DNA from: Bacteroidota bacterium
Lineage (GTDB): Bacteria > Bacteroidota > Ignavibacteria > Ignavibacteriales > Ignavibacteriaceae
Direction of reading: 5' to 3'
NCBI GenBank assembly: GCA_021824565.1
Contig: JAKAKL010000045.1
Coordinates: forward strand, 1 to 64,000
Length of the DNA: 64,000 nucleotides
Below the pieces are notes generated by a model. That model saw nothing but the letters and a program-made list of their open reading frames with translations. It had not been told where the DNA came from and did not search any database. Numbering within the stretch: position 1 is the first letter of the stretch; every line of letters begins with the position of its first letter. The position numbers were made by a program, and so were the translations under genes. This document shows, piece by piece, positions 1 to 64,000 of this stretch.

Positions 1-1962
1 AAAGAAAAATGTCTTGAGCTTCTTTCACAATTTAAAACTCCGGCAATCATTTACACCTCATCGAGAAAAATGGCAGAAGAAGTTTCCGGGTTCTTAAATT
101 TAAATAGAATCCCGTGCGCTTTTTATCATGCCGGGATGAGTTCTTTTGAAAGGAAAAGAATTCATGAGGAATTTATTAATGATAGGAAAAAGGTTATCGC
201 CGCTACAAACGCCTTCGGAATGGGCATCGATAAAAGAGACATAAGGCTGATTATTCATTACAACACTCCTGGTTCAATCGAAAACTACTACCAGGAAATC
301 GGGCGCGCCGGAAGAGACGGAAAAACCTCTTTTATATTTCTTTTACACGATGATGAAGATATAAACATTCAAAACTTTTTCCTTGCAAATTCATTTCCTG
401 ATAAACAGGACATAGAAAATATTTATGACGCAATTTGTGATTACAATAAAATTCCTGTCGGTTATTATGACGGCAAAGAAATTCCTTTGAACCTTGAATA
501 TATTTCCGCAGTTGCAAAGAAAAAAATTTCAAATGGAATACTTCACTCTTCGTTGAGATTGCTAGAAGATGGAGGCTATATAAAGCTGGTTTCGGAATTT
601 GACAGAAAGCCTCAAATTCAATTTACCATTGACAAGAATAAACTTAAAAACTTTATAAAAAACACTTCCAATATTACACTTAGAGAACTTATTATTCATT
701 TGTTGAGAAATTACGGCGGAGAAATCTTTGTTAATAAAATAAAAATATCAAGCAGTGAATTATCTTCGCAGTTGAACATAAGTGAAACTGAAATTGAAGA
801 AGCTTTAATCGTTCTGGAAAATCTCGGATTTATTATTTATAAAAAAACATTTGCAAATGAAAACGCCGTTCTCATTACCCCTCGGGTAACAGCAAAGAAC
901 TTGCGTTTGGATTATAAAAAGTTAAATGAAAGCTATTTGCATCTGCAAAAGAAAATTGAAACTATGGTCGATTATGTTTTTACCAAAGACTGCAGGTTCA
1001 AATTTATTTTAAATTATTTCGGGGAAGATACATCATCCTACAGCTGCGGCAATTGCGATCATTGCAAGAACAGTAATTATTCGGCTGAATTGAACTCAAG
1101 TTATTTACGAGAAATTATTTTAAAAACTTTGTTTATGTTAAATGAGCCGAAAACAGAGAAAAAAATTATATCGATGCTAAGAGGAGAAAACAATGTTGAT
1201 TCTGATAATTCATTTTCAGCTTCTGGCTCGTGCAGCAATTATGCACAGGAAGAGTTGAAACAATCAATACACGAATTGCTTGCAAAAAACTTCATCGAGA
1301 AAAGCGAGGGCAGTAGAAAATTTTTGCGACTTACATCTTTTGGGAGAGACTTTTTGATTCAAAACGGAATTGTGGATGAAGAAAAGAACAAACCTCAGAA
1401 CTATGAAACAAATCTGGAATTATTTAATCTTCTAAGAGAAGTGAGAACGAAAGCTGCAAAAAAATTTTTACAAACATCGTATTTGATATGCCCGGACGAA
1501 GTCTTGCGGGAAGTTGCAAGACAGCGCCCCTCTTCAAGACACGAGTTGTTAAGAATTAACGGTTTTAATGAAAGAATGTTTAATAAAATCGGTCATGACT
1601 TTCTGGAAGTTCTTGCTGCATTTTCAAATATGAATAAAAATGATTCCCAGACCGAGCAAAGCAAAAAACAGTTGCCTGCAAACATAGCTGAAACTTTAAC
1701 TCTGCTAGAAAAAAAATATTCTCTTAAAGATATTTCTATAATGAGGCAGCTTTCAGAGTCTGTAATTTCAATGCAGATAGAAACAATTTTAGAATACGAT
1801 TCCACCATAGATATAAGCCATCTGTTCAGCGGCAATCAGAGTGTTTTAATTCTGAATGAAATAAGAAGCGGATTTATAGATTTAAAAGATTTGAAGAATA
1901 GATTGCCGAAAGAAATTTCTTATCCCTTAATAAGAATTGCTGTGGCAAAAGCAAGATTATAA
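1..1962 (+). CDS. recQ: ATP-dependent DNA helicase RecQ, 5' end cut by window
   Basis: The reading frame is open from base 1, so the N-terminal DEAD-box half with Walker A and B lies outside the window; about 653 residues are visible. It begins inside helicase domain 2 (AIIYTSSRK), followed by the motif V region ATNAFGMGIDK and motif VI QEIGRAGRDG. A RecQ zinc site follows near bases 990-1065 as a Cys and then a CGNCDHC cluster. After it come a winged-helix RQC region, an HRDC domain (about 1417-1620) and a C-terminal helix-turn-helix tail. RecQ unwinds recombination and stalled-fork intermediates in the 3'-5' direction. The stop codon overlaps the stop of the convergent lipoprotein gene by 6 bp. 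Family assignment is secure; only the N-terminus is unseen. Confidence 0.96.
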   Translation, partial: KEKCLELLSQFKTPAIIYTSSRKMAEEVSGFLNLNRIPCAFYHAGMSSFERKRIHEEFINDRKKVIAATNAFGMGIDKRDIRLIIHYNTPGSIENYYQEIGRAGRDGKTSFIFLLHDDEDINIQNFFLANSFPDKQDIENIYDAICDYNKIPVGYYDGKEIPLNLEYISAVAKKKISNGILHSSLRLLEDGGYIKLVSEFDRKPQIQFTIDKNKLKNFIKNTSNITLRELIIHLLRNYGGEIFVNKIKISSSELSSQLNISETEIEEALIVLENLGFIIYKKTFANENAVLITPRVTAKNLRLDYKKLNESYLHLQKKIETMVDYVFTKDCRFKFILNYFGEDTSSYSCGNCDHCKNSNYSAELNSSYLREIILKTLFMLNEPKTEKKIISMLRGENNVDSDNSFSASGSCSNYAQEELKQSIHELLAKNFIEKSEGSRKFLRLTSFGRDFLIQNGIVDEEKNKPQNYETNLELFNLLREVRTKAAKKFLQTSYLICPDEVLREVARQRPSSRHELLRINGFNERMFNKIGHDFLEVLAAFSNMNKNDSQTEQSKKQLPANIAETLTLLEKKYSLKDISIMRQLSESVISMQIETILEYDSTIDISHLFSGNQSVLILNEIRSGFIDLKDLKNRLPKEISYPLIRIAVAKARL

Positions 1963-2274
1963 TTTCTTTTGCTGCTTCTGCAAGTCCTCGACGTGCTTTG
2001 TAACCTTATCAAAAAAGCCTGTCCATCTTTTAGGATCAGCATTGTAATATGCAACTGTAGAGTCGTAAATCGCCTCGGTAACGTTATTCCTCGCAAGAAC
2101 AACGGACTTAAAATTTTGTTTGGAAGCAGGTGTTGATGAAGTGTCTTGCGCAAAAATCAGTTCAGCATAAACTTTAACAAACTTATCCTGGGGTAGAATT
2201 TTTTTTTCTGAGCAAGAAAATAGCAACAATGCTTGCAGAGAGGCTAAAAGAATTATTAGCAGCTTGAGTTTCAT
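1957..2274 (-). CDS. DUF4296-type small lipoprotein
   Basis: This 105-residue protein starts with a lipoprotein signal: a charged MKLK, a leucine-rich stretch, then LLFSC, a lipobox with Cys at about residue 21. The mature part (PQDKFVKVYAELIFAQD, later NVTEAIYDSTVAYYNADPKRW) matches the pattern I remember for DUF4296 lipoproteins of the Bacteroidota, whose function is unknown. It should sit in the inner leaflet of the outer membrane or in the periplasm. It is separated by only 4 bp from the upstream rhomboid gene and is probably cotranscribed with it. Its stop overlaps that of recQ. Lipoprotein status is well supported; the family name is from memory. Confidence 0.75.
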   Translation of the reverse strand: MKLKLLIILLASLQALLLFSCSEKKILPQDKFVKVYAELIFAQDTSSTPASKQNFKSVVLARNNVTEAIYDSTVAYYNADPKRWTGFFDKVTKHVEDLQKQQKKL

Positions 2275-2278
2275 AAGT

Positions 2279-3208
2279 TTATTTCATTTTCTTACTTGCT
2301 TCAAAAAGAATACGCTTCTCGCGGTCGGTTAAGTTCTGATAACCTGATCGGCTTATCTTATCAAGTATCTCATCAATATCTTTTTGAGTTACGTTAATAT
2401 CTTTATTGTCGTCCACTTCATAATAATTCGCGTCTTCAATTTCGCCGTCATTTTTCTTAAATGGATTTGAAGGCTTACTAAATGAGTTGAAAATATTTCC
2501 TTTGCTTGATGAAGAATTGCCGAACGGGTTCCTTGCAATTGCCGAACGCTTATCAATCATTACATAAATAAATCCTGCCAACGCACCGCCTAAATGCGCA
2601 AGATGAGCAATATTGCCGCCTCCAGTATCGGCAAAATATAATTCCATTAAAATATAAAGAGGGATTAAGTACTTCGCCTTAATAGGGAGAAGGAAATAAA
2701 TGAAAATATATCTATCAGGAAATAACATAGCAAAAGCTACGAGCACTCCGAAGATGGCTCCTGAAGCGCCTATTGTAGGTGCGAGCGCTTCGCCGAAAAG
2801 CGGCGGCAGAAATAATTGGAAAATACCTGCAACTATGCCGCATAGTAAATAAAAATAAATAAACTTTCTTGAGCCGAAAAAATATTCTACCTCAACACCG
2901 AACATCCATAGTGCCAACATATTGAAGAATATATGTGTGAAGCCGCCGTGCATAAATTGATAAGTTATTAACTGCCACGGATAAAAATGCCATACCATGC
3001 CGTCAACAGGCATAAAGCCTTGCAGCGGAATTAAAGCAAAATATTTGGTCAAGATATCAGCAAAGGATAAGCCTGTGCTTGTAACAATTTGCTGCCCGAT
3101 AAGCTGGAATAAAAACACAACTCCATTTATAATGAGTAAATTTTTTATTACCGGAGGGAACAAAGAAAAACTGCCGAAGCCTCTTGGTCTATAATAATTA
3201 TCAGTCAC
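2279..3208 (-). CDS. Rhomboid-family intramembrane serine protease
   Basis: This 309-residue multi-pass membrane protein carries the rhomboid catalytic signatures: HGGFTHIFFNMLALWMFG (about 87-104), GASGAIFG with the nucleophile Ser149, and AHLGGALAGF with His205. Rhomboids cleave transmembrane helices inside the lipid bilayer. After the last membrane helix there is a soluble, charged tail of about 90 residues. It ends in an alpha-helical segment (DIDEILDKISRSGYQNLTDREKRILFEA) of a kind often attached to rhomboids in Bacteroidota. The substrate is unknown. The gene lies 57 bp downstream of pgk on the same strand and directly precedes the lipoprotein gene. Confidence 0.93.
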   Translation of the reverse strand: MTDNYYRPRGFGSFSLFPPVIKNLLIINGVVFLFQLIGQQIVTSTGLSFADILTKYFALIPLQGFMPVDGMVWHFYPWQLITYQFMHGGFTHIFFNMLALWMFGVEVEYFFGSRKFIYFYLLCGIVAGIFQLFLPPLFGEALAPTIGASGAIFGVLVAFAMLFPDRYIFIYFLLPIKAKYLIPLYILMELYFADTGGGNIAHLAHLGGALAGFIYVMIDKRSAIARNPFGNSSSSKGNIFNSFSKPSNPFKKNDGEIEDANYYEVDDNKDINVTQKDIDEILDKISRSGYQNLTDREKRILFEASKKMK

Positions 3209-3264
3209 TAATCAAATCCTTAAATATATTTTCAATTGTTTCAAACCATATTTTAAGTGCAATA

Positions 3265-4461
3265 CTAAGCTTCGCTCAACGCAACAACGCCTGGAAGAAT
3301 TTTACCTTCGAGGAATTCTAAAGAAGCTCCGCCGCCAGTTGAAACGTGCGACACTTTATCATCCAGACCAGCTTTTGAAATAGCAGCCGCAGAATCTCCT
3401 CCTCCTACAATAGTTACAGCGCCCTTCGCTGTAGCTTCTACCAAAGCTTCTGCAATTGCATTTGTTCCTCTGGCAAAATTATCCATTTCAAATACGCCCA
3501 TTGGACCATTCCATACAACGGTTTTAGATTTTAGTAACTCGTTCCTAAAAAGTTCAATCGTTTTTGGTCCAATATCAAGTCCCATTTTTTCTGAAGGAAT
3601 TTCGTCTATACTTACAGCTTTTGAAGGTGAGTCATTTTTAAATTCATACGCAACAACTACATCCACCGGGAGCAAAAATTTTACTTTGGACTCGCCGATC
3701 TTTTCGAGTAGTTCCTTTGCCATTCCAAGCTTTTCTTCTTCCAGAAGTGACTTTCCAATTTCTTTTCCTTGCGCTTTAAAAAATGTATAAGCCATTCCGC
3801 CGCCAATAATCATTGTGTCAACTTTATCAAGAAGATTTTGGATTACATCAATCTTGCCGGATATTTTCGCTCCACCTAAAATTGCACAGTACGGTCTTAC
3901 CGGATTGGAGATGGCGCTTCCCAAATAATCAAGTTCTTTCTGCATCAAATAGCCGGACGCGTTCAGCTTAATATATTTTGTAACACCTTCAGTCGATGCG
4001 TGGGCGCGATGTGCGCTTCCAAAGGCGTCATTAACATAAACATCTCCTAGTTCAGCCAGCTTTTTTGAAAACTCAGGATCATTTTTTTCTTCTTCTTCAT
4101 GAAATCTTAAATTCTCAAGCAGTAAGACGTCTCCAGGCATCATTTTGTTTACTAATTTTTTTACTTCATCACCGACACAATCCGGAGCCAGTTTGACTTC
4201 TTTACCAAGCAGTTCGCTTAATTTTATAGCAACCGGTTTGAGGCTGTATTTAGGATTTACTTTTCCCTTAGGTCTTCCAAGATGGCTCATCAAAATTGCT
4301 TTGCCGCCGTCAGAAATTATTTTTTTTATTGTCGGTAAGGAAGATGAGATTCTTCTATCGTCAGTGATGTTTAGATTTTCATCTAATGGCACATTGAAAT
4401 CTACACGCACCAAGACTTTTTTATCTTTTAAATTTAAATTTTCAATCGAAAGCTTTTTCAT
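3265..4461 (-). CDS. pgk: Phosphoglycerate kinase
   Basis: This 398-residue protein has normal family length. It converts 1,3-bisphosphoglycerate plus ADP to 3-phosphoglycerate plus ATP in glycolysis. Visible signatures are the substrate-binding [11 protein letters not shown] (18-28), [21 protein letters not shown], the AHRAHAST loop, the hinge region [12 protein letters not shown], and the C-terminal nucleotide site VGGGDSAAA followed by [13 protein letters not shown]. It lies 97 bp downstream of gap on the same strand. A strong terminator sits between the two genes, so pgk probably depends on read-through or its own promoter in that gap. Confidence 0.98.
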
Positions 4462-4516
4462 AATAAAACCCGCTTATTAAAGTTTATTTTAAAATAATTT
4501 GAAATAGAAATAAGAA

Positions 4517-4546
4517 ACAAAAAAGGCGAAGTTTGCACTCCGCCTT
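4517..4546 (-). terminator. Rho-independent terminator after gap
   Basis: Read on the minus strand, AAGGCGGAGT and ACTTCGCCTT form a 10-bp stem (one G-T wobble) closed by a GCAA tetraloop, followed at once by a run of T. It begins about 11 bp past the gap stop codon and ends about 55 bp before the pgk start. It should therefore stop or attenuate transcription between the two glycolytic genes. Confidence 0.85.
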
Positions 4547-4557
4547 TACCATAAATG

Positions 4558-5769
<1,212 letters not shown>

Positions 5770-5779
5770 TTAAAAAACT

Positions 5780-6448
5780 TTATTCGACTTTTTTCTTTTT
5801 TAAATTCTTTCTAATAGCAATCTTTTCTTTTGAAACATTTATTAGCCAATAAGCGGAAATATTTTTTGAGACATCGGAAATTTTCCATTTGTTAATCTGG
5901 TTTTTTGAATTATCCGGATTATTAGGCATAACATCTCTAACCATGAGTTCTTTAATTACCGGACCGTAATAACCTGGCAAAAAACCCACCGCAGTGATAA
6001 CTATCGGTCGCACACTATCAGCATTAATTGAATCTGCGAAAATAACAGGACTGCTATTCTTTAATTCCTTTAATAAAAGTTCGGGCGAAGGACTTCCATA
6101 AACAAGTTTGATGTGAAAGAAATATCTATCCTTATTATAATGAATTACCCAGCCGTTCAATCGTGACGTAATATTTTTAAATTCTTTATCCCATTTAGGA
6201 AGATTATCATAAGGATTATGCACTCCAAAAGATCTCTTAATTATGTCTTCCTGTGAGACTCTTGCGCCGTAATAATTCAGAACTAATTGTACATTAGCAG
6301 CCCAGCACCATTCGGGATTCTGTTGTTCGGAATATATCGGAGTAATGTATTCTCTTTCTATTCCCGAATAAACAAGCTGGCTCAGTCCTTCTGCCTGCAT
6401 GAAAAAGCAAAACGATAGAAACATTAAAATAATACCGCTGGATTTCAT
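5780..6448 (-). CDS. Secreted papain-like cysteine protease-fold protein, possibly inactive
   Basis: This 222-residue protein has a likely signal peptide (residues 1-23, ending near AEGLSQ). NPEWCWAANVQLVLNYYG (44-61) is the nucleophile motif of the papain-like C39_2/AvrRpt2 group, with Cys48 and an upstream Gln43 as oxyanion-hole candidate. In relatives the second catalytic residue is a His in a GHAVVITAV-type strand. Here the corresponding stretch reads RPIVITAVGF, with Arg where His is expected. The later RDVMPNN may correspond to the usual DPWP turn. It may be a binding protein or pseudo-protease rather than a working peptidase. The start has GAGGTAAAT upstream. The gene stands alone between gap and a divergent T9SS gene. 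Confidence 0.7.
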   Translation of the reverse strand: MKSSGIILMFLSFCFFMQAEGLSQLVYSGIEREYITPIYSEQQNPEWCWAANVQLVLNYYGARVSQEDIIKRSFGVHNPYDNLPKWDKEFKNITSRLNGWVIHYNKDRYFFHIKLVYGSPSPELLLKELKNSSPVIFADSINADSVRPIVITAVGFLPGYYGPVIKELMVRDVMPNNPDNSKNQINKWKISDVSKNISAYWLINVSKEKIAIRKNLKKKKVE

Positions 6449-6673
6449 ATTTACCTCTGTAATGTTAATGCAAAATAAATAAAAAAACTTTTAATTCAAT
6501 TATAAAATATTTATAATTTTATTGCTACGTGCTTAAAGTCTTATTGCTTATATCAATAGTTGCCTATGTATATTATAATTAGATATGATTTAACTTGACT
6601 ATTTTTTTTTTTATCGCTAACATTTCCATTCAATTGCAGAAAAACTTTTTTAAATATTTTTGAAAGGCACCTA

Positions 6674-9313
6674 ATGAAAAAATCATTACTACTTTTTTTA
6701 GCAGTTTTGTTTATTAGTTTCGGTTATTTACTTCAAAACCAAAGCGTAAAGACATTGACTGTATTTAAGAAAAAACCAATGGAAGCTACTCAGGGCGACC
6801 GGGACAATCCATACGCAGCAATAGAATATAGATACAAAATGATAGTGGGTAATAAAAACTCTTTTGATCCCCTTTCACGCTCGAGAGCAATTAGCTACAC
6901 GAAAAAATATTTAATGAGCAAGCATGGATTTGACAATTCGCAATTAATATCAGGATGGAGTGATGTTGGTCCAGGAAACATTGGCGGAAGAATAAGATCG
7001 ATTCTTGTAAGACCTACAAATCCGAATGAAATATTAATTGGAGCTGTAGCAGGAGGAATCTGGAAATCGACAGACGGCGGATTATCTTGGTCGCCTAAAA
7101 CAGATCAAGATAATCCCATAGCAATTGGCTCCATGGCAAATAACGGAGATACAGTTTATGCCGGCACTGGTGAAGGCTGGCTTAATATTGATGCCGTTTA
7201 CGGCGGTGGAATTTATAAATCAACTGATTTTGGTAATACTTGGACTTTACTGCCGTCGACTATAGGAAATAATGTTTGGAACTTTAGAAACATTACAAAA
7301 ATCTCTATTGACCCTAGCAACAACATATACGCTACTACTTATGCTTATAATTATAAAGACAATGTTGGAGGATATTATACTTACGGCGGTCTCTATAAAT
7401 CAAGTGATGGCGGCACATCATGGACTAAAATATCTACTACTGCAGTTACAAATTATTACGCCTCATGCGATGTTATTGCCGTAAGTTCAACTAATGTTTT
7501 GATGGCAACCAGAGGTTATTCTCCAAACTGGGGAGGAATTTTTCAGACAACGGATGGAGGCACAACATGGAATCAACTTACCAGCGGGCTGCCTACAAGC
7601 AATTACGGTAGAATAGCAATGACACAAGATCCTTCTCATCCAAATACTATTTATGCTGTATTTGAGTCTACAAATACAAAATCGACTGGCGACGCTGGGT
7701 TAAAAGGGATATATAAGTCAACAGACGGCGGTTCAAATTGGGCTGCTTTAACAAAGCCTGGCAAGATTGTATCAACCGGTAATCTATCCTACCTTGGAAC
7801 ACAAGGCTGGTATGGTAACGTTATTGCCATAGATCCAAACAATTCAAATAATATTGTTGTCGGCGGTGTTGATATGATGGGCTCGAATGACGGCGGATCT
7901 ACCTGGTCGCAAATGACTTACTGGGATCAATATTTTGGATCGCCGGTAGTGCATGCCGACCACCATGCTATATGCTTTGTCAAATCTCAGCCAAATACAC
8001 TCTATGATGGCGATGACGGAGGAATTTATAAATCAACTGACGGCGGATCTACCTGGATGGCATTAAATAACAACTTAGAGATTACACAGTTTTACGGCGG
8101 TGCTGTTTATCCTACAGGCAATATTTACTACGGCGGCGCACAAGATAACGGTCATCTGAAATATAATGGAACAGGAACAAGTTGGACTGAAGTTGTTGGC
8201 GGGGACGGCGGCTACGCCGCTATCAGCCAGGTAAACTCAAACGTTGCGTTCGAGGAATATACTAATCTTCAAATCAGCAGAACCGCAGATGGAGGAACAA
8301 ATTGGACTGATGTTGCTGCAGCTACTGGTTTAACAGACGCCGGCGATGGAAATTCTACTTTGTTTATCTCACCATATTCACTGGATCCTGAAAATTCTAA
8401 TGTCATCATTGCCGGATCAAACAGAGTATGGATTTCATTTAATCTGGCTAATAAATGGACTGATTCCAGTTCAGTCCTTGATACTTCTATGGGCGATTTA
8501 AGCGCTGTAACTATCGTTAACGCCGCATCGCCTTATCTTGCTTTTGCAGGAACTGAAAACGGTATGATATTTAAAGCCAACGTTACAGGCGGTGGAGAAA
8601 CATGGACTAGCATTACTCCTCCAAATAATAACGGCGCTTATGTTAGAAGAATTGTGGTTGACCTGAATAATAAACAAAATATTTACGCATGCTATTCTGG
8701 TTATAATGACGACGGAAAATTTCCTACACGCCATATTTTCTTTTCCAGCGACCAGGGCAACACATGGAATGATATTTCAGGAGATCTTCCCGATGTACCA
8801 GTACATTCGCTTGTAATTGATCCGAGTAATTCACAAGTGTTATATATCGGCACGGAGACGGGTGTTTATCAAACAACCAATCACGGCGTTAACTGGACAA
8901 ACGTGAGCGGAAACGGAATGCCGAATTATGTTCCAGTCGACGAATTAGTTTTACAAACCGGAACCAATCAATTATTTGCCTTCACACATGGAAGAAGTGT
9001 ATTTGTTACTTCGATCCCGACAAGTGTAGTTGAGAAAAATAAATTGCCGTCACAATACTCGTTATCTCAGAATTATCCAAATCCTTTTAATCCTTCAACC
9101 ACCATAGATTATTCCTTGCCGCGTGAAACGCAAGTTATGCTGCAATTATATGATGCCGCCGGAAGAGAAATAAAAACATTGGTAAATCAAGTTCAGCAGA
9201 GTGGAATTCACCACATAGTAGTTGATGCAGCTTCTTTTGCCAGTGGAATTTATTTTTATAAAATAACGGCGGGCAGTTTTGTTGAGACAAAGAAAATGGT
9301 TTTGCTTAAATAA
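6674..9313 (+). CDS. Secreted BNR/sortilin-like beta-propeller protein with T9SS sorting tail
   Basis: This 879-residue exported protein has an N-terminal hydrophobic signal (residues 4-20). The body contains many Asp-box/BNR repeats of the form KSTDGGxxW: GGIWKSTDGGLSW, GGIYKSTDFGNTW, GIFQTTDGGTTW, GIYKSTDGGSNW and others. These form one or two beta-propellers of the sialidase, sortilin or Ycf48 type. The last 80 residues are a type IX secretion C-terminal domain: LSQNYPNPFNPSTTIDYSLP, then LYDAAGREIKTLV, ASGIYFYKI and a final KKMVLLK. It should be carried across the outer membrane by the T9SS and released or anchored at the surface. No catalytic residues can be assigned, so glycosidase activity is not implied. 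Confidence 0.9.
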   Translation: MKKSLLLFLAVLFISFGYLLQNQSVKTLTVFKKKPMEATQGDRDNPYAAIEYRYKMIVGNKNSFDPLSRSRAISYTKKYLMSKHGFDNSQLISGWSDVGPGNIGGRIRSILVRPTNPNEILIGAVAGGIWKSTDGGLSWSPKTDQDNPIAIGSMANNGDTVYAGTGEGWLNIDAVYGGGIYKSTDFGNTWTLLPSTIGNNVWNFRNITKISIDPSNNIYATTYAYNYKDNVGGYYTYGGLYKSSDGGTSWTKISTTAVTNYYASCDVIAVSSTNVLMATRGYSPNWGGIFQTTDGGTTWNQLTSGLPTSNYGRIAMTQDPSHPNTIYAVFESTNTKSTGDAGLKGIYKSTDGGSNWAALTKPGKIVSTGNLSYLGTQGWYGNVIAIDPNNSNNIVVGGVDMMGSNDGGSTWSQMTYWDQYFGSPVVHADHHAICFVKSQPNTLYDGDDGGIYKSTDGGSTWMALNNNLEITQFYGGAVYPTGNIYYGGAQDNGHLKYNGTGTSWTEVVGGDGGYAAISQVNSNVAFEEYTNLQISRTADGGTNWTDVAAATGLTDAGDGNSTLFISPYSLDPENSNVIIAGSNRVWISFNLANKWTDSSSVLDTSMGDLSAVTIVNAASPYLAFAGTENGMIFKANVTGGGETWTSITPPNNNGAYVRRIVVDLNNKQNIYACYSGYNDDGKFPTRHIFFSSDQGNTWNDISGDLPDVPVHSLVIDPSNSQVLYIGTETGVYQTTNHGVNWTNVSGNGMPNYVPVDELVLQTGTNQLFAFTHGRSVFVTSIPTSVVEKNKLPSQYSLSQNYPNPFNPSTTIDYSLPRETQVMLQLYDAAGREIKTLVNQVQQSGIHHIVVDAASFASGIYFYKITAGSFVETKKMVLLK

Positions 9314-9332
9314 TTATCTGATACATATTCTT

Positions 9333-9375
9333 GAACTTGATCTTCAACATAACAATAAAGCTGAAGATCAAGTTC
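9333..9375. terminator. Perfect 14-bp inverted repeat between convergent genes
   Basis: GAACTTGATCTTCA (9333-9346) and TGAAGATCAAGTTC (9362-9375) pair perfectly around a 15-nt loop. It lies 20 bp after the T9SS gene stop and 24 bp before the end of the convergent small gene. A bidirectional transcription barrier is the natural role, although there is no clear U-run on either side. Confidence 0.6.
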
Positions 9376-9398
9376 GGGATAAGATTAGTTGTATACTT

Positions 9399-9776
9399 TT
9401 ATATTGGTCTTTGCACTACGCAATAAACTCTTTCTTGGGGGAGGAACTTATAATAAACACCGCCAAAGAAAAAATATTTTGTTCTTCTAATGCGAACCGC
9501 TTTGTATCCGAGAGGGAGTACTGCAATTCGCGCTCCAATAGGCGCAACAACAGCTACAAACCCAATATGTCTTCGCTCGTAAAAAATTCCATTTCTAAAA
9601 AAGTAATGTTTGTTACTCACAATTACTTCTTTATAGTTTACCGGCTGACGCACAACTACTCTTTCTCGCACTCTTGCGCCGCGATGTCTTTCAATTCCTC
9701 TGGTTTGTGCGCTTGATGTTGATACCAGTGCAATCATTAAAGCAATTATTATAATCAAAGCATTTAGATATTTCAT
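9399..9776 (-). CDS. Small secreted basic protein of unknown function
   Basis: The start is taken at the ATG at 9776 because GGAG lies 6 bp upstream; a GTG at 9788 is an alternative. The 125-residue product has a signal peptide (MKYLNALIIIIALMIALVS, cleavage near TSSAQ). It is followed by an Arg-rich stretch (GIERHRGARVRERVVVRQP) and then two similar beta-hairpin units, KHYFFRNGIFYERR and TKYFFFGGVYYKFL, separated by VAPIGARIAVLPLGYKAV. That arrangement resembles DUF6515-type periplasmic or surface proteins with a YYY-PGxxV-LP pattern, but I do not claim the family firmly. It is convergent with the T9SS gene. Confidence 0.7.
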   Translation of the reverse strand: MKYLNALIIIIALMIALVSTSSAQTRGIERHRGARVRERVVVRQPVNYKEVIVSNKHYFFRNGIFYERRHIGFVAVVAPIGARIAVLPLGYKAVRIRRTKYFFFGGVYYKFLPQERVYCVVQRPI

Positions 9777-9976
9777 TTTAATCTCCACATGTAATATTTT
9801 TTATTTATATGACATTGTTAACCTAAAGATGGTTTAATAGAACAATTTATAATATAATGTCGAATTAGAAGTTTATTAGCAAAAAGTTATTTTTTCAAGA
9901 ATGAATTCAATGTCAATTTTTCGGTGGAAATCTTTTTTATAATTTATCATGTTTGTGAAAAAATTAGGATGATAAT

Positions 9977-12726
<2,750 letters not shown>

Positions 12727-12810
12727 TTAAGATTCAATTTATGAATTAGCTCAATTGGAAAAAAGATTCATTAAATTTAAGGAGAATAAAAAAGACTTTT
12801 AGGAAATATC

Positions 12811-13086
12811 ATGTATTACATTTTATTTTATAAAACCGTTGAAAACTATATTGAAAAGCGAAAGCCATTTAGAGAAGCTCATCTTAATTATGCATCGCAG
12901 GCAAATAAACGCGGCGAATTAATTTTAGCAGGCGCGCTTTCTGATCCCGCAGATCAAGCTGTACTAATTTTCAAAACAGGTTCAAAAAAGCAGGCAGAAG
13001 ATTTCGCTAAAAATGATCCGTATGTTTTAAATGGCGTTGTTATGGAATGGAAAGTAAGACCATGGACAGTTGTAATTGGCGGGTGA
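12811..13086 (+). CDS. YciI-like (YCII domain) protein
   Basis: This 91-residue ferredoxin-fold protein shows the YCII family pattern. MYYILFYKTVENYIEKRKPFREAHLNYA has the conserved Arg-x-x-His near the first helix. It is followed by GELILAGALSDPADQAVLIF, then AEDFAKNDPYVLNGVVMEWKVRPW. Family members are small, often dimeric proteins with a His-Asp pair proposed to be catalytic, but their reactions are mostly unknown. The gene stands alone, 160 bp from the divergent ABC-F gene. Function beyond family membership cannot be inferred. Confidence 0.87.
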   Translation: MYYILFYKTVENYIEKRKPFREAHLNYASQANKRGELILAGALSDPADQAVLIFKTGSKKQAEDFAKNDPYVLNGVVMEWKVRPWTVVIGG

Positions 13087-13339
13087 AAATAATATTATTT
13101 CACTAATAGAGCCCTAAGTAATCAAGGGAAATGACATTAAAAAATTTTTGCATGTTTCCTTATTACACAACAAAAAATAGTTATTGATTACGTTATATCC
13201 ACACCTTTCTACAAATAGTCTAGCGCAAGTAATACACTTCTGTTTTACAATCTTTCTACAAACTTTCTGATGGCATAAGTATTGTCAAAATATCTGTTAA
13301 CAATAATAAATAATTTCATTAACCATCACGGAGGTTTTT

Positions 13340-15412
13340 ATGTGTAACAGGTTACTCACCAGACTAATTGTAATTACAATTACAATGTTGTTTACACAGT
13401 TCTTAATTTTAGCTGCAACACCAAGCAGCGGAACTCTGACAACTTCTGCAAACGGCGGAGTTGCGAATATTTCTTGGACAGGCGGACCCTTCACTGCTGT
13501 AACTGCAGATCCTTCATTATGTACGTCTCAATCATGCGATGATTTTTTTCTTACTGTAAATATTCCTCCTTCTTTTTATACAACCAATCTTAATTTCAGC
13601 GTGCAGGTGCTTATTACTTGGGCATCATTGCCTAATGATTTTGACTTGTATGTATATGATTCTACAGGTGCCCTGATAAACTCTTCAACTCAGGGTAATA
13701 CAACATTCGAGGATGTAGATCTCGGACAATTAACTACGGGAACTTATAATATACAGGTTGTTGCTTATTCGACAGTTAACGAATTATATAATGGAAGCGC
13801 AACAGTCGGTCCACCTCCTGCTGATCAACTACGATTAGCAAATTATAAAAACGGAAATTTCTTATTTACTTCACCGGAATTAATGAACGCACCAAGCGGC
13901 TTAGTCTTAGGCGTACAAGATTTAGAACCACGCTCTGCATATGATACGTCGGGAAATATTTATGTCGCTGCAATACAAGGCGTACCTGCTGGAACCGATG
14001 TCTGGAAATCAGTTGACGGTGGTGCTTCATTTACGTATTTGGGACAGCCAGACGGCGGTCAGGCTGCTTCAATATTAGCAGGAAGAACACCGGGAGCAGG
14101 CGGAGGCGATGAAGATATTGCGATTGGAACAGCGGAAAGAATTTATGTTGCTTCTCTGTGGCTCGGTTCAGTAACAATGTGCAACTCAAACAGCGGTGGA
14201 GCAGCATGGCTTGTAAATCCTCTCTCCACCACAGTCCCTTTAGATGACAGACAATGGATTGCTCCTTACAAAGACAAGATTGTATACATGACGTTTAAGC
14301 AGCTCGGTGTATTGTTAGCAGGCACGGAAAGTATTTTTGTATTAAAATCTTTTGACGGCGGGTTGACATTTCCCCAAATTACCGAGGCAACACTTCCGCA
14401 GTTCGGGGTGCAACCTGATGATCAAGGAAATATTGTTGTTGATCAAAATAATGGCAATGTATATACTGTTTTTATTGGACATCCAGGAAACTCGGTTTAT
14501 ATTGCACGCTCAACAGACGGGGGAAAATCATTCACTGATCTACTTGTACATCAAGGACCCGCAGGTGAATCATTTCAAAATGTCTTCCCCATTATCGCAA
14601 TAGACCGCGGAGGCAATCTGCATATTGTTTATTCAAACGGAACCAATATTTATCTGACAAGTTCTAAAGATTATGGAAATAACTGGACTCTTCCCGTTCG
14701 CGTGAATAATGGTATACAAACTAAAACCGCTTTATCTCCTTGGATAGATGCAGGTGACGCCGGTAAAGTAGATATTATGTGGTGGGCAACTAATTCTTCA
14801 GATAATCTTTCTGACAGCGCACTATGGAAAGTTTATTTTGCTCAGACGAGAAATGCTTTTGAAAGAACCCCCGTAATTTCAGAAAATGCTGCCACCGGAA
14901 TTTTTCACACGGGTCCAATTTGTGTTAATGGAACAGGATGCGCTTCAGGTACACGAAATCTTGCCGAGTATGCTTCAACCACTGTTTACCGTGATGGAAA
15001 CGCGATGATTGTTTACCCTGATGACCAGCATACTACAAACCCGCTGACATATTTTATAAAACAAACTTCAGGGCCGATAATAGTTTCACAGGAAGGGAGC
15101 GATTTAAATAAAGCAGAAGCGTCTGCGGTGCCGGAATTAAATATTCCTCATCATTTTTCACTAGCTCAAAATTATCCCAATCCGTTTAACCCGAGCACTA
15201 TTATAACTTATTCATTAAAGACTATTAGCTTCGTCAGGCTTGAAGTATACAATTCTCTCGGACAAAAAGTTGCGACGCTCGTAAATAAAAATGAAGATGC
15301 AGGAATTCACTCAACTCTATTTTATGCGAACCGCTTGCCGAGTGGAGTTTATTTTTATAGATTAAAGACAGGCAGCTTCATTAAAGTAATGAAAATGGAA
15401 TTGATGAAATAA
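13340..15412 (+). CDS. Secreted sialidase-like beta-propeller protein with PPC-like domain and T9SS tail
   Basis: This 690-residue protein follows a good GGAGG site (13330-13334). A signal peptide covers residues 1-29. Residues about 35-155 look like a bacterial pre-peptidase C-terminal (PPC) beta-sandwich: VQVLITWASLPNDFDLYVYDS, TTGTYNIQVVAYS. The centre carries BNR/Asp-box-like repeats (KSVDGGASFTYLG, KSFDGGLTFPQ, RSTDGGKSFTDL, SSKDYGNNWTLPV), suggesting a sialidase-fold propeller. The C-terminus is a T9SS sorting domain: LAQNYPNPFNPSTIITYSL, VEVYNSLGQKVATLV-like, PSGVYFYRL, KVMKMELMK. It is exported and probably surface-bound or released. Enzymatic activity is not shown. Confidence 0.88.
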   Translation: MCNRLLTRLIVITITMLFTQFLILAATPSSGTLTTSANGGVANISWTGGPFTAVTADPSLCTSQSCDDFFLTVNIPPSFYTTNLNFSVQVLITWASLPNDFDLYVYDSTGALINSSTQGNTTFEDVDLGQLTTGTYNIQVVAYSTVNELYNGSATVGPPPADQLRLANYKNGNFLFTSPELMNAPSGLVLGVQDLEPRSAYDTSGNIYVAAIQGVPAGTDVWKSVDGGASFTYLGQPDGGQAASILAGRTPGAGGGDEDIAIGTAERIYVASLWLGSVTMCNSNSGGAAWLVNPLSTTVPLDDRQWIAPYKDKIVYMTFKQLGVLLAGTESIFVLKSFDGGLTFPQITEATLPQFGVQPDDQGNIVVDQNNGNVYTVFIGHPGNSVYIARSTDGGKSFTDLLVHQGPAGESFQNVFPIIAIDRGGNLHIVYSNGTNIYLTSSKDYGNNWTLPVRVNNGIQTKTALSPWIDAGDAGKVDIMWWATNSSDNLSDSALWKVYFAQTRNAFERTPVISENAATGIFHTGPICVNGTGCASGTRNLAEYASTTVYRDGNAMIVYPDDQHTTNPLTYFIKQTSGPIIVSQEGSDLNKAEASAVPELNIPHHFSLAQNYPNPFNPSTIITYSLKTISFVRLEVYNSLGQKVATLVNKNEDAGIHSTLFYANRLPSGVYFYRLKTGSFIKVMKMELMK

Positions 15413-15730
15413 AATATTTTTGTTTTATTACTTTATAGACGTAGAAAAATTGACTGCGCTTACGCACAGTTAAATAGACAAGGTCCTTCATTAAAAAATA
15501 ACTGTGCGTAAGCTTTGATATAGGCTTTTTAAGTAATGTGTTAAAGATATACTCAAAAGCCGAAACGGAACGGTACATAGAATCGAAAGACCATAATTTA
15601 TTATTGCGTAGCTGGGAAAAGAATTCCACTGTTTATATTTATCCTTCCTTATAAATCGCGCAGGCCTTGCTTTCACTTTTTTATAAGCATATTATACTTT
15701 AATTTTGCATGTAAAACCTATTATATAAAT
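15413..15730. other. 318-bp intergenic region, no supported gene
   Basis: Apart from the inverted repeat annotated separately, I see nothing here. Short minus-strand reading frames run through it, but they have no recognisable start site or family pattern and partly overlap the preceding T9SS gene. Confidence 0.6.
15458..15513 (+). terminator. Perfect 15-bp inverted repeat downstream of T9SS gene
   Basis: GCTTACGCACAGTTA (15458-15472) and TAACTGTGCGTAAGC (15499-15513) are perfect complements around a 26-nt loop, 46 bp after the stop of the T9SS gene. It could act as a terminator or transcript-stabilising hairpin. There is no T-tract, so an inserted palindromic repeat is also possible. Confidence 0.5.
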
Positions 15731-17293
15731 ATGATACCTCTATTTTCAACCGCTCAAATAAGAGAAGCTGATGGTTTCGCGATAAGCCGTCTTTGTGTGC
15801 CTGGAATTGTATTAATGGAAAACGCAGCGCTTCAAATTTTTAATTACTCTTCCGCCAGATTTAATGAACTGGATTTAAAAATAACAAAGATTGGCTTTGT
15901 TTGCGGCAAAGGAAATAATGGTGGAGACGGATTTGCTGCTGCACGACATTTTGCAAATAACGGATACAATTTAAACTTAATATACATCGGCAATGAAGAT
16001 GAACAATCTAATGACTGCTCGATAAATTTTAATATTTTAAAAAACATCTCGGCTGAAAACCATAATATTGTATTGAAAAAGTATATCGCCAGGAATGATC
16101 TTAAAATTCTGAGCAAGTGCGATGTAATTTTCGATGCTATGCTTGGCAGCGGAACTACGGGAGATTTGAAAAGCCCTTACAAAGAAATTGTTAATTATCT
16201 AAATAAAATTAACTGTTATAAAATTGCAATTGATATTCCAACCGGACTAAATGCTGATAACGGGTACGGCGAGACTATCTTTCGTGCCGACTTTACTATT
16301 ACTCTCGGAGAATTTAAAAAAGGTTTATTCTTCGGCGAAGGAAAAATTTACGGCGGCGAAGTTGAAAAAGGGAAAATCGGATTAAGCTTTGACCATTATA
16401 AAAAATATTTCACTACCGAATATTTAATTGAACCGGAAGACGCAGCAGGATTTTTACCAATAAAGAAAAAAAATATAAATAAATATTCGGCGGGAAAAGT
16501 ATTTACCATAGCGGGCTCGGCAAATATGCCGGGTGCAGCAATATTAGCTTCGGCATCATCTTTAAAAGCCGGTTCGGGCGCTTCAGTGCTTGCTTTTCCC
16601 AGATCGGCAAAAAAATTTATTCACAGAAAATTATTAGAAGTTGTTGTACAAGGATACGACGACAATGACTTAGGTTTTTTATCCGGGAATAATATTAAAG
16701 AATTAGGAAAAAGAATTCAATGGGCTGATGTTGTTGCAATTGGTCCAGGCTTAGGCAGGAACGAAGCGACTCAAGAGGCTGTAAGAAAGATAATTGGGCT
16801 AAACAAAAAAATGGTTATAGATGCAGATGCGATCTTCGCTTTGAATGAAGGGAAATATAAAAAAGTAAGTCTGAAAAATTCTGTTCTAACACCGCACCAT
16901 GGAGAGTTTGCAAACTTGACCGGAATTCCGATTCAAGAATTACAAAAGGATATTTTAAAATATGGAAAGGAATTCGTAAAGGAAACTCGCTGTTATTTAG
17001 TTCTTAAAGGCGCGCCGACAATAATTTTTACGCCTTTGGGAGAAGCTTTAATAAACAGCGCGGGTAACCCTGGCATGGCAAAATTCGGAACTGGTGATGT
17101 TTTAACCGGAATATTAGCAGGCTTCATCTCACAGCATCAAGATATTGAAAAAGCAATTGTAAGCGGAGTGTATATCCACAGTCTCTCAGCTGATTTATTA
17201 TTGAAAGACTACACAGAATATTCTTATACTGCCGAAGATATTATTGACAATCTTCCGCGAACTTTTAAATTTTTAAAAAGATCAGTTGTTTAG
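15731..17293 (+). CDS. nnrDE: Bifunctional NAD(P)H-hydrate epimerase / ADP-dependent NAD(P)H-hydrate dehydratase
   Basis: This 520-residue fusion repairs damaged NAD(P)H hydrates. The N-terminal YjeF epimerase half has MENAA at the substrate pocket, CGKGNNGGDGFAAARHF, then MLGSGTTGDLKSPY and DIPTGLNADNG. The C-terminal ribokinase-like dehydratase (from about 245) has AGSANMPGAAILASASSLKAGSG, IGPGLGRN, DADAIFAL, LTPHHGEFANLTG and the ADP-site NSAGNPGMAKFGTGDVLTGILAGF. All key elements are present and the length is normal for the fused form. It begins a plus-strand group with the SanA-like gene and nusB. Confidence 0.96.
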   Translation: MIPLFSTAQIREADGFAISRLCVPGIVLMENAALQIFNYSSARFNELDLKITKIGFVCGKGNNGGDGFAAARHFANNGYNLNLIYIGNEDEQSNDCSINFNILKNISAENHNIVLKKYIARNDLKILSKCDVIFDAMLGSGTTGDLKSPYKEIVNYLNKINCYKIAIDIPTGLNADNGYGETIFRADFTITLGEFKKGLFFGEGKIYGGEVEKGKIGLSFDHYKKYFTTEYLIEPEDAAGFLPIKKKNINKYSAGKVFTIAGSANMPGAAILASASSLKAGSGASVLAFPRSAKKFIHRKLLEVVVQGYDDNDLGFLSGNNIKELGKRIQWADVVAIGPGLGRNEATQEAVRKIIGLNKKMVIDADAIFALNEGKYKKVSLKNSVLTPHHGEFANLTGIPIQELQKDILKYGKEFVKETRCYLVLKGAPTIIFTPLGEALINSAGNPGMAKFGTGDVLTGILAGFISQHQDIEKAIVSGVYIHSLSADLLLKDYTEYSYTAEDIIDNLPRTFKFLKRSVV

Positions 17294-17377
17294 CTTGCAA
17301 CAGAAGTACAAAAAAACAGTTTAAAAATTTTAGATTAGTTCTGAATAAAATTATCTCTTAATACCTGAATATCTTAG

Positions 17378-18412
17378 ATGAAGAAAAAGAAATTAATATT
17401 TTCAAGCAAAAGTTTCGTTACGTCTTTTGCTATTCTATTTACAATAATAGATCTTCTTTTCCTTTTCTATCTAAAATATGAAAATCAAAGCCTCCCTTTA
17501 AAAAATTTTAAATTGCTCTATATTGGAAACCTTCTCGACCTTTTTTTCTCTTCGTTGTTGGTTGTTGCGCTGCTGGTTTATGCATTTCAAAAAGGTAAAA
17601 ATTATAAGCCGGGCATGATCTTTAATTATACAATAATAACAACCGGCATATTGTTATTAGCAGCTTTAAGTACCAAGATTAAACTTCCATTGCCAGATAT
17701 TTACGTTTTAGATCATCCGTTAAATAAAGTTGTTATCGGATTAATTTTTTCTTTGTACCAGTTTGCAATATTTATGCAGATAATGCTAATATGGCAGATT
17801 GTGTTCGGTGCGAAAGAACTAATTTTATTGCGGTCTTTCTTCAATTCATTCTTGATCGTGATAGGCTTGCTTGCGATAACATTTTTTTATATTCATTTTA
17901 CAATTGGTTCACACGAAACATACCTGGTAAAAAAAAGTCAGACAAACGTGGCAGTCGTATTAGGCGCTGCAGTGTGGTCACACAATTCTGTCAGCCCAAG
18001 CCTTGCAGCACGAGTTGATAAAGCGGTGCAGCTTTACCGCAAAGGAATTGTAAATAAAATTTTATTAACCGGAGGAAATGCTCCGGGCGAATTAAGTGAA
18101 GCAGAAGTTGCGTTTGATTATATGAAGCCGCAAAGAATAAATACCGAAGACATTTGGCTTGAAAAAAAGACGTCATCAACAATCGAACAAATAAAATTTA
18201 TTAAAGATAGTTTACTGACAAAAAGGAACATAAATCATATTGTGATTGTGTCCGATGGCTATCATTTAACAAGAGTAAGAGAAATTTGCAAGTTCTTCCA
18301 CGTTAAATCTTATCTCTCAGCTTCCGGTTTGAATTTAAGCATTGAACACAAACTTTACTATAAACTAAGAGAAAGTGTTGCGCTTGCGGTTTTCTGGCTT
18401 TTTGCGATTTAA
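17378..18412 (+). CDS. SanA/YdcF-family (DUF218) membrane protein
   Basis: This 344-residue protein has five or six hydrophobic segments in its first 180 residues, followed by a DUF218 domain. VAVVLGAAVWSHNSVSPSLAARVDKAVQLYRKG, ILLTGGNAPGELSEAEVAFDY and IVIVSDGYHLTRVREIC are the typical DUF218 strands and ligand loop. SanA and ElyC relatives affect cell-envelope integrity and vancomycin tolerance in enterobacteria; the biochemical activity is not settled. The long N-terminal membrane region is an extension compared with SanA. It lies 84 bp after nnrDE and 87 bp before nusB. Confidence 0.85.
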   Translation: MKKKKLIFSSKSFVTSFAILFTIIDLLFLFYLKYENQSLPLKNFKLLYIGNLLDLFFSSLLVVALLVYAFQKGKNYKPGMIFNYTIITTGILLLAALSTKIKLPLPDIYVLDHPLNKVVIGLIFSLYQFAIFMQIMLIWQIVFGAKELILLRSFFNSFLIVIGLLAITFFYIHFTIGSHETYLVKKSQTNVAVVLGAAVWSHNSVSPSLAARVDKAVQLYRKGIVNKILLTGGNAPGELSEAEVAFDYMKPQRINTEDIWLEKKTSSTIEQIKFIKDSLLTKRNINHIVIVSDGYHLTRVREICKFFHVKSYLSASGLNLSIEHKLYYKLRESVALAVFWLFAI

Positions 18413-18499
18413 ATAATTTTAATGTTTTTATAAAGCGTATTTAATTATAAATTTACAATGTGGATTCAGTATTTTCTTTTTCCAAAGTAGTTTTTAAAT

Positions 18500-18982
18500 A
18501 TGACGCAAAAATTTAAAAGAAGATTAGTTCGTGAAAGAGTACTTCAAATTTTGTATGCTTACACGATGAACAAAGACTCGCTTGATAATTTGATGAACGG
18601 AATTTTAAGCGATGTATCGGACAACGTTGACAAAGAATTTGCGCACGATCTTGTTAACCGCGTTTTAATTCACAGAGATGAATTGGATAAAATGATCAAA
18701 ACTCGTGTCGACAATTGGGAATTAAACCGCATAGCGTTAATAGACAAGATACTATTACAGATAGGTATTTGCGAACTAACTTATTTCCCGGATATCCCGC
18801 CGAAAGTTTCAATTAACGAAGTAATTGAAATTGCTAAAATTTACAGCACCGCCGGCAGCGGCAAATTTATCAATGGAATTTTAGACGCAATTTTATCCGA
18901 GTTGAAAGAATCGGGAAACTTAAATAAAACCGGGCGCGGGCTTCTTGAAGAAACTTTCGCCAAACCTTCTTCAAAAAAATAA
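18500..18982 (+). CDS. nusB: Transcription antitermination factor NusB
   Basis: This 160-residue all-helical RNA-binding protein acts with NusE/S10 in rRNA antitermination. It has the N-terminal arginine-rich RRLVRERVLQILYAY and the C-terminal signature NWELNRIALIDKILLQIGICEL followed by PKVSINEVIEIAKIYSTAGSGKFINGILDAI. Length is normal for this phylum. Its stop is 3 bp before the start of the MFS transporter gene, so the two are probably translated from one message. Confidence 0.96.
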   Translation: MTQKFKRRLVRERVLQILYAYTMNKDSLDNLMNGILSDVSDNVDKEFAHDLVNRVLIHRDELDKMIKTRVDNWELNRIALIDKILLQIGICELTYFPDIPPKVSINEVIEIAKIYSTAGSGKFINGILDAILSELKESGNLNKTGRGLLEETFAKPSSKK

Positions 18983-18985
18983 TTT

Positions 18986-20245
18986 ATGTTTAATAAAGTT
19001 AGAATCTTTTCGTGGACACTGTTCGACTTTGCAAGAACAGCATTTTCTGTTATTATAATTACCGTCATTTATTCGAAATATTTTTCTAATTATGTTACGG
19101 GCGGAAAGGTTTGGCTATGGGGATTAGCGGTAAGCATATCCATGATTATAACCGCATTATTAAGCCCTCCGCTTGGCGCTATTGCCGATGCATCAAGAAA
19201 TAGAAAAAGATTTTTGCTCGTGTTTACAAGCGTTACTGTATTATGTACGGCTCTCATGTTTTTCGTTGAAAAAGGCGATGTATTATTAGGCATGATGCTT
19301 TTTATAATTGCTAATATCGGCTACGAAGGCGGCGCAGTTTTTTATGATGCTTTTCTTCCTAATATAACCGAGAAGAAAAATTTCGGCAGAGTGTCCGGCT
19401 ACGGCTTCGCAATGGGTTACGTTGGCGCACTTGCCGTACTTTTAATTGTTAGAATGATTCTGCCGCCATCCACTTCTCCGGATTATATTTTTTATGTCAG
19501 ACTTTCTTTCGTCGTAGCCGCACTTTTCTTTTTAGTATTTGCAGTCCCAATATTTTTAGTTGTAAGCGAACCTAGCGTTCCAAATAAAATTAAAAGAGAT
19601 TTAATTAAAACCGGCATTGGGAAAAGCGCCGAAACTTTGAAAGCTATTTTTATAGAAAAGAAACATCCGCCTGTGTCCAGATTCCTGCTTTCATTTTTTC
19701 TATACAACGATGCAATAATTACCATCATCGCTTTCGCTTCTATCTTTGCTTCAAAGATGCTGAAGATGACCGATGCACAAATAATTTATTTTTTCATAAT
19801 CGTACAAAGCACTGCAATATTCGGCGCATTCATTTTTGGAATTATCGCCGATCATATCGGTCCTAAAAAAACAATTACAATAACACTGATTATCTGGCTC
19901 GCGGTAATAATCGGCGCCTACTTTGATACAACAATTCTTGAATTTTATATTGTAGGATTATTAGCCGGGCTTTCAATCGGCTCTTCGCAATCGTGCAGCC
20001 GCAGCCTGATGGCATTGCTTACGCCAAAAGAAAGAGAAGCAGAATTCTTCGGTTTTTACGATGGCTTGTTTGGTAAGTCTTCAGCGGTGCTCGGACCTCT
20101 TGTTTACGGAATTGTAGCTGATATTTCAAATCAAAGATTCGCAGTGCTCGCAATCGGCTTATTCTTTTTAATAGGACTTATAATTCTTCAGAAGGTAAAA
20201 GTGCCGAAGGTTGACACTTCAAAACAAATTGCTGGAACTGCTTAA
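18986..20245 (+). CDS. MFS transporter, UMF1/Atg22-like
   Basis: This 419-residue protein has about twelve hydrophobic segments. SWTLFDFARTAFSVIIITVIYSKYF at the N-terminus, then LSPPLGAIADASRNRKRFLLVFT (the loop 2-3 motif), YDAFLPNIT and RVSGYGFAMGYVGAL match the UMF1 (unknown major facilitator 1) group related to fungal Atg22. QSCSRSLMALLTPKEREAEFFGFYDGLFGKSSAVLGPL is the typical second-half signature. Substrates of bacterial members are unknown. It is tightly coupled to nusB and convergent with the Sel1 gene. Confidence 0.85.
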   Translation: MFNKVRIFSWTLFDFARTAFSVIIITVIYSKYFSNYVTGGKVWLWGLAVSISMIITALLSPPLGAIADASRNRKRFLLVFTSVTVLCTALMFFVEKGDVLLGMMLFIIANIGYEGGAVFYDAFLPNITEKKNFGRVSGYGFAMGYVGALAVLLIVRMILPPSTSPDYIFYVRLSFVVAALFFLVFAVPIFLVVSEPSVPNKIKRDLIKTGIGKSAETLKAIFIEKKHPPVSRFLLSFFLYNDAIITIIAFASIFASKMLKMTDAQIIYFFIIVQSTAIFGAFIFGIIADHIGPKKTITITLIIWLAVIIGAYFDTTILEFYIVGLLAGLSIGSSQSCSRSLMALLTPKEREAEFFGFYDGLFGKSSAVLGPLVYGIVADISNQRFAVLAIGLFFLIGLIILQKVKVPKVDTSKQIAGTA

Positions 20246-20413
20246 TTAAATAGCTTTCATAATTATCAAAATCCGATTCACCTTTGCACGAGATATATTC
20301 TTAAACTGCGTAATATTATTTAGAAGCTTCTAAACTTATTCAAATCATGAAGAACCGTCATCGGAATATTATATCTTTTATAAAGTCTCTAATCAAAACT
20401 TGCGGTCAATGTA

Positions 20414-21982
20414 TTAATTTAATTCGAACTCAGATGTTTGCGGACGAATTTCATCGTACATTTTCTTCAACTCGGTATATGCGTACTGGCTTCCGCGCTG
20501 TGCCGCGAAGCGAAAATACTTTGCTGCCATACCAAAATCTTTTTTAACAACTATCCCCGTTTCATAGCAGTATCCTAAGCCAGCCTGAGCAAGCACCGAA
20601 CCATCATCCGAATAGTCAGTTAAAATTTTTATATTTTTACTGCCTTCGGATTCAAAATCATTTTTATATAGATTAATTATTGAAAGCTGCACTTTGGCTT
20701 CAGAACTTCCAAGCTTTTGGGATTGGGTCCATATTTGAACGGCTTTGTCGGCATCCTTAACAAATATTTTTCCCGTATAATAATTAAGTCCTAATTCATT
20801 CAAAGCAGGGACAAAATTTGCTGAAGCCGACTTCACAAGAAACTTCTCAGCCTGCTGAGGAGTAATCTGATTATCCAATTGAAGAGTAAATAATCCATAC
20901 CAAACATACATTGCACGTGGATCGTCCTTCTCTACTCTGCTTTTCAACGTTTGAAAATAATTTTTTGCGTGAATTTCATTCCATAACAAATATGGTGCAC
21001 GGGGTGAATCAAGCTTTGCCGCCCGAACATAATACTCGGAAGATTTAATTAGATCTTTCTTGAAATAAATTCCGATCTCATATAGCTTGCCAAGAAGAGT
21101 GAGCGCTTCAGGGCTGCCGTTATCAGCATACTCTTCTAAAAGAGTTAAGCTTGATTTATCAAATTTAAAAGTTGAATCATTAGTAAAAGTTATATTCAAC
21201 GCCTTAGCAAGACTGTCGTTACCTTCATGTAAAACATCATCTAAAATCATTCTATTAGTTACTTGCTGCAGAGTATCGCCAATCGAACTGAAATCAATGA
21301 ACACTAAGCCTGACGAAGAGGCAAGTACTTTATCGTCAGGATTATTTTCTTTAAAATTATTATTCGCCGATATGGTCGAGGTATCAGTAGTATCTATTGA
21401 GGAAGCGGGAATTCTTTTTAATAATTCCTTTAACGCATCTTTAGCAGGGACAAAACCGTTGGCAGCAGAGCGCTTTAGCCAGTAATATGATTTCGACCAG
21501 TCTCTTTTCACAACGAGATTGTCGGTAAAACTTAACCCGATTAGATACTGCGCTTGCGGCATTTCATCGTTAGCTGCTTCCAAAAAATAATTAAATGCTT
21601 TGAATGGATTCCATGATACTCCCCAGCCGTTGTTCAATAGAATTCCATAATTATAACATGCTCCGGTTAATTTTTGTTCCGCGGCTTTGCCAATCCAATA
21701 TGCGCCCTGTACGGTGTCTTTAGGAAATCCTTCGCCAAGTAAATATCTGATGCCTAGTTCATGCTGAGCCATCGCATCGCCAGCATTAGCATCGCGAATT
21801 AAAGTAAAATGCTGCCATAACTGATAAGCTAAATCAGGTTGGTAAAATATGCTCGGTCGCCTCTGCGGTCTATTATTTTTGAACGCTAAACTTTCGGTCG
21901 TATCTTGAGCTAAAGCAATAACAGAAAAAAGCAGAACTCCAATTAGCCCGCCTTGAATGTGTATGAGAATATTTTTATTCAA
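20414..21982 (-). CDS. Secreted Sel1-repeat (SLR/TPR-like) protein
   Basis: This 522-residue protein starts at a TTG at 21982 with AAGGAA 6 bp upstream. A signal peptide (residues 1-25, ending IALAQD) precedes an array of Sel1-like repeats of about 36 residues: AMAQHELGIRYLLGEGFPKDTVQGAYWIGKAAEQ, GACYNYGILLNNGWGVSWNPFKAFNYFLEAA, AQYLIGLSFTDN, ALTLLGKLYEIGIYFKKDLIKSSEYYVRAA, ALNELGLNYYTGKIFVKDADKAVQIW, and AGLGYCYETGIVVKKDFGMAAKYFRFAAQRG at the end. A less regular segment of about 80 residues interrupts the array. Such solenoids act as periplasmic scaffolds; the partner is unknown. No operon neighbours. Confidence 0.85.
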   Translation of the reverse strand: MNKNILIHIQGGLIGVLLFSVIALAQDTTESLAFKNNRPQRRPSIFYQPDLAYQLWQHFTLIRDANAGDAMAQHELGIRYLLGEGFPKDTVQGAYWIGKAAEQKLTGACYNYGILLNNGWGVSWNPFKAFNYFLEAANDEMPQAQYLIGLSFTDNLVVKRDWSKSYYWLKRSAANGFVPAKDALKELLKRIPASSIDTTDTSTISANNNFKENNPDDKVLASSSGLVFIDFSSIGDTLQQVTNRMILDDVLHEGNDSLAKALNITFTNDSTFKFDKSSLTLLEEYADNGSPEALTLLGKLYEIGIYFKKDLIKSSEYYVRAAKLDSPRAPYLLWNEIHAKNYFQTLKSRVEKDDPRAMYVWYGLFTLQLDNQITPQQAEKFLVKSASANFVPALNELGLNYYTGKIFVKDADKAVQIWTQSQKLGSSEAKVQLSIINLYKNDFESEGSKNIKILTDYSDDGSVLAQAGLGYCYETGIVVKKDFGMAAKYFRFAAQRGSQYAYTELKKMYDEIRPQTSEFELN

Positions 21983-22178
21983 TTAAATTCCTTTTGTTCA
22001 GTGAATGAGATAAAGCATTAGACAAGAAAATTTTTTTATTAGACGTTTATAAAATTATTTGTTTTATATGATTAAAACCATAACTGAAAAAGGGTATAAT
22101 TTTCTAGACTAAAAAATGACAAAAAGTTTTTATTTCAATCAGCTCATCATTTTAGACAAACATTGGCTTATAAAAGAT

Positions 22179-22573
22179 TCATTTTGAAAAATATTGCTTC
22201 ACAGGAAGAGAATAAAAATTCTTCCAGCCTCGTTTGTAGCTTTCACCTCGACCTTCATGTATTTCAATATGGATAAAAATAATTTTCGTGCCACAATTTT
22301 GTTTTTCAAACTATATTTTCATAACAGAATCAGAATGGTTTGGTGGGAAATCTCTAGTCCCAAATGATTGGAGATTTTCTCAAATGGTTTTAATTCGATT
22401 AACTTAGTAAAAATGTGTCCGCAACAGGCGTTTATTATCGAGCCAACAACCGGTTTGATCATAGTTTTATTTCCAGAAAACTTTGTATATACCGAAGAAC
22501 TCAGCGATGAATTATAAAGGACTTCCGAGGAAATTTTAAATGCGGTTGTAGCTTTAAATGTCTCTTTTATCAT
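22179..22573 (-). pseudogene. Broken SRPBCC (AHSA1/START-like) domain gene
   Basis: The frame from the ATG at 22573 reads MIKETFKATTAFKISSEVLYN, VYTKFSGNKTMIKPVVG and GHIFTKLIELKPFEKI, which is the first part of an AHSA1-like SRPBCC domain. Near 22366-22372 one base appears to be lost. In the shifted frame the domain continues: SFGTRDFPPNHSDSVMKI, a TAG stop at 22311-22313 where relatives have an acidic residue, then FEKQNCGTKIIFIHIEI, HEGRGESYKRGWKNFYSLP, VKQYFSK and a TGA at 22179. The two pieces together give the expected length of about 130 residues. The gene thus carries both a frameshift and a nonsense change and is probably dead. A double sequencing error is less likely. Confidence 0.8.
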
Positions 22574-22704
22574 TCACATATAATATTTAAAGGAAAATTT
22601 TATTTTTAAATAATAATATTATTGAATCACAGTCAAAAAACCACTAACTTTAAGCCCAATAATTTTTTACCCTTCATTAGAATTTAGATTATAAGGTACT
22701 TCAA

Positions 22705-25622
<2,918 letters not shown>

Positions 25623-25648
25623 CTGTAAACAATAATAATTTTTTAAAA

Positions 25649-27184
25649 ATGAAAATACTTTTCTCTTTTTCCAATCTGCTCTTTTGCAAAAAAAATTTAT
25701 CTTTCAAAATTATAGCACTCATTTTTTTTCTTATCGCCTCAGCACAAAATATTTTTGCGCAGCCTTTAATAAATAGGTTGGTTAAGCGAGGCTTGGAATA
25801 TGGATATAATTTCAATTGGAATAAATCAGAAGGTGTGTTTCAGAATTTAATTGCAAGATATCCAAATGATCCCCGAGGGTATCATTATGAATCGGGAATT
25901 TACCTCTGGCGCTATTTAAGCAATCAAGATAAAGTAGACTTAGATAACTTCGTTTTATACTCGGATTCCGCAATTACAAAAGCTCAGGATATTTTAGACA
26001 AACATCCAAATAGAATTGATATTCTTTATACACTTGGGGCTACATACAGTTATAGAGCCATCGCATTTATAAGAGCACAAAAATTTTTAGATGCAGTTTG
26101 GGCTACTAAAAAGTCAGATTCATATTTAAGTGAAACTCTGCGAAAAGATTCTACGGAATATGACGCTTATCTTGGGCTTGGTCTTTATAATTTTGCAGTA
26201 GGACAGATTCCTGCAGCATTCAAGTGGGCACTGAACCTTGCAGGCATACATGGAAATGTTGAGTCAGGATTAAAGTCAATTAAGATTGCCGCCATGAAAG
26301 GTAATCTTGCAAAAGTAGAAGCTGAATATTATTTAGCACAAATACTCTCAGATTTTTTTGCAGATTATGATCAATCTTCTAAATATTTGAGAAATCTCAT
26401 TTCACGTTATCCTGACAATCTTCTTTTCAACTACACTTATGCTGTCCTTGAGATTAAAACACATAATTTGAATGAAGCGTCAAAAACACTTTCCAGAATT
26501 TTGGATAATAGTGATTCAGAATTCAAACAACTTATTTCCTTTTCTGAATTTTTAAAAGGCGATATTTTTTTCAAGAAGAATGAGTTTGATTCTTGCAAGA
26601 CGTACTATTTAAACTTTCTTAAGACAAGCCCCAGCACCGATTATAAAGGCATTGCCGCATACCGTTTAGCGGTGTCTTATGAAATAACCCATGAAAGAAA
26701 TGAAGCAGTAAAATATTTTAAATTGACCGGCGACGGCAATATGGACCTTGAAGACGACATTTATGCTAAACGCAAAGGCGAAATATTTGCAAACCGCACA
26801 ATGGCTTATACAGAAATGGATGCAATCGAAGACGACAATCTGATTCAAAGCGGCAGATTCAAGACTGCCTTTGATTCTCTGTCAGCGCTGCTTGAGCGAG
26901 TGAAAACAGATAGACTAAAAGCAGAAGTATATATTTACCTAAGCAGTGCAGCATATTATCTTCACAATTACAACGAATCTCTTAGCTTCGCATTGACGGC
27001 AAAAGTCTTGAACTCCGAGGAAGAAAAATGGATTAAGCCATATGCGTGTTATTATGCAGCAAGAGCAAGCTTCAAGCTAAAAGATAAAAGCGCTGTGAAA
27101 AATTTTATAAAAGAAGCTGAATCTTACTCTGATTTTGATTACCAGAAGAAATTAAAAAATTTACTTTTTGCTTTAAGCGAATAA
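25649..27184 (+). CDS. Exported tetratricopeptide-repeat protein
   Basis: This 511-residue protein has an N-terminal signal (residues about 18-37, ending SAQNIFAQP) after a basic n-region. The rest is helical with TPR-like pairs: GYNFNWNKSEGVFQNLIARYPNDPRGYHYESGIYLW, DILYTLGATYSYRAIAFIRAQKFLDAVWATKKS, AYLGLGLYNFAVGQIPAAFKWALNLAG, and AEYYLAQILSDFFADYDQSSKYLRNLISRYPDN. It probably acts as a periplasmic scaffold or assembly factor, but no partner is indicated. It sits 26 bp after pyrG with no clear ribosome-binding site. Confidence 0.83.
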   Translation: MKILFSFSNLLFCKKNLSFKIIALIFFLIASAQNIFAQPLINRLVKRGLEYGYNFNWNKSEGVFQNLIARYPNDPRGYHYESGIYLWRYLSNQDKVDLDNFVLYSDSAITKAQDILDKHPNRIDILYTLGATYSYRAIAFIRAQKFLDAVWATKKSDSYLSETLRKDSTEYDAYLGLGLYNFAVGQIPAAFKWALNLAGIHGNVESGLKSIKIAAMKGNLAKVEAEYYLAQILSDFFADYDQSSKYLRNLISRYPDNLLFNYTYAVLEIKTHNLNEASKTLSRILDNSDSEFKQLISFSEFLKGDIFFKKNEFDSCKTYYLNFLKTSPSTDYKGIAAYRLAVSYEITHERNEAVKYFKLTGDGNMDLEDDIYAKRKGEIFANRTMAYTEMDAIEDDNLIQSGRFKTAFDSLSALLERVKTDRLKAEVYIYLSSAAYYLHNYNESLSFALTAKVLNSEEEKWIKPYACYYAARASFKLKDKSAVKNFIKEAESYSDFDYQKKLKNLLFALSE

Positions 27185-27279
27185 AAATTTCCCTCGCTTT
27201 TTATCGGAATAAATTTCTTCCGTTGATTATATTTTTATATTTAACTAATTTTTGTCACTTTTTTTGATAGATTTATTTT

Positions 27280-27882
27280 GTGAATGTAGCCGTATTTGTT
27301 TCTGGCCGTGGATCAAATCTTCAAGCTATTGTAAATTCCCCGGGATTAAAAAATCACGTTCAGGTAAAAGCCGTTATTAGCGATAAAGCAGATTGCCGGG
27401 CATTTCAGATAGCTAAGGCACAAGCGATTCAAACTTTTAACGTGGGAAGTAAAACAGGCTTTATTTCTTATGATGAGCTGGCTTATCATTTAGAAGAATT
27501 AAAAATCGATTTAATAGTGCTGGCTGGCTTTTTAAAACTAATACCTATAAAGTTTATTAATTATTATAAGGGAAAGATCATTAACATACATCCGGCTCTA
27601 TTACCATCATTTGGCGGACCCGGTATGTATGGAATAAATGTTCACAAGGCGGTCTTTGAAGCCTCTGCAAAGGTTTCCGGCGCAACGGTGCATTTTATTG
27701 ATGATACTTACGACACCGGTAAAATAATTATGCAAAAATGTGTTGATATTACTGATGTCAGTTCACCCGAAGAAATTGCGGAAAGAGTTTTACAAGTTGA
27801 GCATCAAATTCTTCCTTTAGTAATTCAAAAGTTTGCTGAAGGGAAAATTAATATTGTAGACAACAGGGTTATAATTAATTGA
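27280..27882 (+). CDS. purN: Phosphoribosylglycinamide formyltransferase
   Basis: This 200-residue enzyme transfers the formyl group of 10-formyl-THF to GAR in purine synthesis. The start is a GTG. Visible are VFVSGRGSNLQAIV (substrate phosphate site), VLAGFLKLIP, the catalytic INIHPALLPSFGGPGMYG with the Asn-x-His pair, and VSGATVHFIDDTYDTGKII with the catalytic Asp. It lies 34 bp before purH and forms a purine pair with it. Confidence 0.97.
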   Translation: MNVAVFVSGRGSNLQAIVNSPGLKNHVQVKAVISDKADCRAFQIAKAQAIQTFNVGSKTGFISYDELAYHLEELKIDLIVLAGFLKLIPIKFINYYKGKIINIHPALLPSFGGPGMYGINVHKAVFEASAKVSGATVHFIDDTYDTGKIIMQKCVDITDVSSPEEIAERVLQVEHQILPLVIQKFAEGKINIVDNRVIIN

Positions 27883-27916
27883 AAATATTTATGAAATTTA
27901 TTTACCGGAATTGCAT

Positions 27917-29434
27917 TTGAAAAAATTAGCATTAATAAGCGTATCTGACAAAACAAATATAATAGAGTTTGCAAAATCATTAACAGAACTTAATTACAAA
28001 ATACTTGCAACAGGAAATACTGCCAAGCTATTAGCGCAATCCAAAATTGAAGTAACGGAGATTTCAGATTTCACAGGCTTTCCTGAAATTTTTGATGGAA
28101 GAGTAAAGACACTTCATCCAAAAATTTTCGGGGGCATACTTTTTAGACGCGATAATGAAGAGGATAATCAACAAGCTGAAAAAAATATAATCCAGCCGAT
28201 TGACATAGTTTGCGTTAACCTTTATCCTTTTGTTAAAGTTGCTTCAAATCCTGCAGCTTCAATCGAAGATATAATTGAAAACATTGACATTGGCGGACCA
28301 AGTTTGATCCGGGCCTCAGCTAAAAATTACAAATTTGTTTCGGTGCTTACTGATCCGTCTCAATACGATTCCTTTATTGATGAATTAAAAAGCGGAGGCA
28401 TCAGTTTAGAAACAAGAACAAAATTATCAGTTCAAGCTTTTTCTCACACTGCTTTCTATGACACTTATATATCAAATTTTTTAGAAAAGAAATTTTCTAT
28501 CACCTCTTCTCATTTTAGAATAAATCTTCCAAAAGAAAAAACTCTGCGCTACGGAGAAAACCCGCATCAACAGGCAGCTTTGTACGGAAACTTCGGCGAA
28601 TACTTTGAAGTGCTCCACGGAAAAGAAATTTCATATAACAATATTCTCGATCTAATAGCCGGTGTAGAACTAGCCGAAGACCTTGGGAATAAATCGTGTG
28701 TTATAATAAAGCACCAGAATCCTGCCGGCGCAGCTATTGGCGAAGATGCTTTCGATTCATATACAAAAGCTCTAAAATGTGATCCGGTCTCGGCTTTTGG
28801 TGGTATTGTTATTTTCACTTCGGTTGTTGATGCAAATCTTGCTTCAAAACTGAACGAAATATTTTTAGAGATAATTTGCGCTCCAGGTTATACTGAAGAC
28901 GCCCTTCAGATTTTAGTTAAGAAAAAAGACAGACGTCTATTAAAACAATTGAAACCTGTCAGTGAAGAAAAACTATCTTTCAGAAATATTCCGGGAGGCG
29001 TAATCTTGCAAGATGCCGATCGTCAGACTCTCTCTAAAGACGCCTTAAAAGTTATTACAGAAAAGCAGCCTAACGAAAAAGAAATGGAAGATTTAATTTT
29101 CGCTTGGATCGTTGCTAAACATACAAAGTCCAATGCTATAGTTTTTGTTAAAAATAAAACTACACTTGGAGTTGGAGCCGGGCAGATGTCCCGCGTTGAT
29201 TCAGCTAAGATAGCATATATGAAAGCTAAAGAACACGGATTAGATTTAAAAGGTTCAGTTGCAGCGTCTGACGCTTTCTTCCCGTTCCCTGACAGCTTAA
29301 TAGAAATAATTAATTGCGGCGCTACATCGGTCATTCAGCCTGGCGGTTCCGTAAGAGATAATTTAGTAATTGATGCAGCTAATCAAAATAATATTTCAAT
29401 GGTTTTTACAGGAATTAGACATTTTAAACATTAA
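27917..29434 (+). CDS. purH: Bifunctional AICAR transformylase / IMP cyclohydrolase
   Basis: The product performs the last two steps of IMP synthesis. I prefer the TTG at 27917 (MKKLALISVSDKTN) because GGAA lies 6 bp before it and relatives begin there; a TTG at 27911 would add two residues. The N-terminal MGS-like cyclohydrolase has ISVSDKTNIIEFAKSL, GFPEIFDGRVKTLHPKIFGGIL and NIDIGGPSLIRASAKNYKFV. The transformylase has LRYGENPHQQAALYG, KHQNPAGAAIG, DPVSAFGGIV, GAGQMSRVDSAKIA, SDAFFPFPDSLIEIINCGATSVIQPGGSVRD and TGIRHFKH at the end. Complete. mreB follows after 8 bp. Confidence 0.97.
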   Translation: MKKLALISVSDKTNIIEFAKSLTELNYKILATGNTAKLLAQSKIEVTEISDFTGFPEIFDGRVKTLHPKIFGGILFRRDNEEDNQQAEKNIIQPIDIVCVNLYPFVKVASNPAASIEDIIENIDIGGPSLIRASAKNYKFVSVLTDPSQYDSFIDELKSGGISLETRTKLSVQAFSHTAFYDTYISNFLEKKFSITSSHFRINLPKEKTLRYGENPHQQAALYGNFGEYFEVLHGKEISYNNILDLIAGVELAEDLGNKSCVIIKHQNPAGAAIGEDAFDSYTKALKCDPVSAFGGIVIFTSVVDANLASKLNEIFLEIICAPGYTEDALQILVKKKDRRLLKQLKPVSEEKLSFRNIPGGVILQDADRQTLSKDALKVITEKQPNEKEMEDLIFAWIVAKHTKSNAIVFVKNKTTLGVGAGQMSRVDSAKIAYMKAKEHGLDLKGSVAASDAFFPFPDSLIEIINCGATSVIQPGGSVRDNLVIDAANQNNISMVFTGIRHFKH

Positions 29435-29442
29435 GAGGATGT

Positions 29443-30471
29443 ATGGGTCTATTTGATTTTTTTTCTGCCGACATTGCCATGGATCTTGGCACGGCTAACA
29501 CTTTAATTTATGTTAAAGGAAAAGGAATTGTTTTAAACGAACCTTCTATAGTAGCGTTCGATAAAAACACAAAAAGAATTATTGCGCTTGGAAACAAAGC
29601 AAAAGAAATGCAAGGGAGAGAGCATAAAGATATAAGAGTTACTAGACCGATGCGCGACGGTGTTATTGCAGATTTTGAAATTGCTGAAGGCATGATTCGC
29701 GCTTTTATTAAAGGTGTAAAATCCGCCGGTGCGATTACAAGCAGGCGAATTGTTGTAGCAGTTCCAAGCGGCGTAACTGAAGTTGAAAAAAGAGCAGTAA
29801 GAGACAGCGCTGAACACGCAGGCGCAAAAGAAGTTCACTTAATTGCCGAGCCGATGGCTGCTGCAATAGGAATCGGTATTGATGTTGAAGCTCCGGTAGG
29901 CAACATGATAATTGATATTGGCGGAGGAACAACTGAAATAGCAGTAATAGCCTTGTCAGGTATTGTAAACGAAGAATCTATCCGGATTGCCGGCGATGAA
30001 ATGAATTATGCTATTATGCAATTCTTCAAAAAAAATCATAATATATTAATCGGCGAGAGAACTGCTGAAGCGATTAAATGCGAAGTCGGATCCGCAGTTC
30101 CCCTTAAAGAAGAAATTACGATACAGGTAAAAGGAAGAGATTTAGTCGGAGGAATTCCAAAGACAACTGAAGTCAGCTCGGTTGAAATTCGTGAAGCTTT
30201 GAACGAAGCAGTAGTTCAAATAGTTGACGCTGTAAGACAATCGCTTGAAAGAACACCTCCGGAATTATCGGCAGATATTCTTGACCGCGGAGTAATGATT
30301 ACAGGCGGCGGAGCTTTGCTCAAAGGACTTGACGAACGTATCAGAATGGAGACTAACCTTCCAGTCCACGTTGCTGAAGATCCGCTAACAGCCGTCGTTA
30401 GAGGTGCAGGAAAAGTTATCGACAACTTAAACCATTATACAAAAGTTTTAATACGCAATAGAAGATATTAA
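29443..30471 (+). CDS. mreB: Rod shape-determining protein MreB
   Basis: This 342-residue actin-like protein polymerises under the inner membrane and guides the elongation machinery. It shows the actin ATPase motifs: AMDLGTANTLIYVKGKGIVLNEPSIVA (phosphate 1), NMIIDIGGGTTEIAVIALSGIV (phosphate 2) and MITGGGALLKGLDERI (adenosine). The N-terminal GLFDFFSADIAMDLG may help membrane contact. The AGAGGAT upstream is a reasonable ribosome site. Its TAA stop shares one base with the ATG of mreC, the first of several tight couplings in this cluster. Confidence 0.98.
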   Translation: MGLFDFFSADIAMDLGTANTLIYVKGKGIVLNEPSIVAFDKNTKRIIALGNKAKEMQGREHKDIRVTRPMRDGVIADFEIAEGMIRAFIKGVKSAGAITSRRIVVAVPSGVTEVEKRAVRDSAEHAGAKEVHLIAEPMAAAIGIGIDVEAPVGNMIIDIGGGTTEIAVIALSGIVNEESIRIAGDEMNYAIMQFFKKNHNILIGERTAEAIKCEVGSAVPLKEEITIQVKGRDLVGGIPKTTEVSSVEIREALNEAVVQIVDAVRQSLERTPPELSADILDRGVMITGGGALLKGLDERIRMETNLPVHVAEDPLTAVVRGAGKVIDNLNHYTKVLIRNRRY

Positions 30472-31304
30472 TGCTTAGATTTTTTTCTGATGTTTGGAAA
30501 AATTTTAAAGAATATATCGTTCTTGTTGTGCTTATTGTTATTAGCTTAATAATCTTAGCATCAAACCAAAAGCCCGCGGCAAAAAAAATTAGTTCTACTT
30601 TTTTTGGAACGTTCGCAAATTTTGCTTCTGTAATATCAGATGCGCTAAATATTACAAAATATAAAATTGAAAACTCCGAACTTCAAAAAAAGAATGTAGA
30701 ACTTATGCTTGAAGTCAGCAGGCTTCGTCAATACGGCATCGAAAATAGTGAACTGAAAGATTTGCTCGGAATTAAGGATACAATTAAATATCCGATTACG
30801 CCTGCATTAGTTGTCTCAAAATCATTGAGCAGCGCTCAGGGAACATACACAATCAATGTCGGAAGATCAGACAGCGTTCGACCCGGTATGCCTGTTATAA
30901 ACGAATTCGGGTTAATCGGGATTGTGTATGCATCTTCTTCAGATTATTCTATTGTTCGCACGCTGCGGAATATTGATCTAAGTATAACAGTAAAAGATGA
31001 ACGCAGCAGGGTTGACGGAGTTATGAAATGGAACGGCTCTAACCTCGTTATTATTAATGTTCCAAAGACTTATGATATTGAGTCTGGCGATAGAATAATA
31101 ACATCTGATCTAAGCTCTATAATTGCCATGCCGCTTCCAGTTGGCATAGTTACCGGACTAAACAAGGTTGAAACCGGAATATTTAATGAAGTAACAGTAA
31201 AACCTTTTGTTGATTTCTCAAAAGCCGAGCATGTATTTGTTATTAAAGTCGTAGAAAGCAAAGAAGAAGATAACTTAGAATTAAATTTTTTCAACAGGAA
31301 ATAA
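30471..31304 (+). CDS. mreC: Rod shape-determining protein MreC
   Basis: This 277-residue protein has a single N-terminal membrane anchor (about 14-33) and a coiled coil (about 63-95, NSELQKKNVELMLEVSRLRQYGIENSELKDLLG). A periplasmic beta domain follows (TYTINVGRSDSVRPGMPVINEFGLIGIVYASSSDYSIVRTL). It bridges MreB filaments with the RodA-PBP2 synthase. Its start overlaps the mreB stop by 1 bp, and mreD follows 1 bp after its stop. Confidence 0.95.
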   Translation: MLRFFSDVWKNFKEYIVLVVLIVISLIILASNQKPAAKKISSTFFGTFANFASVISDALNITKYKIENSELQKKNVELMLEVSRLRQYGIENSELKDLLGIKDTIKYPITPALVVSKSLSSAQGTYTINVGRSDSVRPGMPVINEFGLIGIVYASSSDYSIVRTLRNIDLSITVKDERSRVDGVMKWNGSNLVIINVPKTYDIESGDRIITSDLSSIIAMPLPVGIVTGLNKVETGIFNEVTVKPFVDFSKAEHVFVIKVVESKEEDNLELNFFNRK

Positions 31305-31305
31305 A

Positions 31306-31794
31306 ATGCGCTCCCGATATCTTTGGTCAATAATATTCTTTTTCCTGCTGCTCCTCTTTCAAACAACAATTCTCCCAATTATAGCTATAAAAGGAGTTGT
31401 TCCGGATTTAATTCTTATTCTTTTAGTTTTTTATTCCATGCAATTAGGGCAGCTTAGCGGAACTGTTTTGGGATTTGTTTATGGATTCTTTTTTGATGTA
31501 ATTACAGGTAGTTTGCTTGGTACAACTATGCTGTCGCTGACTATTGTTGGATTTGTAGCTGGTTATTTTTCTAACGAGAATAAACGCGATTTATATTTTA
31601 ATAACTACCTTTTCGTATTAATCGTTGCAATGTGTTCCATTATTAATTCGGCTTTTAATTCTTTTTTTGCTTCTATTGATTTAAATACAAGCGTTGTTAG
31701 GCTTTTGTTGAATCAAGGAATATTCCCCACTCTTTATACTGCGCTGATCAGCGTGCTTGTGGTTGTCTTTTATCCCAAAAGGAGTTTTGATTGA
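31306..31794 (+). CDS. mreD: Rod shape-determining protein MreD
   Basis: This 162-residue integral membrane protein has about five hydrophobic segments and the MreD pattern: IKGVVPDLILILLVFYSMQLGQLSGTVLGFVYGFFFDVITGSLLGTTMLSLTIVGFVAGYF. It is part of the elongasome between MreC and the penicillin-binding protein. The last codons overlap the TTG start of the next gene by 4 bp, and the AGGAG for that gene lies within mreD. Confidence 0.93.
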   Translation: MRSRYLWSIIFFFLLLLFQTTILPIIAIKGVVPDLILILLVFYSMQLGQLSGTVLGFVYGFFFDVITGSLLGTTMLSLTIVGFVAGYFSNENKRDLYFNNYLFVLIVAMCSIINSAFNSFFASIDLNTSVVRLLLNQGIFPTLYTALISVLVVVFYPKRSFD

Positions 31795-33614
31795 GTGAGC
31801 AAAACTTTGCGGGAAACGCTCGCAAATCGGTGATATATATAATATTAGTTGCTACTTTCATTGTTATTTTTCTCCGCCTTTTTCAAATGCAAATTCTTGA
31901 ATACGAATTTTTTAATGACAAGTCAATAAGCAACAGTATTAAAGCAATCGAACAGACTCCTCTTCGCGGTGTCTTTTATGATCGCAATATGCATATAGTC
32001 GTTGGAAACGTTCCGGCTTATACTTTAAGAATAACTCCTGCTGAATACAACAAAAAATTAAATAGAACTTTAGAAGCTGTTATTGGCGAAGAACCGGGTT
32101 ACATTGACAAAATACTTTATGAAAACAGGATATATTCTAAATTTGTTCCTATTAGAATAAAACGTGGTATTGATTTTAAAGCTGTCTCATGGCTTGAGGA
32201 AAATGCCGAGCATTTGCCCGGCGTAGACTACATAGTTGAAATGCAGCGTGATTATCCAGCCGGGATCAGAGGCTCACACATCTTTGGTTACACAAAAGAA
32301 ATTTCGCCCAAGCTTTTAGAAAAGTATAAAGATATTTATAAGCCGGGTGATTACATTGGTTATACGGGAATTGAAAAAGCTTATGAAAACATTTTGCGAG
32401 GCAAAAAGGGCTATGACTATGTTTTAGTAGATGCTAGAAGAAAAGAAATTGGAAAATTTAAAGATGGTAAGGACGATGTTCCCTCAATTAAAGGCAACGA
32501 TTTAGTTCTAACAATTGATGAAGACGTTCAGCGTGTGGCGGAACAGGAACTAAAAGGCTACAGCGGCGCTGCTGTTGCTATCGACCCAAAGACCGGGGAA
32601 ATCTTAGCTATGGCGAGCGCTCCAGATTATGATTTAAGTGAATTCTCCTATGTTACCTCCCAGGATTATTTAAAAAAATTATTTGAAGATCCAAAGAAAC
32701 CGTTTTTCAACCGCGCAACTCAATCTGCAAATCCTCCAGGTTCTACTTTCAAGTTGATGGAAGCTATTTGTGCATTGAACACTAATGTAATAGATACAAA
32801 CACAACATTTACTTGCCTCGGCGGACAAACTTTTTACGGACGTTATTTTAAATGCGATGCACGTCATGGGACATTGAATGTCATTCACGCTATAGAGCAT
32901 TCGTGCGACGTATATTTTTATAACTTGATTTATAAAATCGGAATGGACAGATGGTACGAGTATGCGAAGAAATTTGGATTAGGACAAGTAACTCATATTG
33001 ACATTGGAGATGAAGCAAAAGGATTTATTCCAAACGCCGAGTATTACGTACATCGATATGGCGAAGATTGGCCTAAAAGTATTATGGCAAGCCTTGGAAT
33101 CGGTCAGGGAGAAGTAAATGTTACGCCAATTCAATTAGCTCAATATGCTGCCTTGATTGCGAATGATGGAGTAACGTACACTCCTCATCTCGTTAGGGGA
33201 TATTTAACGAATGATACAAAAAAATTAGTTCCATTCAGTTTTAAACAAATTAATTTGGGGATAAACAAAAGAATATTTAACATAGTAAAAGAAGGAATGT
33301 ATTTAGTAGTTAACGGCTCAGGAACTGCAGCCGGTATCAAGTCTAAAGATATTGTTATTGCGGGTAAGACAGGGACAGCACAAAATCCTCACGGCAAGGA
33401 CCACGCATGGTTTATAGGATTTGCTCCTTTCGATAATCCTAAAATTGTCGTAGCAGTTTTGGTTGAGAATGTTGGCTTCGGCGCAACTTATGCCGCGCCA
33501 ATCGCTAAAAAGATGATTGAAGCATATCTGGAAAAAGATAAATTCCAAAAAGATGAACAGATGGAGCAGAAAAATTTTGATAATAATCTGATGGGCGCTA
33601 AGATTGAGAATTGA
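31791..33614 (+). CDS. mrdA: Penicillin-binding protein 2 (elongation transpeptidase)
   Basis: This 607-residue class B PBP cross-links peptidoglycan during elongation. The start is TTG at 31791, with AGGAG 6 bp upstream. One N-terminal anchor (about 14-32) is followed by the dimerisation/pedestal domain (QTPLRGVFYDRNMHIVVGN). The transpeptidase domain has SXXK with the acylated Ser in NPPGSTFKLM, SXN in the EHSCDVYFYN region, and KTGTAQNPHG as the KTG motif. Complete. Together with the following rodA it forms the elongasome synthase. Confidence 0.97.
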   Translation: MSEQNFAGNARKSVIYIILVATFIVIFLRLFQMQILEYEFFNDKSISNSIKAIEQTPLRGVFYDRNMHIVVGNVPAYTLRITPAEYNKKLNRTLEAVIGEEPGYIDKILYENRIYSKFVPIRIKRGIDFKAVSWLEENAEHLPGVDYIVEMQRDYPAGIRGSHIFGYTKEISPKLLEKYKDIYKPGDYIGYTGIEKAYENILRGKKGYDYVLVDARRKEIGKFKDGKDDVPSIKGNDLVLTIDEDVQRVAEQELKGYSGAAVAIDPKTGEILAMASAPDYDLSEFSYVTSQDYLKKLFEDPKKPFFNRATQSANPPGSTFKLMEAICALNTNVIDTNTTFTCLGGQTFYGRYFKCDARHGTLNVIHAIEHSCDVYFYNLIYKIGMDRWYEYAKKFGLGQVTHIDIGDEAKGFIPNAEYYVHRYGEDWPKSIMASLGIGQGEVNVTPIQLAQYAALIANDGVTYTPHLVRGYLTNDTKKLVPFSFKQINLGINKRIFNIVKEGMYLVVNGSGTAAGIKSKDIVIAGKTGTAQNPHGKDHAWFIGFAPFDNPKIVVAVLVENVGFGATYAAPIAKKMIEAYLEKDKFQKDEQMEQKNFDNNLMGAKIEN

Positions 33615-34833
33615 TTATAAACTGAATGATAAATTTGATCTTGGATTAATTATACCCGGCTTTTTACTTTTTTGTATCGGGCTGGTTGCAATTTATAGTT
33701 CAACTCTGCACAACCCGCACGCTGCTGGAAATTTTCACAAGCAATTAGTTTGGGGAATCGGTGCACTGATAGCTTTTTTTATCGTATATTCTATACCCAC
33801 AAATTTATTGAAGCCTGCTGCAATTCCCAGTTATATACTTTCAATTATTATGTTAATTGTTGTTTTAGCGATAGGAAAAAGAGTCAACGGAGCAAAGAGC
33901 TGGCTTGGTTTGGAAGGACTCGGATTTCAGCCTTCAGAGTTTGCAAAGCTTGGTACCATAATGGCGATATCTTATTTCCTGAGCAGGCAAAATACTAATC
34001 TCGAATCGTTCAAAGATATTTTAATTACTCTAGCTATAGGATTAATTCCTGTTTCGCTGATTTTAGCGGCACCTGATCTTGGGACTTCATTTGTATTTTT
34101 CGGTTTAATTTTAGCTCTTCTATTCTGGAAAGGTATAAGCACGTTTGGTCTATTCATTGTTTTGTCGCCGGGGATTGTAGCTGTTTCGTCTTTATTCGGG
34201 ACATATTATTTAATCGGATGCCTTATAGCCGTTATCATTTGCTTAATAATTTTTAAGAAGGATATTTTCTTTAGCGGCGCCATATTCGCGCTGAATATTG
34301 GCGCTGGATTTTTTACAAACTATGTTTATGGAATTTTAAAGGAACATCAGCAGGCAAGAATAAAATCTTTTATTAATCCCTGGGCAGATCCATTAGGCGC
34401 TGGATACAATTCAATTCAAGCTAAAGTTGCAGTAGGTTCCGGCGGATTTTTGGGCAAAGGATTTTTAGCCGGGAATCAAACGCAGCTGCAATTTATTCCT
34501 GAACAATGGACGGACTTTATTTTTTGTGTGATTGGAGAAGAGTTTGGATTTATCGGCTCAATAATAGTGCTTGCATTATTTATGTATCTTTTCTTGAGAA
34601 TATTTAAACTTGCTTCGTCTTCTAAAGATGAATACTTAAGCTTAGTAATTGTTGGAATATTGTCAGTCTATTTTATTCATCTCTTAATAAATATTGGGAT
34701 GGTAGTAGGCATTATGCCGGTAATAGGAATACCTCTTCCTTTTATGAGTTACGGAGGAAGTTCTCTTGTAGTAAATTTAATAATGCTCGGCGTTGTCGCT
34801 AATGTTTATAGGACCAGGAAAAATTATACTTGA
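33604..34833 (+). CDS. rodA: RodA, SEDS-family peptidoglycan glycosyltransferase
   Basis: This 409-residue polytopic protein (about ten membrane segments) polymerises lipid II glycan strands with PBP2. Signatures are WGIGALIAFFIVYSIP, LGLEGLGFQPSEFAKLGTIMAISYFLSR, LAAPDLGTSFVFFGLILALLFWKG, the catalytic-loop region INPWADPLGAGYNSIQAKVAVGSGGFLGKG and IGEEFGFIGS, and the C-terminal GIPLPFMSYGGSSLV. The start is a TTG that overlaps mrdA by 11 bp. It ends the mreBCD-mrdA-rodA run. Confidence 0.97.
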   Translation: MRIDYKLNDKFDLGLIIPGFLLFCIGLVAIYSSTLHNPHAAGNFHKQLVWGIGALIAFFIVYSIPTNLLKPAAIPSYILSIIMLIVVLAIGKRVNGAKSWLGLEGLGFQPSEFAKLGTIMAISYFLSRQNTNLESFKDILITLAIGLIPVSLILAAPDLGTSFVFFGLILALLFWKGISTFGLFIVLSPGIVAVSSLFGTYYLIGCLIAVIICLIIFKKDIFFSGAIFALNIGAGFFTNYVYGILKEHQQARIKSFINPWADPLGAGYNSIQAKVAVGSGGFLGKGFLAGNQTQLQFIPEQWTDFIFCVIGEEFGFIGSIIVLALFMYLFLRIFKLASSSKDEYLSLVIVGILSVYFIHLLINIGMVVGIMPVIGIPLPFMSYGGSSLVVNLIMLGVVANVYRTRKNYT

Positions 34834-34939
34834 AAATGTTTTGCAGAAAGCTTGTCTAGCTAAGAATAATTTTGGGCGTAATTTGGCAACCAGGATATAA
34901 ATAGTGAAGTAAATTTTATATTTAATATTTTAATGAAGT

Positions 34940-35764
34940 ATGAAAGCACAAAATAAACTACTAAATAAAAATCGCGAGGGAAAATTCGTCTGCGTTGGAC
35001 TTGATACAGATATAGAAAAAATTCCACAGCATCTTTTGCATGAAGAAAATCCGGTATTAGAATTTAACAAACAGATTATTGAAAACACTGCCGAGTTTGC
35101 CGCTGCATATAAAATCAATTTTGCTTTTTATGAAAAAGACGGCAATGCTGGTCTAACAAGCATTGCAAGAACTTTGGAATTAATTCCATCTGATATTTTG
35201 ACAATTGCGGATGCAAAGCGCGGGGATATTGGGAATACTTCGATGATGTATGCCAAAGAAGTTTTTGATTATTACAAGTTCGATTCTATTACTGTTAACC
35301 CGTATATGGGAACAGATTCCGTCGAGCCGTTTATTTTGCATGAGGATAAATTAATTTTTATTCTCGCACTAACCTCAAACAAAGGCGCTAATGATTTTGA
35401 AAAATTGAAATGCGATGATGGTTCCTATTTGTTCCAGAAAGTTATTGACAAAACTCTGACTTGGAATACTAACAAGAATTGCGGATTAGTATTCGGAGCA
35501 ACACAATTAAATGAGCTGAAAGAAAATCTTAGCAGAACTGAAAACTTGCCGCTGTTGATACCGGGCGTCGGCGCACAGGGCGGCAGTTTTGAAGAGACCT
35601 CAAAACTCTTAAGTAAAGCGCATGATAAAAGCTATATCATTAACATCAGCAGAGGAATTATTTATAAATCCTCCGGGAAAGAGTTTGCAAAAGCTGCCAA
35701 GGCTGAAATTATTTATTATAATAATATTTCAAAAAATGTTTTGAATAATAAAAAATTTATGTAG
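34940..35764 (+). CDS. pyrF: Orotidine 5'-phosphate decarboxylase
   Basis: This 274-residue enzyme of the longer (class 2) type makes UMP from OMP. It has FVCVGLDTDIEKIP, AAYKINFAFYE, the catalytic lysine-aspartate array in IADAKRGDIGNTSMMYAKEVF, and NPYMGTDSVEPF. The C-terminal phosphate-binding loops are LLIPGVGAQGGS and INISRGIIY. It lies about 100 bp after rodA and probably forms a separate unit. Confidence 0.95.
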   Translation: MKAQNKLLNKNREGKFVCVGLDTDIEKIPQHLLHEENPVLEFNKQIIENTAEFAAAYKINFAFYEKDGNAGLTSIARTLELIPSDILTIADAKRGDIGNTSMMYAKEVFDYYKFDSITVNPYMGTDSVEPFILHEDKLIFILALTSNKGANDFEKLKCDDGSYLFQKVIDKTLTWNTNKNCGLVFGATQLNELKENLSRTENLPLLIPGVGAQGGSFEETSKLLSKAHDKSYIINISRGIIYKSSGKEFAKAAKAEIIYYNNISKNVLNNKKFM

Positions 35765-35819
35765 CTTTATAGAGAAATTATTTTTCTTTTCATTAAAAAC
35801 AAATTGAGGGTAAGTGTTT

Positions 35820-36101
35820 ATGGCACAATTGTATTGTAATGAATTATATTATAATTTCCGGCAAAGCTGTTATCGCCAATACGGACTAAATAAATTATCT
35901 GCATTTTTTTATAGTCCTTCAATGCTTAAACGTTTCAACAACGATAATCTTTCATCAACACCGCGGTCTCTTGATGAAGACGAATCTCTCAATAGAAATT
36001 TTAACCCCAACTTTTCAATTACACATGGAACTGAATTAAAACATTTTTTCTCCACAATCAAAAGGGAAAGAAAGTATGGAAAAACAAATCAAGTTATATG
36101 A
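35820..36101 (+). CDS. Small hypothetical protein, overlapping next gene
   Basis: This 93-residue reading frame starts at the ATG at 35820 with GAGGGT about 9 bp upstream; a GTG at 35814 is also possible. It fills the 311-bp gap after pyrF and overlaps the DUF2851 gene by 26 bp. The product is polar, rich in Asn, Tyr and Arg, with no membrane segment and no family that I recognise. Its placement and ribosome site favour a real gene, but it could be a chance frame. Confidence 0.4.
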   Translation: MAQLYCNELYYNFRQSCYRQYGLNKLSAFFYSPSMLKRFNNDNLSSTPRSLDEDESLNRNFNPNFSITHGTELKHFFSTIKRERKYGKTNQVI

Positions 36102-37557
36102 AAAATTCCTTTATGAGATATGGAAAGGACAGAATTTTTCAAAAGACGCAATCACCGAAGAGGGCAAGGAGATAGAAGTTCTCAGCCCTGGTTTTGAGAA
36201 CAGAGAATTAGGCGGACCGGATTTCATCGATGCAAAAGTTAAAATAGGCAGCATAACTTACTCGGGTGATGTTGAAATCGATATCCTGCATTCGGATTGG
36301 AAGGCTCACGGACACTTCATAAATAAAAAATACAACAAAGTAATTCTTCATATTGTATTAAATAATAACTCAAAACAAAATTTTGTTCACACGCAGGACA
36401 ATAGAAAAGTCGACACCTTCTGCATTACGGCATTCTTGAATAATACGCTCCGGAACAATATTCAAAAAGCAATTGTTTCCGAGCGGGACACCCGGCTTCA
36501 TAAAATGCTATGCTTTGAAATAAACAAAATCGTAAATGAAAAAGAAAAACTGAATTTTCTGTACGAGCTTGGACTGAAAAGATTTAAACAAAAATCTGAT
36601 AAGATGCTTCAAAGACTGAAAGAAATAACTTATTTAAAAGAGCTTTCCATCAAAGAGCCGATTATTAATTATGATTTTGATGAAAGCTTTTATAACAGAA
36701 CTTTCACACAAGCAGACTTTAGCAATAAAGATTTATGGCTGCAGCTTATCTATGAATCAATCTTTGAAGCTTTGGGATACTCTCATAATAAAGACATAAT
36801 GAAAAACCTCGCTAAGTCAGCAAACATTTCATTCTTAAGGAAATTCCGCACCAAAGATAATTATATAGATTATATTGAATCGGCATTATTTAATATCAGC
36901 GGACTCATTCCCGACGTTGCCAAACTTCCCGATACCGAAACTTCAATTTATACGCGCAAGCTTTATCAAATCTGGAATGAAATAAAGAATGAATATGACG
37001 GCAGAATATACCACGAAACGCAATGGCATTTCTTTCAAATGCATCCGCAAAATTTTCCTACCATTAGAATTGCCGGCGGTGCGCGAATTGCTTACAGACT
37101 TATTAGCGGAAACCTAATCCCGCGATTCCTTCACAACATTGAAGACATTTCCGATATGTGGCAGCTAACGAAGGAATTAAAACAATTAATGTTTGTTGAA
37201 GCAGAAGACTATTGGCAGCGTCATTATGTTTTTGATCAGCCCGCTAACGGTGAAATTAAATTTTTTATCGGATCCAGCCGCATTGACGAAATAATTGTTA
37301 ATGTTATGCTTCCAATTATTTCGATATATCTGGATTTATTCAACAGAGAGAAATTATCCCAAAAAGTAATTGACATATATATTAATTATTATCAGAACAA
37401 CAATAACAGTATCGTCAACGAAGTTTCCTCCACGCTGCTGCTTAAAGATGCTTGGAAAAGAAGTGTTCTTTACCAGGGTGTAATCGAGCTTTTCAGAAGT
37501 TATTGTCTTCAAGAAAAATGCTTGGAATGTAAGATCGGGGCAAAAGCTTTCGGGTAA
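36076..37557 (+). CDS. DUF2851 family protein
   Basis: This 493-residue protein belongs to the DUF2851 group common in Bacteroidota and Chlorobi: EKFLYEIWKGQNFSKDAITEEGKEIEVLSPGFENRELGGPDFIDAKVKIGSITYSGDVEIDILHSDWKAHGH near the N-terminus. The GGPDF..A...I......GDVEIH-like pattern (D, E, then a beta strand) resembles a PD-(D/E)XK nuclease core, and that is an inference only. The C-terminus has a CLQEKCLECKIG cysteine cluster that may bind metal. The biological role is unknown. It is complete, starting at an ATG preceded by AAGGGAAAG. Confidence 0.85.
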   Translation: MEKQIKLYEKFLYEIWKGQNFSKDAITEEGKEIEVLSPGFENRELGGPDFIDAKVKIGSITYSGDVEIDILHSDWKAHGHFINKKYNKVILHIVLNNNSKQNFVHTQDNRKVDTFCITAFLNNTLRNNIQKAIVSERDTRLHKMLCFEINKIVNEKEKLNFLYELGLKRFKQKSDKMLQRLKEITYLKELSIKEPIINYDFDESFYNRTFTQADFSNKDLWLQLIYESIFEALGYSHNKDIMKNLAKSANISFLRKFRTKDNYIDYIESALFNISGLIPDVAKLPDTETSIYTRKLYQIWNEIKNEYDGRIYHETQWHFFQMHPQNFPTIRIAGGARIAYRLISGNLIPRFLHNIEDISDMWQLTKELKQLMFVEAEDYWQRHYVFDQPANGEIKFFIGSSRIDEIIVNVMLPIISIYLDLFNREKLSQKVIDIYINYYQNNNNSIVNEVSSTLLLKDAWKRSVLYQGVIELFRSYCLQEKCLECKIGAKAFG

Positions 37558-37558
37558 A

Positions 37559-38158
37559 TTAATTATTTCCCGTAAGCCTCTGAATATCGTCTCTCAATTT
37601 TGCGGCTCTTTCATATTCTTCGGATTCAATTGCTTCACGCAATTTATTTTGAAGCGCAGCAAGCTTAGCTTCTTTTGATTTGGGCAGATGTTCTTCCTTT
37701 TCTTCGCTTCCTTCGTCCTGTTCAGCCCGCAATTCTTTATCCGGTTCATCCGAAGGCAGGAACGAAGCGGTTTCCATAACAGATTCCGCCACATAAATCG
37801 GAGATTGAGTTCGCACCGCTAAAGCAATCGCATCGCTTGGTCTGCTGTCAATTTCATTTGTTAAACCGGAAACTTCAAGAATAATTTTGGCGTAGAAAGT
37901 ATTCTCTCTAAGCTCGTCGACAATTACTTCTAATACTGTAGCGCCGAGATTATCAACTATCTGCTTCAATAAATCATGCGTTAAAGGGCGCGGAGGTTTT
38001 ATTCCCTCTATTTCTAGGGCAATAGCCTGCGCTTCAAACGAACCGATAATAATAGGCAGCCTGCGGTTCCCGTTCGTTTCTTTCAATAAGATAGCATATG
38101 CGCCGCCGGTTGAAGGGCTGGAAGATAAACCAAGAATTTCACACTGAACTTTTTGCAA
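37559..38158 (-). CDS. Bifunctional nuclease (DUF151) with C-terminal UVR motif
   Basis: I place the start at the TTG at 38158 (MQKVQCEILGLSSSPSTGG), 7 bp after AGGAG; a TTG at 38164 lies too close to that site. The 199-residue protein has the BFN core: AYAILLKETNGNRRLPIIIGSFEAQAIALEIEG, RPLTHDLLKQIVDNLGATVLEV, and DSRPSDAIALAVRTQSPIYV. An acidic linker follows, then a C-terminal UvrB/UvrC-type coiled pair (ALQNKLREAIESEEYERAAKLRDDIQRL). BFN proteins have reported RNase and DNase activity. The UVR tail suggests docking to a partner such as a nuclease or Clp protein. It is 10 bp downstream of etfA. Confidence 0.9.
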   Translation of the reverse strand: MQKVQCEILGLSSSPSTGGAYAILLKETNGNRRLPIIIGSFEAQAIALEIEGIKPPRPLTHDLLKQIVDNLGATVLEVIVDELRENTFYAKIILEVSGLTNEIDSRPSDAIALAVRTQSPIYVAESVMETASFLPSDEPDKELRAEQDEGSEEKEEHLPKSKEAKLAALQNKLREAIESEEYERAAKLRDDIQRLTGNN

Positions 38159-38174
38159 ACTCAATCTCCTAAAA

Positions 38175-39146
38175 TTAAGCCTTAATCTTTTTTACTTCTT
38201 CGGTCAAGGCTGGTAATATTTCAAAAAGATCTCCAACAATTCCATAATCGGCGACACCGAAAATTGGAGCGTCTTTATCTTTATTTATTGCTACGATATA
38301 TTTTGAAGACGACATTCCTGCCAAATGCTGAATTGCTCCTGATATTCCGCATGCAATATAAAGAGTTGGCGAAACAGTTTTCCCGGTCTGCCCTACCTGA
38401 TCGCGGTGAGGTCTCCAGCCGGCATCCACAGCGGCTCTCGAAGCGCCCACTGCGCCGCCTAAAACATCCGCAAGGTTTTCAACAAGATTAAAGTTTTCCG
38501 GCGCTTTTAATCCTCTTCCTCCCGATACGATTATATCTGCTTCGGCGACATCCAGTTTGCCTTCTGATTTTTTTATGTCAATTACCCGCGTCTTTAAATT
38601 CGGATTGGAAACATTTCTCGTTTCAATATTCAACGCTGCTCCGTCATCACTCGAATGCGCTTTAAAAATATTCGGTCTAATCGTAACAACTTTTTTATCC
38701 GAATTAAATTTCACATCAACCAAAGCCTTGCCTGCATAAACCGGTCTTGTGAATACAGCGGTGTCCCCATCCAAATTTACATTCGTACAATCAATGACGC
38801 ACCCTGAATTTAATCTTGCGGCAACTCTCGGCGCCAGGTCTTTTCCAAAAGCCGTGTCGCCGAAGATCAAATACTCTGCGTCAAATTCTTTTGCGGCTTC
38901 GCTAATTACATCAGTGTAAGCCGACGACGAATAGTTGGCAAGCGCTTCGTTCTTAAAGTGAATTACTTTTGATACTCCGTATTTTTCTACCATACTTAGA
39001 TTTTCAATTTCATTGCCCGCTGCGACTGCAATTACGTCTTGATTATATTTTTCAGCGAGTCTTTTTGAGAAGCTTAAAACTTCAAACGATATTTTCTTTA
39101 GTTTATTTTCTCTTTGCTCAAGAATTGCTAAAATTGTTCTGGACAT
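38175..39146 (-). CDS. etfA: Electron transfer flavoprotein, alpha subunit
   Basis: This 323-residue subunit binds FAD and passes electrons from acyl-CoA dehydrogenases to the quinone pool. The C-terminal FAD domain is clear: IIVSGGRGL, GAVGASRAAVDAGWRPHRDQVGQTGKTVSPTLYIACGISGAIQHLAGM, and INKDKDAPIFGVADYGIVGDLFEILP. A strong AAGGAG lies 7 bp before the ATG. It is cotranscribed with etfB, 15 bp upstream. Confidence 0.97.
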   Translation of the reverse strand: MSRTILAILEQRENKLKKISFEVLSFSKRLAEKYNQDVIAVAAGNEIENLSMVEKYGVSKVIHFKNEALANYSSSAYTDVISEAAKEFDAEYLIFGDTAFGKDLAPRVAARLNSGCVIDCTNVNLDGDTAVFTRPVYAGKALVDVKFNSDKKVVTIRPNIFKAHSSDDGAALNIETRNVSNPNLKTRVIDIKKSEGKLDVAEADIIVSGGRGLKAPENFNLVENLADVLGGAVGASRAAVDAGWRPHRDQVGQTGKTVSPTLYIACGISGAIQHLAGMSSSKYIVAINKDKDAPIFGVADYGIVGDLFEILPALTEEVKKIKA

Positions 39147-39161
39147 GTTAAGCTCCTTTGA

Positions 39162-39908
39162 TTAAAAAATTTTTGCTTCTTCGTGAAGCAATTTTACTAA
39201 TTCCGGAACGGCGCTGACATCCGTTCCCACAATTCTTCCGGGCTGCTTTGCCTGCGGCTTTTTCATGCTTATTACTTCGATAAGATTTGAATACTCGCCT
39301 GTTTTCTTTTCTTCAATTTCTTTTTTCTTCGCCGCCATAATTCCTTTAAGCGAAGCATAACGCGGCTCGTTCAATCCTTTCTGAGCGGTAATTATTATCG
39401 GCAACTCAGATTCAACCACTTCCTTGCCGCCTTCAATTTCTCTCTCGGCAGTTATCTTTTGACCGTCGATTTTCAAATCGACAACATTTGATATACACGA
39501 GAAGCCTAACATCTCAGATGTTAGCTGCCCTACTATCGCGTCGTCGTAATCGACCGACTGCTTTCCCATGAAGACAATATCAGGCTGATAATTTTTTATT
39601 TCATCCGATAAAGCTTTAGCTATACCAAAAGAATCCAGAGGCTTATCTGTTTTAAGCAGAACACCTTTGTCGGTTCCCATAGCAAGCGCTTTCCTTATGG
39701 TTTCTTTATTATTATCGCCTCCAACACTGATCGTAATAACTTCTCCGCCAAACTTCTCTTTGGTCTTCAAAGCTTCTTCTACGGCGAATTCATCATAGGG
39801 ATTAATGATATATACTACACCGGCAGGATCGATAAATTTTTCATCTGCACCTATTTTTACTTTGGTGGCAGTATCCGGAACATGGCTGACGCAAACAACT
39901 ATTTTCAT
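39162..39908 (-). CDS. etfB: Electron transfer flavoprotein, beta subunit
   Basis: This 248-residue subunit has MKIVVCVSHVPDTATKVKIG, INPYDEFAVEEALKTKEKFGGEVITISVG, ALAMGTDKGVLL, PDIVFMGKQSVDYDDAIVGQLTSEMLG, and LPIIITAQKGLNEPRYASLKGIMAAKKKEIE (the recognition-loop region). It pairs with EtfA and binds AMP in the family. The GGAGGGCAA upstream of the ATG is one of the best ribosome sites in the window. It is the first gene of the etfBA-BFN group, divergent from clpS. Confidence 0.97.
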   Translation of the reverse strand: MKIVVCVSHVPDTATKVKIGADEKFIDPAGVVYIINPYDEFAVEEALKTKEKFGGEVITISVGGDNNKETIRKALAMGTDKGVLLKTDKPLDSFGIAKALSDEIKNYQPDIVFMGKQSVDYDDAIVGQLTSEMLGFSCISNVVDLKIDGQKITAEREIEGGKEVVESELPIIITAQKGLNEPRYASLKGIMAAKKKEIEEKKTGEYSNLIEVISMKKPQAKQPGRIVGTDVSAVPELVKLLHEEAKIF

Positions 39909-40045
39909 TTGCCCTCCTTTTCTATTTTATTTTTTGACAAAAAATATAAACATACACTCTTATAAAATCAAACCACACAAATTTGAATTTTTTATGCAGT
40001 GAAATATTTCTTTCAACTTTCAATCTAAATATTTAAATTTTTGGT

Positions 40046-40336
40046 ATGGAAAAAGAACTATCAAATAAACCTTTGCTTGAGCATGAAGTTGAGGAAGATG
40101 TTGCCGTCGGTACGATCAGCAGGGTTGTTTTGTATAATGATGATTGGCACACATTCGACGAAGTTATAGCTCAGTTGATTAAAGCGACCCACTGCTCTTT
40201 TGATGAAGCGAGAGACCGCGCTTTTGAGGTACATGTTAAAGGCAAATCAATAGTGTTTGCCGGCGAAATGAAAGATTGCTTAAGAGTATCGTCTATCCTC
40301 GAAGAAATTGCGCTAAATACTCAAATAATAACTTAG
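40046..40336 (+). CDS. clpS: ClpS-like adaptor of Clp protease
   Basis: This 96-residue protein has a flexible N-terminus of about 25 residues and then the ClpS core: RVVLYNDDWHTFDEVIAQLIKATHCSFDEARDRAFEVHVKGKSIVFAGEMKDCLRVSSILEEIALNTQI. The NDDWHTF motif corresponds to the acidic N-degron pocket entrance (usually NDDxTxxEFV). The H-x-x-G-x-x-x-V-x-x-G pattern is conserved with AEVH-like residues. It should present N-end-rule substrates to ClpA/C-ClpP. The gene stands alone before typA. Confidence 0.88.
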   Translation: MEKELSNKPLLEHEVEEDVAVGTISRVVLYNDDWHTFDEVIAQLIKATHCSFDEARDRAFEVHVKGKSIVFAGEMKDCLRVSSILEEIALNTQIIT

Positions 40337-40446
40337 AAATCTCTTCATTTCTATCTCACGCACACCATTTCAAGCAGTTAAATTCATTGTTTATGCCTTC
40401 CCTATTGTCTATATTTGTTGTCCAATTTTAAAAGCTAAGGAACTGT

Positions 40447-42291
40447 GTGAATAATTTTAGAAACGATATAAGAAACATCGCTATTATTGCCCATGTCGAT
40501 CATGGAAAGACAACTCTGGTAGATCACATGCTTAAACAAACCGGCGCGTGGAGAGAAAACCAGCATATTGACAAAAGAGTAATGGATTCAAATGCGCTTG
40601 AAAAAGAAAGAGGCATTACGATCCTAGCAAAAAATTTAAGCGTTAAGTATAAAAATATTAAAATAAATATTATTGATACGCCGGGACACGCCGACTTTGG
40701 CGGCGAAGTCGAAAGAACATTAAAAATGGTGGACGGCGTTCTACTTCTCGTTGATGCCGCCGAAGGACCTTTGCCGCAGACTAAATTCGTTCTCAAGAAA
40801 TCTCTCGATTTAAATCTTAAGCCGATTGTTGTAATAAACAAAATTGATAGAAAAGACGCACGCGCGAATGAAGTGCTGAACGAAGTTTTCGATCTTTTCA
40901 TCTCCCTCGGCGCAAACGAAGAGCAGTTGGATTTTCCATTTGTTTATGCAATAGCAAAAGAAGGAATCGCAAAAAATAACCTTGAAGATGAAAACGTAAA
41001 TCTCGCTCCTTTATTTGAAGCGATCATAAGCAAAGTTCCGGCGCCCGTCTGCGATCTTGACAATCCTTTCCAGATGCTTATTTCTGCAATCGACTATAAC
41101 GATTATCTCGGCAGAATCGGAATAGGAAGAATTCATAACGGCTCTGTTAAAACCGGAGATAATATTGTGCTTATTACAAAGGACGGCGAAAAGATCAACG
41201 CAAAAGTTTCAAAGCTTTACCTGTTTGAAAATATCAAAAGAGTTGACGCTGAAGAAGTTTCCGCTGGCGACATAGGCGCAATTGCAGGGCTTGAAGACGT
41301 TGATATTGGAGATACAATCGCAAGCCCGCTAAATGCCGAGCCTCTGCCATTTGTCGCGATAGACGAGCCGACAATAACAATGAACTTTATGGTGAACAAC
41401 TCGCCTTTCGCAGGGCAGGAAGGAAAATATGTTACCACGAGAAATATCAGCGAGAGACTTTCGCGCGAATTGAAATCAAACGTCAGCTTAAAAGTTGAGA
41501 TGACGGATTCGCCGGACACTTTTAAAGTAAGCGGAAGAGGCGAGCTTCATCTTGCAATATTAATTGAAAATATGCGCCGCGAAGGATATGAGATCCAATT
41601 AAGCAGACCGGAAGTAATTTATAAAAAAGTTCACGACGTGCTTTCAGAGCCGATGGAACATGTTATTATCGATGTGCCGGATGAGTTTGTCGGCGTGGTT
41701 ATAGAAAAGCTCGGTAAGAGAAAAGCAGAAATGAAGAACATGCTTACCTTTAATAATAACACGCGTCTTGAATTCATCATTCCGTCACGCGGATTGATCG
41801 GCTACCGCGCGGAATTTATGACCGACACAAAAGGAACAGGAATCCTTCACCATAATTTTAACGGATATGAGCCGTACAAAGGCGATATGACGCATCGTCA
41901 ACGAGGAGCGCTAATAGCAATGGAAGGCGGCACCGCATCTTCTTATGCTATGTTCAAATTGCAGGAAAGATCGGTCTTTTTTGTAGAGCACGGCACGCGC
42001 GTCTACGAAGGCATGGTGGTCGGTGAAAATTCAAGGAACAATGATATGCGGGTCAACGTTACAAAGACAAAGCAGCTTACAAATATGCGCGCATCGGGAG
42101 CCGATGAAGCGATCCGTTTGGAGCCGCCTACAATAATGACGCTGGAACAAGCAATAGAATGGATCACCGATGATGAGCTTGTCGAAGTTACTCCGCAGAG
42201 CATAAGAATTAGAAAAAAATATTTAACCGACATGGATCGGAAGAATGCAAAGCTCGCCGCCAAACAAAATGAGGCGGAAGCTATTTCGTAA
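40447..42291 (+). CDS. typA: Translational GTPase TypA/BipA
   Basis: This 614-residue ribosome-binding GTPase starts at a GTG with AAGGA just upstream. G motifs: AHVDHGKTTL (G1), DTPGHADFGGE (G3), NKIDRKDARA (G4) and SA at G5. The domain order is G domain, beta barrel (domain II), EF-G-like III and V (KVSGRGELHLAILIENMRREGYE), and the TypA-specific C-terminal domain (TKGTGILHHNFNGYEPYKG, NDMRVNVTKTKQLTNMRASG). It assists 50S assembly and stress adaptation. pepD follows after 44 bp. Confidence 0.98.
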   Translation: MNNFRNDIRNIAIIAHVDHGKTTLVDHMLKQTGAWRENQHIDKRVMDSNALEKERGITILAKNLSVKYKNIKINIIDTPGHADFGGEVERTLKMVDGVLLLVDAAEGPLPQTKFVLKKSLDLNLKPIVVINKIDRKDARANEVLNEVFDLFISLGANEEQLDFPFVYAIAKEGIAKNNLEDENVNLAPLFEAIISKVPAPVCDLDNPFQMLISAIDYNDYLGRIGIGRIHNGSVKTGDNIVLITKDGEKINAKVSKLYLFENIKRVDAEEVSAGDIGAIAGLEDVDIGDTIASPLNAEPLPFVAIDEPTITMNFMVNNSPFAGQEGKYVTTRNISERLSRELKSNVSLKVEMTDSPDTFKVSGRGELHLAILIENMRREGYEIQLSRPEVIYKKVHDVLSEPMEHVIIDVPDEFVGVVIEKLGKRKAEMKNMLTFNNNTRLEFIIPSRGLIGYRAEFMTDTKGTGILHHNFNGYEPYKGDMTHRQRGALIAMEGGTASSYAMFKLQERSVFFVEHGTRVYEGMVVGENSRNNDMRVNVTKTKQLTNMRASGADEAIRLEPPTIMTLEQAIEWITDDELVEVTPQSIRIRKKYLTDMDRKNAKLAAKQNEAEAIS

Positions 42292-42335
42292 TCAAAAGTT
42301 ACTTTCAAAAAAAATCAAATTCATCAGGAGGAAAA

Positions 42336-43799
42336 ATGTCAGCTAATGTTATAGATGGTTTGGAGCCGAAACTTCTCTGGAAATATTTTTATGAGATCGC
42401 GCAGGTTCCGCGTCCTTCAAAAAAAGAAGGAAAGATTATCGAGCATATAAAAAAGTTTGCCGAGCAAAGAAATCTGAAATATAAAGTCGATAAGGTTGGG
42501 AATATTCTCATTTCAATTCCGGCGTCGAAAGGATTAGAAAAATCCGCAGCGGTAGTATTGCAGGGACACATCGACATGGTCTGCGAAAAGAACAAAGGCA
42601 CGCAGCATGATTTCGACAACGACCCGATCAAGCTGATCAAAGAAGAAGGCTGGATTACAGCGGATGGAACAACACTCGGAAGCGATAACGGAATCGGCGT
42701 TGCGGCGGCGCTGGCAGCGGGTACCGACGAAACAATGCAGCATGGACCGCTTGAAATTCTACTTACGATAGATGAAGAAACCGGTCTAACGGGAGCGAAC
42801 AATCTTCAGCCGGGATTCATCACGGGAAAAGTTTTGCTGAATCTTGACTCGGAAGAAGACGGCGCATTTTACGTAGGATGCTCCGGCGGAATAGATACTC
42901 AAGGCGTTTTTAACATCAACTGGCAGAACGCTCCCGAAAATAAAGTTCCTTACGAAATATTAATTACCGGACTTAAAGGAGGGCACTCCGGCTTAGATAT
43001 TAATACCGGACGCGCCAACGCGATAAAATTATTAGCAAGATCACTAAAAGCTCTTGAAGGATTTGACTACAGCATCGCACGAATCGACGGCGGCAGCAAG
43101 AGAAACGCAATCCCACGCGAAGCAGAAGCGATCATCTTTATAAATCCTGCGGACGAGAAAAATATTTCACAAACACTTGAAAATTCAAAGAAAGATTTTC
43201 TTAACGAGTTTAATAAATCCGACAGTAAGCTGAATATTGAATTCCGCAAAGCAGAATCAAACAGTAAAAAAATTTTCAGCGGCGACTTCAAAGAAAAAAT
43301 CATAACCACGCTATTAGCGCTGCCGCACGGTGTTATCGCAATGAGCCAGGATATTCCCGATCTTGTAGAAACATCAACAAACGTTGCAACCATAACGACA
43401 GGCGATAACGAGCTTGTTATCGGCACGAGCCAGAGAAGCTCGATCGACAGCGCAAAGAAATACATCGCGGAAAGCGTAAGCTCAACTTTATCTTTAGCAG
43501 GAGCAAGAGTAAGCGGCAGCGACGGCTATCCCGGATGGAAGCCGAACCTTAATTCAAATGTTTTAAAAGTCTCTAAGAATGTTTTTGAAAAACTGTTCGC
43601 GAAGAAGCCGGAAATAAAAGCCATACACGCGGGGCTTGAGTGCGGAATATTAGGCGATAAGTTCCCGGGGCTTGATATGGTTTCATTCGGACCGACAATA
43701 GAAGGCGCGCATTCGCCCGATGAAAGAGTAAACATCGAAACGGTCGGAAAGTTTTATAATCTTCTGAAGCAAATATTGAAAGAGCTTTCAGCAAATTGA
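42336..43799 (+). CDS. pepD: Aminoacyl-histidine dipeptidase (PepD/M20 family)
   Basis: This 487-residue zinc dipeptidase belongs to the M20C group. Metal-site motifs are VLQGHIDMVCEKN (His and the following Asp), SDNGIGVAAALA (bridging Asp), TIDEETGLTGA (catalytic Glu pair), LNLDSEEDG (Asp) and GAHSPDER (final His). GLKGGHSGLDINTGRANAIK is the start of the lid domain, and HAGLECGIL is typical for the family. AGGAGGAAAA precedes the ATG. It is followed by a strong terminator. Confidence 0.97.
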   Translation: MSANVIDGLEPKLLWKYFYEIAQVPRPSKKEGKIIEHIKKFAEQRNLKYKVDKVGNILISIPASKGLEKSAAVVLQGHIDMVCEKNKGTQHDFDNDPIKLIKEEGWITADGTTLGSDNGIGVAAALAAGTDETMQHGPLEILLTIDEETGLTGANNLQPGFITGKVLLNLDSEEDGAFYVGCSGGIDTQGVFNINWQNAPENKVPYEILITGLKGGHSGLDINTGRANAIKLLARSLKALEGFDYSIARIDGGSKRNAIPREAEAIIFINPADEKNISQTLENSKKDFLNEFNKSDSKLNIEFRKAESNSKKIFSGDFKEKIITTLLALPHGVIAMSQDIPDLVETSTNVATITTGDNELVIGTSQRSSIDSAKKYIAESVSSTLSLAGARVSGSDGYPGWKPNLNSNVLKVSKNVFEKLFAKKPEIKAIHAGLECGILGDKFPGLDMVSFGPTIEGAHSPDERVNIETVGKFYNLLKQILKELSAN

Positions 43800-43879
43800 T
43801 TACCGATGCCTTAGAGATTTAAGGCGCAGTAATAAACTATGATCCGCGCGGAATAATAAAAAAGTTTCCGGCGAAATTT

Positions 43880-43929
43880 GAACATGCTGTCCCGATAAAC
43901 AAAGGGACGACATGTTCTTTTTTTTTACC
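43880..43929 (+). terminator. Rho-independent terminator after pepD
   Basis: GAACATG..GTCCC (43880-43893) and GGGAC..CATGTTC (43904-43917) form a 12-bp-paired stem with one 2-nt mismatch, a loop of about 10 nt, and a following run of nine T. It is 80 bp past the pepD stop and is the strongest classical terminator in this region. Confidence 0.9.
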
Positions 43930-43974
43930 CGGGAATATTTTTAATCCGCGGCAGTTATTTATTTTGCTCAGCCA

Positions 43975-44583
43975 AACTTAGAAACCCGGATCAGAGTATT
44001 AGAAACTGAAATGAAGTTCTTAATTGTGATGAGCAGTTACTTAGAAACTCAGAAACTCTTCTTAGAAAGTCTGACCGGCTTCTTAGAAACACAAAACCTC
44101 TTCTTAGATGTGATGAGCAGTCACTTAGAAACACGGAAGCTCTTCTTAGAAACTCTGACCGGCTTCTTAGAAACATAGAACCTCTTCTTAGATGTGATGA
44201 GTAGTCACTTAGAAACACAGAACTTCTTCTTAGAAACTCTGACCGGCTTCTTAGAAACATAGAACCTCTTCTTAGATGTGATGAGCTGTCACTTAGAAAC
44301 ACGGAAGCTCTTCTTAGAAACTCTGACCAGCTTCTTAGAAACACAAAATCTCTTCTTAGATGTGACGAGTAGTCACTTAGAAACTCAGAAGCTCTTCTTA
44401 GAAACTCTGACCGGCTTCTTAGAAACACAAAACCTCTTCTTAGATGTGATGAGCTATCACTTAGAAACACAGAACTTCTTCTTAGAAACTCTAACCGGCT
44501 TCTTAGAAACATAGAACCTCTTCTTAGATGTGATGATCTGTCACTTAGAAACACAGAACTTCTTCTTAGATGTGATGAATGGG
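43975..44583. repeat. Minisatellite: 29 x 21-bp units in an 84-bp higher-order repeat
   Basis: The array counts out as 29 consecutive 21-bp units (609 bp) without a single insertion or deletion. Most units begin TTCTTAGAAAC, TTCTTAGATGTG or CACTTAGAAAC. In the centre four unit types follow in fixed order, giving an 84-bp higher-order period: the GATGTG landmark recurs at 44107, 44191, 44275, 44359, 44443 and 44527. The outer units at the left are degenerate, and the last copy is cut short. Because 21 is a multiple of 3, open frames arise on both strands. The minus strand gives a run of about 187 codons (Ser/Arg/Leu heptads). The plus strand gives FLETQNL-type heptads, broken by TAG at 44176, 44260 and 44512. 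I treat it as a DNA repeat; see findings. Confidence 0.92.
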
Positions 44584-44612
44584 ATTAGCTAAATTGTGGA
44601 AAGGATCTGCAA

Positions 44613-44650
44613 AGTGCCGGGAAGATTCTGCGGAGCGCAGAGTGACATCT
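44613..44650. repeat. REP-like intergenic palindromic element
   Basis: Read on the minus strand the segment is GATGTCACTCTGCGCTCCGC followed by AGAATCTTCCC. It has a small palindrome, CTGCG-GAG-CGCAG (44628-44640). This matches the general form of the widespread intergenic repeat GTCATTCTGAGCGAAGCGAA that I know from many genomes of this group. A genome search would be needed to show copy number. Confidence 0.45.
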
Positions 44651-44672
44651 GTTAAGTTTAGCTAAAATTATT

Positions 44673-44695
44673 CTGTCATGGAATGGACATGACAG
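44673..44695. repeat. Short hairpin element, copy A
   Basis: CTGTCATG and CATGACAG pair around a 7-nt loop (GAATGGA). The flank GCC..GAGAAAA on the right is shared with a second copy at 45102, which makes these two a related pair rather than independent chance palindromes. Confidence 0.55.
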
Positions 44696-44712
44696 CCGAG
44701 AAAACCAATTGC

Positions 44713-44755
44713 AGAGATTACATCTCTTGAAGAGATGTAATCTCTTTCTTTTTCC
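44713..44755 (+). terminator. Terminator-like hairpin with no upstream gene
   Basis: AGAGATTACATCTCT (44713-44727) and AGAGATGTAATCTCT (44731-44745) form a perfect 15-bp stem with a 3-nt loop, followed by TTCTTTTT. It has the shape of an efficient plus-strand terminator, yet the nearest plus-strand gene ends 900 bp earlier and already has its own terminator. A short untranslated RNA ending here is possible. Confidence 0.6.
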
Positions 44756-44856
44756 AGGATGTTTACCATCTTAAGTGGTTAGAAAATATTTTATTTACCG
44801 CTTATAATAAGTAGAGAGTAAAATAAATTGTACAGAGGGTTGAATTATTGAAAACC

Positions 44857-44905
44857 TTAAGATGACATCCCGAATGCTTTCGAAAAAGATGTCATCTTAA
44901 AAAAG
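44857..44905. repeat. Perfect 13-bp inverted repeat
   Basis: TTAAGATGACATC (44857-44869) and GATGTCATCTTAA (44888-44900) are exact complements around an 18-nt loop and are followed by AAAAAG. It could be a bidirectional hairpin or a remnant of an inserted palindromic repeat; there is no gene next to it. Confidence 0.55.
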
Positions 44906-45101
44906 CATAAAGAGTAAAAAAAAATAATTATTGAGGGAAAGCTTTTTGGTACATGCAGCGGGAAATAAAAAAGACAGAAAAGAAAATCTTGTTTGGATTA
45001 TCAGGGCACGGAACTCGGCAGACCGGCACTCAAGTCTTAGAGCAAATCAAATTAATAATTATTTCCCGGCATCATGGCATATAGAATTACAGAAGAAATT
45101 A

Positions 45102-45125
45102 CTGTCACGGATTGGTCGGTGACAG
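45102..45125. repeat. Short hairpin element, copy B
   Basis: CTGTCAC and GTGACAG pair around GGATTGGTCG, followed by CC and then an AGGGAAAA flank. It resembles copy A at 44673: the same stem ends CTGTCA/TGACAG, a GGAWTGG loop, and a GCC..G.GAAAA flank. Confidence 0.55.
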
Positions 45126-45186
45126 CCAGGGAAAAGATTTTCATCCGACGGGTTTTGTGAAACGACGAGCCGCCCTAAAATACGGC

Positions 45187-45912
45187 TTAGTGTACAAGCG
45201 GCGGCGCCAAAGTTCCGTCCGACCATTTACCAACCCAGACCATGAAAACAGTCGTGTGCATTTGACTGTCATACGCGGCTATAACCGGTGAGCCTTTCAG
45301 ATTAGCCCCCCAGTTCTCTTCAACCTTACCGGGGCTATAGAACATTAAATGCGGATGCCAGCTCTTGCCTTGATCGTTTAAGTACTGCTGTTTCGACATC
45401 ATGTAGCTCATTGCTCCGGGTGCAATAGGAAGCAGCTTTTTCATTTCAAATGCCGACGCAATCGTCTCAGCAATTTCTGTCTTCGATTTACCTGCCAGCA
45501 CCAGTTTGGCTTTCATTATGTCAAAAGGTAAATAAGTTTTTGCAGCCTGCGGATTATAACAAATAGGCGCGCGCATTTTAGGATTCCAGAATTGAGGGTT
45601 ATCGCTTGGTACCGTCCATGAACGTTCAACTATGCAGACAAAGCCGTTAGACCCTTTAACCGCTACCGTGTAACCTTTGCGTCCTAAAACCATCACCTCA
45701 GCTTTGCCGGAAACGGACGGCGGAGCCGCGCTGCGGGCGAGAGCAATTTCTTCAGACTTATCTTTTATCAGGTACTGATCGAGTGGCGCCATAACAGGAT
45801 AGGAAGTTTTTCCTTCTTGTGTCTGTGCAGAGCAAACAGCGAAAGCTGACATAAACTGAATAAATAAAATTAAAGCAACCATACCGCCGTTACTTAACAT
45901 CTTGTTTTTCAT
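45187..45912 (-). CDS. Secreted protein of unknown function
   Basis: This 241-residue protein has a signal peptide (hydrophobic core about 11-27, cleavage near VCSAQ). The mature part has no family motif I can name. It contains EIALARSAAPPSVSGKAEVMVLGRKGYTVAVKGSNGFVCIVERSW (a small beta domain), AAKTYLPFDIMKAKLVLAGKSKTEIAETIASAF, LPIAPGAMSYMMSKQQYLNDQGKSWHPHLMFYSPG, and a C-terminal MHTTVFMVWVGKWSDGTLAPPLVH. The WHPHLMFY and hydrophobic strands suggest a compact periplasmic enzyme or binding fold. GAGGTCAAA precedes the ATG. It has no operon partner. Confidence 0.8.
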   Translation of the reverse strand: MKNKMLSNGGMVALILFIQFMSAFAVCSAQTQEGKTSYPVMAPLDQYLIKDKSEEIALARSAAPPSVSGKAEVMVLGRKGYTVAVKGSNGFVCIVERSWTVPSDNPQFWNPKMRAPICYNPQAAKTYLPFDIMKAKLVLAGKSKTEIAETIASAFEMKKLLPIAPGAMSYMMSKQQYLNDQGKSWHPHLMFYSPGKVEENWGANLKGSPVIAAYDSQMHTTVFMVWVGKWSDGTLAPPLVH

Positions 45913-46430
45913 TTTGACCTCATGTGTATTTAACTTGAAATAAAATTATAATCATGGAAAAGGAATAACATTTTAGCCGAATGCACAGCTCAATCAAATA
46001 TTTAGCAGCAAAGTTTTATCTTGTCTAGAAGTTGATGAAGTGTCACAAAAGAATTCTAACGCTAGTTATTTATTACTTCAATGCTCTGGATACTAAACTA
46101 ACGCCATGTAAATAATATCGAAAGGTGTTACTACGACATTCTTGGGGGGTGATTACGACATTATCTTTTAAATATATTTTTCTACGTCGTAATAACTGTC
46201 CGTCTTTGCCCGTATTAAGATTATAAAAAGAAAATTTTTTATGGTAGATTCGATACGCTGCGATAAATATTTACACCCGACGATCTTCCGTTCCGGAAGG
46301 TAATTGAGCAGCAGAAACCGGGCTGGACGCACTGGTAAAAGACCATGCCATTATGCCTTCACTGAAGCTTCGGCGAGCGGAATACGAAATCATTATATCA
46401 TAATCAAGGAATTATAAAGTCTTTTTCAAA
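45913..46430. other. 518-bp intergenic region with short repeated motif
   Basis: No gene is supported. It contains three copies of a TTACGAC-type motif: CTACGACATT (46131-46140), TTACGACATT (46153-46162) and an inverted TTATTACGACGT (46184-46195). They lie about 220-285 bp upstream of the secreted-protein start at 45912. The right part (46260-46400) is less AT-rich but has no reading frame of note. Confidence 0.55.
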
Positions 46431-47957
46431 TTAAAAATTAAAATAGATCACCGGCTGAAGCTGGGCGGATTCAACCTGCACAACTACTATTATCATCAGA
46501 GCGAGTAATAACGCTTGAACATAAATCGGCGAAGCTGTGATCATATTTTTAATTTTATTATCAACCGACTTTGGAATGAAGTGGAGAACATACCCGATTA
46601 GAATGAAAACAAACACCTGCGTGTAGCCGGTGATCCATTGAAAGAAAACCGCGCCGTGGAAGTATCTGAATATCTGGTGGAAAACGTTTCGGGCAGTCGT
46701 TAAAGAATCGGAACGGAAAATAATCGCTGTAATTAAAACAAGGTGGAAGGTAATTAAAATCTGGAAGACCTTTAAAAATTTAGTACCGGATAAATGAAGC
46801 TTATCCCAGAAAGCTTTCCTAAATTTTTGTGTAAGAAGCGAGACAGCGAGATACGTACTATGAAATAGTCCAAAGACGACAAAGGTCCAGTTAGCGCCGT
46901 GCCAGAAACCTACGAGTAGGAAAGTAATAAAAATAGCAAGCGCGCTTCCGTAGATTCGCATTCTTCTAAAGCTCATCTGCAGCGGTTTGAACAAATAATC
47001 GAGAAGCCACGTTGACAAAGAGATGTGCCATCTTCTCCAGTAGTCGGCGATGCTTGTAGCTATAAACGGAATATTGAAGTTATCCATAAGCTTAAATCCG
47101 AGGAGAGAAGCGATGCCGAGAGCCATGTCTGTGTAACCGGAGAAGTCACAGTATATTTGAATTGTGTAGGCATATGAAGCCAATAGATTTTCAACACCGG
47201 TAAAACGGAGAGGCACCTGGAAAACGCGGTCGACAAAATTCAGACCTATATAATCGGCAATCACCGCTTTCTTGAACAAGCCGGACATAATTAAGAATAC
47301 CGCCCTGCCAATATCTTCTTTGGTAGGAGTCATGTCGCCTTCGATTTGCGGAAGAAAGGCAACAGCTCTATCAATAGGACCTGCAAGAATATTGGGGAAG
47401 AAAAACATATAAAGCACAAAATCGCGCAGGCTGTTTGTCGGCTCCATTGTTTCAATAAAAATTTCTATAACGTAGCTCATCGCTTTGAAAGTATAAAACG
47501 AAATGCCGACGGGAAGAAGAATATTCAGAAGTTGAATATTCCCCGACGTAAAGCCGTTAATTATTTGAATAAAGAAATTTGTATACTTAAAATAGATTAA
47601 CGAACCAAGATCGATAACAAGAACGGAAACAAATAACAGCTTTTTTATGCCGCTGCTTTTGGATTTGTGGATCCAGCTTCCGAAATAAAAGTTTATGAAT
47701 GTGGAAACAAACAGCAGAAGGAAGAAGTAACCCGAGTTTTTATAATAAAAGAATAAGGAGAAAAATATTATAGTATAAATTTTCAGGTTCTTGCTTTTAG
47801 AAAACATCCTATAGAAGAATAGAAGAGCAAGGAAGAAGAATAAGAAAAAGCTGGTGCTGAAATAAAGCTGATCGGAAGGATCATAAATAAAGAGCTGCTG
47901 CACCTTGCTAAAATCAATATACTGCAAGAAGCGGGATAGTGCTATCGAGTTAAACAT
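46431..47957 (-). CDS. MBOAT-family membrane O-acyltransferase (AlgI/DltB-like)
   Basis: This 508-residue protein has about eleven membrane segments. MBOAT signatures are MFFFPNILAGPIDRAVAFLPQI (182-205), IYCDFSGYTDMALGIASLLGFKLMDNFN (268-295), DYWRRWHISLSTWLLDYLF with His311, and VGFWHGANWTFVVFGLFH with the catalytic His353. AlgI acetylates alginate and DltB moves D-alanine from a carrier protein to teichoic acid; both transfer an acyl group across the membrane. The next gene upstream encodes an acyl carrier protein and the one before that an SGNH hydrolase, which supports a carrier-dependent surface acylation route. AGGAATAA precedes the ATG. Confidence 0.93.
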   Translation of the reverse strand: MFNSIALSRFLQYIDFSKVQQLFIYDPSDQLYFSTSFFLFFFLALLFFYRMFSKSKNLKIYTIIFFSLFFYYKNSGYFFLLLFVSTFINFYFGSWIHKSKSSGIKKLLFVSVLVIDLGSLIYFKYTNFFIQIINGFTSGNIQLLNILLPVGISFYTFKAMSYVIEIFIETMEPTNSLRDFVLYMFFFPNILAGPIDRAVAFLPQIEGDMTPTKEDIGRAVFLIMSGLFKKAVIADYIGLNFVDRVFQVPLRFTGVENLLASYAYTIQIYCDFSGYTDMALGIASLLGFKLMDNFNIPFIATSIADYWRRWHISLSTWLLDYLFKPLQMSFRRMRIYGSALAIFITFLLVGFWHGANWTFVVFGLFHSTYLAVSLLTQKFRKAFWDKLHLSGTKFLKVFQILITFHLVLITAIIFRSDSLTTARNVFHQIFRYFHGAVFFQWITGYTQVFVFILIGYVLHFIPKSVDNKIKNMITASPIYVQALLLALMIIVVVQVESAQLQPVIYFNF

Positions 47958-47999
47958 TTATTCCTTTTACGCGTTTGAAAAAAGTGTCATCTTATAAGA

Positions 48000-48236
48000 T
48001 TAATTCTGTTGAAGCTTTGAATCGACCAGCTTTTGAAGCTCGCCCATGTTTTTAACTTTTAAAACTTCGATGCCTTTAAATCGGATGTTATAATTTTTTT
48101 CAACTGCCATTATAACATTTATATGATTGAACGAATCCCAGCCCGGAACCTGGTTGGCGGTAGTCTCGTCGTGAAATTCAAAGCTATCAAGTTTCAATTC
48201 GTCAAGAATAATTTTTTTCAATCTATCTGAAACCAT
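48000..48236 (-). CDS. Acyl carrier protein (orphan, MBOAT-associated)
   Basis: This 78-residue four-helix carrier has the phosphopantetheine site VPGWDSFNHINVI with Ser35. GWDS instead of the DSL of fatty-acid AcpP is common in carriers of secondary or surface-modification systems, including DltC-like ones. It lies 42 bp upstream of the MBOAT gene and 33 bp downstream of the SGNH gene on the same strand, so it most likely feeds the acyltransferase. No adenylating ligase to load it is visible nearby. Confidence 0.92.
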   Translation of the reverse strand: MVSDRLKKIILDELKLDSFEFHDETTANQVPGWDSFNHINVIMAVEKNYNIRFKGIEVLKVKNMGELQKLVDSKLQQN

Positions 48237-48269
48237 TTATGTCTCCTGCTAAATTTATATTTTCAAAAA

Positions 48270-49727
48270 CTATTTATAATTATTATATGCTTCGATAATG
48301 GCGGCGGCAATCATATCGCCGATTTTAGCCGAGCCTTGCCATGACGGATGGGTGTAATCCATAAATGCAAGGGGCGGGTTAGCCTTTACCCATTTTTCCA
48401 TTGAGTTGTAACCGCCCATAGCCTCGAACAAATTCCAGAATGCAATTCCTGTTTTGCTGGCAATGTTCTCTTGGGTCTTCATTAACAGCGGTACGTTTGG
48501 ATCAGTAACAAAGCGGGTTCCGCGCTTAACTCCCTTATCACCAACGCCAATAAGCAAAAAGCTTGTTTCCGGAAATGCTTTTTTCAAATTGTTAATAACC
48601 TTTACCATTTGATTTTCATACCAGGTATTGTCGGCAGAGCTAAAGCTTGTTTCATTGGCGCCGAAGGCAAGAATAATTAATTTGTAGTTAAGCATTTTGC
48701 TGAACTGAAGGAATGAAGATTCAGGAATGCTCGTAAAACCTAAACCAGTATTACCTCGCCACGGGAAGTTATCAACATAAACTCCGTTGCCGTCTTCAAG
48801 ACTTACTCCGTAAAAATAAGCCTGGTTAGCAAATGTAGTAGTAAGTTTAAATGATTGAGCGCTGCCGCCAGGAGCATTAAGTTTTATTTCCTGTATCGCG
48901 TTTCCTGATTTAAGTTCGGCGGACTGATCTCCTTGATTATTAAAAGAATAATTAATGGTTGACGGCTTTGCGTTGCTGTAAAAAATTCTAACCATATTAA
49001 AGGTATTAAGGTAAGGTATCCAATTAGTAGTTTGATAATTTACCCAGCTAACGCCTTGAGGTATTGAAAGGTCGCCGTTCATACCGAGAGGTAAATTATG
49101 AGCGTTGCCGGTTACCACCGAGGTAGTGCTCCAATTGTTGGAGAAAGATTGTTTTGTAGTAGTTCTAAAAGTAATATCCTGTGAAGTGATTGAAAGGAAA
49201 CCAACGCCTTTGCCGCCGAATTTCTGCTGTAGATTCTGTCTGATATTAGCGGTAATGGCATCTCCCTCAACACCAGAATCGCCGTAATGAGCAACTCTAA
49301 TTTTCTCAGAGCCGGCTTTTTTCAAAGCATCAAAGAAATATTTCATCTGGGAAATATTGCCTGTTAAGGGAACATCTTTAGTTTCGGGAACCTGGTAAGC
49401 TAAAGCATTCGACGAGCGATCATTATCAGAATTATTTATTGAAGAATGGCTCAGCGCAAAAGAAACGCTGGCGCTAAAGTCTCTCGTGTCTATTTTTTCT
49501 TTATTAAAAGCAAATAAACCGGATGCCTCCTTATTGTCAAATATCGAATTAACTTTATTATTATAACTTTGTAATGAATCAGGCTTAATATCCATGAACA
49601 AATCGATAGTCTTTACGGTGTAACCAAAGATAGTTACATTATTTATGAAGTGAGAAATCACAATGACGAAAACAACAGTAAGCGCAATTAAGATAAGAGG
49701 TTTGTTTTTTTGATTTTCCTTGGGCAT
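48270..49727 (-). CDS. Membrane-anchored SGNH/GDSL hydrolase-family protein
   Basis: This 485-residue protein has one N-terminal membrane anchor (about 10-30) and a periplasmic body. The SGNH block I is VAHYGDSGVEGDAITANIRQNL (Ser151). FGGKGVGFLSI follows, block III is in LAFGANETSFS, and block V is DYTHPSWQGSAKIGDMIA with Asp457 and His460. A beta-rich insert (about 185-320) splits the domain. Such SGNH partners often complete the extracytoplasmic step of MBOAT systems (as DltD or AlgX/AlgJ do). It is the first gene of the three-gene cassette. Confidence 0.88.
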   Translation of the reverse strand: MPKENQKNKPLILIALTVVFVIVISHFINNVTIFGYTVKTIDLFMDIKPDSLQSYNNKVNSIFDNKEASGLFAFNKEKIDTRDFSASVSFALSHSSINNSDNDRSSNALAYQVPETKDVPLTGNISQMKYFFDALKKAGSEKIRVAHYGDSGVEGDAITANIRQNLQQKFGGKGVGFLSITSQDITFRTTTKQSFSNNWSTTSVVTGNAHNLPLGMNGDLSIPQGVSWVNYQTTNWIPYLNTFNMVRIFYSNAKPSTINYSFNNQGDQSAELKSGNAIQEIKLNAPGGSAQSFKLTTTFANQAYFYGVSLEDGNGVYVDNFPWRGNTGLGFTSIPESSFLQFSKMLNYKLIILAFGANETSFSSADNTWYENQMVKVINNLKKAFPETSFLLIGVGDKGVKRGTRFVTDPNVPLLMKTQENIASKTGIAFWNLFEAMGGYNSMEKWVKANPPLAFMDYTHPSWQGSAKIGDMIAAAIIEAYNNYK

Positions 49728-50096
49728 AACAATATTATCCTTGTATGATTAAAAAATACATTAATAACAACAAAACTTATAAAAATGGGTAAAATGATTT
49801 AAACTAAATATCGAGCATTAAATTTCAATAATTATACCATTCCGCTCATAAGCAATTACAATAATAAATTGTATAAGAAACGGATAATTTTGAGAACAGT
49901 ATTTCATTTTAAGATACACTATCAAAAAAAATTATAATAAATTTTGCATAAACGCTGGTAAAATGCTTTTTGAATTTATCTTATAAAATTTCTAAAAGCA
50001 AACTTAATTTTTTCTTCAAGATTTATTTGCTAATCTAATTAAACTAATATATTTTTTTGTGAGAAATCTCAATAAAAATATCCGGCACAGTGTAAA
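49728..50096. other. 369-bp divergent intergenic region
   Basis: This AT-rich gap separates the SGNH gene (minus) from the SDR gene (plus) and must hold both promoters. I see no clear promoter boxes, hairpin or repeat in it. Confidence 0.5.
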
Positions 50097-50846
50097 ATGT
50101 CAATAAAATTTAATTTCAGTGAAAAAAGATTCGTAGTCACCGGTGCAACATCGGGGATCGGCAGAAAAATCTCTATAGATCTTGCAAGCGCCGGAGCAAC
50201 AGTATTGGCTATAGGCAGACGCACGGAAAGACTTGACGACCTGAAAAAATTATTTCCTGAAAACATAATTCCCTGTGCTATTGATGTAAATGATTTTGAA
50301 CTGTTAAAAAACGACCTGGAAAAGTTCGGGGAAGTAAAAAAAATTGACGGCAGCGTTCACGCCGCCGGAATAAATAAGTTTACCCCGCTTCGCGCATTTA
50401 ATTGGAATGATGCGGAAGGAATAATTAAAACAACTTTATATGCTGGAATAGAATTAGTTCGAACACTTTCAGCTAAAAAATTAACTGCGGCTAGATCGTC
50501 TCACATATTAATTGCATCAGTAGCAGGAATAAAAGGAGAGATTGGATTCACGGCTTATTCATCTGCAAAGAGCGCCGTTATCGGTGCAGTCAGGTCAATG
50601 GCTTTAGAATTAGCGATCAAAGATGTCAGGGTAAATTCAATAACTCCCGGATGGCTTCCTACCGAAATGACAGACGCAATTGAAGCGCGATACCCCGGCA
50701 GAATCGATACGATTAAATTGCAGCATCCCCTTGGTCTCGGATCGGTTGAAGATATTTCAAACCTCGCAATGTTTCTTCTCAGCGATGAATCAAAATGGAT
50801 TACAGGATCAAATATTGTAATTGACGGCGGCTATTCAATAAGATAA
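50097..50846 (+). CDS. SDR-family oxidoreductase (FabG-like)
   Basis: This 249-residue NAD(P)-dependent dehydrogenase has the cofactor motif VTGATSGIGRKIS (15-27), VHAAGINKFTPL (the NAG strand), catalytic Ser in ILIASVAGIKGEIG, and YSSAKSAVIG as the YxxxK motif. LGSVEDISNLAMFLLSDESKWITGSNIVIDGGYSIR is the C-terminal end. The substrate could be a 3-oxoacyl carrier intermediate or a sugar. Its position opposite the SGNH-ACP-MBOAT genes makes a role in making the transferred acyl group possible, but not shown. Confidence 0.92.
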   Translation: MSIKFNFSEKRFVVTGATSGIGRKISIDLASAGATVLAIGRRTERLDDLKKLFPENIIPCAIDVNDFELLKNDLEKFGEVKKIDGSVHAAGINKFTPLRAFNWNDAEGIIKTTLYAGIELVRTLSAKKLTAARSSHILIASVAGIKGEIGFTAYSSAKSAVIGAVRSMALELAIKDVRVNSITPGWLPTEMTDAIEARYPGRIDTIKLQHPLGLGSVEDISNLAMFLLSDESKWITGSNIVIDGGYSIR

Positions 50847-50866
50847 AAATTCCTAAAAAATTAATA

Positions 50867-50905
50867 AAAAAACGTCAGGCATAATTTCTACACCTGACGT
50901 TTTGT
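50867..50905. terminator. Bidirectional terminator between SDR and T9SS genes
   Basis: AAAACGTCAGG (50869-50879) and CCTGACGTTTT (50893-50903) pair perfectly around a 13-nt loop, with a poly-A stretch on the left. It therefore serves the plus-strand SDR gene and, read on the minus strand, the convergent T9SS gene that ends at 50931. Confidence 0.85.
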
Positions 50906-50930
50906 GAGTACTTTATATAATTTAACTTTT

Positions 50931-53753
50931 TTACTTGAGCAGAAGCATTTTCTTCACTGCCACGTTCGAGCCAGCAATTACTCTGTAAATGTAAACTCCA
51001 GTAGCAACACGCTGTCCGAAATTATTATCACCATTCCATTGAACTGTATATATACCGGCAGCTTTTCTATCGTCAACCAATGTTTTAATAAGCTGTCCAA
51101 GAGTATTATATATTTTAACCGTTACAATAGATTCCTTCGGGATAGAAAATTGAATCAAAGTTGAAGGGTTAAATGGGTTCGGATAATTTTGTCTTACTTC
51201 AAACGTATAAGGAATTTCTCCCTTCGCAATTCCGGTAACGTCCGATACATTGAAACTTCCGGCATACGAATAAGTAGAAATCAAATTATTACCAGTAATT
51301 GATCTTACTCTCCAATAATATTGTCCGGGTTGTAGCTGGCTTAAATCAGCTTTAGTTCCACTGACATTATTTATGGTTGTAGCTGAACTGAAATCTGATT
51401 TAGTAGAATATTGAACTTCATAAGTAAGCGACGGGCTTACAGTCGGAAGATACCAGGTCAGTTCAGGATTATTAATCTTTAGAGTAACATTATTAGCCGG
51501 GCTTCCAACTAGCGGTACAGTCGCTCCAACAAGAGCGGCAGAAACCACAAAGTTTTGAGTCGGGGACCAAGCAGACTGGAGCAAGGTAATTGCATTATAC
51601 GACCTTACTTTCCAATAATATGTCATGCCTAAAGTAAGAGGCGAAGGTATTTGATAAGAATTAGTATCAATACCAGTTACGTCTTGAGTTGAAGTAGCAA
51701 AACTTGTATCAGGTGAATATTCAACTTCGTATTTTAATCCTTGTGAAGATGTATTTAAGTACCAATTAAGTACCGGAGGATTAGGATTAACAGTTACTCC
51801 GCCAATCGGCCATGATGGGATCGGTACAACCGGATTACCGCTTCCTGATACAACCCAGAAACTGTCAGGGTTGCAAAATGCAGAGCTGTCTGTAGCAGAT
51901 TTCGATCTAACCTGCCAGAAATAAATTGTATCTACAGGCAATGGAGTTAGAACCGGAATGGTATAAGAATTTGATCCGCCGGCAGAATAAACAGTAGCTG
52001 AACTTAGACCGCTGATAGTACGGGCATATCTTACTTCATAAGTCAATCCTGCCGAAGCGACATTCAGATACCATGAGAAAGTCGGATTGTTCGTATAAAC
52101 CGTATCTCCATGAATAGGAGCAGATGGAATAGGAACAACCGGGTTACCGCTTCCGGATGCGACCATAAAGCTGTCCGGTGAACTAAATGCCGATGTATCA
52201 GTACTATTCCTTGATCTCACCTGCCAGTAATATGTAGTATCGCTCAAGAGCGGAGTAGAAACACTATAATACATATTGGTAGTTGAATCTATCGTGGCAG
52301 AGCTTAGACCAGCTATGCTAAGCGCATAACGAACATCATATTTCAATCCAACTCCAGAGGAGTTAACATACCAAACCAAGGTTGGCGTGTTAGTGTAAAT
52401 AGATGCATCGCCAATTGGCCATGACAAGGTTGGAGTTACAGGTCCGGCGCTTTGAACAACAAAGAAGCTGTCAATTGCGGAGCTATCAACATAACCTGTT
52501 ACATGGGAAATAACCTGCCAGTAATAAGTTTTGTTAGTTCTCAAGCCGGAGAAAGTAATAAATCTTGAAGTTAATCCCGATGCCGTATCCGATGGATTTG
52601 ATAAATCAGAATTCAGCGAGACCTTAATATCGAAAGTTATTCCAGCAGCCAAACCGTTAAGATACCATGAGAATACTGCTGTTGGCTGATAAACATAACC
52701 GCCGTGAATCGGCCAGCCTAATATCGGATGAGTACTAGCTTTTGAAACATGGAATGTAGCAATTGCAGAGTATGCAGAGGTATCGGGATGAATATAATCC
52801 CTTGACCTAACTCTCCAATAATAAGTTGTATCACTAATGAGACTATCGACTTCTAGATCAATCGCAGAAACGCTGGTAAAAGTTCTAAAGTTTCTTGTAA
52901 AATTTGTATCTGAAGCAATTTCTACATCAAAGATAAGTGATGAGTCGGCATATTGCAGATGCCATGCTAAGTTTGTACTATCGCCATATACATCAACACC
53001 ATTTATTGGAGATGACGTAACAGGGATTTGTGGTCCTCTCATTCCGTTTACAGAAACGAAGAATGTGTCTCTTGTAGTAAAAGCACTATTATAAATGCCT
53101 TTGACCGTCCTAATTCTCCAATAGTAAGGTGAACCATTTAACAGCGCCAAAGAATTGGGAACAGTAAAAGTAGTATCTGGTGCAGTAATAGTTGTATCGA
53201 TAGTTAAATTTGTATTTGGGGGATAAGGTGGACTTGTCAAGGCAGCAAATGTTGGGTCGTTAGAAACTTGTATTTCGTAGCCGGTAGCAGATGAAACCGA
53301 ATTCCAAATAAAAGTCAGCGTATCCGCTACTCTATAAGTATTGTTTGGCGGATAAACAGTTGCTGGAGCATTTGGGATAGGAGAAGTTGCGCTTGTAGTA
53401 AAACTAAAGACTGAGGAAAACGGTGAATTTAAAGTTCCGTTAGAAGCTAAAACTTCCCAATAATACTTTGTTGATCCGCTAAGAGCCGGACCAGAATAAT
53501 TATAAACGGTATCTGTGACGATAATAGAATCTAGGGAAGCAGAAGAAAAGGTACTATCCGTTGAAAGCCGGAATAACCATTTCACTGCCGTAGCTGTAGA
53601 GTCCCATACAAATGTCGGCGTAGTCGACACATTTGTGGAGTATTGTGCCGGACTTATGAGCGTAGGCGTTAGTGGCTGGGCATATACATTAAATAACAGC
53701 CCAAACGCAAAAACCCACAGAAATAATTTTAATGGTAAATTACTGTATTTCAT
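50931..53753 (-). CDS. Large secreted beta-sandwich-repeat protein with T9SS sorting tail
   Basis: The start is set at the ATG at 53753 (MKYSNLPLKLFLWVFAFGLLF), preceded by AGAGAGG; an in-frame ATG at 53795 would put 14 residues before the signal peptide. The 940-residue product has about nine Ig/fibronectin III-like repeats of roughly 90-100 residues. Each has PxPSxPIxG..V at its start and a TYYWQVRSxxxxDSSAFS-type strand near its end. A linker (VTGIAKGEIPYTFEV) leads to the T9SS domain RQNYPNPFNPSTLIQFSI, VKIYNTLGQLIKTLV, GVYIYRVIAGSNVAVKKMLLLK, which includes a FlgD-like Ig fold. It is probably an adhesin or surface scaffold. Confidence 0.88.
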   Translation of the reverse strand: MKYSNLPLKLFLWVFAFGLLFNVYAQPLTPTLISPAQYSTNVSTTPTFVWDSTATAVKWLFRLSTDSTFSSASLDSIIVTDTVYNYSGPALSGSTKYYWEVLASNGTLNSPFSSVFSFTTSATSPIPNAPATVYPPNNTYRVADTLTFIWNSVSSATGYEIQVSNDPTFAALTSPPYPPNTNLTIDTTITAPDTTFTVPNSLALLNGSPYYWRIRTVKGIYNSAFTTRDTFFVSVNGMRGPQIPVTSSPINGVDVYGDSTNLAWHLQYADSSLIFDVEIASDTNFTRNFRTFTSVSAIDLEVDSLISDTTYYWRVRSRDYIHPDTSAYSAIATFHVSKASTHPILGWPIHGGYVYQPTAVFSWYLNGLAAGITFDIKVSLNSDLSNPSDTASGLTSRFITFSGLRTNKTYYWQVISHVTGYVDSSAIDSFFVVQSAGPVTPTLSWPIGDASIYTNTPTLVWYVNSSGVGLKYDVRYALSIAGLSSATIDSTTNMYYSVSTPLLSDTTYYWQVRSRNSTDTSAFSSPDSFMVASGSGNPVVPIPSAPIHGDTVYTNNPTFSWYLNVASAGLTYEVRYARTISGLSSATVYSAGGSNSYTIPVLTPLPVDTIYFWQVRSKSATDSSAFCNPDSFWVVSGSGNPVVPIPSWPIGGVTVNPNPPVLNWYLNTSSQGLKYEVEYSPDTSFATSTQDVTGIDTNSYQIPSPLTLGMTYYWKVRSYNAITLLQSAWSPTQNFVVSAALVGATVPLVGSPANNVTLKINNPELTWYLPTVSPSLTYEVQYSTKSDFSSATTINNVSGTKADLSQLQPGQYYWRVRSITGNNLISTYSYAGSFNVSDVTGIAKGEIPYTFEVRQNYPNPFNPSTLIQFSIPKESIVTVKIYNTLGQLIKTLVDDRKAAGIYTVQWNGDNNFGQRVATGVYIYRVIAGSNVAVKKMLLLK

Positions 53754-54224
53754 ATTAACCTCTCTAATGTCCTTTGCTGATATTTTGCTCTTCAATAGCA
53801 GTTATAAATAATTTTATAGCGGAGCAAAAAAATTTAATAATCGAAAATAGTAACAACGAAAAATCTAACTAATATGCATCGATAATATGGTAACAAAAAC
53901 TTAAATATCTAAATAATATTCTACCCTTAGCTCCTATATGCGATAAAAGGTAAATAAATTCGATAAAAGGACTTGCCGCAAAAGTCAAAAAATATTTAAG
54001 AATATTAAAGTTATAATATATTTTTGCTTACAGTTCTCCTGCCGGATGATTTTCTTTTTGAAAATAGTATCACATAACCACAGTACAGATCAAATACTAA
54101 ATAAGTCATTTCTACAAGAACTCAATTTTTACAACTTTTATCAAGTATTTGTCAAGAAGCGGTAATAATGTAATTATTTAATTTAATAATAGCAACAACA
54201 GGATGAAATTTGAGAACTAGTCTT
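53754..54224. other. 471-bp AT-rich intergenic region
   Basis: No gene is supported. The only structure I see is a direct repeat CGATAAAAGG at 53941-53950 and 53961-53970, spaced exactly 20 bp, about 190-220 bp upstream of the T9SS gene start. Confidence 0.55.
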
Positions 54225-54256
54225 TGAAAAAAGAGATGGGAGTGTTCCCATCTCTT
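54225..54256 (-). terminator. Rho-independent terminator after the phosphofructokinase gene
   Basis: AAGAGATGGGA (54231-54241) and TCCCATCTCTT (54246-54256) form an 11-bp perfect stem with a 4-nt loop. On the minus strand it is followed by six T. It begins 8 bp after the phosphofructokinase stop. Confidence 0.9.
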
Positions 54257-54264
54257 AAAACAAA

Positions 54265-55647
54265 TTAAACTAACCCGTTCCCATTTTCTAAATCATGCTC
54301 TTCGACGGTTTCTTTAGGCATACGCTGGTGGGCATCGTTAGCCTCAGGAGCTGCCAATTTGATTTTGCCATTTTGTAGGTTGCGGTATAGCAAATCATTT
54401 TCCATTAGATAATAAAATTGTTTCCTGAATTCATCTAACGAGATTCCGCAGGTAGCAGCGTATTTAGCAAGCTCATGCGGATCTTCAAAATCCGCCTGGT
54501 TTAGTCTAAGCATATACCGCCGTGCGATATAAAATGATTCAGAAGCCGGATCAACCATTCTTACTTTTGTCTTTTTAGTAACTGGATCAAGAATATCTTT
54601 AAAATACATCGGCACAAAATGTCCATTTTGAATCGAGACCATAGCTCCTGTGCCGCCGGAGAGGATGAACTGAGCCGCTGCAAAGCCAAGGTCGCGGGTA
54701 TATTCCATATCGAACGGAATGGGATCAGCACAACGCAGCTCATAACCAATATTTTTTGCGACGATGGTCGACTTCAAATTAAATTCCTTAAGACGTTCCT
54801 GGACTTTATACTTTAGGATTTCGCCAAAATTTATTTCAGCTATTCTAATATTGTCGTGAGCATCTCTTTCTATATTGACGAGAGATTCCAAATCTTTGGG
54901 ATTTAAATGTTCTACCAATCCTTCTGCAAGAATAGCAACGCCGTCATTCCTGCCGTAGCTTAATCTTTTTATAATTGCTCCAACTAACACATCAACCATC
55001 TGGGACAACGGGATTTCCGGACCGGGAAATTCTTCAGGGATTAATGTCAGAGTTGCACCGGTTGCTTTCCCTATTCCGAGAGCCAAATGACCGGCTTTTC
55101 TGCCCATCGACACTACAAAGTACCAGCGTGAAGTTGTCTGAGCATCAACCATCAAATTTTTTACTACTTCAACGCCAATGTGTCTTGCGGTTTGAAATCC
55201 AAAAGTAGGAATACCATGAGGCAGATCAAGATCATTATCAATAGTTTTAGGAACGTGAACTACTTTAATTCTGCCGGCTGCCATTTCGTCTACTTTAAGC
55301 GCGCTGAACGCTGTGTCGTCGCCGCCAATTGTTATCAATTTATCGACGTTCAATCTTAACAGCGAGGTTACTGTATTTTCCAAAAGCTTTTTATCTTTTG
55401 TAGGATTATTTCTTGCTATCCCGATGTAGGATCCGCCGCGAAAATGTATACGACTAACATTATGAATTGTTAGTTCTTTGACGTGTGAAATATCTCCCTC
55501 CATTATCCATTTAAAACCATCTTTAATGCCCAAAACTTCAACGCCTTCGAGAGCAGCTCTAATTGTAGCAGCTCCAATAACACTGTTGATACCTGGCGCG
55601 GGACCGCCGCCGACTAATATTGCTAACTTTTTCGGTGCTATTGACAT
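54265..55647 (-). CDS. pfp: 6-phosphofructokinase, PPi-dependent type
   Basis: This 460-residue enzyme phosphorylates fructose-6-phosphate. Key residues place it in the pyrophosphate-using group. The phosphoryl-donor loop is IGGDDT (108-112), with Asp where ATP enzymes have Gly. The next motif is PKTIDND (133-139), with Lys where ATP enzymes have Gly. GGGPAPGIN at the N-terminus and MGRKAGHLALG are also typical. The extra C-terminal length fits this clade. PPi use makes the step reversible and saves ATP. That is inference from the residues. Confidence 0.92.
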   Translation of the reverse strand: MSIAPKKLAILVGGGPAPGINSVIGAATIRAALEGVEVLGIKDGFKWIMEGDISHVKELTIHNVSRIHFRGGSYIGIARNNPTKDKKLLENTVTSLLRLNVDKLITIGGDDTAFSALKVDEMAAGRIKVVHVPKTIDNDLDLPHGIPTFGFQTARHIGVEVVKNLMVDAQTTSRWYFVVSMGRKAGHLALGIGKATGATLTLIPEEFPGPEIPLSQMVDVLVGAIIKRLSYGRNDGVAILAEGLVEHLNPKDLESLVNIERDAHDNIRIAEINFGEILKYKVQERLKEFNLKSTIVAKNIGYELRCADPIPFDMEYTRDLGFAAAQFILSGGTGAMVSIQNGHFVPMYFKDILDPVTKKTKVRMVDPASESFYIARRYMLRLNQADFEDPHELAKYAATCGISLDEFRKQFYYLMENDLLYRNLQNGKIKLAAPEANDAHQRMPKETVEEHDLENGNGLV

Positions 55648-55856
55648 TTTAAAAACTCCTTAAAATTTTCAATCAATTGTGATTTTACATTAGCGAATGT
55701 ATTCTTCTCAGTCAATATCATATACTTTTCGACAGATATTCCTGATTAATTCTAACATTCTATTTTCAGTTAGAATTAATATAAGTTAATTTCTATAATT
55801 TATGAAAACTTTTTGAAGCTACATGCAGGAAATTTTTGTTTTAAAGGCAGGAAAAT

Positions 55857-55893
55857 GCAAAAAAGTGTTGTAATTAATCTTTACAACACTTTT
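55857..55893 (-). terminator. Terminator whose stem contains the helicase stop codon
   Basis: AAAAGTGTTGTAA (55861-55873) and TTACAACACTTTT (55881-55893) form a perfect 13-bp stem with a 7-nt loop, followed on the minus strand by a T-run. The right arm encodes the last three residues and the stop of the helicase gene. Confidence 0.88.
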
Positions 55894-58064
55894 AGCTTCG
55901 CAAACTTCAGCATTAATTGTTTAATATTATTACCTTCAAAGACGACAGTTGCCTTTTGCTGATCACCTATTCCTACAACTTGAGTAACTTTCCCAAGTCC
56001 GAATTTATCATGCATAACTCTGCTGCCGGGTCGTAACGATTTATTATCTTGATCGAAATTTTCGTAATCAACATTTTCAAAATATTCGTAATAAATTTCT
56101 TTTTTAGATTTTCTTACGGGCGACTTTCTCCCTAAACCACCGTTCAACTCAGAATAAACTTCGGGATTTAACTCATCGATAAATCTCGATCTGCTTTGAT
56201 AAGCAACTTCGCCAAATCTATAACGGGAGCGAGCATGAAGCAGATACACTTTTTGCATTGCTCTTGTAACGGCTACATAAAACAGTCGTCTTTCTTCTTC
56301 TAAAGTTGCATCAGTGCTGAACCTGTTGGACAGCGGAAAAATATCTTCTTCACAGCCGGATATAAATACTACCGGGAATTCAAGTCCCTTTGCAGCGTGG
56401 ACAGTCATAAATGTAACTACATTTTTTTCTTCATCGTAATTATCAACATCAGAAATAAGAGACACGTCTTCCAGATACTGTTCCAGCTTTGCGTCTTTGT
56501 TTGAATTTGAAAAATCACTTAATGCAGAGAGTAATTCATTAATATTTTCCCAGCGCGCGAGCGACTCAGGCGTATTTTCTTCTTTGAACATTCTAAGCAC
56601 ACCAAGCTCGTCCACCAACGCGCGTGAAAGTTCACCCACAGAAAGTTTTTCTTTTAGACCTATATATTTTTCAATCAAAAGTCTAAACTGTTTAACATTT
56701 TTTTGAATTCGCTCTTTAATATCAATGACTTCAAAAACCCTTGCCATTGTATCATACAAGTTAAGATTATGCTTCCTTGCAAACGCAATCATTCTTTTAA
56801 TCGTCGTACTTCCGATTCCTCTTTGGGGGAAATTCATAATTCTTAAAAGACTTTCTTCGTCGTTCTGATTAGAAATTATCCTGAGGTATGCGATAATATC
56901 TTTAACTTCTTTCCGTTTGTAAAATTCAACTCCGCCTATTATCCGGTAAGGCATTCTTTCTTTCCGGAAAATATCTTCCAGCGCTCTCGACTGGGCGTTG
57001 GTTCGATACAACACGGCAAAATCTTTTAATGAAAGTTTCTTTTTAGAAATTTCGTGTTTAATATACTTTGCAATCTGGAAAGCTTCGTCCTTTTCATCAG
57101 AACATTTAAGCAGAGTTAAAAGCTCGCCGTCGTTATTTTGAGTCCATAAAGTTTTTACAATTTGACTTTTATTATTTTTGATAACCGAATCGGCAGCCAT
57201 CAAAATATTTTTTGTGGAACGGTAATTTTGCTCAAGCTTAAAAACTTTATTCTTGGCAAAATCCTTTTCAAAGTCCAGCATATTCCCGATATTAGCGCCG
57301 CGCCAGCTGTAAATGCTTTGCGCATCATCGCCCACCACGCATATCTTCCCTTCTTTTGTTACGAGCAGTTTCAGCAGCTCGTACTGCGCTTTGTTCGTAT
57401 CCTGGAATTCGTCAACCAATAAATAGCAAAATCTCTTTTTATATTTTTGATGTATTTTATCATTTGAGTTAAAAAGCTCTATTGGCTTAAGAAGAAGATC
57501 TTCAAAATCCATCGCATTATTTTCAACTAATCTTTTTTGATATTCTTCAAAGATGTCGGCAATTTTTTCTTCAATAAAAGATTTAACATGATGCTTCCTG
57601 TATTCTTTAGGAAAAATCATGTGGTTTTTCAAATAACTTATTCTATGCTTAACAGAGTTCGGCGTAATTGAATCAACATTAATTTCAAAGTTAGATATTA
57701 TGTTTGAGACCAATGACTGTGAGTCCTCGGCGTCGTAAATAGAAAAATTACTTTTATAATTAATGCTGGCAGCTTCTATTCTTAATATCTTTGCAAAGAT
57801 AGAATGAAAGGTTCCCATCCAGATTTTTTCTGCTTTAGCTCCGACAAGCTCGCGGATTCTCGCCTTCATTTCATTCGCTGCTTTATTAGTAAAGGTAAGC
57901 GCAAGGATTCCTTCCGGTTCATATCCCTGGTCAATTAGATATGCCACTTTATAAGTAAGAACGCGGGTCTTCCCGGAGCCTGCTCCGGCTACAATCATTT
58001 CCGGTCCGTTATCGTACTCTACAGCTTTTCTTTGTTCGGTGTTAAGTGATTTTAGATTTACCAT
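55881..58064 (-). CDS. UvrD/PcrA-family superfamily 1 DNA helicase
   Basis: This 727-residue 3'-5' helicase starts MVNLKSLNTEQRKAVEYDNGPEMIVAGAGSGKTRVL, which gives the Q motif and motif I. Further motifs are LALTFTNKAANEMKAR (Ia), LLVDEFQDTNKAQYELL (II), VVGDDAQSIYSWRGANIGNML (III), LEQNYRSTKNIL (IV), VTFMTVHAAKGLEFPVVFISG (V) and EEERRLFYVAVTRAM (VI). A short C-terminal domain (LRPGSRVMHDKFGLGKVTQVV) is typical for PcrA and mediates RNA polymerase contact in some species. Roles are excision repair and rolling-circle replication. It is the last gene before its terminator. Confidence 0.95.
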   Translation of the reverse strand: MVNLKSLNTEQRKAVEYDNGPEMIVAGAGSGKTRVLTYKVAYLIDQGYEPEGILALTFTNKAANEMKARIRELVGAKAEKIWMGTFHSIFAKILRIEAASINYKSNFSIYDAEDSQSLVSNIISNFEINVDSITPNSVKHRISYLKNHMIFPKEYRKHHVKSFIEEKIADIFEEYQKRLVENNAMDFEDLLLKPIELFNSNDKIHQKYKKRFCYLLVDEFQDTNKAQYELLKLLVTKEGKICVVGDDAQSIYSWRGANIGNMLDFEKDFAKNKVFKLEQNYRSTKNILMAADSVIKNNKSQIVKTLWTQNNDGELLTLLKCSDEKDEAFQIAKYIKHEISKKKLSLKDFAVLYRTNAQSRALEDIFRKERMPYRIIGGVEFYKRKEVKDIIAYLRIISNQNDEESLLRIMNFPQRGIGSTTIKRMIAFARKHNLNLYDTMARVFEVIDIKERIQKNVKQFRLLIEKYIGLKEKLSVGELSRALVDELGVLRMFKEENTPESLARWENINELLSALSDFSNSNKDAKLEQYLEDVSLISDVDNYDEEKNVVTFMTVHAAKGLEFPVVFISGCEEDIFPLSNRFSTDATLEEERRLFYVAVTRAMQKVYLLHARSRYRFGEVAYQSRSRFIDELNPEVYSELNGGLGRKSPVRKSKKEIYYEYFENVDYENFDQDNKSLRPGSRVMHDKFGLGKVTQVVGIGDQQKATVVFEGNNIKQLMLKFAKLKVL

Positions 58065-58211
58065 AACCCATCAATTAATTTTCAAAAATTTGACTTGCAA
58101 ATATATTTAATTATAGACGGAATAAAAAGGAAAGAAAAAAGTCTATTTAAAGAATTTTTCCCTTTCATTTACATAAAACGAAGTGAACTTATAAACTGAT
58201 GTTTAAGAAAT

Positions 58212-59537
58212 TTAATCCTTAATAGGAGCCAGCGGAATTGCCGTACCTCTCATAGAATGCACTTTATTAGCTACCGGAATAGTAACTTCCCTGCTCACTC
58301 TTTTTTCAAAATAATCTCTGAACCTTGTTACCATATATCTTACCGGCCATGCAGCGGCTTCTCCTAGCGCGCAAATTGTATTTCCCTCGATATTACTCGC
58401 AACAGAAATTAATAAATCAAGATCATGCGTTGAGCCTTCGCCGCGTGAAATCCTGTTTAATAATTTTAGCAGCCAGCCGGTGCCCTCGCGGCAAGGAGTA
58501 CACTGTCCGCAGCTTTCATGATAATAGAACTTTGCTATCCTGGCGAGAACCTTTACCAAATCTGTATCCTCATCCATAACGATGATTCCGCCAGTCCCGA
58601 TAGATGTTCCTACAGCCTTAAGAGATTCAGCGTCCATTTTTACGCCTTCTAATTGATCGCCGCGCAGCGGAGGCATTGATGAGCCGCCGGGAATGACGCA
58701 CAGTATTTTTTTATTCCCCGGAACCCCGCCGCCGTAATTATAAATTAAATCCGTCAGCAATGTTCCTGAAGGCAATTCATAAACGCCAGGTTTATTAACA
58801 TGACCGCTTAATCCATAAAGAATGGTGCCTGGATGCTTTGGCTCTCCGATTTTTGAAAACCACTCCCAGCCTTTATTAATTATTGCCGGAACATTTGTAA
58901 TTGTTTCAACATTGTTAATAGTTGTAGGACATCCCCACAAGCCATTCTGCGCGGGGAAAGGCGGCTTTACGCGAGGATATCCGCGTTTGCCTTCGAGCGA
59001 ATTCATCAAAGCAGATTCTTCTCCGCAGATATATGCGCCGGCGCCTTTATGAACGTAAATATTTACCGAGTAATTTCCGCCAAGTTTTTCTTTCATTTTA
59101 TCGCCGACAAATCCATAAGTGTAAGCGTCAGCTAAGGCTTTTTCAAACAGCTTTATCCATTTATGATACTCGCCTCTAATATAAACATAAGCCGCATCTA
59201 CCTGAATTGCATAAGCCGTAATTAATATTCCTTCGATCAACTGGTGAGGATTGAATTCAAATATTTGTCTATCCTTAAATGAACCTGGTTCGCTTTCGTC
59301 GCCGTTAATGCAGAGATATTTTTTCTTATTCGTAGTCTTAGGCATGAAACTCCATTTAAGACCGGCAGAAAAAGCCGCTCCTCCTCTGCCTCGCAATCCT
59401 GATTTTTTTACTTGATCAATTAAATCGTCAGGCGTTTGTGAATAAGCTTTTTTAACAGCAGTATAACCGTTGTTCTGAATATAAACATCAATGAGATGTA
59501 AATCTTTTATTTCAGGAAGTACAATTTTTTCCATCAT
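58212..59537 (-). CDS. nuoF: NADH-quinone oxidoreductase subunit F
   Basis: This 441-residue subunit carries the NADH and FMN site and the N3 cluster of complex I. The FMN/NADH glycine-rich region is GLRGRGGAAFSAGLKWSFMP, followed by INGDESEPGSFKDR. GGNYSVNIYVHKGAGAYICGEESALMNSLEGKRGYPRVKPPFPA is conserved. The Fe-S site is ESCGQCTPCREGTGW plus a later Cys in NTICALGEA. Complete. It overlaps nuoE by 4 bp (ATGA). No nuoG follows; the next gene in that direction is the helicase. Confidence 0.97.
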   Translation of the reverse strand: MMEKIVLPEIKDLHLIDVYIQNNGYTAVKKAYSQTPDDLIDQVKKSGLRGRGGAAFSAGLKWSFMPKTTNKKKYLCINGDESEPGSFKDRQIFEFNPHQLIEGILITAYAIQVDAAYVYIRGEYHKWIKLFEKALADAYTYGFVGDKMKEKLGGNYSVNIYVHKGAGAYICGEESALMNSLEGKRGYPRVKPPFPAQNGLWGCPTTINNVETITNVPAIINKGWEWFSKIGEPKHPGTILYGLSGHVNKPGVYELPSGTLLTDLIYNYGGGVPGNKKILCVIPGGSSMPPLRGDQLEGVKMDAESLKAVGTSIGTGGIIVMDEDTDLVKVLARIAKFYYHESCGQCTPCREGTGWLLKLLNRISRGEGSTHDLDLLISVASNIEGNTICALGEAAAWPVRYMVTRFRDYFEKRVSREVTIPVANKVHSMRGTAIPLAPIKD

Positions 59538-60013
59538 TTATTCTTTAAGGATTCTAAAATTTGGTCAATTTGTTGAATATCTAAATTCTCATAATAATCT
59601 TCATTAACAGCAATCATAGGCGCCGTGCCGCAAGAGCCCATGCATTCGACTTCTTCGAGTGAGAACATTTTATCGTCGGTTACCTGACCGTTGTCAATTC
59701 CTAATTTGTCTTTTACATGCTCGTAAATTTTGTATCCGCCCCTAAGCATGCAAGAGACATTTGTGCAAACTTGAAGATGATACTTCCCTGCCGGCTTCTG
59801 ATGATACATCGTGTAGAATGTCGTAATACCTAAAACATCTTCCGGCTTCATTTCAAGAACTGAAGCGACTTCTTCCATTACCTCGTATGATACCCACCCA
59901 TTTTGTTCCTGACCAATATACAAAGCCGCCATAACAGCCGGTTGTTTATCTGGATAATGAGTTGTAATCTCATTAATCTTATTGATATTTTCTTCTGTGA
60001 ATTTGAATGACAT
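59534..60013 (-). CDS. nuoE: NADH-quinone oxidoreductase subunit E
   Basis: This 159-residue thioredoxin-like subunit binds the 2Fe-2S cluster N1a through Cys83, Cys88, Cys124 and Cys128 (VCTNVSCMLRGG and CMGSCGTAPM). YPDKQPAVMAALYIGQEQNGWVS and GITTFYTMYHQKPAGKY are the usual helical start. It is translationally coupled to nuoF. Upstream it is separated from nuoD by 506 bp that hold the four-helix-bundle gene, although the other nuo genes here are spaced at most 7 bp apart or overlap. Confidence 0.97.
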   Translation of the reverse strand: MSFKFTEENINKINEITTHYPDKQPAVMAALYIGQEQNGWVSYEVMEEVASVLEMKPEDVLGITTFYTMYHQKPAGKYHLQVCTNVSCMLRGGYKIYEHVKDKLGIDNGQVTDDKMFSLEEVECMGSCGTAPMIAVNEDYYENLDIQQIDQILESLKNK

Positions 60014-60015
60014 TT

Positions 60016-60522
60016 TATAAGTTCAAGTTTAAGTTTAAGATTATGGTTAAGTTTATGTTCAAGTTGTTTTCAAATGTTTAAGAATTAGTTGAATCATAGT
60101 TGATTTCCTCTTCGTAAATTCTGTCAGAACTGCTTTTAATTAATCCAACTAACATCGAAATAATTTCATATAATATTGATTTTCCCTTTTCTGCTAACGC
60201 ATCAGAAATCTTTTTCCTTTGCACTAATAAATCCAAACAAGCTGCACATTCAAGCGCCGATCCTCTTGCTATATCATAATACCGGCATTTGTCTTTGCCT
60301 GTGTATTTCCCGGTTCCTTCAGCAATATTTAATGGAATTGAAGTTGAAGCTCTATCCAATTGTTCAACAACATTAATTTTAATATCTAAATCAAATATTT
60401 CATTCGTAAATTCAATAAACTCCAGACTTCGCTGATATACAATTAATTTTTGATGACTGAAATTCATATATTCTTAAACTTACTCTTGAACTTGAACTTA
60501 CACTTGAACTTAAACTTGTTCA
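60016..60522. mobile_element. Putative inserted cassette: four-helix-bundle gene flanked by inverted hexamer arrays
   Basis: Left of the gene, 60018-60060 consists of AAGTTYAAG/TTTAAG repeats (AAGTTCAAGTTTAAGTTTAAG and onwards). Right of it, 60472-60520 has the same words on the other strand (CTTAAACTT, CTTGAACTTGAACTT, ACTTGAACTTAAACTTG). The two flanks therefore form imperfect inverted repeats around one gene. The unit separates nuoE from nuoD in an otherwise tightly packed operon. No transposase is present, so movement would need help in trans. Confidence 0.5.
60078..60467 (-). CDS. Four-helix-bundle protein (S23/IVP family)
   Basis: This 129-residue protein shows the pattern of the family found first as intervening sequences in 23S rRNA genes. 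It begins MNFSHQKLIVYQRSLEFIEFTNEIFD, then VEQLDRASTSIPLNIAEGTGKYTGKDKCRYYDIARGSALECAACLDLL (the conserved Q.....S...NI.EG and R.F...A.GS..E motifs), and ends in a helix and a polar tail. Family members are small helical proteins of unknown role, often scattered between genes in Bacteroidota and Ignavibacteria. Here it is inside the nuo operon in the same direction. Confidence 0.9.
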   Translation of the reverse strand: MNFSHQKLIVYQRSLEFIEFTNEIFDLDIKINVVEQLDRASTSIPLNIAEGTGKYTGKDKCRYYDIARGSALECAACLDLLVQRKKISDALAEKGKSILYEIISMLVGLIKSSSDRIYEEEINYDSTNS

Positions 60523-61773
60523 TTTATCAGCTTCGCCCATAACCGGATCAATGCTACCAACAATCGCCACCACATCAGAAACCATGTGTCCTTTTACAAG
60601 ATGCGGCACAGCTTGAAGATTGACAAACGAGGGCGAGCGGATTTTACACTTCCACGGATAGCCTTTGCCGTCGCTAATTAAGTAAAAGCCAAGTTCTCCT
60701 TTAGGATTTTCTACTGCACTGTAAACTTCACCTACCGGAGGGTTCATTCCGAAGTTAACAATCATAAAATCGTGAATGAGTTCTTCCATCTTTGAATAAA
60801 CCTCTGCTTTTTTAGGAAGAACACGCTTTGGTTGATTAGCCAAAGTTTCACCTTGCGGCATCTTATCCAGAATTTGACGTACAATCTTTGCGCTTTCTTT
60901 AGCTTCATCAACACGTACAAAATAACGCGCAAGGCTGTCGCCTTCATTATAAGTAACTACTTTAAAATCCATTTCATTATAGAATAAGTACGGAGTAGCT
61001 CTTCTTAGGTCAAATTCAACGCCGCTGCCGCGAAGGCTAGGTCCTGTCAATCCAAGGCTGACAGCATCTTCAGCATTTATAACACCTATTCCATCTAAAC
61101 GTTCTATAAAAATACGATTGGTATTAAGAAGTCTTTCGCATTCGTCTAAATTTTCATCAAACTGATCGATGAACCATTTTACTTTTGCAAGCGCTTCCGG
61201 CTGAGCGTCGTTTGCAACGCCGCCAATTCTTGTGTAGCTGTTCGTAAATCTTGCGCCGCAAAGAATATCCCATATATCAAGGATCTTTTCTCTTTCTCTT
61301 AATGTCCAAAGAAAAACTGTAAGCGCACCAACATCCATCGCCAGGGCACCAACAGCAACAAGATGCGAAGCAATTCTTGCAAGTTCGGAAACCATCATTC
61401 TGATGTATTGCGCGCGAGGCGGGGCTTCTATGCCGGCTAACTTTTCAACTGCGAGCGCCCACGCTACGTTATTTGCCATAGGCGAAAGATAATCAAGACG
61501 GTCGGTGTGAGGAATAAATTCATAGTAAGACATGTTCTCAGCCATCTTTTCGTAGCCGCGGTGCAGATAGCCAAGTTCGGGAACGCAAGCCATAACCGTT
61601 TCGCCGTCAAGCCTCAACAGCAGTCGAAGCACGCCGTGTGTTGCCGGATGCTGCGGTCCCATATTCAATATCATTTCATTTTCAAGAGCGTCTTCAATTG
61701 TAATATCAGTATCGGCGCCAAGAAGAGCTTCAATTATTTTCGGATGAACTTCGTCTTTATTTAATTTCTGCAT
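60520..61773 (-). CDS. nuoD: NADH-quinone oxidoreductase subunit D
   Basis: This 417-residue 49-kDa-type subunit lines the quinone site with NuoB. Signatures: MILNMGPQHPATHGVLRLLLRLDGE, with the quinone-site His in the GPQHPATHG motif; ELGYLHRGYEKMAENMSYYEFIPHTDRLDYLSPM; and SLGLTGPSLRGSGVEFDLRRATPY. The C-terminus has VVAIVGSIDPVMGEADK. NuoC and NuoD are separate, unlike in E. coli. It lies 7 bp after nuoC. Confidence 0.97.
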   Translation of the reverse strand: MQKLNKDEVHPKIIEALLGADTDITIEDALENEMILNMGPQHPATHGVLRLLLRLDGETVMACVPELGYLHRGYEKMAENMSYYEFIPHTDRLDYLSPMANNVAWALAVEKLAGIEAPPRAQYIRMMVSELARIASHLVAVGALAMDVGALTVFLWTLREREKILDIWDILCGARFTNSYTRIGGVANDAQPEALAKVKWFIDQFDENLDECERLLNTNRIFIERLDGIGVINAEDAVSLGLTGPSLRGSGVEFDLRRATPYLFYNEMDFKVVTYNEGDSLARYFVRVDEAKESAKIVRQILDKMPQGETLANQPKRVLPKKAEVYSKMEELIHDFMIVNFGMNPPVGEVYSAVENPKGELGFYLISDGKGYPWKCKIRSPSFVNLQAVPHLVKGHMVSDVVAIVGSIDPVMGEADK

Positions 61774-61780
61774 ATAATTT

Positions 61781-62269
61781 TTATTTTTTTGGAAGTGGGA
61801 GCGAGCCTGGAATGCCCATCAACGGAAAATCTTTTCTTAAGGGATGATATTCAAATTCTTCGGGCATGTACATACGGCGGAGATCATGATGATTATTAAA
61901 ACTTATACCGTACATATCGTAGACTTCGCGCTCTTCCCAGTTAGCTGTTTTCCAAATTGACGAAACAGTATCAATCGCACAATCGGATTCGTCAACGTCG
62001 GCTTTAAGCGAGAGTCGAAAATTATTTTTTAAAGAAAAAATATGATAGACAACCGTGAAGCGGTTATCTTTTCTCGCCCAGTCAACAGCAGTAACGTCTT
62101 CGCAGAGTTTAAACTGTAAGTCTTGGTCGTCATTTAAGAATCTGCAAACTTCGACAATATTTTTTTTGTCGAAGCTTACCGTTAATTCGTTTCTGTATTC
62201 CGTAAATGAAAAGTTAATGCTGCTGAATTTATCTTTTAACTTTTGAGTAACTAATTCTTTCAATTCCAT
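61781..62269 (-). CDS. nuoC: NADH-quinone oxidoreductase subunit C
   Basis: This 162-residue 30-kDa-type subunit is recognised by the C-terminal block ANWEEREVYDMYGISFNNHHDLRRMYMPEEFEYHPLRKDFPLMG. The N-terminal half is more variable, as in the family. It is a peripheral arm component that contacts NuoB and NuoD. 4 bp separate it from nuoB. Confidence 0.96.
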   Translation of the reverse strand: MELKELVTQKLKDKFSSINFSFTEYRNELTVSFDKKNIVEVCRFLNDDQDLQFKLCEDVTAVDWARKDNRFTVVYHIFSLKNNFRLSLKADVDESDCAIDTVSSIWKTANWEEREVYDMYGISFNNHHDLRRMYMPEEFEYHPLRKDFPLMGIPGSLPLPKK

Positions 62270-62273
62270 AATT

Positions 62274-62795
62274 TTAATTATTCTGAAGGACGGTTAATTC
62301 TGGTAAAGGTTTATCCTGGAAATCTCTTGCTCTTGTCTTGCCTATTTTTTCCTGTATCTGCATAAGAGCATTTAATAAATTATCGGGACGCGGAGGACAG
62401 CCTGCTAAATAAATATCAACGGGTAAAAACTGATCGATTCCCTGGACGACTGAATACGAGCGATACATTCCACCGGAAGATGTGCAGGCTCCCATTGCAA
62501 TAACCCATTTAGGATCAGGCATCTGGTCATAAATTTTTCTTACTACATGAGACATTTTATAAGTAACCGTTCCGGCAACGATCATTAGATCGCATTGGCG
62601 AGGCGTAAAGCGCATTACTTCCGAGCCGAATCTTGCGATATCATATTTAGGATCGCCGGAAGCCATCATTTCTATTGCGCAGCATGAAATTCCCATCGGC
62701 ATTGGCCATACTGCGTTCTTTCTCGACCATGCTACAAGCGCATCTACAGTAGTCGTCAGAAATCCATCCTGGTTTAATTTTGCTTCTAATCCCAT
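62274..62795 (-). CDS. nuoB: NADH-quinone oxidoreductase subunit B
   Basis: This 173-residue PSST-type subunit binds the terminal cluster N2 that reduces quinone. The ligands are Cys38 and Cys39 (SCCAIEMM), Cys104 ([10 protein letters not shown]) and Cys133 ([11 protein letters not shown]). VAGTVTYKM is also conserved. It overlaps nuoA by 10 bp. Confidence 0.97.
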
Positions 62796-63211
62796 CTGAA
62801 GCCGCCTTTCTTATAAACGTACAAATAACCTAATTCTAACACAATCAAAAATATTATCATCGATACGAAAACCGGAGCTCCGTTTTCCGCAAATAGTTTT
62901 TTAAATTGAACAGCCCACGGATAAATAAAAATAACTTCGAGATCAAAAATTATAAAGAACATCGCTACGAGATAATACTTGACTGATATTCTTTCGTTTG
63001 TGGTTCCGACAGGCTTCATTCCGCTTTCATACGTCGACAGCTTATCCGCATTCGGTCTTTTAGGACCAAATATGTTTGAAGAGAAGACCGTTCCGAAAGC
63101 AAATGCAACGGCTACAATCAGCACTAAGAAAATTGGAATATATTGTTCAATCATTTTTTCGGGACTCTTTTTTAATTGCGCAAAATTATCCAAAAATTGG
63201 TTGATTGTCAA
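62786..63211 (-). CDS. nuoA: NADH-quinone oxidoreductase subunit A
   Basis: This 141-residue membrane subunit has three hydrophobic segments (about 22-45, 82-104 and 113-133). The family signature is [42 protein letters not shown]. It is the first gene of the nuo run. Promoter elements should lie in the 120 bp before it. Confidence 0.96.
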
Positions 63212-63333
63212 TTTAAACGAGTGAGATGAATCTCAAGAAACACTAACTGCATATCGAATCAATTTAATTAAATCAGTTAGCTTTAATTTGCATGAAATAT
63301 TTTCCCCTTATCAAATCTTATTTAACCGCATTT

Positions 63334-64000
63334 TCATTCATATAGATTTTCTACATCTGCTTTACTAATCTCGTAAAACAATGCCGACATCTTTTCAGTT
63401 ACCGCCTTAAAATACTTTTCACCTTTTTCTTTTGTTGCCGCCGCAGGATTTCCTATGCCTGTATCTTCGCTTATCTTCGACCACTTGCGTTCAGTCCACG
63501 CCCAGCCTTCAAGGAATGATGCTATCTTATTTTTCTTTTCTTTTCCCGCGCCCCATTTTTCTTTTGGCAAAACTAATTGAGGTTTTAAGTAGAGCATTAA
63601 ACTCGTTTCCATTTCGTCAGCATGATCTCCTTCTTCTTCAAAAAATAATTTTTTATCAAGCGATTTAAACCAATCGATTATGCAGACAAACATCGCCGGA
63701 AATTTTAATCCCAGTTCCCTCACAAGCGGTTTAAAATCATTTCCGCCGTGGCTGTTGAAAATTATGAGCTTGTATATTTGATGCCGCTGAAGAACTTCAA
63801 GTACATCTTTAATAATTGCAAATTGAGTGCTTGGATTCATGTTCATATCAAGATAAATGTCGCTTTGACCTGTATTGACGCCGAACGGTATTGATGGAAG
63901 AACGATTACCTTTGCTCCTTTTTCGTACGCAAGCCTTGCAGACTCAGCAGCTATAATTTCCGATTCAAATACATCTGTCGCATACGGCAAATGATAATTG
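63334..64000 (-). CDS. Creatininase-family amidohydrolase, 5' end cut by window
   Basis: The frame stays open to base 64000, so the N-terminus is missing; the visible part begins NYHLPYATDVFESEIIA. The His and Asp of that motif are metal ligands in creatininase and mycofactocin MftE-like enzymes. IIFNSHGGNDFKPLVRELG and GDHADEMETSLMLYLKPQLV supply the further ligands (His in HGGND, Glu in HADEMETS). About 222 of an expected 245-260 residues are visible. These enzymes hydrolyse cyclic or linear amides such as creatinine or formamides. The substrate here is unknown. Confidence 0.9.
   Translation of the reverse strand, partial: NYHLPYATDVFESEIIAAESARLAYEKGAKVIVLPSIPFGVNTGQSDIYLDMNMNPSTQFAIIKDVLEVLQRHQIYKLIIFNSHGGNDFKPLVRELGLKFPAMFVCIIDWFKSLDKKLFFEEEGDHADEMETSLMLYLKPQLVLPKEKWGAGKEKKNKIASFLEGWAWTERKWSKISEDTGIGNPAAATKEKGEKYFKAVTEKMSALFYEISKADVENLYE

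Follow-up and report, generated by a model that had tools for sequence, protein, structure and literature searches.

An intergenic 21-bp satellite array in an Ignavibacteriales genome rich in tandem periods divisible by 21

The array studied here lies between the gene of a PepD-like M20 peptidase and a convergent gene, in a window (the whole stretch of DNA that was analyzed) of 64,000 nucleotides. The features of this region are the following.

42336-43799, forward strand: left neighbor, M20 peptidase, PepD-like (Peptidase_M20, M20_dimer).
43975-44583, no strand assigned: 21-bp tandem array of 29 units, organized from 44017 into higher-order blocks of 84 bp; nearly all units contain the core CTTAGA / TTCTTAGAA.
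44584-44666, no strand assigned: degenerate units prolonging the 21-bp step of the array, with ATCTGC, TTCTGC, and ATCTGT at 44605, 44626, and 44647.
44585-44665, no strand assigned: short complementary arms TTAGCTAA (44585-44592 and 44658-44665) around the degenerate part; weak, two copies only.
44673-44695, forward strand: REP-like hairpin CTGTCATG-gaatgga-CATGACAG, bordering the array on its right; family also found beside arrays at C132, C142, and C5.
44714-44747, no strand assigned: inverted repeat GAGATTACATCTC-ttgaa-GAGATGTAATCTC with a T run, terminator-like.
44771-45138, forward strand: part of a separate dispersed repeat with at least six other genomic places.
45102-45125, forward strand: second REP-like hairpin CTGTCACGGATTGGTCGGTGACAG.
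45187-45912, reverse strand: right neighbor, 241-aa protein with a signal-like start and no Pfam match, convergent.

Cutting every 21 bp from position 43975 splits 43975-44583 into 29 in-phase 21-mers with zero indels, and Tandem Repeats Finder reports a match at 44017-44570 (period 84, 6.6 copies, 91% match, 0% indel, score 884), in agreement with the sequence-only reading, which had described 29 units of 21 bp without an indel. TTA is invariant across the 29 units and CTTAGA nearly so. Mean identity between units is 0.87 four apart, 0.67 two apart, and 0.54 one apart; this pattern and the period of 84 bear out an 84-bp amplification on top of an older 21-bp repeat, as had been proposed. The six full 84-bp blocks differ pairwise by 4 to 12 bases, and the four unit types are 4 to 13 of 21 bases apart. 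These types were said to follow one another in fixed order, which holds from 44017, whereas the first two units and the last one fall outside the cycle. The array does not stop at 44583 as first described: weaker in-phase units start at 44584, 44605, 44626, and 44647, and the repeat fades out near 44666. With 29 units and 0% indel, it is a satellite or minisatellite in the sense of at least four tandem repeats of 10 to 200 nt and regular length.

Searching the genome for the unit, a check that had been suggested for the array, returned one clearly related place, on contig C132 (78% over 134 bp), which is the only other significant copy. In that copy, units of the same 21-bp family give way to a second array, with 42-bp units, after which comes the same REP-like hairpin; the degenerate part at 44584-44666 corresponds to about one unit of this 42-bp array. 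The arms of the C132 copy read CAACTAA/TTAGTTA, i.e., their sequence changed with complementarity kept, and two copies are too few for a conserved arm structure to be claimed. Copies of the dispersed repeat at 44771-45138 occur on C71, C15, C18, C105 (69293), C43, and C97 with 76 to 90% identity, several of them near a contig end. No array was found near the pepD orthologs of 12 congeners, and the pepD of the nearest genome, 78% identical, is likewise free of one. As far as sampled, the array at 43975 is private to the species.

The period of this array is shared by many others in the same genome. We analyzed 480 kb of own-genome sequence not selected for repeats, or 544 kb with the 64-kb window added. 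In the latter, autocorrelation detected 10 periodic regions at lag 21, 13 at 42, 6 at 63, 9 at 84, and 5 at 105, versus at most one at each of the remaining lags from 7 to 109. After shuffling, the 480-kb sample yielded 0 periodic regions at lags 8 to 109, which excludes chance as the origin of the periodic arrays. Among Tandem Repeats Finder arrays scoring at least 100, 11 of 13 have a period of 21k (one period of 83 counted as 84-1); among own arrays with at least three copies, the period is divisible by 21 in 7 of 10. Two-copy duplications are only mildly enriched for 21 (13/52 versus 9/101 elsewhere), and the remaining intergenic DNA gives at most a weak hint of a 21-bp "ghost" periodicity. 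Over all own stretches examined we counted 24 arrays. By an automatic test, 23 of these are located between ORFs; L089 is the one exception, and only because of a spurious ORF. Across the 24 arrays, G+C content ranges from 0.13 to 0.56, the flanking genes occur in every orientation combination, and the unit sequences are mostly unrelated from locus to locus. L096 has a period of 42 with unrelated halves (lag-21 identity 0.18), and the lock is therefore not solely inherited from a 21-bp ancestor. Extrapolation from ten or eleven arrays per 480 kb gives probably about 100 such arrays in the 4.6-Mb genome.

Several loci bear on the spread of these arrays and on the assembly. A single 42-bp array family is found at C20:191.9 kb (L101) and C20:261.2 kb (L104), 70 kb apart, with a gapless 91% match over 414 bp; one of the two copies is truncated on the right. 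This is an instance of array dispersal. Near-identical 21/42-bp arrays sit at contig ends (start of C33 and end of C41; start of C96 and end of C142), so that arrays probably break the assembly and real copy numbers may be larger. Fragmentation of the assembly (148 contigs) and the fact that the relatives are metagenome bins likewise leave the exact copy number of the array at 43975 insecure. The occurrence of the 21-bp rule at many loci and in other assemblies nonetheless argues against an assembly artifact. Viral contigs, searched with a single exact pattern, and plasmids gave no match.

Since 21 bp equal seven codons, the arrays might be decayed or new genes of heptapeptide-repeat (coiled-coil) proteins, an origin that the sequence-only reading had entertained. 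Its observations on reading frames were accurate: an unbroken minus-strand frame of 187 codons spans 43991-44554, and one plus-strand frame is interrupted by three TAG stops. Open frames of 110 to 188 codons cross some of the arrays. However, chance alone predicts an open minus frame: with a length divisible by three, a single stop-free unit suffices to leave the frame open through the whole array. Variation shows no 3-base periodicity in the window array (p = 0.55), nor any codon-position periodicity in the 24 arrays combined (p = 0.87), at least 8 of which are devoid of any stop-free frame. Protein family searches returned sub-threshold matches only, the codon multiples 15, 18, 24, and 27 are missing among own arrays of at least three copies, and the lack of a counterpart array at orthologous loci is further evidence against a coding origin. 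A coding origin of the arrays is thus highly improbable. Of all the arrays, L079 (4070-4636, reverse strand) is the best candidate for a genuine gene: its 188-codon frame encodes heptapeptide repeats (QRxFxxx) and reaches 33 to 39 codons past the array on each side. The alternative of a DNA or RNA structural element fared unevenly. Its RNA part was not borne out, since the array folds no better than shuffles on either strand (z of 1.2 and 0.1), and no Rfam family matched the array at gathering score; a DNA element stays the live option. A CRISPR array was rejected because the variable units are contiguous and lack spacers. Collectively, the array at 43975 is very probably a 21-bp-locked non-coding intergenic satellite.

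Phase is preserved within the arrays. When 31 arrays were each aligned to their consensus, gaps being permitted, they showed 1663 mismatches and 3 indels. The corresponding figures for dispersed non-array repeats of this genome are 148 mismatches and 6 gap openings, a contrast inflated by detection that favors ungapped arrays and by repeated counting of inherited substitutions. In two array families, copies at different loci are gapless in their best alignments, and diverged edge units still keep the 21-bp step. Conserved positions are clustered inside units (p 5e-5). Unit palindromicity exceeds that of column-permuted controls (Stouffer z of 5.4 for 34 arrays; p of 0.01 for the window array), with palindromic cores in about a third of the arrays only. 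Clustered conservation and raised palindromicity would fit protein-contacted sites, as judged from unit sequences. Phased bent DNA (A-tracts) was rejected, as neither A/T nor AA/TT content of the arrays revealed a 10.5-bp harmonic. A universal CTNAG motif every 21 bp was rejected as well: it scores 69 matches versus 1 for the control here, yet the reversed control GANTC also scores in relatives, and no randomly sampled array among those inspected is built on CTNAG, which therefore marks some arrays only. No motif common to all arrays was found.

Arrays of this kind might also be ordinary slippage minisatellites in which 21 is over-represented by chance and because the units arose from heptamers (3 x 7). 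Heptamer arrays do occur in a genome of the family (G018), and one own array, at L104:15370, has heptamer-built units. In nearly all own arrays, lag-7 identity nevertheless stays close to background, and periods of 14, 28, or 35 bp do not go beyond one region each, which renders this origin very unlikely.

The REP-like hairpins point to a different type of spread, in which arrays would belong to mobile elements of REP/RAYT or MITE-like type disseminated by a Y1 transposase, with the 21-bp period as a by-product. The hairpin CTGTCACGGAnTGGTCCGTGACAG was found at about 20 genomic places, versus 0 for controls, and in about ten loci; several of these hairpins flank a Y1 transposase gene. In G000:C79:2042-3158 (L050, L079), REP-like hairpins lie on both sides of such a gene (187 aa, PF01797, 28.9 bits), and this cluster is a candidate for a REP/RAYT system within the Ignavibacteriales. 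Consistently with mobility, a REP-like hairpin borders four arrays (window, C132, C142, and C5), the C79 transposase is flanked by the same hairpins, and two array families are each present at several loci. On the other hand, the 21-bp array itself lacks the palindrome, most arrays have no hairpin, so that none is universal beside them, and unit sequences vary by locus, unlike those of a MITE family. We regard this explanation of the period as unlikely. For the window array, a BrickBuilt-like MITE was rejected, since one other significant copy only was found and inverted-repeat ends of a whole element were not.

The nearest named relatives place the genome in the Ignavibacteriales, and the 21-bp rule extends to some relatives. 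It was also observed in G001 and G012, of the same genus, and in G019, of another genus in the family, where arrays have other unit sequences and are intergenic, except for the G019 array L208, which overlaps an ORF. Periods divisible by 21 make up 7 of the 11 arrays of at least three copies in these three genomes; with the own genome included, the figures are 14/21 versus 0/19 in the others. Samples of the other relatives, as well as 460 kb surrounding 80 named pepD loci, showed no sign of the rule. Y1 transposases are encoded by 33 of 37 relatives, arrays present or absent, and being nearly universal, they do not explain the 21-bp trait. In contig C17 of G001 (L216:9126-11949), several regions of period 64 to 67 bp with CRISPR-like spacing adjoin a 21-bp array.

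This patchy presence fits the gain or loss of a gene, as would be expected if a dedicated enzyme (a template-switching polymerase, an HUH nuclease, or a reverse transcriptase) copied DNA in 21-nt steps, placing the ruler in the making of arrays rather than in their retention. A period independent of sequence and composition and the 42-mer with unrelated halves also speak for such an enzyme. However, two-copy repeats are just mildly enriched for 21, the Y1 transposases are found irrespective of arrays, and no enzyme correlated with the trait. We regard an enzymatic ruler as rather unlikely.

The mild enrichment of two-copy duplications suggests that the lock acts on expansion or retention and not on the first duplication. 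No integer number of bases below 21 (2 x 10.5 bp) gives whole turns of B-DNA, and thus only multiples of 21 hold the units on the same helix face over a long array. We infer that slippage or unequal exchange between copies would grow the arrays, and that only repeats of whole helical turns, which do not drift, would be expanded or kept. Most likely, a putative DNA-binding or recombination protein would engage every unit from the same helix face; none was found as a candidate. Helical phase as the cause of the lock is tentative. It is weakened by the lack of any sign of phased bending, by a first duplication step that is not strongly measured, by the absence of a shared motif, and by the fact that 21 also equals three heptamers. 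Taken as a whole, the array is probably a non-coding satellite with a period held to whole pairs of helical turns, plausibly through the expansion or retention of in-phase repeats alone. That some Ignavibacteriales possess a system that builds or keeps intergenic satellites in exact two-turn steps, helix-phased and independent of sequence, is a bolder and rather speculative proposal.

The period of a tandem repeat is normally viewed as a historical accident or as set by codons. Unrelated non-coding arrays with one whole-turn period point to repeat expansion being constrained, either physically or by a protein. Tandem arrays in step with helix turns hint at a process that keeps the period at 21 or its multiples. 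The long-standing question of which repeats grow thereby becomes open to direct test, and the uneven distribution of the trait across relatives provides a route to the responsible gene.

Eukaryotic alpha-satellite arrays consist of monomers and higher-order repeats, homogenized in the middle of the array and with diverged monomers at the edges. The window array is likewise made of monomers, centrally homogenized higher-order repeats, and diverged edges, but is far smaller, has a 21-bp monomer, and shares its bacterial genome with many unrelated families. Bacterial intergenic satellites are already known. In prokaryotes, they have units of 10 to 200 bp and are scattered and often unique in sequence, with a few bacteria exceeding 4 per Mb, according to the parts consulted of a survey (Subirana & Messeguer 2019, PMC6749651) that attributes multiples of 3 to coding. 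The own arrays are similarly tandem, scattered, and often unique in their units. Unlike in our case, those parts of the survey report no genome with unrelated intergenic arrays of one period, and "21 nt," "helical," and "Bacteroidetes" do not appear in the survey's text. Neither unrelated intergenic arrays of one common period nor the 21-bp lock was found reported in the open-licence literature. BrickBuilt of the distant relative Porphyromonas gingivalis is a 23-nt minisatellite within a MITE, a single family of 19 copies with a defined leader and tail (PMC4596501). It resembles the arrays described here in combining an intergenic short-unit array with an inverted-repeat tail at multiple loci, whereas the own arrays have 21-bp units of unrelated sequence and mostly no tail. 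Finally, the short palindromes CTGTCACGGAnTGGTCCGTGACAG, some of which flank a Y1 transposase gene on both sides, are like those of REP/RAYT systems (PMC3733652), but here the palindrome is the neighbor of four arrays and lies outside the 21-bp unit.

Follow-up and report, generated by a model that had tools for sequence, protein, structure and literature searches.

An S23 gene between inverted hexamer arrays in a complex I operon looks like a transposase-less mobile cassette

In the window (the whole stretch of 64,000 nucleotides that was analysed), the genes of the complex I operon are closely spaced: nuoE and nuoF overlap by 4 bp, while nuoC and nuoD are separated by 7 bp and nuoB and nuoC by 4 bp. 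An earlier note on this DNA pointed out a gap of 506 bp between nuoD and nuoE amid this tight spacing, and the open reading frame coordinates bear it out (60014-60519). The features concerned are the following.

60520-61773, minus strand: nuoD, the host gene upstream, whose TGA stop directly adjoins the 5' array
60473-60518, minus strand (the sense strand): 5' arm, about seven AAGTTY-type hexamers, CTTAAACTTGAA-type
60078-60467, minus strand, as the nuo genes: S23/IVP four-helix-bundle gene, 129 aa
60018-60065, minus strand: 3' arm, inverted array of about eight units TAAGTT by TRF; AAGTTY is read on the plus strand
60014-60519, minus strand: the entire putative inserted cassette, from the nuoD stop to the nuoE start
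59534-60013, minus strand: nuoE, the host gene downstream

The note also described exactly one S23/IVP gene in this gap, with hexamer arrays in opposite orientation on each side, and both points stand. The S23 frame is the sole gene within the spacer and exceeds the cut-offs of both family models (PF05635: 77.1 bits, E = 1.4e-21, curated cut-off 33.8; TIGR02436: 73.6 bits, cut-off 24); solved structures among its relatives are 2GSC (XCC0516) and 2RLD. The arms are mutually inverted, 38 nt being complementary at 82%; the inverted-flank score of this S23 gene is 26, and the arms are the only array pair of the AAGTTY type in the tandem-repeat listing of the window. Since S23 alone is encoded and the spacer contains no transposase gene, the cassette is not a transposase-encoding insertion sequence. 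The word ATAAA flanks it on both sides, possibly by chance; a target duplication cannot be demonstrated here because the sister junctions are too diverged to compare. Elsewhere in the window, positions 44017-44578 hold an 84-bp tandem repeat (6.6 copies, 91%) composed of two 42-bp halves.

The nuoD gene was detected in 60 of the 61 family genomes, and the 60 junctions inspected represent 59 genomes (L152 repeats L056). An S23 gene is found at the nuoD-nuoE junction in ten of the 59 and is absent from the other 49. Type 1, with AAGTTY-like arms, occupies seven junctions (G000, G002, G006, G008, G030, G051 and G062), and is decayed in G002, frameshifted in G008 and cut by the contig end in G062; type 2 is present in G025 and G027, and type 3 in G068. 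An array or arm without the gene was recognised by eye at eight junctions (G007, G009, G019, G022, G023, G044, G061 and G064). Neither an S23 gene nor an evident array is present at 41 junctions, with a spacer of at most 30 bp in 32 of these; they provide the empty sister sites that the earlier note had proposed to look for. In a tree of 136 S23 proteins, which omits the G025 nuo copy as too short, the six nuo copies fall in three separate places, and three changes are forced. In the tree of nuoD and nuoE from 57 genomes, G030 and G068, which carry type 1 and type 3 respectively, group as near-identical sisters, and the decayed copy of G002 has as its sister G009, where the 3' arm stands alone; one clade contains a series from the intact cassette (G000) through the decayed gene (G002) to the solo 3' arm (G009). 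Judging from these trees, the nuoD-nuoE site has been hit repeatedly, by three unrelated S23 lineages, and the likeliest reading of many solo arrays is that they are remnants of decayed cassettes.

The same architecture was looked for around other S23 genes. The genome under study contains nine PF05635 matches; eight sets of flanks were inspected, and the expectation that other S23 genes would also be flanked by arrays held in that short tandem arrays stand beside most of them, and failed in that the units are different. At the genus level, 59 intact S23 genes were considered (23 of 82 frames were left out as short or weak), and the controls were 349 genes from 461 kb of the same genome. Inverted flanks with a score of at least 18 surround 28 of the 59 S23 genes vs 7 of the 349 controls (p = 1e-20), and tandem repeats on both sides with a score of at least 10 surround 16 vs 3; the ten best-scoring controls include no tandem array. 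The other 31 genus copies score below 18, and many copies have one-sided arms or no detectable ones. Another inverted-flank scoring left out two S23 frames with short flanks.

A scan of named genomes yielded 80 S23 loci in many phyla, archaea included. For the cross-phylum statistics, six of 94 loci were left out (short flanks or frames) and 13 viral loci were kept apart, which leaves 75; inverted flanks with a score of at least 18 are present at 44 of them vs 2.7% of mismatched pairs. Tandem repeats that score at least 8, mostly heptamers, stand on both sides of the gene at 49 loci. The array unit is 6-8 nt long and varies between S23 lineages, and on the sense strand G outnumbers C in the 5' arm of 78 of 85 elements. 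The S23 cassette can thus be described as one S23 gene between inward-pointing inverted arrays of 6-8-nt repeats with a G-rich sense strand, and this architecture is common to many phyla. Among the type 1 nuo cassettes (L085 left out), 5' arms are more similar between species (34-48) than the 5' and 3' arms of one element are to each other (20-31.5); therefore, there is no sign of homogenisation between the arms, and their concerted evolution was rejected for this type.

The arms and the gene move together. In pairs of non-orthologous loci, an arm similarity of at least 20 is found in about 1% of the pairs below 0.4 protein identity, in 5.8% at 50-60%, in 19 of 35 at 60-80% and in all three above 80% (22 of 38 at 0.6 or more). 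Loci L199 (Hydrogenedentes) and L201 (Coprothermobacterota) have in common a block of 460 bp at 83% identity, which is precisely the gene with its arms; the flanks are unrelated. S23 is present in 31 of 72,556 plasmid records, and phage records gave no match at the sensitivity used.

Natural filled and empty sites were compared at seven plasmid sites and one viral site. In event E, Trichormus (L353) and Scytonema (L362) are filled, and Microchaete, Nostoc linckia and Aulosira (L357, L358 and L364) are empty at about 97% identity; in each of the two pairs examined by script, the 5-bp word GTAAT is exactly duplicated, and the two pairs count as one event. In event C1, the plasmid pNsp_a of Nostoc ATCC 53789 (L369) compared with pNsp_c of the same strain (L370) has TTCTA at either end, beside which one base differs. 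A 5-bp target duplication is therefore observed in two insertion events, and both duplications include all or the first bases of the stop codon upstream. The duplication in event C2 is imperfect (TAATG/TTATG), as is AAGGA on both sides of the viral site L380 compared with L384, L385 and others, where the empty spacers vary. Overall, a clean duplication is found in only two of the eight insertions compared, an imperfect one in two (L370 and the viral L380), and none is readable at events A, B, D and F. The clean empty plasmid sites (L357, L358 and L364; L370 at junction 1; L375) contain no array, and their filled counterparts have arms.

S23 genes were also noticed in CRISPR operons. In two cyanobacteria, Anabaena 90 and Pseudanabaena galeata, the gene has cas6 and cas4 as its neighbours (L354 and L365), and the array units of the two differ. 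In Picosynechococcus 7003 it lies between cas10 and cmr3 (L367), a site that is empty in strain 7002.

Between co-directional neighbours, S23 genes are mostly sense (sense to antisense 70:2, vs 85:16 for background small genes); other antisense copies are found at nrdB/nrdA of Nostoc edaphicum and at the viral loci L278-L280. The type 1 nuo S23 is under purifying selection, with pN 0.19 and pS 0.73 between our copy and that of G006, the closest pair, for which dS is near saturation. In nine of 129 elements the S23 gene is nested, i.e., a frame stays open through the whole gene and into long coding sequence on both sides (L010, L198, L199, L200, L213, L218, L244, L257 and L268). All these frames are at offset 2; none of the 129 elements has one at offset 1, and antisense frames give one case in 387. 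Two viral copies checked among 14 viral loci (L281 and L282) are likewise at offset 2, which makes eleven in total. The hosts are mostly restriction or defence enzymes: N6/N4 DNA methyltransferases, a DISARM DrmD-like helicase and an MmeI/PglX-like methyltransferase; we presume that those of the two viral copies are PglX-like and DnaE-like. A depletion of stops in the +2 frame of non-nested S23 genes was considered and rejected because the neighbouring genes show it equally strongly.

The earlier note also proposed that the same hexamer arrays could be the route by which the S23 family spreads, and this is not supported: the unit differs by S23 lineage, and AAGTTY arrays are common without S23. 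Allowing two mismatches, the genome contains 49 and 78 overlapping matches to such arrays, in dozens of places, vs nine S23 matches; therefore, the hexamer is not a mark of the S23 family, and arrays unlinked to the gene, which the note had named as evidence against its view, do occur. The 26 array stretches inspected in this genome are mostly in spacers, often right after a stop codon. Among 113 genomes of the order, arrays of the form (AGTNNNN)4AGT were found in 2 of 8 without S23, 11 of 22 with one or two copies, 38 of 50 with three to eight and 30 of 33 with more. The correlation with S23 number (Spearman 0.30, kinship ignored) is partly trivial because the arms themselves are counted. In the stretches fetched, array density (again ignoring kinship) is 1 per 380 kb in S23-free genomes, 7 per 334 kb in S23-rich ones and 6 per 397 kb in the genome under study.

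Other arrays were noticed as well. In the genome under study, L157, L162 and L166 each consist of two hexamer arrays placed close together as a palindrome; they enclose no gene and are oriented the opposite way to S23 arms. In the complete genome G018 the control pattern (TGANNNN)4TGA has 254 matches vs nine for the AGT pattern, which indicates another abundant heptamer class. The heptamer-like array AGTAATCAGTTGGCAGTCGCCAGT of G030 is coding sequence in L330, L332, L333 and L334, where the domains bearing it are, we assume, several T9SS-like C-terminal sorting domains; the AGT arrays dispersed in G030 are therefore no evidence of cassette movement and were rejected as such.

The closest known systems include the intervening sequences (IVSs) of 23S rRNA. 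According to PMC4990558, that of Coxiella has an S23 frame, a 28-bp stem, excision by RNase III and variable GACAGAT heptamers. As in the IVSs of Coxiella, Leptospira and Brucella, the nuo cassette has one sense S23 frame between inverted, complementary ends; the size of about 0.4-0.5 kb, the sporadic distribution and, in Coxiella, the tandem heptamers adjoining the frame are further likenesses. Unlike these IVSs, it lies outside any rRNA gene, in an mRNA spacer between nuoD and nuoE, it has lineage-specific arrays on both sides, and target duplications occur among its relatives. The G-rich heptamers of Xanthomonas and Nostoc (GGGAATC, GGGGAYT) are, according to PMC4692102, 7-nt tandem arrays in spacers, often in convergent pairs; the G strand is the sense strand where the array follows a stop and the antisense strand where it precedes a start. 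The S23 arms are similar in being short tandem arrays in spacers, outside nuo mostly of 7-mers, but they bound a gene and travel with it; the AAGTTY hexamer itself falls outside that class, which is defined by a 7-nt unit with G-tracts. A search of PMC4692102 gave no hit for S23 or "intervening". The accessory protein Avd of diversity-generating retroelements (DGRs) is reported to be similar to PF05635 (PMC10053308); a reverse transcriptase link, and with it membership of the DGRs, was rejected for the nuo cassette, as none of the three RVT_1 matches of the genome (on contigs C129, C123 and C15) is on the contig of the window (C105). A literature search (excluding most subscription journals and all of bioRxiv) revealed no paper in which S23 genes located elsewhere than in rRNA are connected with arrays at their flanks or with insertion.

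MITEs and REP-RAYT elements are small and intergenic, with inverted ends and solo remnants, and so is the S23 cassette; it differs from them in having its own S23 gene and, as ends, variable short tandem repeats. On the whole, the nuo cassette has the appearance of a mobile element that lacks a transposase and is akin to the intervening sequences of 23S rRNA.

The arrays could instead have a role in RNA: they would pair in the nuo transcript, and RNase III would cut there, so that S23 is excised or its expression is separated from that of nuoD and nuoE. The layout is that of the Coxiella IVS, in which heptamers precede S23, the stem has 28 bp and RNase III carries out the excision (PMC4990558), the prevalence of the sense orientation is strong, and the arms are able to pair in the predicted fold. 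However, the predicted fold of the nuo element is no better than shuffles (z = -0.64), and arm mismatches in 85 elements show no G-U bias (129 kept vs 142 broken, p = 0.47), so that selection for an RNA stem was rejected on these two results. Moreover, some copies are antisense, and in nested copies the host frame runs open through the element, for which there would be no need if the mRNA were cut. We regard such a role as rather unlikely for the nuo arrays, with the remark that a cassette might both transpose and be cut as RNA.

It could also be supposed that the arrays are independent repeats, produced by slippage or spread by another process, and that S23 lands or survives in array-bearing spacers by chance. 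The dozens of S23-free AAGTTY arrays in the genome under study and the dispersed heptamers of Xanthomonas, Nostoc and Beggiatoaceae (PMC4692102 and PMC4679880) are in line with this; nonetheless, the arms track the S23 lineage, array presence grows with S23 number, and the clean plasmid sites have arms when filled and no array when empty, which makes the supposition improbable. That S23 serves complex I as a functional accessory gene and is maintained in the operon for this reason is hardly credible: it is on the same strand as nuo, is under purifying selection and is found in several relatives, but 49 of the 59 junctions have no S23 gene, the site is occupied by three unrelated S23s, and the gene is decayed in G002 and frameshifted in G008.

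We therefore consider it quite probable that the nuo spacer represents an S23 cassette: a mobile element, about 0.45-0.6 kb long, which inserted at the end of nuoD and has no role in complex I. It is well supported that it arose by insertion and is one member of a widespread class; the claim that an inserted unit with inverted array ends is tolerated in the operon draws support from the empty sister junctions and from the filled and empty plasmid pairs. The interpretation given in the earlier note is thus partly supported: the insertion reading holds but needs widening.

As to mechanism, the arrays may be the ends recognised during movement, and the S23 protein may bind them, or their RNA, and recruit a mobilising enzyme, which would be encoded elsewhere because the cassette has no transposase. 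S23 would be expressed through co-transcription with the host operon, and decay of the cassette would leave solo arrays. It is tempting to go further, and we lean slightly towards the view that S23 cassettes are pan-prokaryotic minimal mobile elements without a transposase, which have lineage-specific inverted arrays of 6-8-nt units, produce a 5-bp duplication at gene ends and also settle as dual-coding copies inside long reading frames with the host frame left open; on this view, the class would include, as members or debris, the intervening sequences of 23S rRNA and many of the heptamer arrays that stand alone.

S23 proteins and bacterial intervening sequences have been known for decades with, to our knowledge, no account of how they spread; the description of heptamer arrays was separate from them. 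The question raised is by which enzyme such a cassette is moved, given that a small four-helix bundle is the only protein it encodes. Linking the S23 genes and the heptamer arrays yields an element that can be tested, and culturable cyanobacteria offer natural sites with and without it.
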